46,396 bases of DNA. It comes from Verrucomicrobiota bacterium (GTDB taxonomy: Bacteria > Verrucomicrobiota > Verrucomicrobiia > Limisphaerales > SXTU01). Position numbers and translations under genes: made by a program. Below, in pieces: positions 1-46,396 of this stretch. Below the pieces are notes generated by a model. It searched no databases. It was not told the DNA's origin and saw nothing but the letters and a program-made list of their open reading frames with translations. Each line of letters begins with the position of its first letter. Position 1 is the stretch's first letter. Location of the stretch: assembly GCA_016871445.1 (NCBI GenBank), contig VHDH01000015.1, positions 1 through 46,396 of the forward strand, read 5' to 3'.

Positions 1-2643
1 GCCAAGCTCGCCGAGCGCAAACTCACGCCGAACCCTGAGGCCTCCCGCGAAGTGCTCATCCGCCGAGTCACCTTCGACCTCACTGGCCTGCCGCCCACGC
101 CCGCCGAGGTGGATGCCTTCCTCGCGGACAAATCGCCCAACGCCTACGAAAAGGTCGTGGACCGCCTGCTCGCGTCGCCGCACTACGGCGAGCACATGGG
201 CCGGCACTGGCTCGACGCGGCGCGTTACGGCGACACGCACGGGATGCACTTGGACAACGAGCGTTCCATGTGGCCTTACCGCGATTGGGTCGTGCGCGCC
301 TTCAACCGCAATCTGCCCTTCGACCAGTTCACCATTGAGCAACTCGCGGGCGACCTCCTGCCGAACCCGACGCAAGACCAACTCATCGCCACCGGCTTCA
401 ACCGCTGCAACGTCACCACCGGTGAGGGTGGCAGCATCAACGAGGAATGGATTTTCCGCTACGCCGTGGACCGCACTGAGACCGCCGCATCCGTGTGGAT
501 GGGATTAACCGCCGGCTGCGCGGTCTGCCACGACCACAAATACGACCCCATCACCGCGAAGGATTTTTACTCGATGTATGCCTTCTTCCACAGCAACGCC
601 GACCCCGCCATGGATGGCAACCAACTCTTGACCGCGCCTATCCTCAAACTCACCACGCCGGAGCAGCAGAAGAAGCTCGATGACTTCAACACCCAAATCG
701 CCGCCGTGGACAAACGCATCAAGGCCGAGCTGACCAAGGTGGTTTACACCGACCCGGCGACGCTGAACCCGCCGCCGCCGCTGAAGAAGTTCGACACGAC
801 GTGGGTGGACGATGACTTCCCCGCCGGCGCGAAGGTCGAGGCCAGCGGCGCGGCCACGACCGCGAAGTGGGTCACCGAGAAGGATGGCCAAGTTCTTGCC
901 GGCAAACGCGCGCTCAAACGCACCGATCCCGACGTGGGCCAGGACTTTTTCTCCGAACTTAAGTCGCCCTTCACCATCCCGCCCAACGGTAAAGTTTTCC
1001 TCAACGTCTTCCTCGACCCGAAAGACCCGCCGAAGGCCGTGATGCTGCAGTTCAACACCGGCGCGTGGTCACATCGCGCCGTGTGGGGCGACATCTACGC
1101 CATTGATTTCGGTAAGAAGGACACCAATGAGCGCAAACGATTCGGCGACCTGCCCAAGGTTGGCGAGTGGGTGAAGCTGGAGTTCGCGGCGGCGCAGCTC
1201 GGCTTCAAGGCCGGCGACCAAATCAAGGGCCTCGCCTTCACGCTCGCTCGCGGCACAGTCTACTGGGACAAGGTCGGCATCACCGGCGAGACGAACCCGT
1301 CAAAAGACCCGAACGAATCGCTGGCCGTATGGCTCAAGGAAAATCAAGGCAAGGCGCTCAACAACGTGCCCGAAGACGTGAAACGGCTGTTCCGTTCCGT
1401 GAAGCCCGAGGACCGCAAGCCGGAGGAGAATCAGCGGCTGCGCGATTATTACTTCGAGCTGGTCTGCAACTCCACGCGGCCGCAGTTCGAGAAACTGCAC
1501 GGGGAGAAAAACCCGATTGCCAAGGCGCGTGACGACTTCGACAAGGCCATCCCGGCGACTTTCATTTGGAAGGATTTGGAAAAGCCGCGTGATAGCTTCG
1601 TGATGGTGCGCGGCCAATACAACAAGCCCGGCCAACAAGTCTGGCCTAACGTCCCCGCCGTGCTGCCGCCGTTGCCCAAATCCGGCACGACCAACCGGCT
1701 CGACTTTGCCAAGTGGCTTGTCAGCCCGCCGCACCCGCTCACCGCGCGCGTGGCGGTGAACCGCTTCTGGCAACAGTTCTTCGGCATCGGCCTGGTGAAG
1801 ACGACCGCCGACTTCGGCGCACAGGGCGAAGCGCCGTCGCACCCGGAGTTACTCGATTGGTTGTCGGTGACCTTCCGCGAGCAAGGTTGGGACATGAAGC
1901 AGTTCGTGAAGTTGCTCGTGACCTCCGCGACCTACCGGCAAGACTCGAAGACCACGCCGCAGAAAATCGCCGCTGACCCGGAGAACCGCTTTTACTCGCG
2001 CGGCCCCCGTTTCCGCCTCGACGCCGAACAGGTCCGCGACAACGCACTCGCCGTGAGCGGCCTGCTCGTGCCGACGCTTGGCGGCAAAGGCGTGCGCACC
2101 TACCAGCCCGACAACATTTGGGAGCCCGTAGCCTACTCCGGCAGCAACACCAAGACCTACAAGCGCGACGACGGCGACGCGCTTTGGCGGCGCAGCCTTT
2201 ACACCTTTATCAAACGCACCGCGCCCGCCCCGAGCATGACAACCTTCGACGCGCCGAGTCGCGAGCAAACCTGCGCGCGCCGCGAGCGCAGCAACACCCC
2301 GCTACAAGCACTCCTGCTGATGAACGACGTGCAGCACTTTGAGGCCGCACGCGCGTTCGCGCAGCGGATGCTCAAGGAAGGTGGCCGCCACGCCGAGGAA
2401 CGCCTCGCCTACGGCTTCCGCCTCGCCACCGCCCGCCCACCGACGAAGGCTGAACTCGCTGTGCTCAACGACACGCTCTTCACCCAATGGGCCAAATACC
2501 AAGGCCGCACCGACGCCGCGAAGAAAGCCATCACCTTCGGCGAATCCAAGCCGGATGCGTCGCTGGATGCGGGTGAGTTGGCGGCTTACGCGATGGTGGC
2601 TAACCTCATTCTGAACTTGGATGAAGTGGTGACGAAGAACTGA
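1..2643 (+). CDS. PSD1-type DUF1549/DUF1553 protein, 5'-truncated by the window edge
   Basis: The reading frame is open from base 1, so the true start and any N-terminal signal or cytochrome domain lie outside the window; 880 codons are visible. Codons about 10-200 match DUF1549, with the LTGLPPTPAEV segment, WLDAARYGD, and CAVCHDHKYDP (C173, C176, H177 in window codons), a CxxCH motif that recurs in this family. A middle region (about 270-430) looks like a beta-sandwich insert. The last 300 codons match DUF1553 (ARVAVNRFWQQFFGIGLV, SHPELLDWL, ATYRQDS). PSD1 proteins are usually exported and paired with DUF1501 genes in Planctomycetes and Verrucomicrobia; their biochemical role is not settled. 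A DUF1501 gene does follow, but only after an intervening orphan gene. Family assignment is secure, function is not. Confidence 0.9.
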   Translation, partial: AKLAERKLTPNPEASREVLIRRVTFDLTGLPPTPAEVDAFLADKSPNAYEKVVDRLLASPHYGEHMGRHWLDAARYGDTHGMHLDNERSMWPYRDWVVRAFNRNLPFDQFTIEQLAGDLLPNPTQDQLIATGFNRCNVTTGEGGSINEEWIFRYAVDRTETAASVWMGLTAGCAVCHDHKYDPITAKDFYSMYAFFHSNADPAMDGNQLLTAPILKLTTPEQQKKLDDFNTQIAAVDKRIKAELTKVVYTDPATLNPPPPLKKFDTTWVDDDFPAGAKVEASGAATTAKWVTEKDGQVLAGKRALKRTDPDVGQDFFSELKSPFTIPPNGKVFLNVFLDPKDPPKAVMLQFNTGAWSHRAVWGDIYAIDFGKKDTNERKRFGDLPKVGEWVKLEFAAAQLGFKAGDQIKGLAFTLARGTVYWDKVGITGETNPSKDPNESLAVWLKENQGKALNNVPEDVKRLFRSVKPEDRKPEENQRLRDYYFELVCNSTRPQFEKLHGEKNPIAKARDDFDKAIPATFIWKDLEKPRDSFVMVRGQYNKPGQQVWPNVPAVLPPLPKSGTTNRLDFAKWLVSPPHPLTARVAVNRFWQQFFGIGLVKTTADFGAQGEAPSHPELLDWLSVTFREQGWDMKQFVKLLVTSATYRQDSKTTPQKIAADPENRFYSRGPRFRLDAEQVRDNALAVSGLLVPTLGGKGVRTYQPDNIWEPVAYSGSNTKTYKRDDGDALWRRSLYTFIKRTAPAPSMTTFDAPSREQTCARRERSNTPLQALLLMNDVQHFEAARAFAQRMLKEGGRHAEERLAYGFRLATARPPTKAELAVLNDTLFTQWAKYQGRTDAAKKAITFGESKPDASLDAGELAAYAMVANLILNLDEVVTKN

Positions 2644-2647
2644 AGGA

Positions 2648-2670
2648 GTGATTAGTGCTTACTGATTAGT
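2648..2670 (+). repeat. Short heptanucleotide tandem repeat, left copy (GTGATTA-like units)
   Basis: Three degenerate 7-bp units plus two bases: GTGATTA, GTGCTTA, CTGATTA, GT. It begins 4 bp after the stop codon of the PSD1 gene. The same motif in the opposite orientation follows the next gene (3194-3216); the two arms match at 20 of 23 positions as an inverted pair. The 7-bp period is read directly from the sequence; mobility is inference. Confidence 0.6.
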
Positions 2671-2686
2671 CAGCGAAGGCGATGCG

Positions 2687-3205
2687 ATGAGCAATCAACG
2701 GACAAAGGTCGAAAGCGGCTTCGCCGACTTGGTCGGCATCCTGATGTTCGTGCTGCTGTCACCCTTGCTGCTCGCCTACCTTGTTTTCCGCTCGGCTTCG
2801 GCACTCTGTCTAAACTCTGCGGTGTGGCTATCTTGGTGCGCTGGCGGACGCTTTGTTCTCTTTGTTCACTCCGACAGCCCTGTTTGGCGGGACTACATCA
2901 GCGAAGTGATACAGCCCCGGCTCGGAACGCGGGCCATCTACTTGAACTGGTCCGAGCGGAGCCGGTGGAAGCGCTCGCTGCCTGTCTTGGTGTTTCGCCA
3001 TTACGCAGGCCACAAGGAATTTAACCCGATGGCAATTGTCTTTCGCCCGTTCCACCGAACGCGTTGCTTCCGCTTCTTCGAACCGTTCCACGAGCACAAG
3101 CGAGGCAAGACGGAAGTCCTGGCGAAAATGGAGGCCGATTTTTTTAGTGTGGTTGACGAGATTTCCAACTCTCCCGGGAACCCGGCCTCCGCTACTAATC
3201 ACTAA
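2687..3205 (+). CDS. Orphan 172-residue putative membrane-anchored protein
   Basis: ATG start, 172 residues. A hydrophobic stretch at about residues 14-36 ([20 protein letters not shown]) predicts one N-terminal membrane anchor. The rest is a compact basic/aromatic domain with [27 protein letters not shown] and [21 protein letters not shown] recognise no characterised family. The gene separates a PSD1 gene from the DUF1501 gene that would normally follow it directly, its codon usage looks less GC-biased than its neighbours, and it is bracketed by GTGATTA-type repeats; its TAA stop lies inside the right-hand copy. These features suggest a gene inserted into an older gene pair. The coherent hydrophobic profile and full-length frame support real coding. 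Confidence 0.65.
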
Positions 3206-3216
3206 TTACTAATCAC
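3194..3216 (-). repeat. Short heptanucleotide tandem repeat, right copy
   Basis: Read on the minus strand it is GTGATTA, GTAATTA, GTGATTA, GT, an almost perfect three-unit 7-bp repeat. It contains the stop codon of the orphan gene and ends 6 bp before the DUF1501 start. Together with 2648-2670 it makes an imperfect 23-bp inverted pair around that gene. Confidence 0.6.
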
Positions 3217-3222
3217 TTTCCC

Positions 3223-4695
3223 ATGAACCCGCTGAACAACTATCTCCTCCACCAAACCCGCCGCCAGTTCTTCCGCGCCGCCGGCTTGAGCGCCGGCTCC
3301 ATCGCGCTCGCCGCCATGTCACGCGATGCCTTTGGCGCGCCCACAAAGCCCGGCGGGCCGCGTGTGCACCCCATGTTGACGGGGTTGCCACACCACGCAC
3401 CCAAGGCCAAGCGGCTCATCTACCTGCACATGAACGGCGGGCCGTCGCAGATTGACATGTGGGATTACAAGCCGCAGCTGGAGGCCCACTTCGACAAGGA
3501 CTTGCCGGACTCCGTCCGCAAAGGCCAGCGCATCACCACGATGACCAGCGGCCAGGCGCGGCTGCCGGTCGCGCCCTCGATGTTCAAGTTCGCCCAGCAC
3601 GGCAAGGGTGGCACATGGGTCAGCGAGTTGCTCCCGCACACGGCGAAGATGGCTGACGAGCTCGCGGTGATCCGCAGCATCCACACCGACGCCATCAACC
3701 ACGACCCGGCCTGCACGTTCGTGATGACCGGCAGCGAAGTGCCCGGCCGCGCGAGCCTCGGCTCGTGGTTGAGCTACGGCCTCGGGAGCGAGAACAATGA
3801 TTTGCCGAGCTTCGTTGTCCTCACGCCGAGCTGGTCCAGCGGTGCGGCGGCGCAGGCGCTCTTCACCCGCATGTGGCAGAGCGGCTTTCTCCCGACGCGC
3901 CACAACGGCGTTGCCCTCCGCAGCGGTGCGGACCCGGTGCTCTACATCCAAAATCCACCCGGCGTCGCCGCCGACAACCGCCGTGCGATGCTCGACGGCC
4001 TCGGCAAGTTGAACGCGATGAACCACGCGCGCTTTGGCGACCCCGAGACAACCACGCGCATCGCGCAGTATGAAATGGCTTTCCGCATGCAGACCAGCGT
4101 GCCGGACCTCGTAGACTTGAAGAAGGAGCCCAAGCACATTTTGGAGCGCTACGGCCCGGAGGTGACGAAGCCCGGCACCTTCGCCCACAGCGCGCTGCTC
4201 GCGCGCCGCCTCGCCGAGCGCGACGTGCGCGTGGTGCAAATTCTGCATCGCGGCTGGGATCAGCACGGCAATTTGCCCAAGGACATCAAGGCCCAATGCA
4301 ACGACGTGGACCAACCGACCTACGCGTTGCTCGCGGACTTGAAGGAGCGCGGCCTGCTCAAAGATACCCTTGTGGTTTGGGGCGGCGAGTTTGGGCGCAC
4401 AGTCTATTCGCAGGGCACGCTGAAGAAGGACCAGTATGGCCGCGACCATCACCCGCGGAATTTCTGCATGTGGATGGCTGGCGGCGGCACGAAAGGCGGC
4501 ACCGTCTTCGGCGAGACGGACGACTTCAGCTACAACGTAGTAAAAGACCCCGTCCACCTGAACGACTTGAATGCCACGCTCCTGCACTTGATGGGGGTGG
4601 ATCACCTGAAGCTCACGTTCAAGCACCTCGGCGTGGACATGCGCCTCAGCGGCCTGGAGCGCGAAGCGGAGATCGTGAAGGGCCTGCTGGCGTAG
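3223..4695 (+). CDS. DUF1501 family protein with Tat-type leader
   Basis: 490 residues. The N-terminus carries RRQFFRAAG followed by a hydrophobic stretch and AFGAP, a twin-arginine-type export signal as usual for the family. DUF1501 proteins resemble the alkaline-phosphatase/sulfatase fold; visible family landmarks are [18 protein letters not shown] (about 67-84), [36 protein letters not shown] and [17 protein letters not shown] near the C-terminus. The gene is the usual partner of PSD1 genes; here the pair is split by an orphan gene. Translation starts at the ATG 6 bp after the right-hand repeat, placing the Tat motif about 15 residues in. The substrate is unknown. Confidence 0.9.
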
Positions 4696-4749
4696 TCACC
4701 GCTTCTCCATGGTTCCCTTGGGGCGAGGTCCGCGTTATGCTGCGGCCCG

Positions 4750-5733
4750 ATGAAAGCCCTGCTTCTCCTTGCCCTGCTCGCCGCCGCGCCGCTCACGTTG
4801 CCCGCGCAGCCGGCCCAGAAGCCCCCCACTCTGCCCGCCGGCATCAAGCTGGAGCGCGACCTCGCCTACATCCCCGACGGCGACCCCGCGCAGAAGCTCG
4901 ACCTTTACCTGCCGGAGAAGCCGGCGGACAAGCCTCTCCCCCTCATCGTCCACATCCACGGTGGCGGCTGGCGCGGCGGCAACAAGTTCCCTTGTCCCGT
5001 GACCGGCATGGTGCTCAAGGGCTACGTCGTCGCGAGTGTCGAGTATCGGTTCAGCCAGAAGGCGGTTTTCCCCGCGCAGATTCAGGACTGCCAGGCTGCG
5101 CTTCGCTGGCTGCGCGCGCGCAGCAAAGAATACGGCTTCGACCCCAACCGCGTCGGCGTCATCGGCGCCTCGGCAGGCGGACACCTGTCCGCCTTGGTCG
5201 GCACGGCGGGCGGCAAGAAAGCCTTCGCGCCCATTGGCGGCCATCTCGAACAATCCGACCGCGTTCAAGCCGTGTGCGACATATTCGGCCCGGCGGACTT
5301 CACAACAGTTGTGCAGCAGGCGGAGGCCGACAAGAATGTGCGAAACATTTTCACGTTCAACTCCCCCACCGATCCTTACTCGCTGCTCATTGGTACCCGG
5401 TTGGAGGACAAGCCCAGAGCCCAAGCGGCCAGCCCGTTGCACTATATCACGCCGAACAGCCCGCCCGTCCTCATCCTCCATGGCACCCACGACACCCTGG
5501 TGCCCTACGCGCAAAGCGAGCAATTCGCCGCCGCGCTGAAGACCAAGGGCGTGGAAGTCTGGCTGCAAACACTCCCCGGCTCCGGCCACGGTGGTCCCGC
5601 TTTCACCAAACCGGCAGTGCTTCAACTCACGCAGAACTTCTTCGACAAGCATCTCAAAAGCGCACCGATTGAACTCGTGCTGATTCCCTCGGCAGATCTG
5701 GCTGTGGAGCCGCCGAAGTCCAAAGCGAAATAG
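4750..5733 (+). CDS. Secreted alpha/beta-hydrolase (BD-FAE/carboxylesterase-like)
   Basis: 327 residues with a typical signal peptide (MKALLLLALLAAAPLTLPAQ). The domain shows the oxyanion-hole motif HIHGGGW (H68-W74), the nucleophile elbow GASAGG with Ser141, and likely triad partners Asp248 (HGTHDTLVP) and His280 (GSGHGG). This matches the hormone-sensitive-lipase/feruloyl-esterase-like group common in polysaccharide-degrading bacteria, where members often remove acetyl or feruloyl groups from plant polymers. It starts 54 bp after the DUF1501 gene, and an MFS transporter follows 15 bp after its stop, so co-transcription with the transporter is likely. Exact substrate cannot be read from sequence. 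Confidence 0.88.
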   Translation: MKALLLLALLAAAPLTLPAQPAQKPPTLPAGIKLERDLAYIPDGDPAQKLDLYLPEKPADKPLPLIVHIHGGGWRGGNKFPCPVTGMVLKGYVVASVEYRFSQKAVFPAQIQDCQAALRWLRARSKEYGFDPNRVGVIGASAGGHLSALVGTAGGKKAFAPIGGHLEQSDRVQAVCDIFGPADFTTVVQQAEADKNVRNIFTFNSPTDPYSLLIGTRLEDKPRAQAASPLHYITPNSPPVLILHGTHDTLVPYAQSEQFAAALKTKGVEVWLQTLPGSGHGGPAFTKPAVLQLTQNFFDKHLKSAPIELVLIPSADLAVEPPKSKAK

Positions 5734-5748
5734 AGCCCCCCAAAGACT

Positions 5749-6975
5749 GTGTCTGTGACTTCTCCCTCTGCCCTGCGCACCGCGTGGCTTGTCGTCGCGC
5801 TGTTGTGGCCCGTCGCGCTGCTGAACTATCTCGACCGGCAGATGCTGGCGACGATGAAGACCTCGATGGTCGGCGACTTGAAGGACATTACCAGCGACGC
5901 ACAGTGGGGCTTCATCCTGGCATCATTTAAGTGGGTCTATGCCGCGCTGAGTCCCATCGGGGGCTACATTGCGGATCGTTTTAGCCGGCGCCACGTCATT
6001 GCGCTTAGTCTGTTCACTTGGTCGACGGTGACGTGGCTGACGGGACACGTAACGACCTACAACGAACTCGTCGCGTCACGCGCGCTCATGGGCATCAGCG
6101 AGGCATTTTACATCCCGGCAGCGCTGGCGCTGATCGCAGACTTTCACACCGGCCCGACGCGGTCGCGCGCCGTGGGCTTACACCAAACGGGGATTTACAT
6201 TGGACTGATTCTCGGCGGCTTCGCCGGACACGTCGCGGACTCGCCGAACCACGGCTGGCGCTGGGCGTTCAGCGCGGCGGGCTTGGTGGGCGTGGTCTAT
6301 GCGTTCCCGCTGTTCTGGCTGCTGCGCAACCCCGCGCGGCCCGCCGACCCGGCCGCGCCTTCGCTCACACCCACGCGCGCGGCGGGCGAATTGTTTAGCA
6401 ACCGCAATTACCTTCTGCTCGTCGCTTACTTCACGCTGCCCGCCATCGCGGGCTGGGTGATCAAAGATTGGATGCCGGTGATCCTGAAGGAGCAGTTCAA
6501 GCTCTCGCAGGGCGAGGCGGGCGTCATCGCTGTGCTCTACGTACAAATCGCAACCATCGGCGGCGCATTGCTGGGCGGCTGGCTCGCAGACATTTGGATG
6601 CGACACAGCGAGCGCGGCCGCATCTACGTGAGCGCCATCGGCATGACGCTGTTTCTGCCGGCGTTATTTGGGCTGGGCAACCCTGGCACGGTCTTCTTCG
6701 CCATTGTTTTCCTCATTCTGTTCGGCATCGGCTGGGGATTTTTCGACTGCAACAACATGCCCATTCTATCACAAATCGTCCGGCCCGAGCTGCGCGCTAC
6801 AGGCTATGGCATCATGAACCTAGTGAGCATCTCTTGCGGTGGCTTCGGCGATTGGGGCTTTGGCGTGCTGAAAAGTCAGAATGTGCCGCTGACAATGATT
6901 TTCGGCTGCTTCACCGGTGTGGCACTGCTCTCACTGATGATCGTGCTACTCATCAAGCCGCCGTCGAAGGCGTGA
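5749..6975 (+). CDS. MFS transporter
   Basis: 408 residues, hydrophobic throughout, consistent with 12 membrane helices. The first helix carries NYLDRQML, and the loop after helix 2 carries the MFS signature GGYIADRFSRRHVI. A second-half copy of the pattern is visible (GGWLADIWMRHSERGR). The first helix and the ALMGISEAFYIPAALALIADF stretch resemble the anion:cation symporter and spinster-like groups, which carry organic anions or sugar acids. It starts at GTG 15 bp after the esterase gene, so the two are probably one transcript; uptake of a product released by the esterase is a reasonable inference. No Shine-Dalgarno site is obvious. Confidence 0.85.
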   Translation: MSVTSPSALRTAWLVVALLWPVALLNYLDRQMLATMKTSMVGDLKDITSDAQWGFILASFKWVYAALSPIGGYIADRFSRRHVIALSLFTWSTVTWLTGHVTTYNELVASRALMGISEAFYIPAALALIADFHTGPTRSRAVGLHQTGIYIGLILGGFAGHVADSPNHGWRWAFSAAGLVGVVYAFPLFWLLRNPARPADPAAPSLTPTRAAGELFSNRNYLLLVAYFTLPAIAGWVIKDWMPVILKEQFKLSQGEAGVIAVLYVQIATIGGALLGGWLADIWMRHSERGRIYVSAIGMTLFLPALFGLGNPGTVFFAIVFLILFGIGWGFFDCNNMPILSQIVRPELRATGYGIMNLVSISCGGFGDWGFGVLKSQNVPLTMIFGCFTGVALLSLMIVLLIKPPSKA

Positions 6976-6985
6976 CGCGGCCCGC

Positions 6986-7360
6986 CTACTTCTTGGCTGG
7001 CGCGGGCGCGAGGGGGACGAACATGAACGAGCCGTCCGCCGCCTTGTATTCGAGTTTCATGCCGGCGGGCGCGGGCGGGAGCGCGGGAAGGAAGTTGGGC
7101 ACCAGTTCACTCAGCTCTTTCGGCGGCCGGCTTTCGCTGGCCTCGAACTTCTGGATCGCGTCGATGAGTTTGGCCTGTTCCAGACGACCAAGGCTGGCCT
7201 TCTGCGCCTTGCCGATGGCGGCGATGTAGTCCAACGGCGCAGCGACGGGGTTGTCGCCCAGCTTCTGCTCCTTCTTTGGCTCAGCCTTGGGTTTGGGATC
7301 GTTGTTGCACGCAATGAGGGACAAGGTGACACCCAAGGCGAGCAGGGGGTGAAATTTCAT
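6986..7360 (-). CDS. Small putative lipoprotein with a pseudopilin-like C-terminal motif
   Basis: 124 residues. Residues 1-18 form a short leader ending in the lipobox LIAC (Cys18), followed by a charged linker. The C-terminal part has an alpha helix and then a P-x2-L-x2-L, P-x-L-P-x-P, AGM, AADG pattern (RPPKELSELVP, LPPAPAGMKLEY). The same arrangement is seen in the lipoprotein at 34348-34710 and, in extended form, at the C-terminus of the protein at 38702-40201, suggesting a small family derived from, or convergent with, type II secretion pseudopilin C-terminal domains. It ends convergently, 10 bp from the MFS gene. Function unknown. Confidence 0.75.
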   Translation of the reverse strand: MKFHPLLALGVTLSLIACNNDPKPKAEPKKEQKLGDNPVAAPLDYIAAIGKAQKASLGRLEQAKLIDAIQKFEASESRPPKELSELVPNFLPALPPAPAGMKLEYKAADGSFMFVPLAPAPAKK

Positions 7361-7414
7361 GGCCGCACCGTAGCAATCTTCTGCGCGTAGCCAAGCGGAT
7401 TCAGAATGCTTACC

Positions 7415-8755
7415 TCACGCCGACTGCCATTGTGCGATGGTGTCTTCGAGGCAGCGCTCAATCTCCTCGACGGAGGTGGTGAACTGGTAGCGGGTGAGCA
7501 CTTCGTTCTGGCCGATTTGCGCGAGTTGGGCGGCGAGATTTGGCGTCTGGCTGAGTTCGAGCATCCGCGCGGCCAGCGCGGCGGCGTCGCCGGAGGGGAA
7601 CGCGAGGCAGCTTTCCTCCGAGCGGAAGAGAGCCTCCGCCCCATAGCTCTGGTTTACGATCACAGGCAAGCCGCAGGCCATCGCCTCCAGCGGTGCGCCG
7701 ACGAACAATTCCTCGCACTCGACCGGATAAATAAAGGCATCATGTGCCCGGTAGATCTGAGGCAAATCCCGTTGCAGACCGCTCGCGCGGAACTCGACGG
7801 GCATTTCGGCCTGCACCGCTTGCGTGCGGAGCTTGGCGAGCACCTCGGAACTGCCGCGCCCAAAGACGGTAAGCGTGGCTTTAACGCCCTGCGCACGGAT
7901 GAGTTGAAGCGCGTCAATGGCCGTGGCGATGCCGGAGTGCGGAGTGAGCCGCGCAGCCACGAGGAATTTCCTGACCGGCGCATCCGCCGGTTTCAACTCG
8001 CCGTTGAAGAGCCGCGTGTCCACGCCTGGGTGGATCACCTTGCCATGCGCGACTTGAAAGCCAGCCGCAGCTGTGATGTCTCGCAGTGCTGGGCTGCTGA
8101 AGTAGAGATGGTGCAGCGCTGGCGTGCCGATGGAATTGGGTGCGACCTCGTCGGGCGTATCGCGGTCGAAGATGGCGGGCAGGCGATTGACGCCGGGGAT
8201 GAGGAACGTGGGCGTGACGGCGTCCCACTTGGCGCGCTGGCCGGAGACTTCCAGGCTGGTGCGCTGCATTTTCTGCATCGCTGGAACCTTCTCGCGGTGC
8301 CACCAGGCGAGCCACGGATCATCGCGCAGCTCGTCGAGCCAAGAGTCTCCGATGCTAAAACAGGTCGGAACGCGCGTCCGGTGCAAGGTGACGAGCAGGG
8401 ACTTGGACAGGCCGCGCAGGCTGCCAACATGGAGCACGTCCGGCGCGAACTCGATGATGGCCTCGCGCAGGATCGCGTTATTCCGCGCCTCTAGCTCGCG
8501 GAGGCTGCCCACGCCGGAGACCGCAGACTGATCAAATTTGCCATTGACGCGCAACTGCCGCTGTACGCGCACGTTTGAACCGACTCCCACTGCGTGCGTG
8601 GTGTGGCCCTCCTCGGAGACCAAGCCGCAAGTTGAGGTCAACACGTGTATTGTGTGGCCGCGTTCACTCAACGCCTCGGTGACATTTTGGCAGCGAAAAT
8701 CTTCCGTATCCGCAAGGTGCGGCGGATAGAGGTTGGTGATGACGAGGATTTTCAC
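7415..8755 (-). CDS. GT4-type glycosyltransferase (GT-B fold)
   Basis: 446 residues, GTG start. The N-terminus KILVITNLYPPHLADTEDF is the classical start of GT4 family enzymes. The C-terminal domain shows FLVAARLTPHSGIATAIDAL, LTVFGRGSS, and the nucleotide-sugar-binding stretch with VGAPLEAMACGLPVIVNQ (the E-x7-E region). Such enzymes transfer a sugar from an NDP-sugar to a cell-envelope glycan or glycolipid at the cytoplasmic face. There are no other glycan genes immediately next to it; the exopolysaccharide export genes are 32 kb away. Donor and acceptor cannot be inferred. Confidence 0.88.
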   Translation of the reverse strand: MKILVITNLYPPHLADTEDFRCQNVTEALSERGHTIHVLTSTCGLVSEEGHTTHAVGVGSNVRVQRQLRVNGKFDQSAVSGVGSLRELEARNNAILREAIIEFAPDVLHVGSLRGLSKSLLVTLHRTRVPTCFSIGDSWLDELRDDPWLAWWHREKVPAMQKMQRTSLEVSGQRAKWDAVTPTFLIPGVNRLPAIFDRDTPDEVAPNSIGTPALHHLYFSSPALRDITAAAGFQVAHGKVIHPGVDTRLFNGELKPADAPVRKFLVAARLTPHSGIATAIDALQLIRAQGVKATLTVFGRGSSEVLAKLRTQAVQAEMPVEFRASGLQRDLPQIYRAHDAFIYPVECEELFVGAPLEAMACGLPVIVNQSYGAEALFRSEESCLAFPSGDAAALAARMLELSQTPNLAAQLAQIGQNEVLTRYQFTTSVEEIERCLEDTIAQWQSA

Positions 8756-8823
8756 CGTGCAGGGCGTGCTGGTCGGAGGCGGCCAGCAGAACCCAATGGT
8801 AATGCAGCAAAGAGCGCGGTTGC

Positions 8824-10053
8824 CTACTTAAGCTTCACGTCGAAGCAGAACAGGATTTCCTGATCGCGCAGATAAAGTTTGCCGTCACTCACCACCGGAT
8901 GAGTCCAGACTTTGCCCTTGGGATTACGCTGTTCAGTCTGGGGCGTAAGTTTGAAACGACCCTTTTCGTTCCACCCTTTGTCCGAGACCTCAACGAGTGC
9001 CACGGTTCCACTGGCTTCCTCGAGGCAGTAAAACATGCCGTCGGCGCAATGAATCGCGCCTTTCTTTAAATTGTTGGCGGTCCACTTCACCTCACCGGTC
9101 TTGAAGTCCTGGCATGTCCAGCCACCCTTGTCGGAATGGCCGTAGAGTTTGTCGCCGACCAGAATCACGCCGCCATGATGGTTGATCATGTTCTGGTTGA
9201 AGTAAACGTCGCTGGTCTGGTTGTCGGCTGCTACTTTGACGAGCTTACAGCCGACGCCGTAGCCCGAAGTGATATAGACATGTCCGTCTTTAAAAATGGG
9301 TGTGGGAATGACGGCGGTCTTGCCGGGCCACTCGGACTTCCAGAGCACCTTACCATCCTTGGCGCTCACGCCGGCGACATTCTGCGAGGTGAGTTGGATG
9401 TATTGGCGCGTGCCATTGTGCGTAACCACGATGGGGGAGGAGTAATGCGCCCCGTCTGTCCAGCCAGTGCTCTGCCATAGCTTCTTGCCCGTGGCCCGAT
9501 CGAGCGCGAGTAGAGTGCCTTGGCTTCCGCCCGGGGAGCAAATCACCTTACCCTCATCCACCAAAACAGACTCGCAATAACCCCAGCCCGGCGTCTTGCC
9601 GCCGAATTCGCGCATCGTCGTCTTCCAGACCTCCTTACCATCGGTAGCTTTAACCGCGAGCACACCGCCGTTGCCGGCCAGCGCAAATACCATTTCGCCA
9701 TCCACGGTGGGCGTGGCGCGCGGACCATCACCCCAGCCGTTTTTGTAGATCGGCCCCACAGGAGTGGCCCACAGCTCTTTGCCGGTCTTCACGTCCACGG
9801 CAATGAGCAACTCGGTGTCACCGCGCAGTCCCATCGTGAACAGCTTCCCATTCGCAATAGCGTAGCCGGAGTAACCGAGGCCCACGTCTTTATTGATCCA
9901 CGCGAGCTTTGGGCCACCTTCGGGCCAAGACTTGAGCAGGCCAGTTTCCTTTGAAATGTCGGCGCGGTCCGCGCCCCGCCACTGCGGCCAGTCGGCAGCG
10001 TTAACCACCAGCGCGGAGGCGATAAGAGTAGTGAGCCAAAGCGACGTTTTCAT
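8824..10053 (-). CDS. Exported PQQ-like beta-propeller protein
   Basis: 409 residues with a signal peptide (MKTSLWLTTLIASALVVNA) and then WPQWRGADRADISKE, the start of the outer-membrane-assembly/PQQ-binding-like propeller proteins common in Planctomycetes and Verrucomicrobia. Repeated blades of the form D-x-TGKELW, AxDGKEVWKT, DRATGKKLWQS and AKDGKVLWKS are visible. No dehydrogenase catalytic residues are recognisable, so it is probably a binding or scaffold protein of the periplasm rather than a quinoprotein enzyme. It stands alone between a glycosyltransferase and an ABC-F gene. Confidence 0.87.
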   Translation of the reverse strand: MKTSLWLTTLIASALVVNAADWPQWRGADRADISKETGLLKSWPEGGPKLAWINKDVGLGYSGYAIANGKLFTMGLRGDTELLIAVDVKTGKELWATPVGPIYKNGWGDGPRATPTVDGEMVFALAGNGGVLAVKATDGKEVWKTTMREFGGKTPGWGYCESVLVDEGKVICSPGGSQGTLLALDRATGKKLWQSTGWTDGAHYSSPIVVTHNGTRQYIQLTSQNVAGVSAKDGKVLWKSEWPGKTAVIPTPIFKDGHVYITSGYGVGCKLVKVAADNQTSDVYFNQNMINHHGGVILVGDKLYGHSDKGGWTCQDFKTGEVKWTANNLKKGAIHCADGMFYCLEEASGTVALVEVSDKGWNEKGRFKLTPQTEQRNPKGKVWTHPVVSDGKLYLRDQEILFCFDVKLK

Positions 10054-10163
10054 ATTTAAGAAGAAGGGATGATTGATGACGGAGTTACTGACGGGAGGAC
10101 AGCGAGAAACTTCATGTCGACGTCGGCCGAGACGTGATCGCCAATCAATTTGGCATTGGCTGA

Positions 10164-12098
10164 CTAGGAACTACGCTCCGCGCCAGCGCGGACGGCTTCC
10201 AATTCCTCCCAGCGAATGAAAAGTTGGTTAAGCATCGCCCTGCGCTCGGCAAGGTTTGCCATGAGCTCATTTGTTTGTGTGGCGTGAACCTTGTGAAAGT
10301 CCGGCGCAGTAAAGAGATTCTCAATGCGCCCAATCTCCTGCTCGATTTTCAAGATTTCCGCCTCCATGCCTTCAAGCTCGCGGGTTTCCTTGAAGCTGAG
10401 TTTACGCGGCTTGCTCGCGGGCTGGGTGCGTGGCAGCGCATCCCTGCCGGGCGAGGGGTTGTCCGCTGACTTCTTCCCAACCCACGCGGCCGCGCTGGAC
10501 ACGGGCGCGGGTGAGCGGCGGCGCTTCTTCTCCGCATAGTAGTCGTAATCGCCTACGCTGTGAGTGATGCGCCCATCACCCTCGAAGGCAAGAATCCCGG
10601 TGCAGACGCGGTTGAGGAAGTAGCGATCGTGACTCACCACGAGCACGACGCCGGGGAACGCGATGAGCGCCTCCTCCAACACGCGCAGCGTGTTCAGGTC
10701 GAGGTCGTTGGTGGGCTCGTCGAGGATGAGGAAATTGCCGCCCTGCTTGAGGATGCGCGCAAGCAACAGCCGACTGCGCTCGCCGCCGGAAAGAAACTTT
10801 ACCGGCAGGCTAATGCGATCATCAGCGAACAGAAAGCGCTTGAGATACGCGCGTAACGACAGCCTGCCGTTGCCCCAAATGACGAACTCCGAGCCGTCGC
10901 TGAGTTCGTCCAGCACCGTGCGATCCTCTCGCAGTTGCAGGCGCGACTGGTCCACGTAATTGAACCGGGTGAGTTGGCCGGTCTTCACCGTGCCCTCGCA
11001 TGGCGGAAGCTCACCGATGATGGCCTTGAGCAATGAAGTTTTCCCCAGTCCGTTGCGACCGGCCACACCGAGGCGCTGACCGTTCTCGAAATTGTATGTG
11101 AAGTTGCTGAAAAGTCGTCGGCCGCCCAACTCAACGCCGAGGTTCGTCAGCTCGACAACGCGATTTCCGAGCGGCGGCGGTGGCGGGATGACCAACTCCA
11201 TATCCTCTTCGATGACCGGCCCAGACTGGGCGGCGGTCTCATAGTAGCGCTCAAAGCGGTTCTTCTGCTTGCTGCGCTGAGCACGTGGGCCTTGGCGGAC
11301 CCAAGCGAGCTCTTTTTCAAGGAACATCTGCCGCTTGTGCTCAACGACGGCTTCCGCACGCTGCCGCTCCGCCTTGGCTGACAGATATTCTGTGTATCCG
11401 CCTTCGTAGGAGTAAAAGCGGCCCTCATGCAGCTCGACGGTGAGATTCGTCACGCGGTCGAGGAACCAACGGTCGTGCGTAACGACGAGAAACGCACCGC
11501 CGAAGTTCTCGAGAAATTCCGCGACCCACTCGATGGATTCGGGATCGAGATGGTTCGTTGGCTCGTCGAGAATGAGCAGGTCCGGCCGTGCGACAATGGC
11601 CCGGCACATGGCCACGCGGCGCTTCTCGCCGCCGGAAAGGGTGCCGATGTCACGGTCGCCGGGTGGTGTGTTGAGATGCGACATCGCGGTGGCGATGCGG
11701 GAGTCCAAGTTCCAACCATCAAGATGAGCGATGCGATCCTCTAGTTCAGCGTGACGCGGCGAGTGGCCGGGCAGCGACTCAAACTCTGCAACAAGATCGA
11801 GCACGTGCTTCGCCCCGTCACGGATGTTGGCGAGCACGTCCTTGGCCGGGTCGAGCGTAAACTCCTGCGAGAGGTAACTGACAACCAAGCCGCGCCGCGC
11901 AGCCACTTCGCCGGCGTCCGGCGTGCGCAGGCCGGCGAGCAATTTGAGGAACGTGGATTTGCCTGCACCGTTGCGACCGACGAGGCCGACGCGGTCGCCC
12001 TCATGCAGCGCGAGCGTGGCGTGGTCAAGGATGACCCGGTCATTGAACGCGACGACAAGTTCATTGGCCGTCAACAAGGCGGGGGCGGAATCACTCAC
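10164..12098 (-). CDS. uup: ABC-F ATPase, Uup-like
   Basis: 644 residues, GTG start. Two soluble ABC modules are present: the first with Walker A GRNGAGKS (about 42-49), signature LSGGEKRRV and Walker B LLILDEPTNHLD; the second with GRNGLGKTS, LSGGERSRL and FLILDEPTNDLD. A charged inter-domain linker separates them (the ABC-F linker), and residues from about 560 form a coiled coil (FKETRELEGMEAEILKIEQEI), which is the Uup-specific C-terminal extension. No membrane segments are present. ABC-F proteins act on ribosomes; Uup is linked to tolerance of transposon excision and to ribosome function. Symbol given by architecture, not by synteny. Confidence 0.88.
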   Translation of the reverse strand: MSDSAPALLTANELVVAFNDRVILDHATLALHEGDRVGLVGRNGAGKSTFLKLLAGLRTPDAGEVAARRGLVVSYLSQEFTLDPAKDVLANIRDGAKHVLDLVAEFESLPGHSPRHAELEDRIAHLDGWNLDSRIATAMSHLNTPPGDRDIGTLSGGEKRRVAMCRAIVARPDLLILDEPTNHLDPESIEWVAEFLENFGGAFLVVTHDRWFLDRVTNLTVELHEGRFYSYEGGYTEYLSAKAERQRAEAVVEHKRQMFLEKELAWVRQGPRAQRSKQKNRFERYYETAAQSGPVIEEDMELVIPPPPPLGNRVVELTNLGVELGGRRLFSNFTYNFENGQRLGVAGRNGLGKTSLLKAIIGELPPCEGTVKTGQLTRFNYVDQSRLQLREDRTVLDELSDGSEFVIWGNGRLSLRAYLKRFLFADDRISLPVKFLSGGERSRLLLARILKQGGNFLILDEPTNDLDLNTLRVLEEALIAFPGVVLVVSHDRYFLNRVCTGILAFEGDGRITHSVGDYDYYAEKKRRRSPAPVSSAAAWVGKKSADNPSPGRDALPRTQPASKPRKLSFKETRELEGMEAEILKIEQEIGRIENLFTAPDFHKVHATQTNELMANLAERRAMLNQLFIRWEELEAVRAGAERSS

Positions 12099-12122
12099 AA
12101 AATCGAGAACTCTCCAAGCCGT

Positions 12123-13004
12123 TCAATCAAACGTCACCACGCGCAGGCCGGTCTTGGCCCGCACAGTTTCCGCCATGCACTCCAGTTCCGCTTTCGTTAG
12201 CCGGCCGCAAAACGGCTCGGGCGTCGGGCGGGCGATGGTGTAAAGATGGACTTCGCGGATTTGCGCGCCGTCGTGAACCAACTCCCCGAGACGGGAGCAA
12301 TACTCACCTAGCTCCGTGGATGGCATTGGCTCTCCGTGCAGGCGCAGGAACAGACTTTGAATGATGATAGGGCGCGTGCGTGCGGTGAGCAGCAAATTGT
12401 GCAGGATGCGGTCGAGCCGAATGGCGGTGCGATTGACGAGCTTGTAATAGCTCGCGGTGCCGGCGTCTAATTTTGCCCATACTTCGCCTTGGTTCGCGTC
12501 CATGATCTCCAAGCCGCGCCGCACACTGGTGGTGTCGAGGCCAGCGGCATCGGTGATGAGTACAAGCTTGGTTTGGGCTAGGCCCTCGGCACGCTTTACC
12601 CCGGCGGCCACGCGCACGCATTCGTCGAAGTTATGCAGCATGGTCGGCTCGCCGTCGCCGCTGAAGGCGATGTCGCGCGGCGTGCGCGTCAGTTCCGGCG
12701 TCACCTCGTCGAACTTCGGCTCACGGGCGAGACCGCCATTGCGGGCGAAGCGGATCATTTCGATCAGCTCTTCATGAAGCTGGTCGAGATCTACGACGGA
12801 GGTTTTACCGGGCGTTTTTCGATCCACCTCACAGTAAACGCAATCGAAGTTGCACTTTTTATCTGGGTTAAGATTGATGCCGATCGACAACCCACCTGAG
12901 CGCCGCGAGATGACGGGATAAACGTAGGTAAAGTCGCGGTAAATGCGCGTGTGGTCGCGCACGGCAGCAAGCGTGTTGGAAATGGCGGCGGCTGGCTCCG
13001 GCAT
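12123..13004 (-). CDS. Radical SAM protein, COG0731-like
   Basis: 293 residues from the ATG encoding MPEPAAAISNTL. A longer frame exists upstream, but it would overlap the divergently transcribed ychF start and its extra residues look non-coding. The radical SAM cluster is CNFDCVYC (C51, C55, C58), preceded by YVYPVISRRSGGLSIGINLNP and followed by FSGDGEPT, the glycine-rich SAM-binding motif. This combination is typical of a COG0731 group of Fe-S oxidoreductases related to the wybutosine enzyme TYW1 but widespread in bacteria without known substrate. It is transcribed divergently from ychF with about 100 bp between starts. Confidence 0.85.
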   Translation of the reverse strand: MPEPAAAISNTLAAVRDHTRIYRDFTYVYPVISRRSGGLSIGINLNPDKKCNFDCVYCEVDRKTPGKTSVVDLDQLHEELIEMIRFARNGGLAREPKFDEVTPELTRTPRDIAFSGDGEPTMLHNFDECVRVAAGVKRAEGLAQTKLVLITDAAGLDTTSVRRGLEIMDANQGEVWAKLDAGTASYYKLVNRTAIRLDRILHNLLLTARTRPIIIQSLFLRLHGEPMPSTELGEYCSRLGELVHDGAQIREVHLYTIARPTPEPFCGRLTKAELECMAETVRAKTGLRVVTFD

Positions 13005-13104
13005 GCGGCCAATGTAAGCGCGGCGGCGGCGCGGGCAAGCCGCCAGTGTGGGAGCCGCCTTTACGCTTGCAAAGCCCCCGCTGCCGCGCACGCTCGCGGC
13101 CCTT

Positions 13105-14208
13105 ATGTTGAAGGCCGGAATCGTCGGCTTGCCCAATGTCGGCAAGTCCACCCTTTTTAATGCTGTCACCCGCACTCGCAAGGCTGAGGCGGCCAATTAC
13201 CCCTTCTGCACCATCGACCCCAACGTCGGCGTCGTGACCGTCCCCGACGAGCGGCTCGCAGTGCTGCAGAAAATCGCCAAGACCAACGTCGTCATCCCGG
13301 CGGCTATTGAATTCGTGGATATCGCCGGCCTAGTCAAGGGCGCGAGCGCAGGCGAGGGCTTGGGAAACAAATTCCTCACCCACATCCGCGAGGTGGACGC
13401 CATCGTGCAGGTCGTGCGCTGTTTTGAGGACGCGGACATCCACCACGTCTCCGGCAGCGTGGATCCCGTGCGCGACATTGAGGTGATTAATACCGAACTA
13501 GTATTGGCCGACCTCGAATCCGTGAAGAAGCGACGTGAGAAAATCCATCGTGACGTGAAGCGAGGAGATAAAGCCGCCGTGGCCGAGGATGCCGTTCTCG
13601 CAAAGTTCGAGCCGGTGCTCAACGAGGGTAAGCTTGCACTCTCCGTCCAGCTCACGCCCGAGGAAAAAATCATCGCCCGCACCTTCTGGCTGCTCACGGA
13701 CAAGCCCACCATCTTCGCCTGCAACGTGAAGGAGTCCGACCTCGCCACCGCCGCCTCAAACGCTTACGTGCAAAAAGTCCGCGACTACACGAAGACACAT
13801 CTGGCCTGCGAAGCTACCGTCATCAGCGCGCAAATAGAGAGCGACCTGATTGATCTCTCGCCTGACGAAGCGAAACAGTTCCTCAAGGAATTGGGTGTAG
13901 ACGAGAGCGGTGTGGGCGCGCTCATCAAGGCGACTTACCATTTGCTCGGCCTGCGCACCTACTTCACCGCCGGGGAGAAGGAAGTCCGCGCGTGGACGAT
14001 CCATGCCGGCGACACCGCGCCCAAGGCGGCAGGCGTCATTCACTCGGACTTCGAGCGCGGCTTCATCAAGGCGGAAACGGTGGCTTACACCGACCTCGTA
14101 GACTGCGGCTCTGTCGCACACGCGCGCGAGAAGGGCCTCTACCGCATGGAGGGCAAGGAATACGTCGTCAAGGACGGCGACGTGCTGCTGTTCAAGTTCA
14201 ACGTATAG
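13105..14208 (+). CDS. ychF: YchF, Obg-family ATPase with TGS domain
   Basis: 367 residues from the ATG at 13105; an in-frame upstream extension encodes proline/arginine-rich, non-conserved sequence and was rejected. The P-loop is GLPNVGKST (8-16), the G3 motif DIAGLVKGAS, and the G4 position is NVKESD rather than NKxD, the change that makes YchF/OLA1 prefer ATP over GTP. The C-terminal TGS domain is seen from LGLRTYFTAGEKEVRAWTI to the end, including HSDFERGFIKAE. Length matches the family (about 363). YchF associates with ribosomes and responds to redox stress. Confidence 0.96.
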   Translation: MLKAGIVGLPNVGKSTLFNAVTRTRKAEAANYPFCTIDPNVGVVTVPDERLAVLQKIAKTNVVIPAAIEFVDIAGLVKGASAGEGLGNKFLTHIREVDAIVQVVRCFEDADIHHVSGSVDPVRDIEVINTELVLADLESVKKRREKIHRDVKRGDKAAVAEDAVLAKFEPVLNEGKLALSVQLTPEEKIIARTFWLLTDKPTIFACNVKESDLATAASNAYVQKVRDYTKTHLACEATVISAQIESDLIDLSPDEAKQFLKELGVDESGVGALIKATYHLLGLRTYFTAGEKEVRAWTIHAGDTAPKAAGVIHSDFERGFIKAETVAYTDLVDCGSVAHAREKGLYRMEGKEYVVKDGDVLLFKFNV

Positions 14209-14217
14209 GGGCCCCAA

Positions 14218-14248
14218 ACTCGCTCTTTCGAGCTGGGCGAAAGCGAGT
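14218..14248 (+). terminator. Hairpin after ychF, possible terminator
   Basis: Outer arm ACTCG/CGAGT and inner arm CTTTCG/CGAAAG enclose a 7-nt loop, with a 2-nt bulge on the left. It begins 10 bp after the ychF stop. The T-rich tail is weak, so it may be a poor intrinsic terminator or only an mRNA-end structure. Confidence 0.4.
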
Positions 14249-14366
14249 GTGTTGCTTGAAAGACCTGCTTGGAGTTGCCCTGGTGGCTGTGCCGGAGAAC
14301 ATCGGGCAGGACATGCCTGCGGAGTGACGGCTTGCCGACCCGCTTTCCCCTGTTACCGTCCACGCG

Positions 14367-15569
14367 ATGAGTTTCGTCGCCGAATTTGACACCCTGCCTT
14401 CGGACGCGCTGGAGGGTTTAGCCCACGCCGCATCGCCAGCGAAAGTGCAAACCGCGCTAGGACGTACGCGACCAACGCTGGAGGATTTCGCCGCATTGAT
14501 TTCGCCAGCCGCCGCCGAGTCGCTGGAACTGCTCTGTGCGAGGTCGCAGTCGCTGACTCAGCAACGCTTCGGCAAGGTCATCCGGCTTTTTGCGCCGCTT
14601 TACTTATCCAACGAGTGCATCAACAACTGTGCTTACTGCGGCTTTTCTCGTGACAACCCGATCCTGCGGGTGACGCTCGCGATCGAGGAGGTTCAGCGCG
14701 AGGCACAAGCACTGCTTAAGCAAGGCTTTCGTAACTTGCTGCTGGTCGCTGGCGAGCACCCGAAGTTTGTCTCGGGCGATTACCTGGCCGCCTGCGTGCG
14801 CGCACTGCATGAGCAGTGGCCTAGCCTCTCGCTTGAGATCGGGCCAATGGAGACAGCGGAATACCGGCCCATCGTAGCGGCGGGCGCGGAGGGTCTGGTG
14901 GTTTATCAGGAGACTTATGACCGCGCCGTGTATGAACAGATGCATACGGCCGGGCCGAAAAGAAACTTTGACTGGCGACTGGAAACGGCCGAACGCGCGT
15001 ACACAGCTGGCTTCCGGCGACTAGGCATCGGCGCCCTTTATGGGTTGGCGGATTGGCGACGCGAGGCGATTTCCGTCGCGGCGCACGCGCTATATCTGTT
15101 GCGGCATTGTTGGAAAGCACAGGTGACCATCTCGCTACCGCGTCTGCGTCCTTGCGCAGGGGAGTTTGAGCCGCTGACTACGATGTCCGATCGCGAACTG
15201 GTCCAACTGGTTGCCGCGTTCCGCCTGCTTTTGCCAGACGTGGGCCTCGTGCTCTCAACGCGCGAGTCGGCCCGGCTGCGCGACGGACTTTTTCCGCTAG
15301 GCATCACGCTCGCCAGCGCGGGCAGTCACACTGAACCGGGTGGTTATACAGGTGCAGGCCGAGAGAACATCCACCGGACTGAGCGTGGACGTATTGTCGA
15401 GCTGACATCAGGCGCAAGCGAGTGGTCCACAACGGCGGGCCGCTCTACGAACGCAACAGGTCAGTTTGAAATTGCTGACGAACGTTCGCCAGAAGAGATT
15501 GCTGCCCTCATCCGACGGCTTGGCTATGAACCGGTCTGGAAGGACTGGGATGCAGCGCTGAGCGCCTGA
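14367..15569 (+). CDS. thiH: 2-iminoacetate synthase ThiH
   Basis: 400 residues. The radical SAM cluster is CINNCAYCGF (C84, C88, C91), followed by IEEVQREAQALLKQGFRNLLLVAGEHP, a pattern diagnostic of ThiH; the segment GLVVYQETYDRAVYEQMHTAGPKRNFDWRL (ending near residue 200) and the C-terminal STRESARLRDGLFPLGIT also match. ThiH cleaves tyrosine to dehydroglycine for thiazole synthesis in thiamine biosynthesis, in anaerobic or ThiO-lacking lineages. thiS follows 210 bp downstream on the same strand. No thiG, thiF or thiE is in the window, and no thiamine-pyrophosphate riboswitch is recognisable upstream. Confidence 0.93.
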   Translation: MSFVAEFDTLPSDALEGLAHAASPAKVQTALGRTRPTLEDFAALISPAAAESLELLCARSQSLTQQRFGKVIRLFAPLYLSNECINNCAYCGFSRDNPILRVTLAIEEVQREAQALLKQGFRNLLLVAGEHPKFVSGDYLAACVRALHEQWPSLSLEIGPMETAEYRPIVAAGAEGLVVYQETYDRAVYEQMHTAGPKRNFDWRLETAERAYTAGFRRLGIGALYGLADWRREAISVAAHALYLLRHCWKAQVTISLPRLRPCAGEFEPLTTMSDRELVQLVAAFRLLLPDVGLVLSTRESARLRDGLFPLGITLASAGSHTEPGGYTGAGRENIHRTERGRIVELTSGASEWSTTAGRSTNATGQFEIADERSPEEIAALIRRLGYEPVWKDWDAALSA

Positions 15570-15779
15570 CCATGAACTGGTTGCTCCTTATCGCTGCTGC
15601 AAATCGTAACCCATGGCAGCGGCCATCAGTAGCAAGTTCTCCGAGCGATCACACTGACGGCCCACGATGATTGATAGAAAACGCTCCACCCTCAGGGACA
15701 ATGAGGCGCAAACCAACGCAGTAACCGCAGCCGTAAAAGGGACTCGCCAGACGCTGCGATACGGAAAGAATTAAACCGT

Positions 15780-15989
15780 ATGTCTCCCTCACACGTCATT
15801 GCTAATGGCCGCGAGGTCGTTACCAGTTTTCCCTGCACGGTGGAGCAATTCCTCCTATCGCAGCGATTGCTCCCGCGGAGTGTAGTGGTGGAGCACAACG
15901 GCGAGGCGGTATCGCCCTCGGACTTCGCTGCCAGGGAACTGCGGTCTGGTGATTACCTCGAAATTGTCCGCGTTGTCGCCGGCGGCTGA
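15780..15989 (+). CDS. thiS: Sulfur-carrier protein ThiS
   Basis: 69 residues, ATG start. The beta-grasp fold is suggested by FPCTVEQFLLSQRLLPRSVVVEHNGEAVSPSDF, and the protein ends exactly in VVAGG, the C-terminal di-glycine that is adenylated and thiocarboxylated. It supplies sulfur for the thiazole ring made by ThiG with the ThiH product. The 210-bp spacer after thiH contains no other convincing gene. Its order (thiH before thiS) and the absence of thiG are unusual. Confidence 0.9.
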   Translation: MSPSHVIANGREVVTSFPCTVEQFLLSQRLLPRSVVVEHNGEAVSPSDFAARELRSGDYLEIVRVVAGG

Positions 15990-16245
15990 GGAGCGGACGC
16001 CCGCTACTTGACTGCCTGCTGAAACTCATCGAGGGGAACATATTCTTAGTAGTGAAATTTTTGTGCTTCGTCCTGCCGAAAAGTTCGACATTACGCAATT
16101 CCTACCGCAGGTGGCTTCGCGGCCGGTAACTTTTCCTAAACGGGCTGACTGAAATCTCACTGGCTGTCGCAAGTTGCACAGCGTCGAGGAACGCTGCGCT
16201 TCTAAGAATCGTGCAGTGGCAGTCTGAATCGACTACAATCCCCGC

Positions 16246-17046
16246 GTGCAAGACTGGCTCGCGGCAATCCTCCTCGGCATCGTCGAGGGCGTCACAGAGT
16301 TCCTGCCGATTTCCTCCACCGGCCACCTGCTGCTCGCCGAGCATTGGCTCGGATTGAAAAAGGAGCACTTCCTCAGGTCAGATTTCTTCAACATTGGCAT
16401 CCAATCCGGCGCGGTGCTGGCGGTCATCGCCGTGTTCTCGACGCGGGTAAAGGAGTTCGCCACGCGTTTCACCGAACCGACCACGCGGGAATACTTGCTA
16501 AAAATTGCTGGCGCCTTCGTGGTAACGGCGGTGGGTGGGCTAGCGATGAAGAAGTTGGGGCTGAAATTGCCGGAAGAGATTGGCCCTATCGCATGGGCCA
16601 CGCTGATCGGCGGCGTGCTGTTCCTAGTCGCGGAGCGCTGGCTAAAGGAGCGGCCAGCCGTTGGGGACATCACGTGGGCCATCGCACTAGCCATCGGCGT
16701 GGGGCAACTCGTGGCCGCCGCGTTCCCCGGCGCGTCCCGCTCTGGCACGACCATCCTCGCAGCACTCTTGCTGGGCTTGAGCCGTCCGGCAGCAACGGAG
16801 TTTTCCTTCTTGCTGGGCGTGCCGACGCTGCTGGCAGCGGGCGTTTACTCGGGCTACAAGGCACTCAAAGATCCCGGTGCTCCCCCCGTTGATTGGAGTC
16901 TTTTTGCGCTGGGGACGGCGGTCTCCGCAGGCACGGCCTTTTTGACTGTGAAATGGCTGCTGCATTTTATCCAGCAACACACTTTCGTGGTCTTCGGATG
17001 GTACCGAATTTTATTGGGAGCAGGGCTTCTGTTGTGGGGAAGATAG
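16246..17046 (+). CDS. uppP: Undecaprenyl-diphosphatase UppP (BacA)
   Basis: 266 residues, starting at GTG (QDWLAAILLGIVEGVTEFLP). Both signature motifs are present: EGVTEFLPISSTGHL (about 13-27) and PGASRSGTT (about 162-170), which form the membrane-embedded active site. About eight hydrophobic segments fit the family. The enzyme dephosphorylates undecaprenyl pyrophosphate to recycle the lipid carrier for peptidoglycan and other surface polymers. Its size equals the family norm. The 256 bp upstream hold a short hairpin and no gene; the next gene downstream is convergent. Confidence 0.96.
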   Translation: MQDWLAAILLGIVEGVTEFLPISSTGHLLLAEHWLGLKKEHFLRSDFFNIGIQSGAVLAVIAVFSTRVKEFATRFTEPTTREYLLKIAGAFVVTAVGGLAMKKLGLKLPEEIGPIAWATLIGGVLFLVAERWLKERPAVGDITWAIALAIGVGQLVAAAFPGASRSGTTILAALLLGLSRPAATEFSFLLGVPTLLAAGVYSGYKALKDPGAPPVDWSLFALGTAVSAGTAFLTVKWLLHFIQQHTFVVFGWYRILLGAGLLLWGR

Positions 17047-17093
17047 CTAACCACACGCCACGCCAACAAACCTGACAGCAAGGCAATAGATCG

Positions 17094-18413
17094 CTAGATC
17101 AGCTCCTTGATGATCCGTCCGTTGTTGGTGATCATCATCGGACGTCCCTCAGCGGTGTGCATTTCGGACTGCGGGTCCAAGCCAAGCAAGTGGTAGAGCG
17201 TCGCAGCCATGTCTTCCGGGCCGTAAGGAGTGTGTGCGGGCTGCGCGGCCCACTTGTCGCTAGCGCCAATGATGCGTCCACCTTGGATACCACCCCCGCC
17301 CATGAGTACCGTAAAGCACGGCCCCCAGTGATCGCGGCCAGCGTTCTTGTTAATCTTGGGCGTACGGCCAAACTCGCCGGTTATCAACACAAGGGTGCTG
17401 TCCAACATTCCACGATCCGACAGGTCGCGGAAGAGGGTGGCCATGGCGGCGTCGAGCTTGGGTAAGAGCGCATTCTTCAGCGTGGTAAAATTGCCGTCGT
17501 GCGTGTCCCAGTTGGCATGGTCCACGGTCACACAGCGCACCCCACTCTCCACGAGCCGGCGGGCGAACAAGCAAGACTGACCGAGCGTGTTGCGCCCGTA
17601 GTCATCGCGGAGCTTTTCCGGTTCAGCACTGAGATCGAAGGCTTTTTTCGCGTCGGGCGAAGTCATCAGGTCGAAGGCGCGTTGACTAAAGACGCTGACG
17701 TTACGCGGCCCGGCGTTGGCCTTGGCTTCAGCGGCCCTCTGGTAGCGGTCCACTTGGGCGAGGAGTTCGCGGCGAGCTTCCAACCGTTTGGTCTCGACCA
17801 ATAGCGGGGGAGCAAGGTCGGGTACCGTAAAGTTAGGTGCGCTCGGATCGGTCTCGATCACGAAAGGCACGGCTGCCGCACCGAGGTAAGCGGAACTGCC
17901 GCTCGGATGCATGCCCGGCAAGCAAACGTAAGGCGGTACAGAGCCGCGCGGACCGAGCTTCTGCGCGAGCACAGAACCGAAAGCGGGATGATGATTGTTG
18001 GGCTTAAGCCCGCCGTTAAAGCCCGCCGACGGGTGAAAGCCCGTGAGCATATAATGATCAGCCGGCCCATGATCCGACGACCGGTGAGTAAAGGAACGAA
18101 CCTGCGAAAACTTATCCATCACGCGGGCCACGCGAGGTAAGTGCTCGCAAACGTGAACTCCGGGCAAATTCGTGGGAATTTCCTTAAAGTCGCCGCGCAC
18201 CTCAACGGGCGCTTCGGGCTTCATGTCAAAGGTATCGATCGTGCTCAGGCCGCCCTTAAGAAAAACATAAATTAGCGACTTATCCTTAGCCGCTGCCTCG
18301 GCCAACAAGCGACTAAGGGAAACTTGTGCACCAAGCACGCCAGCTGCACCGATGCGGACAAAATCCCGGCGGGTAAAGCCATCACAAAAGGCAACAGGGC
18401 GGTGCATATCCAA
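17094..18413 (-). CDS. DUF1501 family protein, second copy
   Basis: 439 residues. The leader has TRRDFVRIGAAGVLGAQVSL, a twin-arginine export motif. Family landmarks: LIYVFLKGGLSTIDTFDMKP, SSDHGPADHYMLTG, DHANWDTHDGNFTTL, LITGEFGRTPKINKNAGRDHW and MGGGGIQGG. It is shorter than the copy at 3223-4695 and belongs to the subgroup with TFDMKP in place of QIDMWDYKP. The expected PSD1 partner is not intact here; a decayed coding remnant lies 30 bp upstream of its start. It converges on uppP. Confidence 0.9.
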   Translation of the reverse strand: MDMHRPVAFCDGFTRRDFVRIGAAGVLGAQVSLSRLLAEAAAKDKSLIYVFLKGGLSTIDTFDMKPEAPVEVRGDFKEIPTNLPGVHVCEHLPRVARVMDKFSQVRSFTHRSSDHGPADHYMLTGFHPSAGFNGGLKPNNHHPAFGSVLAQKLGPRGSVPPYVCLPGMHPSGSSAYLGAAAVPFVIETDPSAPNFTVPDLAPPLLVETKRLEARRELLAQVDRYQRAAEAKANAGPRNVSVFSQRAFDLMTSPDAKKAFDLSAEPEKLRDDYGRNTLGQSCLFARRLVESGVRCVTVDHANWDTHDGNFTTLKNALLPKLDAAMATLFRDLSDRGMLDSTLVLITGEFGRTPKINKNAGRDHWGPCFTVLMGGGGIQGGRIIGASDKWAAQPAHTPYGPEDMAATLYHLLGLDPQSEMHTAEGRPMMITNNGRIIKELI

Positions 18414-18443
18414 AGGAAATAGACGGGCGGTGTTTAGAGCAAT

Positions 18444-18740
18444 TCAACGGGATGCCAGCTCAACCGAACTCGCCCGTTTCATGACAAAGTCCACGGTGAT
18501 GCCTTCTTTTGGCTTCAGGACCGGCCTTAGGTCGGCGACGGCTTTAGCCCAATCGGCCTCGTTTAACTCCACGCTCGGGACCGGCTCCTACCGCAACGAG
18601 GCGTTACCTTCGGCATCGACTTGCCAGTTTCTCTTGGCTACTGCGGCCGACATGATGTGTACGTTCTTGAAAGCCTTTTGAATCAGTAGTAGCGGAGTTG
18701 CGGCGTCCGCGTGCGAGCTTGAGATCAGCTCCCGCTGGCA
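18444..18740 (-). pseudogene. Decayed 3' gene remnant with in-frame TAG
   Basis: On the minus strand one frame encodes a protein-like segment (LLLIQKAFKNVHIMSAAVAK, then NWQVDAEGNASLR), a TAG stop at 18588-18590, and then without a frame change EPVPSVELNEADWAKAVADL, RPVLKPKEGITVDFVMKRAS and SVELASR before a TGA at 18444. The second half has normal amphipathic composition but no start codon. It ends 30 bp before the DUF1501 start, the usual position of a partner gene. I could not identify the family. The upstream boundary is uncertain; a short second coding-like stretch lies at about 18765-18858. Sequencing error causing the TAG cannot be excluded. Confidence 0.5.
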
Positions 18741-18858
18741 AAACTGATCAGCTAGGCCGACCTCACAGAATCGAACGCCGAATACCGAGAGGCATCGTGT
18801 ATTGGGTGGTGAGGCTTCCGTCCTTGCGTTGGCAGAGGACTCGCACACGCTGAACACG

Positions 18859-21800
18859 TCAACGCAACGTCTCGCTGCGGCTGGCTGGCTTGGAGCTTTC
18901 GAGTGTGACCTTGCCGATGCGTGCCTGGCCGGGGGCGGCCAGCGTGAGGGTGGCTTGCTTGCCCCCACGCACGCGGATCGCACCCGCGGTTCCTTGGAAC
19001 GAAACATTGCCATCGGGGGTCGCGAAAGTTTCTGGAGCCGGGGGCGGGAGCGCCTTGGGATCAAACTTTTGAGCATCGCCGGAGCAGATCCACCAGGTGG
19101 CCTTGTCCCAGCCGCGGGCAAGCTGGTTGCCCAATGGCTCGCCGCGCAGGAGTGACTCGCGCAGGTCCCACTGTTTACCGGCGCGGTCCTTCACGACCAT
19201 TTCGGCGAGCGTGGTGTCCCACCAGTTGGCGTTCTCGCCCTCTCCCGGAAGGACGACCAAGCGCAGCAGGTCGCCCTTGGCCACGGTGGCGTTTTCGGCA
19301 CGGAGCACGAGGTTGGTGCCGCCGTTGTCGAGCGCGCCCCGCGCGAGCACGGTCGCGCCGTGCCGCAACTCGGCGAGGATGCCATTGCCGCCGCCGTTGT
19401 TTCCGTCCCGCAGGCGCACCTCGACGTTGACGGTGCCCGCCACGGGACTTTGCCACACGGCGGTCACGGGATTCGTTGGCCCGGGATGGAGGGCAATTGA
19501 GCCGGCGGGAACGACCAAGGTGCGATCCACCAGCGCGTTTTTGGTCGGGTTCACGGTGAGGGTCAGTTGCGGATCGCCGGACATGGAGAGAATGGTGATG
19601 CCGTCCTTTGTCGAGAGGTCGCGCAGGGGCTTAAGTGTCTTGCCGTCGCCGACCGGTTGGGGCGGCGCGTCCGGTGCGACGAGGACGTAGTCAGTGCCGG
19701 CGGGAGATTTCACCGCTGCGATGCGTCCATCCGCGAACCAGGTCACGGTGGGTGGCGGCTCCTGCTTGAGCCGCGGATAAAGGAGCGCGGTCAGCGTGCC
19801 CCGCGACGGCAGCGTCGCCACCAACGCCGTCTGACGCGTCTCCGTCGGACCTTCCTTCCCGTCGCGCCGGCCCATTCCCTTCTGAACGGTGGACTCGGTG
19901 GCCGTCGCCAGTCGGCGGGGCTCGTGCAGAAACACATCCAAGTCCACGTCGTCCTCGCCCTCGACCGTTGCCCCGCGCTCGTGCAGCACAATTCCTTTCG
20001 TGGTCAACCACAGCCGCCACGTCGCGGGCTCGGGAGCATCATGGGTGTCCCGCAGCAGGAAGAAATTTGGCCCGAGCGGGTCGGCATCCTTGACCAGCGC
20101 GATTTGCCGCCGCCACACGCCTTTGCGGCCGGCGACATAGTCCAACGCCGATGCCGGGGCGAAGGCCTCGATGCGCATGAGCGCGTCCGTGCCCAGCGCC
20201 GGCGAGGTCACTTGGCTGTGCCATTGCGCGGCGTGCCGCCCGATGTAACCGAAATCATCCGCGAGCAGGCGACCCTTGCCCCACAGGACAATGCTTCCGG
20301 AGTCGTGGTCGTAGTGGTCATGGTTCGAGCCGGCGATGAGGTGCAGGTAAGTCTCGCGCTCGGTCCCGTAGGAATTGCGCAGCACGACTCCGGTATTGCG
20401 AAACCATTCGCTGCCGTAAGCCGGGGCCTTCGGAGCAACGCCGTGGGATTTTAGCAGCCCTTGATATCCAGCGAAGGTGCCGAACGGGCCGAACAGGCCG
20501 ATGGCCGGCGAACCATGTTCGTCGCACATCCATTGCATCTGCGCAGCGAACTCAGGATCGCGCTGCTTCCACAGACCAGCGACGATGCCGAACATTCCCG
20601 TGCCCTCGCCCATGTAGGTGTTCCCGATGGGCGGATAGTGGCGGAATCCCCCGGTGCGCCGGTCGCGCGGGGTTGAAATTTTAGCCAGCCACTCGATGGC
20701 CTTGCGGGCGCGCAGATCATGAACGTGGTCGCCAAAGCCCGCGCGCGAGGCCACGAGAAAAGCGCCGAGCATGTGATCCAGCGCCACCATCGCGTAGTGC
20801 GGGGCCTCCAACCAACCGCCATCCTCATCGGACCATGCCTGCAACTGATGCTGGAGCTCCCTCAATCCGCGCTCCGCCCAAGACTTCGCCTGGGGATGCG
20901 ACGGAATAAGCGAGGCCAGAGCCGTCTGATACAGCGCCACGGTCGTGGTCATGTTCGGGTTGGCGGCGAACCCTCGAGCAGGAGACCAGTAATCATCCCG
21001 CGTGACGGTGTAGCCCAGGAAAGCCAGTTGCGCGAAAGTGCGCTGCCGTTGTTCCGGGGTGAGGACATCGCTCCCCAGGACTGCGTCGGTCAGGTTGATG
21101 GTCGGCAGCAGCAGCACGGACAGCATGTGCGGCGCGACGCCAAGCGTCACGCGGGAGTCTTGTTCCAGCAAATCCTTGTCCACGATCTGCTGGAGCCACT
21201 CGCGGCTTTTCTGCGCGAGGGCACGCCCCAGCGCGGGATCCTGCGAAGCGAAGTAAGCCAGCAACGGAGCCTCGATGTTGTATTTATCGATGGGTTGATC
21301 CGAAACCCAGCGCCGGACTTGCGCTGGGTCATTCTTCAGGCCGCTCCGGAGCGCCGGCAAATCCTGTTTGCCGACGAACAGGCGCGGGTAATTCGACACG
21401 TCACCGGGCCATTCGAGGACGTAGTCCTTCACCTCATCCAGCGGGAAATCGCCGTGCTTGATCAGATACTTCTGCGGCAGCGGTGCCACCCGGACATCCT
21501 TCGCTGCCAGCGGTGCCACTGACTCTGCCAGTGGCGGAGTGCCCAGCATCCAGCGGCGGGCGCCGCCGCCAAGCGGTAGTTGCAGAGACACCATGCCCGC
21601 CTCGGCCATCGCGGGGACGAGCGGACTCAACTGCGGGGCCTTCCCCTTCCAATCCGGGTCACGCCACAAGCTGGGGCGGAGCGCGCCCACCATCAGCAAA
21701 TCACCGTCCTGGCTCCCGGGCGCGGCGGCGCCCGGCGTGTAGAGGGCAAACCAGTTGCCCTGCCGCACATTCACAAACCAGCGGAGCCAAGGCTCCAATG

Positions 21801-22812
21801 CAAAAGCCTGGCCCGGTGCAATCTGCCAAGAGTCCACCTTGCCCAGTTGATTCATCCCGTGGCGATGCAGCAAATGACTCGGCCGAAAAGCGTCACCGCC
21901 CAGCGGCAGCCGCAGGGTGCCTCCCGCTGGCGCATCCAAACTTTCCTCCACCAAGATGACCGGCTCGCGGTTCATCACGCGCAACGTCAGCTTCCAGGTT
22001 CCCTGGTCAGCGAACGTGATGTGACACACCGCCTCCGCAAACACAGGCCCGCGGGCGGTCAACTCCACACGATACCCAGTCACCTCCGCCGCGCCCTCCA
22101 GCGTGGCCCCCGTCGTCCACTTGCCCGAACGCAGCCGGATGCCGCTGATGGGAGCCTCCTTGCCCTGCAACTTCTTTCTCAGCGCAATGCCGACCAGCGA
22201 GTTCCCCAGCCGCATACCGTCCTTGCTGTCCTCAACTTTCAAGTCGGACGCGGGTGGCGTCCCTTGATTAGACAGGCGATAACCTTGCCGGGCACCCGGC
22301 GACAAGGTCACTTGCAGCGCGAGTCGGGGTTTTCCGTCCGCCTCAAACACCTGCCCAGCCACGGTCTCCCCACTGGGGCCAGTGAAGCGCGGTGAAGCCT
22401 TGAACTGACCCGCCTGCGCCGCGCTCAGGGGAAAGGTAACCATCTCATTCGTCCAGCCGCGCCCGAGGTGCTCACGCAAGACAAACTCGTCAGCCGCCTG
22501 CGCAACCTGAAGCATGGCCACACCCAAGGCGGCCGCCAAGATGACCCGAATTCCGAAGCCGAACGGGAGCCGCAGACGAGGAGCGCGGCATTCATGCTGC
22601 AGAAACGTGCGGGGTCTGCCAGCCGCCCCCAGGCACTCGTTCTTCCCGGCCTTCTGCGGCGTGAACGCCGCGCTCCCTCCGCTTCCTGGGCAGCCCGGCT
22701 GTTTCCGACTTCCGAATTCAGGTTGAATCGGTGGGAAAGCTGTCTGGTTTAAGGTCTCAATGCTCGGCTGATGGATCGCAGGGGCTGGCTGAGCATTTAC
22801 TGATTCTCGCAT
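18859..22812 (-). CDS. Very large heparinase II/III-like polysaccharide lyase with extra C-terminal module
   Basis: Up to 1317 residues from the ATG at 22812. The signal peptide (FGIRVILAAALGVAMLQVAQA) lies at about residues 87-107, unusually deep, because the first 80 codons run through a 97-bp inverted-repeat element; the true start is uncertain since no good in-frame start lies between. The central part is an alpha-barrel lyase domain (WSDEDGGWLEAPHYAMVALDHM, about 655-680), and the heparinase II/III C-terminal beta domain includes SNHDHYDHDSGSIVLWGKG, with the Tyr/His residues expected for catalysis. The last 200 residues (SPVAGTVNVEVRLRDG, GNGILAELRHG, WDLRESLLRGEP) look like the beta-sandwich often inserted in PSD1 proteins. 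Likely an exported lyase of an acidic polysaccharide, paired with the glycosidase at 23025-25991. Confidence 0.8.
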   Translation of the reverse strand: MRESVNAQPAPAIHQPSIETLNQTAFPPIQPEFGSRKQPGCPGSGGSAAFTPQKAGKNECLGAAGRPRTFLQHECRAPRLRLPFGFGIRVILAAALGVAMLQVAQAADEFVLREHLGRGWTNEMVTFPLSAAQAGQFKASPRFTGPSGETVAGQVFEADGKPRLALQVTLSPGARQGYRLSNQGTPPASDLKVEDSKDGMRLGNSLVGIALRKKLQGKEAPISGIRLRSGKWTTGATLEGAAEVTGYRVELTARGPVFAEAVCHITFADQGTWKLTLRVMNREPVILVEESLDAPAGGTLRLPLGGDAFRPSHLLHRHGMNQLGKVDSWQIAPGQAFALEPWLRWFVNVRQGNWFALYTPGAAAPGSQDGDLLMVGALRPSLWRDPDWKGKAPQLSPLVPAMAEAGMVSLQLPLGGGARRWMLGTPPLAESVAPLAAKDVRVAPLPQKYLIKHGDFPLDEVKDYVLEWPGDVSNYPRLFVGKQDLPALRSGLKNDPAQVRRWVSDQPIDKYNIEAPLLAYFASQDPALGRALAQKSREWLQQIVDKDLLEQDSRVTLGVAPHMLSVLLLPTINLTDAVLGSDVLTPEQRQRTFAQLAFLGYTVTRDDYWSPARGFAANPNMTTTVALYQTALASLIPSHPQAKSWAERGLRELQHQLQAWSDEDGGWLEAPHYAMVALDHMLGAFLVASRAGFGDHVHDLRARKAIEWLAKISTPRDRRTGGFRHYPPIGNTYMGEGTGMFGIVAGLWKQRDPEFAAQMQWMCDEHGSPAIGLFGPFGTFAGYQGLLKSHGVAPKAPAYGSEWFRNTGVVLRNSYGTERETYLHLIAGSNHDHYDHDSGSIVLWGKGRLLADDFGYIGRHAAQWHSQVTSPALGTDALMRIEAFAPASALDYVAGRKGVWRRQIALVKDADPLGPNFFLLRDTHDAPEPATWRLWLTTKGIVLHERGATVEGEDDVDLDVFLHEPRRLATATESTVQKGMGRRDGKEGPTETRQTALVATLPSRGTLTALLYPRLKQEPPPTVTWFADGRIAAVKSPAGTDYVLVAPDAPPQPVGDGKTLKPLRDLSTKDGITILSMSGDPQLTLTVNPTKNALVDRTLVVPAGSIALHPGPTNPVTAVWQSPVAGTVNVEVRLRDGNNGGGNGILAELRHGATVLARGALDNGGTNLVLRAENATVAKGDLLRLVVLPGEGENANWWDTTLAEMVVKDRAGKQWDLRESLLRGEPLGNQLARGWDKATWWICSGDAQKFDPKALPPPAPETFATPDGNVSFQGTAGAIRVRGGKQATLTLAAPGQARIGKVTLESSKPASRSETLR
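22580..22676. mobile_element. MITE-like element with 21-bp terminal inverted repeats
   Basis: The 97-bp segment begins with GGAGCGCGGCATTCATGCTG (22580-22599) and ends at 22656-22676 with the inverted counterpart, which itself holds the perfect palindrome GCGGCGTGAACGCCGC. The two 21-bp ends match at 18 of 21 positions when inverted. No coding capacity is obvious, and it lies in the 5' part of the large lyase frame just before its signal peptide. I did not find a target-site duplication or another copy in the window. Non-autonomous mobility is inferred from structure alone. Confidence 0.55.
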
Positions 22813-22897
22813 ACGATGTGTCTCCGATTTCCAAATGCATCACCAAACAGCTTCCCGAACCCGTCGGCGGACGCTACTTCACGCGCCTCCCGGACTT

Positions 22898-22925
22898 CAT
22901 GCCAGTGACAGAAACGAGTGGCATG
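22898..22925. other. Inverted repeat upstream of the lyase gene
   Basis: CATGCCA (22898-22904) and TGGCATG (22919-22925) form a perfect 7-bp inverted repeat around 14 bases. It lies in the 212-bp gap between the glycosidase stop and the lyase start on the minus strand. It may be an operator or RNA hairpin; there is no T-tract. The rest of the gap shows no gene. Confidence 0.3.
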
Positions 22926-23024
22926 TCGCGCGGTCAACCTAGGGAGTGAGCGCGTGGGGCTCCACCGTGAGTTGGCAGTCGGACAGCCGGAAGAGTGGGC
23001 ACATTCATCGGCCGAGACCTCGAG

Positions 23025-25991
23025 CTACTTCATTAGCAGCAGGTAATCCGATCCGTCTAAATCCAGCGCCAGTGTTGCCACGCCGCCTGCGAATTCGACC
23101 GGCACCGGCTTCTGCTGCCGGACCGAACGAACCGATCGGGGAGCCGCCGATACGCGAACTTGGAGCTTCAGGCCGGGGATCGGAGCACTGCTCCAGTTCA
23201 ACACGGTGACCAGAGTGCCTTTGGGATGGTCCATGACGACAGCCTCGACTTGCGGGTTGGAAGCGATGGCGGCCTGCACGACTGGCCGGGCGTTGACCCC
23301 GAGCCGCACAAGTTGCAGGGCCGCCGCATCCGTCGGGACCGGGTTGTAAACCTGTTTCCGCCCACCGCGGGGCCAAGGTTGCAACTTGACACCGGTTTTC
23401 ATGTAAGTGTTCCCGGCCAGGGTGCCGACCGCGAAAACTTTTCCTTTCCCGTGCTCGCGGACGGTCACCGCAGCGCTACCGTCGGTCCATGTGCCCAGCA
23501 CCTTCGCCTGATCGGGCACGAGCTGCTGGCGCATGCCGATGGCTTCGACCTTCTGGCCGTCAAACGTGAGTGTGTCGATGGGAGGGAGCAGCGGGAGTTC
23601 AAGCAAGGTGCGGATGACGATGGCGTTTTTTTGCGTGGTCACCGACTTTAGGCCAAGCAGCTTGAGCATGGCCGGTTCGGGTTCGCCGAACTGATTGAGA
23701 TGTCCCAGGCCGGCTGTCGCGTAAAGGACGCCTCCGGCCTGCACCCATGCGTCGAGCTTGGGCAAGATGCGGCGATCGATCCATTCGCCCGCGAAGTAAA
23801 CGACATCGAACTGTTTGAGTTCGTTGCGCTCCACAATGTCGTCCTCGGTGATCACATCCACGCGATGCTGGGCGTGCAACAAGGCGAGATACAGCATCTG
23901 CTGATCCTTGCGGCAGAGGATCTGGTTCAAGGTGGCAGGCGCATTGCGGCAGCGGCTGGCCAGCGGATCCTGGGCTTTGGGAAGATTGAGGCGCGCCTCG
24001 TTGAAGTCGGTCGCCTTACCGGTCACGACCGCGACCCGGGCCGGACGCAGCTTGCCGCCGACCGCCAGGGCCTCGGCTTCCGCGGTGTCGTAAATCGAGT
24101 CGTGGATGGCTTGGAAGGTGTCATGGTAACCCCACGCCACGAAGTTTTCGGTGAAGCGTTCCTCCGGCGCGACCCAGAAGCTGTCAATGTGCCGGCCGCC
24201 GTAGCCGATGGTCGCGAGGGTGTCGGTCCGGAGGAGCGGAGCGATCTGGCCGGGTGCGTGGGGCATGCAATAGAAATGGATGGGCTGCTGGTTATACTTA
24301 ACGCCGCAGCGGGCCTGGGCCAGCATCCAGGACATCGCCTGCGGAGCTTCCGGGACGCTGAAGATGTAGTCCTCCGCCCAAAACATGCTCATGCCGTTGT
24401 GCTTGAAAATGTCCACCCACTGGAAAACCGGGCCGTAGCACAACGCGAGGTGGTGGGGTGAGTAGTTCGCTCCAGTAAGGATGTGCGGGCCAAAGGCTTC
24501 GCGGGCAATGGCCGTGCTCTCACGATACACGGCGAAGCGTTCCTCCTCGTTGAAGAGATTGGAATACCAGACCAGCCGCGCATCGCCCTGCTGCAGGAGC
24601 GTGGCCTGATCAGGCGGGGTGCCAAGTTCGGTCGCAGTAACTCCGCGGGCCTTCAGCCAGGCACGAAATTTGGCCAGGTTGGCTGGATCCTTGAAGTTGA
24701 TGGAGCCGAGGCTGATCTCGTCGCCGAAGCTGACGATCCGTTGTTTCGATTTGTCCGGCATGGACGCGGCGAACTTGCGAATGGCGTCGGCGCCGAAGTA
24801 ATGGTTGCCTACATCGCGCCAACCCGTGGACTCGTAGGCCGCGGGCAACTGCGTGTTGTAACCGAGGGCATGTTTAAGTTCGTGCACCCAGGGTTCATTA
24901 CCAACGAAGCTGCCAAAGAAGAGGATATCCTTGGGCTTTTTCCCGCCATTAGCTTTCCGCGAAGATTTCAAGAGCGTGACGATCTCCGCAGCATGCTGGC
25001 GACTCGACTTCACCTTGGCCGCCTGGTTCCAAGTCACGTCGATGGGGACTACGACACTTTCGCCACTGGCCACCTGCACATCGCCGACGACATCTTGCCC
25101 AGACGCACCGCGGGCGAATTGCAGGGGAATCGACGCCGCGCCTTTCAACGACACGGTCAACCCTTCATCATGAACAAGGCGGCAGAACGGCCCGATGTTG
25201 AACCATGGGCTCCACTGCCCCGGTGCGACTTCGGCGTCTGGGAACTGGGCGGTCGCACCGCCGTAGTTGGGCTGGTAATGCCCGGCGCGGCTGACGGACA
25301 GCTTCGCCGGGGCCTGGGTGGTGTTCTGGAAGCGGGCATACAAGCGCGTCGCCGCAAGCGCTTCTAAGGTGAACGGGCTGCCGACACCGTAAGGTTTGAA
25401 GCCTTGATAGGTGTCGCCCGGCTCCGTGGTGAGCACCACGAAATCCACGAACCGATCCCCGGCGGGCTGGGCGTTGGCAACCGCAGTCAGGCGAACCTCG
25501 ACGGGGCCTGCGGCGAGCTGGACCATGGTTTTCGGGGCTTCCGCCGCATCGTGATCCACGCCCCAAGGCCACCAGAGTTCGTCGCTCTGTCCGCTGAAAC
25601 TCCACAACCTCTCGGTGCCGCCCTTGCCGTACAGGTGAGAGAAAACCACCTTGCCACCCTGAGACAACTCGATCCGGTGCAGGTAGTGAAAGTAGGGCGG
25701 CGCCTGATACTTGCTCCAGACGCGATATTGCCCCGCGCTGGCAACGGTCAGCGTCTGCGTGGCGACCGAATCAACACTCGTGGCCGGCGCGCCCAGCAGT
25801 CCGCCGTGCGTGGACCACGCCCCACCATAAGTGTGGCTGGCGTAGCTGTCGTTCTGATGGACAGCCTTCCAGCCCTTCTGATCGAGCGGCTTGAATTGTT
25901 CGCCTTCCGCGATCAACACCTCGGCGGCTGGCAGCCGCGTCGCAACCAGAAGACCGATTAGCAAGGCTTGGGAGGATAAGAGCTTAGTCAT
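23025..25991 (-). CDS. Secreted GH42-like glycoside hydrolase
   Basis: 988 residues from the ATG encoding MTKLLSSQALLIGLLVATRL, a signal peptide; an upstream in-frame ATG would add 21 charged residues and hide the signal. After a beta-rich N-terminal region (residues 24-330, possibly carbohydrate binding), a TIM-barrel-like part shows ILFFGSFVGNEPWVHEL, FGDEISLGSINF and MFWAEDYIFSVPEAPQAMSW, with acidic residues in positions plausible for acid/base and nucleophile. A GATase-like domain follows (DVVYFAGEWIDRRILPKLDA and VQAGGVLYATAGLG), as in the trimerisation domain of GH42 beta-galactosidases, then a C-terminal beta domain ending LDGSDYLLLMK. The lyase gene follows on the same strand after 212 bp. 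Family assignment is tentative because overall similarity to GH42 is judged by eye. Confidence 0.7.
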   Translation of the reverse strand: MTKLLSSQALLIGLLVATRLPAAEVLIAEGEQFKPLDQKGWKAVHQNDSYASHTYGGAWSTHGGLLGAPATSVDSVATQTLTVASAGQYRVWSKYQAPPYFHYLHRIELSQGGKVVFSHLYGKGGTERLWSFSGQSDELWWPWGVDHDAAEAPKTMVQLAAGPVEVRLTAVANAQPAGDRFVDFVVLTTEPGDTYQGFKPYGVGSPFTLEALAATRLYARFQNTTQAPAKLSVSRAGHYQPNYGGATAQFPDAEVAPGQWSPWFNIGPFCRLVHDEGLTVSLKGAASIPLQFARGASGQDVVGDVQVASGESVVVPIDVTWNQAAKVKSSRQHAAEIVTLLKSSRKANGGKKPKDILFFGSFVGNEPWVHELKHALGYNTQLPAAYESTGWRDVGNHYFGADAIRKFAASMPDKSKQRIVSFGDEISLGSINFKDPANLAKFRAWLKARGVTATELGTPPDQATLLQQGDARLVWYSNLFNEEERFAVYRESTAIAREAFGPHILTGANYSPHHLALCYGPVFQWVDIFKHNGMSMFWAEDYIFSVPEAPQAMSWMLAQARCGVKYNQQPIHFYCMPHAPGQIAPLLRTDTLATIGYGGRHIDSFWVAPEERFTENFVAWGYHDTFQAIHDSIYDTAEAEALAVGGKLRPARVAVVTGKATDFNEARLNLPKAQDPLASRCRNAPATLNQILCRKDQQMLYLALLHAQHRVDVITEDDIVERNELKQFDVVYFAGEWIDRRILPKLDAWVQAGGVLYATAGLGHLNQFGEPEPAMLKLLGLKSVTTQKNAIVIRTLLELPLLPPIDTLTFDGQKVEAIGMRQQLVPDQAKVLGTWTDGSAAVTVREHGKGKVFAVGTLAGNTYMKTGVKLQPWPRGGRKQVYNPVPTDAAALQLVRLGVNARPVVQAAIASNPQVEAVVMDHPKGTLVTVLNWSSAPIPGLKLQVRVSAAPRSVRSVRQQKPVPVEFAGGVATLALDLDGSDYLLLMK

Positions 25992-26255
25992 AAAGTTTGT
26001 GCGACGAGGGCATCGCCGCAACGAAAAGGGAACGGTGCGATCATCAGGAGACATAAAAACGACGGTCTTGATCTACGAAGATGGAGTCAAACTAAAAGAC
26101 CCATCAGAGCTTAATTTGGGGAGGCTCAAGAATTGGGGAGAAAAAGCATTCACGGCAGATTCGTTCTTCATTTTCTTGCGCATCTGCAACGCCCGTTGAC
26201 CTACCCTACACTGACAAGAAGTTGCTTTTGACGCGCTGCACAGTTCACTGAGTTT
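25992..26255. other. Intergenic stretch without recognised gene
   Basis: This 264-bp region between the glycosidase start and the DUF2256 gene is more AT-rich than the coding sequence around it. It should contain the promoter of the minus-strand glycosidase and of the plus-strand DUF2256 gene, but I see no convincing -35/-10 pair and no conserved frame. Confidence 0.4.
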
Positions 26256-26393
26256 ATGAAGGCAAAAGTAAAAAATGGGTTTCCGCCGAGGATTTGTCAG
26301 CGCTGCGGCCTTGAATTCGAATGGCGTAAAAAATGGGCCAGAGACTGGCAAAATGTGAAATACTGTTCCATGCGCTGTAAAGCTGGCAAATAG
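26256..26393 (+). CDS. DUF2256 small zinc-finger-like protein
   Basis: 45 residues, ATG start, TAG stop. The sequence contains [20 protein letters not shown] followed by [13 protein letters not shown], the full DUF2256 pattern: CxxC, F-x-WRKKW and YCSxRC, with four cysteines placed to bind a metal. The length equals that of the family (40-60 residues). DUF2256 genes are often found beside photolyase/cryptochrome-related genes, but none is here; it stands alone in a 0.6-kb gap. No ribosome binding site is obvious. Function unknown; identification is confident because nearly every conserved position is kept. Confidence 0.88.
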
Positions 26394-26418
26394 GCGCATC
26401 CACCCAAAAATAGGTGCT

Positions 26419-26454
26419 GGCAGAACTCTGCCAATTCGAAGCTGTCTGAATTGG
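26419..26454. other. Two abutting hairpins after the DUF2256 gene
   Basis: GGCAGA-AC-TCTGCC (26419-26432) is a perfect 6-bp hairpin; it overlaps by two bases CCAATTC (26431-26437) and GAATTGG (26448-26454), a second 7-bp stem. They lie between the ends of two convergent genes and may terminate either transcript, though neither has a clear T-tract. The remaining sequence to 26588 shows no gene. Confidence 0.35.
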
Positions 26455-26588
26455 GGCGAAAAACAAACTAAGCCCGGATGACTTTTTGCCTTTGTTGGAT
26501 CTCCCCGCCCCAACCGGTCGGAACGAAGCTGCCCCTCGCGAAGAAGGACAGTCGGTACAAATCCGCACCGGCGGGCAGCACCTTGTGC

Positions 26589-27818
26589 CTATTTAGCGGT
26601 GATGCGTTCGATCATCCACCACAGCCCCATCGCGGCTATTGCGAGTGAACCGGGGACCACGACAAACTTGCGGTATCTTTCCGCATCGCTGATCCAGGTG
26701 GTGGCCAAGAGCGCGCCGCCGATCACAGCCAGTTGGCCGAGTTCCACCCCTAGGTTGATCCCCAACAAGCCGACCACGAGAGAGGAGGTGGAATCCAGCC
26801 GGGTGGCCATGGCCCCAGCAAAGCCAAGCCCATGGATCAGTCCGAAGACGAAGACGACGAGCAAACGCCGGTGGGTATAGTCCTTGAAAAATACGTTCTC
26901 GAGGGCCACGACCACGATGCTGGCGGCAATGACTGCCTCTACTAGCGTGGAAGGAAGTTTTACATAGCCCGCCGAGGCAAGCCACAGCGTGAGCGTGTGG
27001 GCGACGGTAAAAGTGGAAACCTGCAGGACAAGCGGCTTCAACTTGCGGGTCAGGAGGAAAACCCCGAGCACGAAGAGGATGTGGTCTAACCCCTCCGGGA
27101 TGACGTGGGCAAAACCGCGCTTAATCTCGGACCAGAAGAGTGACAACCAGTCGCTCGAGGTCGCCTTCACCCCCACGGAACCCTCGGTACGCCCGCCGGG
27201 TTTCGGGGAAATCCCCTGCTCCGTAAGATCGAGCGTGAAGCTGGTTTCGCCAGGGTAAAGCACTGCGTATCGTTCGATCTGCTTGCCACCTATGAAGTTT
27301 ACGAACATCACATTAAGTGGCACGCCGAGCTTGCCGGCGGTCAACGGCAGGGCCTCGATCCGATACCCCGTCATGCCAGCTATCACTTGCGTTTTCCAAG
27401 AGCCGACCAACACAGTTTCATCGCCTTTGAGCAGGTTGGGATCGTCCGTCTCAAACGGGATACCGCCATCCCCGAGCTTCTTAAACTCCCAGACAAGCTT
27501 TGGCTTTACCTCCCCGATCGGGTCAAAAAAGAACCGGAGTCGCTGCCCGACAAACAACTCGGCTGTATCCTTCATCTGCTGGACTTTTTCAGGCGCGAGG
27601 CTCTCGATTGCCGCTTTTTGATAGTAATTTACGGACTCCGGGTCATTGGTGAATCCCCGCGGGTCCACTTCGATGCGTATCTCAGCGCTCCCATCCAAAG
27701 CAAAATAGGAGCGTACGGGGAGATCCGGCACCGGATGCGACCGGGCGATGCCCGCGACACAAAGGAGCAATAAGGCAGGCAAAAGGTTCAACCGACTAGA
27801 CTTACGAAGTTGATTCAT
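26589..27818 (-). CDS. HupE/UreJ-family membrane protein
   Basis: 409 residues from the ATG encoding MNQLRKSSRLNLLPALLLLC; a longer frame upstream lacks a signal and was not used. A signal peptide ends near ARS-HPVPDLP. Residues 25-225 form an exported beta-rich domain. The C-terminal 180 residues contain about six membrane helices with GFAHVIPEGLDHILFVLGVF, VSTFTVAHTLTLWLA, ENVFF and FGLIHGLGFAGA, the HupE/UreJ_2 signature with histidines in the membrane that suit metal (nickel/cobalt-type) handling. No hydrogenase or urease gene is nearby. It is divergent from the small secreted protein at 28014. Confidence 0.85.
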   Translation of the reverse strand: MNQLRKSSRLNLLPALLLLCVAGIARSHPVPDLPVRSYFALDGSAEIRIEVDPRGFTNDPESVNYYQKAAIESLAPEKVQQMKDTAELFVGQRLRFFFDPIGEVKPKLVWEFKKLGDGGIPFETDDPNLLKGDETVLVGSWKTQVIAGMTGYRIEALPLTAGKLGVPLNVMFVNFIGGKQIERYAVLYPGETSFTLDLTEQGISPKPGGRTEGSVGVKATSSDWLSLFWSEIKRGFAHVIPEGLDHILFVLGVFLLTRKLKPLVLQVSTFTVAHTLTLWLASAGYVKLPSTLVEAVIAASIVVVALENVFFKDYTHRRLLVVFVFGLIHGLGFAGAMATRLDSTSSLVVGLLGINLGVELGQLAVIGGALLATTWISDAERYRKFVVVPGSLAIAAMGLWWMIERITAK

Positions 27819-28013
27819 TGTCAGGAAGGATACGATCCAAGAATGGCACCTGAGCGACAAAGGTGGCAAGCTCCGTGTCGATATACCCCAATTTGCGAAC
27901 CTCAAACGGCAAAAATAATCCTTGCAAATGAGACGAGCCAAAAGGACTGTGCTCTTATCTGGGGACAGTACCCCCTGTGTAAACAACAAAACGCTAAACT
28001 ACCCGCAAAAATA

Positions 28014-28298
28014 ATGAAAAAGATCATTGCCCTTGCTGCCGTGTTGATGGTGGCCAAAGCCTCGTATGCCGGTTGCGGCCTCAAGGTGCCTGTCTCTGGC
28101 GAAGTAAAAGCCTACAGCGCTGAAAAGAAGGAACTGACGGTCGGAGCCACGGCTGTCACTCTGGCGGCTACGGTGAAGATCACCGACGCCCAAGGCAAAG
28201 AAGTGAAAGCCGCTGACCTCGTTGGCAAAACGGTCACCGTTTCCACCGACAAGCACAACAAAAAGGGTGAAACCGTCACAGTGCAGAAGTCGAAGTAA
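28014..28298 (+). CDS. Small secreted protein, DUF5666-like
   Basis: 94 residues from the ATG encoding MKKIIALAAVLMVAKASYAG, a clean signal peptide cleaved near Ala-19. The mature part has the pattern VSGEVKAYSAEKKELTV, VTLAATVKITDAQGKEVKAA, DLVGKTVTVSTD, a small beta-barrel arrangement like DUF5666 proteins. A longer upstream frame exists but overlaps the divergent HupE-like gene and was rejected. A strong terminator follows 45 bp after the stop, so it is a monocistronic unit. Upstream, GGGGACAGTACCCC forms a short palindrome about 50 bp before the start, possibly regulatory. Confidence 0.75.
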   Translation: MKKIIALAAVLMVAKASYAGCGLKVPVSGEVKAYSAEKKELTVGATAVTLAATVKITDAQGKEVKAADLVGKTVTVSTDKHNKKGETVTVQKSK

Positions 28299-28342
28299 AA
28301 GTAATTCGGGGTTGATCTCCCGATTTAGCTAATTACCAAACC

Positions 28343-28377
28343 AAAAACCCGGAAGTTCAAACTTCCGGGTTTTTTTA
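28343..28377 (+). terminator. Strong intrinsic terminator
   Basis: CCCGGAAGT and ACTTCCGGG form a perfect 9-bp stem around TCAA, flanked by five A on the left and a run of T on the right (28370-28376). It ends the small secreted-protein gene; the A-run on the left lets it also work for minus-strand transcripts. Confidence 0.92.
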
Positions 28378-28602
28378 TTTTGGAGCTTAATGGTAAGCAT
28401 CCTCAATTCCACTACAGCACCCGCAGGCTGCAAAAAATGCTACCGGATAGGCCATAGCTAGAAGCGGGCTAATATGAAACGCACGCCAACGGCTGACCCG
28501 GCGATTTTAGCATGCGCATAAGAATTGGCGGGCCGGAGTATGTTGACCAGCCGCGCGCAGCGCGCTGGTACTCGCTCTGCTCCGACACGCGAGACGACCC
28601 GC
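28378..28602. other. Intergenic region downstream of the ExbD-like operon
   Basis: No credible gene. At 28547-28568 CCAGC-C-GCGC and GCGC-GCTGG form a 9-bp bulged hairpin with loop GCA, which may stabilise or end the minus-strand operon transcript that stops at 28603; no T-tract follows in that direction. Confidence 0.4.
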
Positions 28603-29757
28603 TTAGTCGAGCGTCTTTTTAGGCGGAGCAATATTTATTGGCATCGGACCCTTAGGCTTAGGCGGCGGCGGTGGTGGCGGCGGTGGTGTCGTACCCGGGG
28701 GCGGCGGGGGAGGGGGAGGGGGAGGTTCCTTGAACCGGTTCACCACAAACTGCGGCATATTCTCGGAAAAATTGAAGCCTGCGGAATATTCCCAACCAGC
28801 CGGAATACCGTAACGGCTGCATTGCTCACGCGCGGCGTGGTAAGCCGCGACGCCCGTAGGGTGAATGTAAAACCAGCAAATGTTTTTCGGGTTGCTGCGC
28901 AGGCTGACGAGCCTCTTGCGAAAGTTGGACTGAGGATCATCTAAAACGTCGAGAGTTTCACCGCCATCAGCGCGCAGGCGAATCCGCATGTTCACCCGGT
29001 CGGTGGTGCTGTTGGTGGAAGGCATGGGGAAGACCAGTTCCACGTATTCGTCCCCGTATTTCTTGTCGTTGAGCCAGTTGACCGTGTTAAAATGGTCAAA
29101 AACAAAGGTCTTGCCGTCTGGATGCGGTTTGTCATGGCGAAGGGAACTCTTTTGCCTCTCAAGTTCGGTCCAAACGCGGTTTCGCCAAAGGTCTTGGTTG
29201 ACTATGTACACCTTGTTACTGAGGCATACCACACGGTAGTGGGACGCGCCGTTAGGTATGGGTTTCGCTACTGGCACACGCACGTCAATGGGCGGAGGAC
29301 CTTTTGGTGGGGGCGTCTTGTCGAGAGTGGCGCGCAGACCGTCGCGCTCAGCCAGCAGGACAGTGTTAGTTTGCTTCTCCGCCTTCTCCTCATCACGTTT
29401 TTCGGCAGCTTCCTTCTGCAAGGTTTCTAAGTCGCGGGTCTTGATGCCCTTTTGCTCAAGCGTGTTCTCGAAGGCGCGGAGGTCGTTCAATTTAGACTTT
29501 GCCTTTTCCGACAAGGTCTCATGGTTGACTCCTGACTTCTGAGCCTCGGTCTTAATCTTAGTAAGCTGCTGCTTAGCTTCAGCGATATCTCGGGGGGTGA
29601 CCTTAGACAACTCCTCCTCGATCGTTTCGGCGTTGTTCTTCACCCCCATCTGCACGATGATGAGCACGAGCAACAGCGTGCCGACCACGTTGGTCATGTT
29701 GTCCATCATGGAGTCCATATTGACTCCGTCATCTAGATTTTGGGTGCGCTTAGCCAT
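28603..29757 (-). CDS. ExbD-like protein with aspartate, coiled coil and polyproline tail
   Basis: 384 residues. A short cytoplasmic N-terminus leads into MDSMMDNMTNVVGTLLLVLI (14-33), a single membrane helix with Asp15/Asp19 at its entry, the position of the proton-carrying Asp of ExbD/TolR. Residues 45-140 are charged and helical (coiled coil); then comes a periplasmic domain with HYRVVCLSNKVYIVNQD and WFYIHPTGVAAYHAAREQ. The C-terminus has ten prolines, GTT, and nine more prolines, then PKGPMPINIAPPKKTLD. It starts 12 bp after the second ExbD-like gene and is the last gene of the three-gene operon. A stator or rotor-coupling role in a proton-driven motor is inferred from the family; the proline stretch could span the periplasm as in TonB. 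Confidence 0.82.
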   Translation of the reverse strand: MAKRTQNLDDGVNMDSMMDNMTNVVGTLLLVLIIVQMGVKNNAETIEEELSKVTPRDIAEAKQQLTKIKTEAQKSGVNHETLSEKAKSKLNDLRAFENTLEQKGIKTRDLETLQKEAAEKRDEEKAEKQTNTVLLAERDGLRATLDKTPPPKGPPPIDVRVPVAKPIPNGASHYRVVCLSNKVYIVNQDLWRNRVWTELERQKSSLRHDKPHPDGKTFVFDHFNTVNWLNDKKYGDEYVELVFPMPSTNSTTDRVNMRIRLRADGGETLDVLDDPQSNFRKRLVSLRSNPKNICWFYIHPTGVAAYHAAREQCSRYGIPAGWEYSAGFNFSENMPQFVVNRFKEPPPPPPPPPPGTTPPPPPPPPPKPKGPMPINIAPPKKTLD

Positions 29758-29769
29758 AGTGTTGAGGGG

Positions 29770-30555
29770 TTACTTCATGAACTTCTCAAATTCGCTCAGG
29801 TCCACCTTGCCTTGACCGGGGATGGGCAGCTTGCTGGTGGCGATTTTAAATTGTTGCTGGGCCCAGCCCGCGCCTCGATCGTGGCTGTTCATCCCGTCCG
29901 TGCGAACCAGAAAGAGCAAAAGGTGGTTCTTATGCTCGGCTACCTCCGTCAAGAAGTCGTTGTAATCTTTGTCCGCACCGATTGTTGCGGCGGCGACGCG
30001 AAAGCGATCATCTTTACTCTTATGAATGGTGATGGAGTCGTGGTTGGCCTCAACGACGAAGAGCCGCCGCCCCACGGCAAAGCCGCTGCCGCCGCCTTGA
30101 ACTCGGATCGCGGGTTTAAGCAGCGCGGGGTCAATGCGCCGCTCGACTAATTCCTCCTTAAGCTTGGCAATTTCTTTCTGTAAGGGAGGTTTGTCTTTTT
30201 GCAGACCATCAATGACAATCTTCATATTCCTAATTTCGGCCTCCAAACGAGCAAGGAGGGCATCAGTGGTGGCAGCATCTTGGACCAACTCCTGTAAGAG
30301 GATGAGACGTTTCTCGGCCTTTTCAATGGTCGACATCAGGTCGGTGATCGAGCGGAATTCGTTAAGCTGCCTTTGGATCCCTTGCATCTCCGCCACGAGG
30401 GGGTTCGTCTTGGCCGCTGCGGAACCGGAGTTGATCACTTGCACGGTGGCGAGCACGCAGATCATCACGACCAACGCCCCGGACAAGCACGCAAGGATGC
30501 TCAGGAATGGGAAGAGCGATACGGTCGGAATGGCACTAGTTTTGCCGCGGGCCAT
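29770..30555 (-). CDS. ExbD-like protein lacking the membrane aspartate
   Basis: 261 residues. The N-terminal helix is VSLFPFLSILACLSGALVVM (12-31), matching the FPFLDVL pattern of ExbD except that Ser19 stands where the aspartate should be. A coiled coil (about 60-135: IQRQLNEFRSITDLMSTIEK and further) follows, then a periplasmic domain with GFAVGRRLFVVEANHDSITI and LLLFLVRTDGMNSHDRG that appears homologous to the C-terminal domain of the 384-residue partner. It lies between the channel gene (39 bp upstream) and that partner (12 bp downstream). A heteromeric pair of ExbD-like subunits with only one protonatable member is a reasonable inference. Confidence 0.8.
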   Translation of the reverse strand: MARGKTSAIPTVSLFPFLSILACLSGALVVMICVLATVQVINSGSAAAKTNPLVAEMQGIQRQLNEFRSITDLMSTIEKAEKRLILLQELVQDAATTDALLARLEAEIRNMKIVIDGLQKDKPPLQKEIAKLKEELVERRIDPALLKPAIRVQGGGSGFAVGRRLFVVEANHDSITIHKSKDDRFRVAAATIGADKDYNDFLTEVAEHKNHLLLFLVRTDGMNSHDRGAGWAQQQFKIATSKLPIPGQGKVDLSEFEKFMK

Positions 30556-30594
30556 GATATTGGTTAAAACTTGTGTTTTTAATTTGGGCGAGCT

Positions 30595-33450
30595 TTACCC
30601 CTTGCCAGAAAAGCGGCTAAAGAATCCGCCTTTGGCGGGCGTCGCGGGCAACGCGAGCGGCACGGCCTGCTGAATGACGATGGTTTTGCCACCGAGGGCG
30701 CTGAGCGTTTCATTTAGCGAGGCGATGCCCTTTTGCAGCGTGGCAAGCTGCAGGTTGGCGTTTTGCATGGCCTCAGTCGAAGCGCGGGCCACATCCTGCT
30801 GGACTTTGCTCATGCCGGACTCTACCGACCGGGCCACGCTGGCTTGCGCGGACTGAGCGGCGCGATCCAGACCGCCCAACTGGGCGGTGACAGCGCGCAC
30901 GCTCTCGCTGAGGGTGCCCAACTGCTGGGCCACTGGCCGCAGGCTGTCCTCGAGCGACTTCGTAGCCTCGCGCTGCATCTGGCGACTGGCCTCCAGCGAG
31001 GCTTGCTGGGCGGCGTTCTGCTGGTCACGACCAGCACGCTCCAACTGGGACATTTGGCTGACGGCGTTTTTCATTGCCTCGCCCAAGCTGGCGATCTGCT
31101 GGGCGGCCGGCCGGAGCGCCTCTTCCATGCCACGGGCGGCATCGCGCTGCAGCTGCGCGGTGGCTTCTTGCAGGGCGCGCTCGGCGGCGACCTGCTGGTC
31201 GCGAGCTTGTTTTTCTAAACCGGATACAGAGCTGCCGGCGCCCCTGACCGCTTCCGACAAGGCGGTGAGCTGCTGAGCGGCGGGCCGGACAGTATCCTCC
31301 AGCGCCTTGGCCAAATCGCGCTGCAAGCGCGAGGTGGTCTCGATAAAGGACTGCTGACCGGCAGCGTGCTGCTCGCGGGCCTGCTTCTGCATTGAAGTAG
31401 CCTCCGTGACGGCATTCTTGGCGGTTTCTCCGATGGCCGCGAGTTGGGAAACCGCCGGGCGCATGACTTCTTCCATGGCCCTGGCCGACTGGCTGGCCGT
31501 GTTGCGGATGGATTCTGCGAGACCACGGGAAGCTTCCTCCTGCACGCGGGCGATGGATTCCTGCATGGCCCGCTGCATCGCAGCCTGTTGTTCGGAGGCG
31601 CTGCGCTCCAAGCTGGCGACATGCTGGGCGGCAGTCTTTACGACGTCGCCCAATGAGCCAAGCTGCTGCGCCGCGGGGCGGACCGCATCCTCAAGCGCCT
31701 TGGCAAGATCGCGCTGCAAGCGGCCAGTAGTCTCCATAAACTCGCGTTGGCCAGCGGCGTGTTGGTCTTGCGCTTGTTTTTGGAGCGCGGTGGCCCCCGC
31801 GACGGCGGCTTTGGCGGTTTCGCCAATGCTGGCCAAGTGTTGCATGGCGGGTTTAACGGATTCCTCGATGGCCTTGGAGGACTGAGCAGCCGAGGCTTTG
31901 ATGGATTCTTCGAGCACCTTGGAGGCGTCCCTCTGGACGCTGGTGACAGCTTCCTGCATGGCTTTCTGCACTGAACTCTGATGCTCGCTGGCCTGCTTTT
32001 GTAAGGTGCCCACATGCTGAGCAGTAGACTTGACCGCGTCGGTGAGGGCGTTGACCTGCTCGATGGCGGGTTTGAAGGTGTTTTCGATGGCCTTGGAAGT
32101 TTCCCCGATGGAACTCTTCATGGCTTCCGCGATGACCTTGCTCGAGTCCTGCTGTAACTTGGCGAGCGTTTCCTTGACCGAAGCGTCCAGCTGCGCCTGC
32201 TGGCTGGAAGCGACTTTTTCGAGGGCGCCGACGTGGTCGGTGGCTTTTTTGAGAGTAGTACTAAGGGTCTCGATACTGGTGCCAGCAGACTTGCCCAAGT
32301 CGCCGAGAGTCTTATTAGCCGTCTCGTTAAAGGCAGTGATGGCCTTGGTGAAATTCTCCTGCACCAACCTCTGGTTCTCGTTGGCGCGTTTGTCCAAGCC
32401 TTCGGCCTGTTCCCGCACCATTTTGGAAGCCGCATCCAGCCCCGTCAGGAACTGCGTGTGCGCCCGCGTGAGGGACGCCGTGAGCACGTCAGCCAGCGCG
32501 CTCATGTCACCGCCAGCGGTGTTGGAGCCGTCGTTGAGGCGCGGGAGGAAGTTCTCATTGCAGTAGGCGTCCACGTTGGTGAGCGTGTCTTCCTCGAGCT
32601 TCTGCAGGGACGACATCGGCAAGGTCAGGAACAAGGCATAGACAAGCCCCAGCAGCGTGGTGTCGAAGGCGGTGGCGAGGCCGGCGGTGACGCCGCCCAT
32701 GGACGTCATTAGGAGCGCCGGATCCTTGACGGCCTCGGGGCTCATCACGCCCTTAAAGTTGGCAATAGCCGCCGAAAGACCAATGACCGTGCCGATGAAC
32801 CCGAGGATGGGAATTGCCCAAATAAACACCTTAACAATCGTAAAGCTGCCGCCAATGCGCGCGCCATCAATGTTGGACTGGTTGCCCATCATGGTGGAGA
32901 CCTCGGAGTTGACCTGACGAGTCTCAAACAGCTCGAGCGCCTTGCGAATGCGGTTGACCATGAGGCTGTCACGCAGCTTCACCGGCAGTGCATAAACATG
33001 CTGAATGAAGGAACCTACATTTTCCTTGGCGATTTTGCGCGCGATGTCCATCGGCAACACATCGAGCCGCAACGCGCTCTGTTGATGGCGGATCTTTAGC
33101 AGTTTAAGAAAGAGGAACGCCACGCCCCAGCCAAAGAAAAACGTCTCCGCGAACTGCACCCAGCCACGCTCGTAGAGCAGGCCCTTGGTGTATTTGAAGG
33201 GCAGCGCCAGCAGGTAGATCAGCACGAAGATGCCCACGCCGATGCCCAGCGCGATCCAGACGTTGGGGTTGGTGGGGTCGGTCTCTTTCCAAGCCTCGCG
33301 ACCGGCCTGGGCCGCACCAGCTTGGCTGGCAGCACTGGCAGCGGGAACAGTGAGATTTAAGCCGCAACTAGGACAGGCGACATTCGAGCCCGCAAATTCG
33401 GGCTCCACCATCAACTTCATGGCGCATTTGGAGCAGTGAAAGCGTATCAT
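30595..33450 (-). CDS. ExbB/TolQ/MotA-type channel protein with zinc ribbon and giant repeat tail
   Basis: 951 residues. Residues 1-30 are a zinc ribbon (C6, C9, C26, C29). Membrane helices are predicted at about 64-84 and 97-117, then two at the channel core: VFIWAIPILGFIGTVIGLSA and GGVTAGLATAFDTTLLGLVY, the ExbB/TolQ/MotA signature that forms the pentameric proton channel. From about residue 330 to the end the protein is a long Ala/Gln/Lys/Glu-rich helix, including seven tandem repeats (431-881), and it ends in AKGGFFSRFSGKG. ExbB is normally about 240 residues, so some 600 residues are extra and should be cytoplasmic. Two ExbD-like genes follow. Similar tail architecture is known in ZorA of Zorya defence, but no sequence relation to ZorA's tail can be claimed from reading. 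Confidence 0.85.
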   Translation of the reverse strand: MIRFHCSKCAMKLMVEPEFAGSNVACPSCGLNLTVPAASAASQAGAAQAGREAWKETDPTNPNVWIALGIGVGIFVLIYLLALPFKYTKGLLYERGWVQFAETFFFGWGVAFLFLKLLKIRHQQSALRLDVLPMDIARKIAKENVGSFIQHVYALPVKLRDSLMVNRIRKALELFETRQVNSEVSTMMGNQSNIDGARIGGSFTIVKVFIWAIPILGFIGTVIGLSAAIANFKGVMSPEAVKDPALLMTSMGGVTAGLATAFDTTLLGLVYALFLTLPMSSLQKLEEDTLTNVDAYCNENFLPRLNDGSNTAGGDMSALADVLTASLTRAHTQFLTGLDAASKMVREQAEGLDKRANENQRLVQENFTKAITAFNETANKTLGDLGKSAGTSIETLSTTLKKATDHVGALEKVASSQQAQLDASVKETLAKLQQDSSKVIAEAMKSSIGETSKAIENTFKPAIEQVNALTDAVKSTAQHVGTLQKQASEHQSSVQKAMQEAVTSVQRDASKVLEESIKASAAQSSKAIEESVKPAMQHLASIGETAKAAVAGATALQKQAQDQHAAGQREFMETTGRLQRDLAKALEDAVRPAAQQLGSLGDVVKTAAQHVASLERSASEQQAAMQRAMQESIARVQEEASRGLAESIRNTASQSARAMEEVMRPAVSQLAAIGETAKNAVTEATSMQKQAREQHAAGQQSFIETTSRLQRDLAKALEDTVRPAAQQLTALSEAVRGAGSSVSGLEKQARDQQVAAERALQEATAQLQRDAARGMEEALRPAAQQIASLGEAMKNAVSQMSQLERAGRDQQNAAQQASLEASRQMQREATKSLEDSLRPVAQQLGTLSESVRAVTAQLGGLDRAAQSAQASVARSVESGMSKVQQDVARASTEAMQNANLQLATLQKGIASLNETLSALGGKTIVIQQAVPLALPATPAKGGFFSRFSGKG
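30808..32160 (-). repeat. Seven tandem coding repeats in the channel-protein tail (73-73-58-73-58-58-58 residues)
   Basis: Units start with a K/R/Q-[LMV]-Q-[RQE]-[DE] motif: KLQQDSSKV, SVQRDASKV, RLQRDLAKA, RVQEEASRG, RLQRDLAKA, QLQRDAARG, QMQREATKS. Unit limits on DNA are 32160-31942, 31941-31723, 31722-31549, 31548-31330, 31329-31156, 31155-30982 and 30981-30808. Each unit continues with RPAAQQL-x3-L and L-x4-R-x2-Q. The three long units differ by one 15-residue insertion (for example NTASQSARAMEEVMR in unit 4). Counts were made by hand from the translation. Confidence 0.85.
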
Positions 33451-33593
33451 AGTGGGGATTTCTAATACAGGTTAGCTATCAATTAGCGGGCGATAAATGA
33501 CTCTTATATCAAACGAATTTTTCAATTTAAGTCATCAAAAAAATTCGCGCAAACAACCGTCACCACCAGCCACTTCGCTAGGCGGTCACGAGG
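33451..33593 (-). promoter_or_regulatory. AT-rich upstream region of the channel operon
   Basis: The 143 bp before the channel gene on the minus strand are strikingly AT-rich for this genome, with TTGATGACTTAAATTG and GTTTGATATAAGAG. It must carry the operon promoter, but no -35/-10 pair with normal spacing stands out, and no Shine-Dalgarno precedes the ATG. Confidence 0.35.
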
Positions 33594-34295
33594 CTACTCC
33601 CAACCCTCCCACGAGTAGTAGACCCACCAATCATATTGTGCTGGGTCGCCGCGAAACCACCACGCCGAACCGTCGGCATGAACGACGTTGATGCCCTTGT
33701 TATGCGGCATGGTGTTGGCGTTCCAATAGGGCATTTCCCAAAGGAAAGTCGCTTTCGAGGCGTCCACCACGTTGATCGTGTGCCGGCCACTGACGGGGTT
33801 GTTAAGCCGGTAGCCAAAGCCCGGCCGGTGATAGATGTGCGTCCAGACATAGGTGGTCTGGTTGTCGCGGATGCGCGTGGGGGACATGGAGGGATCGTTC
33901 TTCACCTTGAGTCCGGCGGGGCAGTTCCAGATGCCTTTGGTCAGCGCGTTGACGTTGGTCTGGATTTCCCGGTTGGTGCCGAGGTAAGGCTGCACCAGTT
34001 CTGGCAGCCAGGCATTGTTCGCGGTGCCCGCAGTTTGATAGCTCAGACCCCAAGCACGGCCCCAATTCACCGGCGTGGGATATTTCTCGCCGTAGTCTAG
34101 CGAGTACAGCATGACCGCAACCCCGATCTGCCTGTTATTATTCAGGCAGTAGGCGTTATCGGCCTTCGCCTTTGCCTTGGCCAACGCCGGCAGGAGCATC
34201 CCCGCCAGGATCGCGATGATGGCGATGACCACGAGGAGTTCGATGAGGGTGAACGCCCGGCGGTCGCTCAACGGAGAAGTGGGTTGGCGGGTCAT
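33594..34295 (-). CDS. Prepilin-type protein with H-X9-DG motif
   Basis: 233 residues. The N-terminus has a short basic leader and then [20 protein letters not shown], the type IV prepilin cleavage and methylation motif with Glu at +5; the following [14 protein letters not shown] is the usual verrucomicrobial form. Near the C-terminus [12 protein letters not shown] fits the H-X9-DG element of prepilin-type processing-associated proteins. Such genes are highly multiplied in this phylum; they are presumed to form pseudopili or surface fibres with a type II secretion-like machine, whose genes are not in the window. It lies 143 bp upstream of the channel operon on the same strand. Confidence 0.9.
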
Positions 34296-34347
34296 GGTCG
34301 GACTGTAGGCGCGACGCGACTCCTCGCAAGCGTGAAGTCGCGCTGGT

Positions 34348-34710
34348 TCACTTCGCGCCCGGCATGATCGATTTTACCTCGCCACGTGCGGCATCCAATT
34401 CGTAGCGCATTCCCGGCGGAGCCATTGGGACGAAAGGCACCAAACCTTCCTTCGCCAAGTCGTCGAGCTGCGCGGGAGCTTTCTTGTGCTTTGCGATGTA
34501 AGTTTTTAAGGCTTGGTTGAGCGCGGGAAGATTTTGGTCGCCGATAATGATACTGCCAGTTCCGCCGGCAACCGTGGCGGGCTTCGCAGTGGGCGGGGCC
34601 TTGGCCGGAGGTTCTGGGGCCGGCGGCGCGGGTGTCGCGGTTGGTGGCGTTCGCCGCTTGCACGCGGCGAACGCCATCGCGGCTGCGAGCAAAACGAAGC
34701 TGGTCTTCAT
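34348..34710 (-). CDS. Small putative lipoprotein, relative of 6986-7360
   Basis: 120 residues. The leader ends AMAFAAC, a lipobox with Cys16, followed by a Pro/Ala/Thr-rich linker (about 17-50) and a compact C-terminal domain: [40 protein letters not shown]. The helix then P-x-x-L, P-x-x-PPGM, DAARGE order equals that of the lipoprotein at 6986-7360. It lies 52 bp upstream of the prepilin-type gene and may be co-transcribed with it. Function unknown. Confidence 0.75.
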
Positions 34711-34728
34711 GAGCGGACGGGCTGGTTA

Positions 34729-34757
34729 TTGGGTGGAAACTTGTGCTGGTATAAAAT
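34729..34757 (+). promoter_or_regulatory. Candidate sigma-70 promoter of hom
   Basis: TTGGGT (34729-34734), a 17-bp spacer and TAAAAT (34752-34757, five of six consensus positions) lie 73 bp upstream of the hom start in the gap between divergent genes. The -10 box is good and the -35 box weak. Confidence 0.35.
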
Positions 34758-34830
34758 ACTCCGGCACCTTTCCTGACCAGTCTAAAAAGGAATTGTCTGC
34801 CCGCCGCCTTCGCTTAGTCTCCGCGTCTCT

Positions 34831-36165
34831 ATGCGGCAGGTGAATCTAGGCATTATCGGAGGCGGAACCGTCGGCGGCGGCGTGTTCCGAGCCATTCAGC
34901 GGAACGGCGCCCTCATGGCGTCGCGGCTGGGCGTGTCGCTGTCCATTGCGCGCGTCGCAGTGCGCGATGCCAAGAAGGCCCGAGCGGTTCGCATCCCCGC
35001 CAAGCTGCTTGTCACGGATTGGCACGCTGTAGTAGCCGACCCAGCAGTGAACCTAGTCGTCGAGCTGATGGGCGGCACCACCACGGCAAGGCAGGTCGTG
35101 CTCGCCGCGCTCAAGCTGGGCAAGCCCGTCGTCACGGCAAACAAGGCCCTGCTCTCCGCGCACGGGGAAGAATTGTTTAAGGTGGCACAGCAGCATGGCA
35201 CCAATCTCTATTACGAGGCGAGCGTCGCGGGCGGCATTCCGATCATCAAGGTGCTGCGCGAGGGGCTCATTGGAAACCGTATCACGCGGCTCTTTGGCAT
35301 CGTGAACGGCACCTGTAACTACATCCTCACGCGCATGAAAGATGAAGGCGCGGACTTCGCTGCCGTGCTCGCCGACGCCCAGCGGCTCGGTTATGCGGAG
35401 ACACCGCCAGATCTCGATGTAGACGGCCACGACGCCGCGCACAAGACCGGCATCCTTGCATCGCTCGCGCATGGCTTTTGGGTAAATCCCAGACACATTT
35501 ACACGGAAGGCATTCGCAGCATCACGCGGCAAGACATCGAGTTTGCGAGGCAACTCGGCTACACGATTCGCCTACTAGGCTGCGTAAAGACAGCCAACGG
35601 CGTCCGCCACAAACCCCCTCACCCCCATAGGCAGTCAGCTATTCAAGTTAGCGTTTATCCCGCGCTGATCCCAAATTCCCATATTCTCGCCAATGTTAAC
35701 GGTGTCTTTAACGTGGTGCTTGTTCGCGGCGATGTCGTGGGTGACACGCTTTATTATGGACGTGGCGCGGGGAAGGACGCCACGGCGAGCGCCGTGTTGA
35801 GCGACCTCGCCGACGCCGCGCTCGACCTCAAATACAAGAGCAACCGCCGCGTGCCGCCGTTTGTGCCGCACGAGCGCGACGGCGCGGTGCTTTCGATCGA
35901 TGACGTGGTTTCGCGGTATTACGTCCGGCTCAGCGTGGTGGACAAGCCTGGTGTCTTCGCGAAAATCGCCGCCGCGCTCGCGCGCGCGAAGATCGGCATC
36001 TCGTCCATCATCCAGCCTGAAGGCCACGAGGGCGAGACGGTGCCGGTCATCCTGATGATTCACGACGCGCCCAACGCCGCGATGAAACGAGCGCTTGCCC
36101 AGATTGCCAAACTTGCCGCGATCAAGGGCGAGCCCGTCATGATTCGGGTGGAGAATCTTGAGTGA
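34831..36165 (+). CDS. hom: Homoserine dehydrogenase
   Basis: 444 residues. The NAD(P)-binding start is VNLGIIGGGTVGGGVFRAIQ; the catalytic region shows GKPVVTANKALLSAHGEELF, YEASVAGGIPIIK, GNRITRLFGIVNGTCNYILT and YAETPPDLDVDGHDAAHK; a C-terminal ACT domain starts near YYVRLSVVDKPGVFAKIAAA. The enzyme reduces aspartate semialdehyde to homoserine, and the ACT domain suggests feedback control by threonine. Around residue 255 a run HKPPHPHRQS interrupts the region that normally leads directly into VxPxLIPxxH, so it carries a short extra loop of about ten residues. thrC follows after one base. Confidence 0.95.
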   Translation: MRQVNLGIIGGGTVGGGVFRAIQRNGALMASRLGVSLSIARVAVRDAKKARAVRIPAKLLVTDWHAVVADPAVNLVVELMGGTTTARQVVLAALKLGKPVVTANKALLSAHGEELFKVAQQHGTNLYYEASVAGGIPIIKVLREGLIGNRITRLFGIVNGTCNYILTRMKDEGADFAAVLADAQRLGYAETPPDLDVDGHDAAHKTGILASLAHGFWVNPRHIYTEGIRSITRQDIEFARQLGYTIRLLGCVKTANGVRHKPPHPHRQSAIQVSVYPALIPNSHILANVNGVFNVVLVRGDVVGDTLYYGRGAGKDATASAVLSDLADAALDLKYKSNRRVPPFVPHERDGAVLSIDDVVSRYYVRLSVVDKPGVFAKIAAALARAKIGISSIIQPEGHEGETVPVILMIHDAPNAAMKRALAQIAKLAAIKGEPVMIRVENLE

Positions 36166-36166
36166 A

Positions 36167-37522
36167 ATGAGCCCGCTCCTTTTCCGGTCCACCAACGGCC
36201 AGTCGCCGTCCGTCAACCTCCGCGAGGCCTTCCTCGCCGGGCAGGCGCCCGACCGCGGGCTGTATGTACCCGAGCGCTTCCCGCACATCGCGCCGGCGGA
36301 AATCGCCGAGTTCGCCGGACTGCCGTATCGGCAGGTCGCCTTCCGCGTGCTGCGCAAGTTCACCGACGGCGTCATCCCGGACGACGCCCTCGCCGCGATG
36401 TGTGACCGCGCCTATGACTTTGGCGTGCCGCTCGAAGTCATCCAGCGCGGCGTGCACCTCATGCGGCTGGACCAGGGCCCGACCGCGTCCTTCAAGGACT
36501 TCGCCGCGCAGATGATGGCCCAGATGTTTGGGCGCTTTTTGCAGGAGGTCGGCGGGCAGGTCACCATCCTCACCGCCACCAGCGGCGACACCGGTGCGGC
36601 CGTGGCGCACGCGTTCCACGAGGTGCCCGGCGTCCGAGTCATCGTGCTGTTCCCCCTCGCCGAGGTCAGCGAGAGCCAGCGCAAACTCATGACCACGCTC
36701 AAGGAAAACATCCGCACCGTGGCCGTGGACGGGAAGTTCGACGACTGCCAGGCGATGGTGAAGCGCGCCTTCGCCGACCCCGCGCTCGAGCGCATCCATC
36801 TTTCCTCGGCGAACTCCATCAACATCGGCCGGCTGCTGCCACAGAGCGTGTATTACTTCTACGCCGCCTCGCGCCTCGCGTGGCCCGGCGAGCCGATGGT
36901 CTTCAGCATCCCGAGCGGCAACTTCGGCGACATGATGGGCGCGGTCGTCGCGCGCGAGATGGGCCTGCCCGTGCGCAAAATCATCGCCTCGGTCAACGAC
37001 AACGACGCCTTCCCGCGCTACCTCGCCAGCGGCGTCTATGAAAAGATTTCCCCCTCGCGCAACTCCGTCTCCAACGCGATGAACGTCGGCCACCCGAGCA
37101 ACCTCGCCCGGCTCGTCGCGGTCTATGGCGGCCACATGGACGAAACCGGGAAAGTTCATCGCCCGCCCGACCTCGCCGCGATGCGTCGCGACCTCTTTTC
37201 CACCTCCATCAACGACGAGCGCACACGCACGTCGCTCCGTGAGTTTTGGAACAAGTATCAGATTCTCCTCGAACCGCACGGCGTCGTCGCGTGGCAGGGC
37301 TTCCTGGACTGGTGCGCCGTCGAGCCGCTGGGCAATACGCCCGCCGTCATCGTTGAGACCGCCAACCCGGCGAAGTTCCCCGAAGAAGTGGAGAAGGTCG
37401 TCGGCTGGGCGCCCGATGTGCCCGCCGCCATGACCGCCGGACTTCAGCAGACCGAGGACTACGACCGGATGGAAGCGAATTACGACACCTTCCGACATTA
37501 CTTGCTGGCCCGGCACGCGTGA
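36167..37522 (+). CDS. thrC: Threonine synthase
   Basis: 451 residues from the ATG one base after the hom stop; a TTG three codons earlier overlaps hom and is less likely. PLP is bound by Lys110 in QGPTASFKDFAAQMMAQ. TATSGDTGAAVAHAF is the phosphate-binding loop, and NSINIGRLLPQSVYYFYA and SGNFGDMMGAVVAREMGLP also match the family. Threonine synthase converts O-phosphohomoserine to threonine. The close spacing indicates translational coupling with hom; the homoserine kinase gene is not in the window. Confidence 0.95.
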   Translation: MSPLLFRSTNGQSPSVNLREAFLAGQAPDRGLYVPERFPHIAPAEIAEFAGLPYRQVAFRVLRKFTDGVIPDDALAAMCDRAYDFGVPLEVIQRGVHLMRLDQGPTASFKDFAAQMMAQMFGRFLQEVGGQVTILTATSGDTGAAVAHAFHEVPGVRVIVLFPLAEVSESQRKLMTTLKENIRTVAVDGKFDDCQAMVKRAFADPALERIHLSSANSINIGRLLPQSVYYFYAASRLAWPGEPMVFSIPSGNFGDMMGAVVAREMGLPVRKIIASVNDNDAFPRYLASGVYEKISPSRNSVSNAMNVGHPSNLARLVAVYGGHMDETGKVHRPPDLAAMRRDLFSTSINDERTRTSLREFWNKYQILLEPHGVVAWQGFLDWCAVEPLGNTPAVIVETANPAKFPEEVEKVVGWAPDVPAAMTAGLQQTEDYDRMEANYDTFRHYLLARHA

Positions 37523-37665
37523 ACTAAATGGCCAGTGTATAAACTTCCCTTGTAACCGCGAGGATACGCACCACGCATCGAACCAGCATTCATGAGTTCT
37601 TGGGGGATTCTGGCCGCAATCAACTTTGCACTTTGAACTTCGCCCGAGGCGCTCAAAATGTCGCC

Positions 37666-38607
37666 ATGTCCGCCTACGCGCAGTTACTAGAAGCCGCCAT
37701 TCGCGACTTAGAGGAACGCAAGGCCGCCGGTGAGCGCTTCATCGCCATCGCGCCTGAGACTTTGAGCGCGCTTACCACTTCTCAGTCGGTCCCGACACCA
37801 GCGCGCACCCAGCCTGCGGAATCCTCCACGCCCGCAGTCCGCTCTACCTCCACGCCCCGGGCTAGTGGTTCGCCCCCGCGGTTGCCCGCCATCCGGTCAA
37901 CGGCCACGCCGCTCAACGCTCCTCGCCCTGTGGCCGCACCACCGGCGTTACCCCTGCTAAACATAACTGCCGCCGAAAAACCCGCCGCCTTTGCCGCGCT
38001 GCGCGAGCGGGCATTGGCCTGCACGAAGTGCCCGCAGCTCGTTACCACGCGTAAGTCTGTCGTCTTTGGCACGGGCGACCCGAATGCACAGCTTATGTTC
38101 GTGGGCGAGGCGCCAGGCGCGGACGAAGATCAACAGGGCGAGCCGTTCGTAGGCCGCGCGGGACAACTACTCACACGCATTATCCAAGCTGCGAACCTCA
38201 GTCGCGAAGCTGTTTACATTGCCAACATTCTCAAGTGCCGACCTGATACCCCGCTCGGCACGCCAGGAAATCGTCCCCCGCGCCCAGAGGAGCGGGCCGC
38301 CTGCCTGCCGTATCTACTGGAGCAGATTCAGCTCATCCAGCCACGCGTCATCGTCGCGCTCGGTGGCACTGCGGTGGAGGGGCTGTTTGGCCAGACGGAA
38401 TTCCGCATCACTCGCCAGCGCGGCAAATGGATGGACTTCCACGGTACGCCAGTGATGCCGACCTTCCATCCCAGCTACGTCCTGCGTGCCGAGGAAGGCC
38501 CTGACAAGGGTCGCGCCACTAAGCGCCTAGTCTGGGAGGACATGCTGCAAGTCATGGTACGCCTCGAAATGCCGATCAGCGAAAAGCAGCGGGGGTTTTT
38601 CAAGTAG
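37666..38607 (+). CDS. Family-4 uracil-DNA glycosylase (Fe-S type)
   Basis: 313 residues from the ATG encoding MSAYAQLLEAAIRDLEERKA; an upstream in-frame extension has no coding character. Residues 45-105 are a Pro/Thr/Ser-rich linker. The catalytic domain starts with CTKCPQL (C119, C122), then GEAPGADEDQQGEPFVGRAG (G147 onward), CRPDTPLGTPGNRPPRPEER with the following AAC, and HPSYVLR near the end. Four cysteines bind a 4Fe-4S cluster. The enzyme removes uracil from DNA. The helical N-terminal region and linker make it longer than the usual 200-residue core. Confidence 0.93.
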   Translation: MSAYAQLLEAAIRDLEERKAAGERFIAIAPETLSALTTSQSVPTPARTQPAESSTPAVRSTSTPRASGSPPRLPAIRSTATPLNAPRPVAAPPALPLLNITAAEKPAAFAALRERALACTKCPQLVTTRKSVVFGTGDPNAQLMFVGEAPGADEDQQGEPFVGRAGQLLTRIIQAANLSREAVYIANILKCRPDTPLGTPGNRPPRPEERAACLPYLLEQIQLIQPRVIVALGGTAVEGLFGQTEFRITRQRGKWMDFHGTPVMPTFHPSYVLRAEEGPDKGRATKRLVWEDMLQVMVRLEMPISEKQRGFFK

Positions 38608-38701
38608 CCGCACTGCAACGCAAGAACGCACTAATGAACAGAGCTGACGTCAAAATTGTGCCCGCTTCTGCTTTTGCTTACTCACGCGGCCCATTTGCCC
38701 C

Positions 38702-40201
38702 GTGAGGAAGCCTTTAAAAATCGGCTTGTGGCTACTTGGCTTCGTCGTGTTGGGCGCGCTGGGCTTGTGGCTGGAGCACGAGCGGGCCAAGGCGCGACTG
38801 GCGGCGCTTAAGGCGGACCTCGTCGCCAAGGGCGAGAAGCTCGCCATCGCCGACCATGTGCCAAAGCTCCCGCCCGCGCTTTCGAATGCCGCGCCAGACG
38901 TGATCGCCGCCGCCAACCGGCTCACGCGGTTGAAGCCCGAGAGGCAGCCGGCGCGCATGCAGATGGTGGCGCCCGGCAAGGCCCGCGTGACATGGCGGCA
39001 GCCCGAGTTGCCGAGCGAGAAAGAGCCCGACCTCTGGCCGTTCGCCATGGCTCATGTGGAAGACAATCGCCCGTTGCTCGTGGAGATGGCCGCGGCATTG
39101 GAGCGTCCGGAGATGGTGTTCCAGCTCGACTACTCGAAGAATTTCCATCTGCTGCTGCCGCATCTGAGCACAATGAGGCAGGCGGCGGGGATCCTCGCCA
39201 CCGCGACGCTGGTGGACTTGCATGCGGACCAGCGTGCCGACGCTTTTACGAACCTTTTGGCAGGCGTGCGATTGACCCGTTTGCAAGAGGAGCCGTTGAC
39301 TATCTCCCAACTCGTGAGGATCGCCAGCGGGCAAATTGCGGTGCAGACGACTTGGGAGGCGCTACAATTCCCCAGCTGGCAGGATGGGCAGCTGCTAGCC
39401 CTGCAAACAGAGTGGCAGGCGTGGGACTTGCAGCGCGGTTGGCTCGCCTCAGCCAACATGGAGCGGGCATTCGGCGCGGACGTTTCTGCGCAATGCCGAG
39501 CCAACCCCGCGATGTTCTTCAGCACCACCGGGTCAAGTGCGAGCAGCCGGCCATTTTTTGCTGAACTCCTGCGGGATCCCGCGAAAGCTGCAGGGCGTGC
39601 GCTGCAATTCATGGTCGGAATTGGATGGACGCTCTGGTTTTCTTACGATGACGAGCGTTGGTCGCTCCAATATCAACACCTATGGCTGGACGGCGCACGG
39701 CAGGCGCTCAAGGAGGGCGCCTTTGCCCCCTCATGCAAGCAAACCACCGTCGCGGTCAAACCGTTTGAGACGCCACCGAAGACCATGCTAGTATCCTGCT
39801 TGACGTTGCCAGCGTTGGGAAAAACTCACCAAAATTTCGCCAAGTTTGAAACCACCCGCCGCCTGACCTTCACCGCCATCGCCTTGCACCGGCACCGGCT
39901 GAAGCATGGGAAGTTCCCTGTATCGCTCAGCGCGCTGGTGCCGGAGTTTCTCGCCGAGATACCACGTGACTTCATGGACGGCCAGCCGCTGCGCTACCGA
40001 CTGGACCCGGACGGCCAGTTCCGCCTCTGGTCCGTGGGCGAGGACTTCAAGGACGACGGCGGCGATGCGACCACTGTGGGTGCGCCCAGCACAAATCCGT
40101 TCAACTGGCTCAATGGCCGCGACTGGGTCTGGCCGCAACCCGCGAGCGAGGCGGAGGTAGCCGCTTTCCACGCTAAGTTGGAAGTCAACCGAGGGAAGTA
40201 A
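38702..40201 (+). CDS. Membrane-anchored protein with pseudopilin-like C-terminal domain
   Basis: 499 residues, GTG start (RKPLKIGLWLLGFVVLGALG). One N-terminal membrane helix at about 6-23 is followed by a large, mostly helical exported domain of no recognised family. The last 110 residues read AIALHRHRLKHGKFPVSLSA, LVPEFLAEIPRDFMDGQPLR, YRLDPDGQFRLWSVGEDFKD, then DGGD, the pattern of the C-terminal domain of major pseudopilins (hG-x-P-x-sL, D-x-dG-x-plrY, SxGxDxxDDGG). Proteins like this are common but uncharacterised in Verrucomicrobiota. It starts 94 bp after the glycosylase gene. Confidence 0.75.
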   Translation: MRKPLKIGLWLLGFVVLGALGLWLEHERAKARLAALKADLVAKGEKLAIADHVPKLPPALSNAAPDVIAAANRLTRLKPERQPARMQMVAPGKARVTWRQPELPSEKEPDLWPFAMAHVEDNRPLLVEMAAALERPEMVFQLDYSKNFHLLLPHLSTMRQAAGILATATLVDLHADQRADAFTNLLAGVRLTRLQEEPLTISQLVRIASGQIAVQTTWEALQFPSWQDGQLLALQTEWQAWDLQRGWLASANMERAFGADVSAQCRANPAMFFSTTGSSASSRPFFAELLRDPAKAAGRALQFMVGIGWTLWFSYDDERWSLQYQHLWLDGARQALKEGAFAPSCKQTTVAVKPFETPPKTMLVSCLTLPALGKTHQNFAKFETTRRLTFTAIALHRHRLKHGKFPVSLSALVPEFLAEIPRDFMDGQPLRYRLDPDGQFRLWSVGEDFKDDGGDATTVGAPSTNPFNWLNGRDWVWPQPASEAEVAAFHAKLEVNRGK

Positions 40202-40353
40202 CCCCCGTTCCAGTCAGCTCCGGGAGCGCCATGGCGAGAGCGGTCAAACTTTCTACTTCATAATTCAGCCCGCGAGCGCGGTGCATTCGTTATTAGGAAA
40301 AACCACGGCATGTGTACATCCACGAAGATGCCAGCCGATCAAACGCCTGCTGA

Positions 40354-40740
40354 TCAAAGCAACCAGCCGATCAAGATGACTTCCGATATCACCAGTGCAA
40401 CCAAACCGAGCAAAATCAACGCTTCGCGGACTCGGTTGCTAGTCTGCTGCACCTCGGCAAGCCAGAACTGCACCTTGGCCGCGCCCAGTTCGATGAGGTC
40501 GCCGTTGCGAAGCAGATGATCATCGAATTCCGCGCCATTGACGCTGGCGCGGCCGTGACCGAGGCGGCGCAAGCGAAATCCATCGGGTACGACTAGGTCG
40601 AGTTGTAGATGATTTTCCCAAACGCCCATGTCGACGAGGCGGAGGTCATCAACTTCTGCGCGGCCGATGATGCAGGGAAAACGGCGCGCATGGTGTGCGG
40701 TGCCCGCGCGGCTGCCATTTAGGACGCGTAGCTGGACCAT
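40354..40740 (-). CDS. Tail-anchored FHA-domain protein
   Basis: 128 residues. The N-terminal 95 residues fit an FHA domain: VQLRVLNGSRAGTAHHARRF, IIGRAEVDDLRLVD, WENHLQLDLV, SVNGAEFDD, LLRNGDLIELGAAKVQFWL. The usual GR, SxxH and NG positions are present except that the SxxH serine is replaced (WENH). A hydrophobic C-terminus (ALILLGLVALVISEVILIGW) predicts a tail anchor with the FHA domain in the cytoplasm. Its start codon overlaps the stop of the Wza-like gene (TGATG), so the two are translationally coupled. FHA domains read phosphothreonine; a role in controlling the exopolysaccharide machine is inferred from position. Confidence 0.8.
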   Translation of the reverse strand: MVQLRVLNGSRAGTAHHARRFPCIIGRAEVDDLRLVDMGVWENHLQLDLVVPDGFRLRRLGHGRASVNGAEFDDHLLRNGDLIELGAAKVQFWLAEVQQTSNRVREALILLGLVALVISEVILIGWLL

Positions 40741-41324
40741 CAGAAATAGCGGCGAGGAACGTAGACGCGATCGTCGTGAAAAAGCGGACGATCAAGCTTA
40801 GGATTCTTGAGGGCGGCTTTGCAGTCCACGATTTCCTCGGCCCCGGTCGCGCCGCGCGTAATAGTAACCTTAGTCTTATCACCAAATTCGCTAAAATCAC
40901 CGGCGACGGAGATGGCCTTGAGCAAAGTGAGACCAGGCGTATAGGGATAGCGGTTCGGCGTGCGCACGAAGCCACCTACATACACCCAACGATCCTCCTG
41001 CTTCACCGTCACGGTTATCTTAGAATAAAAGTTCGGCACATAGCGGGAGCGGATCTCGGCTTCGAGCTGAGGCCGGGTCTTACCTGCTGCGACAAATGAT
41101 TGGTCGAGGTGCAGGGTGATTTTGCCGTCATCGCCGATGGCTAAGTCCGCGCCGATGTTTCCGGTGGGCAGGTCTGAGAGGCTGACTTGGATCTTCTCCC
41201 CGATACGCAGCGTGGCGGAGGGGTCGGCCCCGCGCGGAGTGCTGGGACCCACCGGGGGAGTGTCACAGGCCAACCCAAGACAACAGAGCAGCGACAGGGC
41301 CGAGAGTTTCCAATCTTTGCTCAT
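40740..41324 (-). CDS. Wza-like polysaccharide export lipoprotein
   Basis: 194 residues. The leader ends CCLGLAC (lipobox, Cys20). The polysaccharide-export domain is IRIGEKIQVSLSDLPTGNIG-like in form, continuing DGKITLHLDQSFVAAGKTRP, then an SLBB domain (DRWVYVGGFVRTPNRYPYTP and GLTLLKAISVAGDFSEFGDK). It is about half the length of E. coli Wza and lacks the C-terminal outer-membrane helix, as in many non-enterobacterial homologues. It lies 36 bp downstream of the Wzc-like gene and overlaps the FHA gene. It should form the periplasmic/outer-membrane conduit for exopolysaccharide. Confidence 0.9.
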   Translation of the reverse strand: MSKDWKLSALSLLCCLGLACDTPPVGPSTPRGADPSATLRIGEKIQVSLSDLPTGNIGADLAIGDDGKITLHLDQSFVAAGKTRPQLEAEIRSRYVPNFYSKITVTVKQEDRWVYVGGFVRTPNRYPYTPGLTLLKAISVAGDFSEFGDKTKVTITRGATGAEEIVDCKAALKNPKLDRPLFHDDRVYVPRRYF

Positions 41325-41360
41325 GGGATAACGGGTTTCCGGCGGCAGTGAAGCGGGGAA

Positions 41361-43538
41361 TTAGTATTTCGGCTTGATCGGCATTGTGGATTCAGCCGCG
41401 CCGTGAGGTTTGCGAGAGTCAATTTTACCCATCGGTTTGCCGTTGGCCGACGGCTCGTCGGCGTTGTTGTTGCTGTGATAATGATAGCCGCTGTAGTAAT
41501 AGTATGATGCGTCGCTCGCAAGGTTGATGTTATTAAGCACGACACCTAAAAGACGGCCACCGACTTTTTCAACCATCTGGCGCGAGCGAATGGCCAGCGA
41601 CTGAGGGTATTTTCGGTATTGGATCACAAGGATGGCCAAGTCCGCCCCGCTGGCGAGCACGGTGGCATCGCTGACCCCCATAATGGGCGGGGCATCAAAG
41701 AAGACGAAGTCGTACCGACTCTTGGCTTCCTTGATGAAATCCTTCATTTGTGGTGAATTTAGGATGCCGAGCGCGCTGCTTGGGAGGCGACCGCTGGGTA
41801 GGAAGTGTAAATTGTCGAGCGACGTGGTTTGCACCACCTCCTCAAGTTTATTTTGGCCGAGCAGATGGTTGGTGAGGCCAAGTGAATTGGTAAGACCAAG
41901 GCGCTTGTGAAGGCTAGGGCGGCGGAGGTCGGAATCCACGAGCAACACCTTGTTACCATTCTGGGCGAAGACAGTTGCAAGGTTTAGGATGGTGGTGGAC
42001 TTGCCTTCACCTGCGCCGCCGCTGACGACAGTGATGCAGTTGGCTTTTTCGTCTTTACGAGTAAAGAGGACGTTGGTGCGTAGCACGCGGTAAGCTTCGG
42101 CGTGGGGGCTGTCGAGGCCTTCGTCTAGGAGGGCACCCACATTTTGCGGTATCACGGCTAACACTGGTGCGGAAAGGGCTCGCTCTACGTCGTCGATGGT
42201 CTTGACGCTGGTGTCGAGATACTCGATGAAGAAGGCAAGACCGATTCCCATGACCAAGCCGACGAAGCAGCCGAGGGCGATGTTAAGCACAAGCTTGGGA
42301 TAGGCGGCTTTCACAGCCGGCTCAGCGAAATCGGTGACGCGAACAGCGGTGGTGCGGCCGATGGCGGCGTCGTTTTCCTCGACGAGTATCTTGGTCTTGA
42401 CGGTCTGTTGGAGGCGCTGAGCCTGTTCGAGTTGGTTTAACGCGAGCAGGTAAGACCGATTCTTCTCGGCGGCAGTGCGGTTGCGCTGCTTGGCCTCCTC
42501 AAGCTTGGCTTCAGTAAGGGTGAGCGCGGCCGTCTGGGCTTTCAAGTCTGTCTCCAAGCCGAGCGTGATACCTTTGACCCGGTCGTCCACCTGCTGGTTG
42601 AGCTTTTGAATGACAGCTTGCATACGGAGGACTTCCGGATGCTGGGGGCCGAGATCGCGGCTCTTGCCCACAAACTCCTTCTCCGCGAGGCTATATTCTT
42701 CCAACCGACGGGAGAGGATCTCGTCATTGACGACTGGGCCGAGCGCATTACGCAGCTGATCCGGCGCAATCTTTTTTAATTCAGTAAAGCGCGTCTGCTG
42801 CTTGGTAAAGATGCCACGGATCTCAATCAACTGCTGCTCCAACGCACGTATGGTGTCGGTCTCCAAAGACATGATGCCGGCTTGGTTTTCCACAATCACG
42901 TTGAGGCCTTGGTCTTTGAGGATGCGATTTACATTGCTTTCCGCGCTGCTGACCAATGCGTCGTGCTCAGCGAGCTTTTCCTTGAGCACTTTGATACCCT
43001 GCTCGGCGAGGCGCTTCCGCAGGTCGTCGCGGTTACCTTTGTAAACCTCAGCAATCTTGTTGGCGATCTCGGCGGCTTCGGCTTTGTCTTTGCTGTAGAC
43101 GTTGACCTCAATGATGGAAGTGTTTCGGACATTGCGAGGGTCGATTAACTTGCTGAGGACTTGAAAGGCCTTCTGCCGGGACTCGCCGAGCAAGTATTTC
43201 TGGTTCCAGCGCTGCACTAACTTAAGGTCGTCTATGACCCTATAGAGCACATCTTTAGACTGGAGGATCTCGAACTGGGTCATCACGAAGTAAGGATCGT
43301 AGACCATCTGCATTTGCTGCGAGGCGAGCAGGTTGATGTCGCCCGTGTCCTTTTGCACGTCCATGCGGACAGTGCTCATGTAGGTAGGCTCAATCCATTG
43401 CGTGATCAAGGTGGTTGTGACCACCACGAGCAAAAAGACCGTGAAAATGATCAGCTTACGCATCCGGATGATGCGCCAATAATCAAGGAAGTGTAGCCGC
43501 TGCTCGGCAGACTCAGTGGCGGGTGACGCGGCGTCCAT
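41361..43538 (-). CDS. Wzc-like polysaccharide co-polymerase / BY-kinase
   Basis: 725 residues. Two membrane helices flank the periplasmic coiled-coil part: MRKLIIFTVFLLVVVTTTLI (about 26-45) and LVLNIALGCFVGLVMGIGLA (about 415-435). The cytoplasmic kinase has Walker A SGGAGEGKST (Lys513), Walker A' VLLVDSDLRRPS and Walker B FVFFDAPP (Asp615). A tyrosine cluster SYYYYSGYHYH lies near residue 680, the autophosphorylation tail of bacterial tyrosine kinases. Together with the Wza-like protein it controls chain length and export of an exopolysaccharide. An intrinsic terminator lies just upstream of its start. Confidence 0.95.
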   Translation of the reverse strand: MDAASPATESAEQRLHFLDYWRIIRMRKLIIFTVFLLVVVTTTLITQWIEPTYMSTVRMDVQKDTGDINLLASQQMQMVYDPYFVMTQFEILQSKDVLYRVIDDLKLVQRWNQKYLLGESRQKAFQVLSKLIDPRNVRNTSIIEVNVYSKDKAEAAEIANKIAEVYKGNRDDLRKRLAEQGIKVLKEKLAEHDALVSSAESNVNRILKDQGLNVIVENQAGIMSLETDTIRALEQQLIEIRGIFTKQQTRFTELKKIAPDQLRNALGPVVNDEILSRRLEEYSLAEKEFVGKSRDLGPQHPEVLRMQAVIQKLNQQVDDRVKGITLGLETDLKAQTAALTLTEAKLEEAKQRNRTAAEKNRSYLLALNQLEQAQRLQQTVKTKILVEENDAAIGRTTAVRVTDFAEPAVKAAYPKLVLNIALGCFVGLVMGIGLAFFIEYLDTSVKTIDDVERALSAPVLAVIPQNVGALLDEGLDSPHAEAYRVLRTNVLFTRKDEKANCITVVSGGAGEGKSTTILNLATVFAQNGNKVLLVDSDLRRPSLHKRLGLTNSLGLTNHLLGQNKLEEVVQTTSLDNLHFLPSGRLPSSALGILNSPQMKDFIKEAKSRYDFVFFDAPPIMGVSDATVLASGADLAILVIQYRKYPQSLAIRSRQMVEKVGGRLLGVVLNNINLASDASYYYYSGYHYHSNNNADEPSANGKPMGKIDSRKPHGAAESTMPIKPKY

Positions 43539-43551
43539 GGGTTAGAAAAGC

Positions 43552-43581
43552 AAAAAAGGCCAGAGTTTGTTGGCTCCAGCC
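43552..43581 (-). terminator. Intrinsic terminator between barrel and Wzc-like genes
   Basis: On the minus strand GGCTGGAG and CTCTGGCC form an 8-bp stem (two G-T wobbles) around an 8-nt loop, followed at once by six T (43557-43552). It ends only 13 bp before the Wzc-like start codon, so it should cut or attenuate read-through from the outer-membrane barrel gene. Confidence 0.6.
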
Positions 43582-43634
43582 TCCCTCGCGAATTGCCAAG
43601 CCGTCAATCAGTAAGATACCCCAAGCAGAACCCC

Positions 43635-44900
43635 TTACCACGTGGACTTGAAGCCGAGGTAGAGGCGGTTCCGGTAGTAGCTGCGGCCGGCGAGATCAGC
43701 ATCCTGCCGATCATAGTTGTAGCCGCCCTCCAAGGTCAAAAACTGATGGATGCGCCACTCTAAGTTAATGCCGATGCCGAAGATATTATCCGCGACGTTG
43801 GGTGTACCGACTGTCTGGCGGTATCGGGAGAGTTGGTAATTTGCCAACAATGAGCCGCGGAGATCGGGATTGAACTCGTGGTTCAACGAGCTGTAAACGC
43901 TCGTCGCCTCTGCGTCCACTGATGCGGCTACGTCGGTCGTGGACCGGACGTGACGAACACCTACCTGAGCACTGCTGTTGGGCAGGTAATCCCAAGCGAC
44001 GTTCGCATCCACATAAGGGCTGGTGTTTGAACTAGTGAACCTCGGCGTAGCCAGGCTCGCATTGGGATACTTAATGTACTGAAGGCCCAACCGGCCATTC
44101 ACACGAAGATCCGGTGTGAAACGGTGTCCGACGCCAGTGAAAAAATAATGCGTCTGGCGATCGCGGGTTTCTGGGAGGTTGCCCGTAGCGTCCAACGCGT
44201 CCTTACTGGTCGAATTCACCGCACCGAAAGAGTAGCCCATCAGCAGCTCGGTCGAAGTCTCGTCGAAGATGCGATACCGGCCCGCCAACGTAAAGAGATG
44301 CTCCACACGATCTAGCAAGGCAGAGCGTGCACCAGGCCCGGTGTCTGAGGAGTCCTGCTGGTAGTCGAAGAAAGTGTTGGCGTAGCTCACCTCGGCTGAC
44401 CACCGCTCCACGATCTCGTCGATCGCATACTTAAGTTCGATGTTATTACGAATGTTGTTGCCGGTGGTGCGACCAAAGGTCGACTGTACTCCCGCGTCCA
44501 GCACGCCCGGCTCCTGTGCGATGGCCAGCGAGTCCGTGAACGTTAGTTTCTGCTTTTCGGTGAGCTGATGCCCCAACGCTACGCCGAAGTCGAAGCTGTG
44601 ATCCGCTGAGCCGCTGGTGCGATCCTCGAAGTAACGCATGCCGTAACGGGTGGACAAGTCCACCGTGGTTTGGTCGCGCTTGAATTGATACGCCGCCGAA
44701 GGGCTAAGTTCCATTCCTAAGCTGCTCCGTTTGGTCGCAACCCCCGCGGCCGCGCGAGAGGGTAAGGTGAAGTAGTTGTCGTCGTAGAAGCTTCGCGCCG
44801 TCACCGAAACGTTCCAAGGCTTTGCTTCTTGAGCCACGGCGGGCTGCATCACTGCCGCTCCCAAGGCCGCCATCGTGGTTGTTGCCAAAATCCGTTTCAT
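43635..44900 (-). CDS. Outer-membrane beta-barrel protein of the exopolysaccharide cluster
   Basis: 421 residues with a signal peptide (MKRILATTTMAALGAAVMQP, cut near AVAQ). The mature part is a series of alternating amphipathic strands with aromatic girdles (VSVTARSFYDDNYFTLPS, STRYGMRYFED, YRNRLYLGFKSTW) and ends in Trp, the usual C-terminal residue of Bam-assembled barrels. About 16-18 strands can be counted roughly. It resembles EpsL-type outer-membrane proteins of exopolysaccharide operons and is first in the minus-strand cluster, followed by a terminator and then the Wzc-like gene. An export or surface-attachment role is inferred. Confidence 0.82.
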   Translation of the reverse strand: MKRILATTTMAALGAAVMQPAVAQEAKPWNVSVTARSFYDDNYFTLPSRAAAGVATKRSSLGMELSPSAAYQFKRDQTTVDLSTRYGMRYFEDRTSGSADHSFDFGVALGHQLTEKQKLTFTDSLAIAQEPGVLDAGVQSTFGRTTGNNIRNNIELKYAIDEIVERWSAEVSYANTFFDYQQDSSDTGPGARSALLDRVEHLFTLAGRYRIFDETSTELLMGYSFGAVNSTSKDALDATGNLPETRDRQTHYFFTGVGHRFTPDLRVNGRLGLQYIKYPNASLATPRFTSSNTSPYVDANVAWDYLPNSSAQVGVRHVRSTTDVAASVDAEATSVYSSLNHEFNPDLRGSLLANYQLSRYRQTVGTPNVADNIFGIGINLEWRIHQFLTLEGGYNYDRQDADLAGRSYYRNRLYLGFKSTW

Positions 44901-44942
44901 TGGAAGATTACTTTTGGGTTTCCTGTTGAAATTCAGGTGACC

Positions 44943-44971
44943 GATGTAGCCTAGCCGTAGCTTGACGTCAA
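44943..44971 (-). promoter_or_regulatory. Candidate promoter of the exopolysaccharide cluster
   Basis: On the minus strand TTGACG (44971-44966), 17 bp, and TACATC (44948-44943) lie 43 bp upstream of the barrel gene start. The -35 box is good, the -10 weak. The -35 lies in the perfect palindrome TTGACGTCAA (44962-44971), which could be an operator. Confidence 0.4.
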
Positions 44972-45010
44972 CGCTATTTTAGCCCGCCGCTGGGAGGAAA
45001 TTAGGGAAAA

Positions 45011-45868
45011 TCAGACAGTCTTCTCATCCTCTGCCCGCTCGCGCACCCGCTCCATAATCACCTCCGCCAGCCCCGGCTCTCCGCCTATGCTAGGCGCGTA
45101 CCACAACCGCCGGCCTTGCCGCTCCGTGGGGTTTTGCCAAGTGGGCTGGCCTGCCTTGAACCGCGCCTGCACCTCCGCTGCTGGCTCGCCTAGCATTACC
45201 GGGATGTCCTCATGAGAATGGAGCCCATCACTGATGAAGAACGGTACCATTACGAGGTTGGCCGACCGTGCCGTCCGCCAGCAATCTGCGATGCGCGGTT
45301 CCTCCTCCATGAAGGCTGCATGCACTTCCGCATACTCGCCTCGCGCACGGATCAACTCAACCTGCCGCTCAATTGCTTTCCGAGAATTCTCATTATTACC
45401 TGTCCCATGGCCCGCAATAAAGAGTGCCGTCTCTGCCGGCAAGGGCGGCCTAGGGGAGGACTGTTGCGACACAACTGCCCGGGCCCGGGCCAAAAGCGCT
45501 TCCGTCATGCTGGGGTGCGTCCCGACCGGCCCGCAATAGTGCAGCGTCTGCCCTCCGCGCCGTTGGACGCGTGGGAAATCCATCTGCCCATTCCGACACA
45601 GACCCAGTTCGCGCGGAATGACCTGCTCAGTGAAATACCCCTCGCTGATAAAGAGCGGCACAATGAACACCCGAGGTGCAAACGCACCACGCAACACCCC
45701 GCCCACCGTCGGCTCCTCTTTCCAGAAACACACTAATACTTGCGCGAACAACCCGCGCCGTCGCAGTTCATCCGCGTGCATGTGAGTCGGCGCGGCGGAA
45801 TCCGCATTCAACGTCGACCCATGTCCCACCAACACCAACGCTGCATCTTGGAAGGAGTCGTCAATCAC
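45011..45868 (-). CDS. cbiX: CbiX-like chelatase with two tandem domains
   Basis: 285 residues, GTG start, with the start codon inside a GTGATTA-type repeat. Two CbiX/SirB halves are visible: the first with ALVLVGHGSTLN (about 10-21) and VPLFISEGYFTEQVIPRELG, the second with TALFIAGHGTGNN (about 147) and MVPFFISDGLHSHEDIPVML. The second half keeps both metal-site histidines (GHG, and H in GLHSHEDIP); the first keeps only GHG. The family inserts cobalt, nickel or iron into sirohydrochlorin for cobalamin or siroheme. The active site may therefore be asymmetric. No other cobalamin gene is in the window. Confidence 0.85.
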   Translation of the reverse strand: MIDDSFQDAALVLVGHGSTLNADSAAPTHMHADELRRRGLFAQVLVCFWKEEPTVGGVLRGAFAPRVFIVPLFISEGYFTEQVIPRELGLCRNGQMDFPRVQRRGGQTLHYCGPVGTHPSMTEALLARARAVVSQQSSPRPPLPAETALFIAGHGTGNNENSRKAIERQVELIRARGEYAEVHAAFMEEEPRIADCWRTARSANLVMVPFFISDGLHSHEDIPVMLGEPAAEVQARFKAGQPTWQNPTERQGRRLWYAPSIGGEPGLAEVIMERVRERAEDEKTV

Positions 45869-45881
45869 TAGTCACTAATAA
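45863..45881 (-). repeat. Third GTGATTA-type heptamer repeat, at the CbiX start
   Basis: Read on the minus strand: TTATTA, GTGACTA, GTGATTG. It matches the right copy at 3194-3216 at 15 of 17 aligned positions. It supplies the GTG start codon of the chelatase gene. Confidence 0.5.
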
Positions 45882-46246
45882 CGCGAAACCTGCCCCAGCC
45901 CAAGCCTGTTTTGACTGGGCGCTGGTGAACTCAAAGAGAGAGACGAGCGAAAAACAAGCGAAGTTCCGCCTCGACGCGGAGTGGCTGAGCTAAACCGATG
46001 CTAAACATCATAGTTATAGCTCAAGGCGAGCGAGCTCAGAACGGGGGAGGCGCGAAACAAGCCTAAACCCAATTTTCACGGTTCACGGTGGTTGAATTCA
46101 TCCATCTTTGGTTTTCCTTTGCTCACCAAGTCTTTGCATTGCGATTGAATTTTGAGGCCCTCATACACACGGATCAGACTGAAAAAGTGTTTGGCGCGGG
46201 CCGTAGCCCATAGTATGTCCTCCCGACGCGCCAACAAGGTGCCGTT
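45882..46246. other. Intergenic stretch before the tRNA, no gene seen
   Basis: About 365 bp without a convincing frame. An apparent minus-strand frame of 99 codons crossing it is the antisense of the tRNA plus flanks and was rejected. The tRNA promoter should lie near 46130-46230, but no clear boxes are visible. Confidence 0.5.
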
Positions 46247-46321
<75 letters not shown>

Positions 46322-46328
46322 TACTTTT

Positions 46329-46350
46329 GCCCAAAAGAGCCCTTTTGGGC
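46329..46350 (+). terminator. Hairpin after the tRNA
   Basis: GCCCAAAAG and CTTTTGGGC form a perfect 9-bp stem around AGCC, 8 bp after the tRNA. No T-tract follows, so it may be a processing signal or a weak terminator. Confidence 0.5.
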
Positions 46351-46396
46351 CATTCCTGCCAAGTACCCACCCCACCCTTGGGAGGTGGTAGATGTG

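Follow-up and report, generated by a model that had tools for sequence, protein, structure and literature searches.

The window, by which we mean the whole 46,396-nucleotide stretch of Verrucomicrobiota DNA analysed here, carries a three-gene unit on its minus strand at 28603-33450. Its gene order is A-P1-P2, with spacers of 39 and 12 bp and open reading frames for proteins of 951, 261 and 384 aa, which agrees with the minus-strand operon described in an earlier note made from the DNA letters.

30595-33450, minus strand: gene A (951 aa), a ring subunit of the MotA/ExbB type with a zinc ribbon, four transmembrane (TM) segments and a 642-residue helical tail
29770-30555, minus strand: gene P1 (261 aa), an ExbD-like partner whose single helix lacks an acid
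28603-29757, minus strand: gene P2 (384 aa), a single-helix ExbD-like partner with a coiled coil, a periplasmic domain and a proline-rich linker

Residues 167-286 of A matched the Pfam family MotA_ExbB (PF01618) with an E value of 6e-9 and 36.1 bits (cut-off 22.9). Relatives of A match it likewise, which places these proteins in the ring-subunit superfamily. The zinc ribbon, MotA/ExbB core and long helical tail that the earlier note had read in this 951-residue protein are all present. By hydropathy, A has four membrane segments (near residues 64-82, 100-118, 205-229 and 254-279), and P1 and P2 have one each. Four segments are the layout of MotA, whereas ExbB has three; with this layout, the zinc ribbon and the tail of A would both lie in the cytoplasm. 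The glycines, prolines and threonines of the putative ion path in TM3 and TM4 are conserved.

33343-33450, minus strand: zinc ribbon of A, residues 1-36 (C6, C9, C26, C29), predicted cytoplasmic; the cysteines are invariant in 10 homologues
32764-32838, minus strand: TM3 of A, residues ~205-229, WAIPILGFIGTVIGLSAAI, including T221; G217, G220, T221 and V222 are invariant
32614-32691, minus strand: TM4 of A, residues ~254-279, GLATAFDTTLLGL, from conservation and hydropathy
32656-32661, minus strand: T264-T265 pair of A; T265 is invariant, and T264, which the D-type replaces by Ala, varies together with the P2-15 acid
30598-32523, minus strand: tail of A, residues 310-951, a repeated helical rod, from repeats and hydrophobic period
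30598-30702, minus strand: C-terminal module of A (GK-IVIQQ...KGGFFSRF-GK), conserved in short- and long-tailed forms

The tail is rich in Ala, Gln and Ser and has weak repeats at the protein level with lags of 58, 73 and 131 residues (29% identity at 131). We rejected an origin from a tandem DNA repeat, as no such repeat was seen in the DNA. The hydrophobic period is strong and sharp at 3.64 residues, above the 3.5 of heptads and below the 3.67 of hendecads, which suggests a near-straight, long helical rod or bundle. The last 30 residues of A are similar in most short- and long-tailed forms (LNxxLxxLGGKQVIVQQ...KKGxFSR), so the tail appears to be a spacer whose length varies and whose tip is conserved. 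The length of A is 530-1104 aa within the window's order, 428-487 aa among other families of its class and ~290-350 aa in a distant group, here called SFQDII; the tails of relatives range from none or ~100 up to 800 residues. Because its length varies so much, the tail is an elaboration of one order (Limisphaerales) and not the essence of the system. Hence the giant tail that the earlier note emphasised exists in A but does not define the system, the A proteins of relatives having ~290 to 1104 aa in total. The zinc ribbon (CxxC...CxxC) is missing from the distant forms L114, L116, L117 and L049. At one homologous locus (L042, 10145-11169) a frame-broken second A core, 62-80% identical, lies directly upstream of the intact A, a decayed tandem duplicate.

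P1 and P2 each consist of one N-terminal helix followed by a coiled coil and a C-terminal domain. Comparison of profiles with 26 and 22 members in hhalign aligned the two over their whole length (270 columns, 98.8% probability, E value 1e-16), and sequence comparison thus identifies them as paralogues; an earlier comparison with shallow profiles had been negative. In the profile alignment, Ser19 of P1 falls on Asp19 of P2. Both residues also fall on the ion-binding Asp of canonical ExbD proteins from the same genome, in weak, non-significant alignments (E values 0.009 and 0.14) that support the register and do not prove homology. The ExbD profile (PF02472) matched neither P1, P2 nor their relatives, the sole near case being the short-partner locus L156 (E value 0.024). 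Sequence searches against solved structures returned no ExbB or ExbD relative, only coiled coils and a weak match of the zinc ribbon to AglX (E value 0.06). AlphaFold2 models of P1 and P2 made with five sequences had pLDDT values of 39 and 38 and were not usable for a fold search. Four TM residues of P1 (P16, F17, L21 and G26) are invariant in 26 members.

30499-30501, minus strand: Ser19 of P1, at the site of the ExbD/MotB ion-binding Asp, from alignments to P2, ExbD and homologues
29701-29703, minus strand: Asp19 of P2, an invariant candidate ion-binding residue (22 of 22 aligned members)
29713-29715, minus strand: Asp15 of P2, a second acid one helical turn cytoplasm-ward of Asp19, from homologue alignments
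28606-28725, minus strand: proline-rich linker of P2 and conserved C-terminal IAPPKKTLD, from comparison of homologue ends

The two partners are thus related yet distinct, as previously noted, but they are not equivalent: P1 lacks the ion-binding acid and P2 has two. In nearly all P2 proteins of the subfamily whose end is intact, the proline-rich linker is followed by a terminal [LI]D. This extreme C-terminus (28606-28638 in the window) is a possible C-terminal recognition tag and is absent from the distant groups.

We then analyzed the distribution of the cassette. The A-P1-P2 order recurs across the phylum Verrucomicrobiota and is kept in nearly every complete locus examined, with one split locus (L100/L147) as the exception; its retention in more than 20 genera, at identities down to ~30%, is beyond chance. 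We rejected the idea that P2 is missing where P1 has Asp (L100), the D-type P2 of that genome being on another contig. The close form of P1 is present in 14 of 293 genomes of the order (17 with weak matches included), and with a wider profile 57 of 384 genomes in the class gave matches. The first profile gave matches in 36 of 388 genomes of the phylum, of which the weakest were coiled-coil hits or distant ones. The window's own genome contains six MotA_ExbB genes, A included, and five ExbD genes that pass the Pfam cut-off; A is the weakest match of the six and the sole one without an ExbD partner. A canonical ExbB/ExbD pair of this genome (L003, contig C59, 8581-11937) includes an ExbD-like open reading frame (900-1454) that reads QLDAAPFAGVFF, with Gly at the site of the ion-binding Asp; an Asp stands six residues before this site and may be a further case of acid relocation. 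A related genome carries a different motor operon (L051, G025:C232, 3910-18341), which encodes two caspase-domain/FGE-sulfatase proteins (Pfam E values 6e-17 and 2e-9), a fusion of an ExbB-like protein with a beta-propeller, and a protein whose ExbD-like helix retains the Asp; it looks like an undescribed signalling or defence locus.

We aligned the helices of 78 distinct loci, leaving out 17 further incomplete ones, and tabulated P1 position 19, P2 position 15 and A position 264, in that order:

Ser / Asp / Thr: 29 loci, the window's type among them
Asp / Glu or Asp / Thr: 28 loci (SFQDII group)
Asp / Val / Ala: 11 loci
Cys, Ala or Ser / Asp / Thr: 8 loci (short-partner group)
Asp / Asn / Ala: 1 locus
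Asp / Asn / Thr: 1 locus

None of the 78 loci lacks an acid at both P1-19 and P2-15. Where P1-19 is acid-less, P2-15 is an acid (37 of 37), and where P2-15 is acid-less, P1-19 is an acid (13 of 13); the large SFQDII group has three acids. An acid at P2-15 is accompanied by T264 in all 65 loci that have it, and a non-acid by A264 in 12 of 13, locus L176 keeping T264 alongside D-type acids. Fisher's exact test, which ignores descent, gave p values of 1e-4 for the P1-19 and P2-15 acids and 3e-13 for P2-15 with T264. In a tree of 51 loci with the acid columns masked, the Ser/Asp label switches at least three times on well-supported branches, and the P1 Asp has been regained in a clade nested within Ser forms. 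A 78-locus tree contains three independent P2-15 contrasts, about three of three compensatory for P1-19 and two of three concordant with T264; with only about three independent switches, a sign test corrected for descent cannot reach significance. The acid rule has no exception in the sample, yet it is based on few events. In the openly licensed literature we found no account of two axle partners of which one lost its acid and the other acquired one.

Since residues of all three proteins change together, P1 and P2 probably sit inside one A ring; such coupling would be expected only if one ion path were common to both partners. We propose that A-P1-P2 forms a 5:2-type, ion-driven inner-membrane motor in which the axle is an obligate heterodimer of P1 and P2 and the ion sites are not equivalent. 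Such a motor would probably serve the cell envelope. We give this proposal about even credence. If the axle is a P1:P2 pair, the Asp that 5:2 motors carry on both axle helices is present on one of them here, P1 having Ser19 and P2 having Asp19 and Asp15. Alternatively, P2 alone could form a homodimeric axle with two Asp19 residues, P1 being an accessory, plug or regulatory subunit outside the pore that has lost the ion site. This fits the invariance of Asp at P2-19 and the acid-less P1 of most loci in the subfamily, and every solved 5:2 axle is, to our knowledge, homodimeric (reviewed in PMC9389320). However, the P1-19 and P2-15 acids replace each other and P2-15 tracks T264 of A, as for one shared site. 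The Asp regained by P1 among Ser forms is likewise hard to explain for a subunit outside the pore, and the invariant TM residues of P1 also speak against it. We consider a P2 homodimer unlikely.

The residue pattern might instead reflect mainly the choice of ion. PomA binds Na+ through T158, T185 and T186, and residues 158 and 185 are Ala in stators driven by H+ (PMC10374538). G217 and T221 in TM3 of A are spaced as G154 and T158 of PomA, and in motif and spacing T221, T264 and T265 match T158 and T185/T186. The threonine set is thus complete in the window's type, and the Asp-type has A264. Ser-type motors (T221, T264, T265 and P2 Asp15) would then be driven by Na+ and Asp-type motors (A264 and P1 Asp19) by H+, in keeping with the occurrence of A264 with the P1 Asp and without the P2-15 acid. 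T221, however, is kept in both types. ExbB also keeps the equivalent threonine, yet it is H+-driven. Ion choice as the main explanation seems improbable to us, although it is compatible with a heterodimeric axle, the two not being mutually exclusive.

Returning to the heterodimeric axle, we infer the stoichiometry, ion, torque and output of the motor as follows. By analogy with the superfamily, the ring would consist of five A subunits and the axle of one P1 and one P2. In the window's version both axle carboxylates would be on P2, Asp19 at the canonical place and Asp15 one turn below, P1 having Ser19 instead. With the canonical acid on one half only, a pattern seen in the sequences, the two half-turns would not be equivalent. 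Solved structures of relatives show the axle Asp packed against a Ser/Thr ring of the ring subunits (ZorAB, PMC11890865). Ions could pass from the polar ring of T221, T264 and T265 to P2 Asp19 and exit past Asp15, which may serve as a second site, as a relay or in a salt bridge. The A ring and its bundled cytoplasmic tail would rotate relative to the axle, the P1 and P2 periplasmic domains and the proline-rich C-terminal arm of P2 would engage the wall or the outer membrane, and the conserved tail tip may couple the state of the motor to a cytoplasmic partner.

We next looked at the neighbours of the cassettes. No neighbour recurs among the homologous loci, nor among those of the window's own subtype. 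In the window, the cassette is flanked by unrelated genes: one flank holds a pseudopilin-like gene and homoserine dehydrogenase/threonine synthase, and the opposite flank has HupE/UreJ-like and glycoside-hydrolase-like genes. Further along the window (41361-44900), a Wzz/ParA-type tyrosine-kinase-like protein adjoins a BBP2_2 beta-barrel porin, and the two probably belong to a locus for polysaccharide export. Of six short-partner loci, four (L213, L214, L215 and L217) have lpxA adjoining or near the cassette, with fabZ also in L213, which suggests a link of the short-partner cassettes to lipid A synthesis for the outer membrane. LolC and LolD follow the cassette in another short-partner locus, plsY-gpsA adjoins the cassette in L102 and L106, and cdsA, the phosphatidate cytidylyltransferase gene, is a neighbour in L050. 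Proteins with a GYF_2-like N-terminal motif, read by eye, flank the SFQDII-type cassette in L049 and L116. From the relatives' neighbours, the periplasmic domains and the proline-rich arm of P2, we propose with low confidence that the motor maintains the envelope using ion-motive force; as the window's own subtype has no conserved neighbour, this role rests on the relatives.

Could the cassette be a further Ton/Tol-type energiser, with its TonB or TolA transducer elsewhere in the genome? It belongs to the same superfamily, P2 has a TonB-like proline-rich arm, and TonB genes are frequently unlinked (PMC12204202). Against this, Pfam recognises five other ExbB genes and five ExbD-type genes in the genome, P1 and P2 do not match ExbD, and no linked transducer was found in the loci examined. 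TonB, TolA, a receptor or Pal is not a recurrent neighbour of the homologues, and the flanks of the window's cassette lack Tol genes in addition to the TonB, Pal, Zor and nuclease genes whose absence nearby the earlier note had also remarked on. We judge a Ton/Tol role quite unlikely. A Zorya-like anti-phage motor, whose long tail would signal infection to a cytoplasmic effector, is more improbable still. Its ring with a tail and a weak similarity to ZorA (PADLOC E value 6e-8; NCBIfam 23.2 bits, far under the cut-off of 190) recall Zorya, but the NCBIfam match covers the tail only and no ZorB profile matches P1 or P2. The curated ZorA and ZorB cut-offs were not reached, neither ZorC/ZorD nor ZorE is next door, no nuclease gene is nearby, and the cassette is phylum-wide without a defence-island context. 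Having neither partner genes nor a profile above cut-off, phage defence was rejected. The suggestion of a separate tail-bearing motor of the MotA/ExbB superfamily, neither Zorya nor a Ton/Tol set, has thus held.

The combination of an obligate heterodimeric axle, one acid-less half, a second acid one turn away on the other half and altered ring threonines might define a natural motor class, which we advance tentatively and think somewhat less probable than not. Models of 5:2 motors assume two identical, alternating acid sites and 36-degree steps. The turnstile model has two alternating sites in a ten-fold cycle, its ten-fold symmetry has been called almost certainly universal, and for no such motor is it said to be known whether the swap passes via doubly protonated or doubly charged states (PMC9389320). 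A heterodimeric-axle motor with non-equivalent sites, if it exists, could not run this ten-fold symmetric cycle. With close relatives that have the two usual acids, a motor with one canonical acid would make the question of doubly protonated or doubly charged states testable within one family. The family also offers natural comparisons of Na+-like with H+-like ring signatures and of very different tail lengths with a conserved tip.

The pairing of a single ring gene with two unlike axle genes is known from AglRQS (PMC9389320) and from TolQ-like loci of the PVC superphylum (PMC12204202). The latter come from the same superphylum as our cassette, have one ring gene followed by two different TolR/ExbD-like genes, and are also of unknown function. 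Unlike the cassette, they include genes for a TPR protein and for a vWA transducer that has an SHLS motif; partner acid loss, a zinc ribbon and a long tail are not among the features described in the section consulted. We found no vWA transducer or TPR gene in the window and no vWA MIDAS motif near six short-partner relatives. AglRQS of Myxococcus xanthus likewise has one ring protein and two MotB/ExbD-like partners, and whether these form hetero- or homodimers is unsettled (PMC9389320). In contrast to A-P1-P2, AglQ and AglS both keep the Asp and there is no giant tail; no Glt or Agl partner gene flanks the cassette, whose only resemblance to AglX is the weakly matching zinc ribbon. Zorya ZorAB (PMC11890865) shares with A a ring subunit with a long cytoplasmic helical tail and has an Asp set against a Ser/Thr ring, but it has a single ZorB with a peptidoglycan-binding domain and the effectors ZorC/D or E, and the sequence match is weak. 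ExbBD, TolQR and MotAB share with the cassette the MotA_ExbB core and a single-helix partner with Asp, and differ from it in having a homodimeric axle with two equivalent Asp residues and neither a zinc ribbon nor a 642-aa tail.
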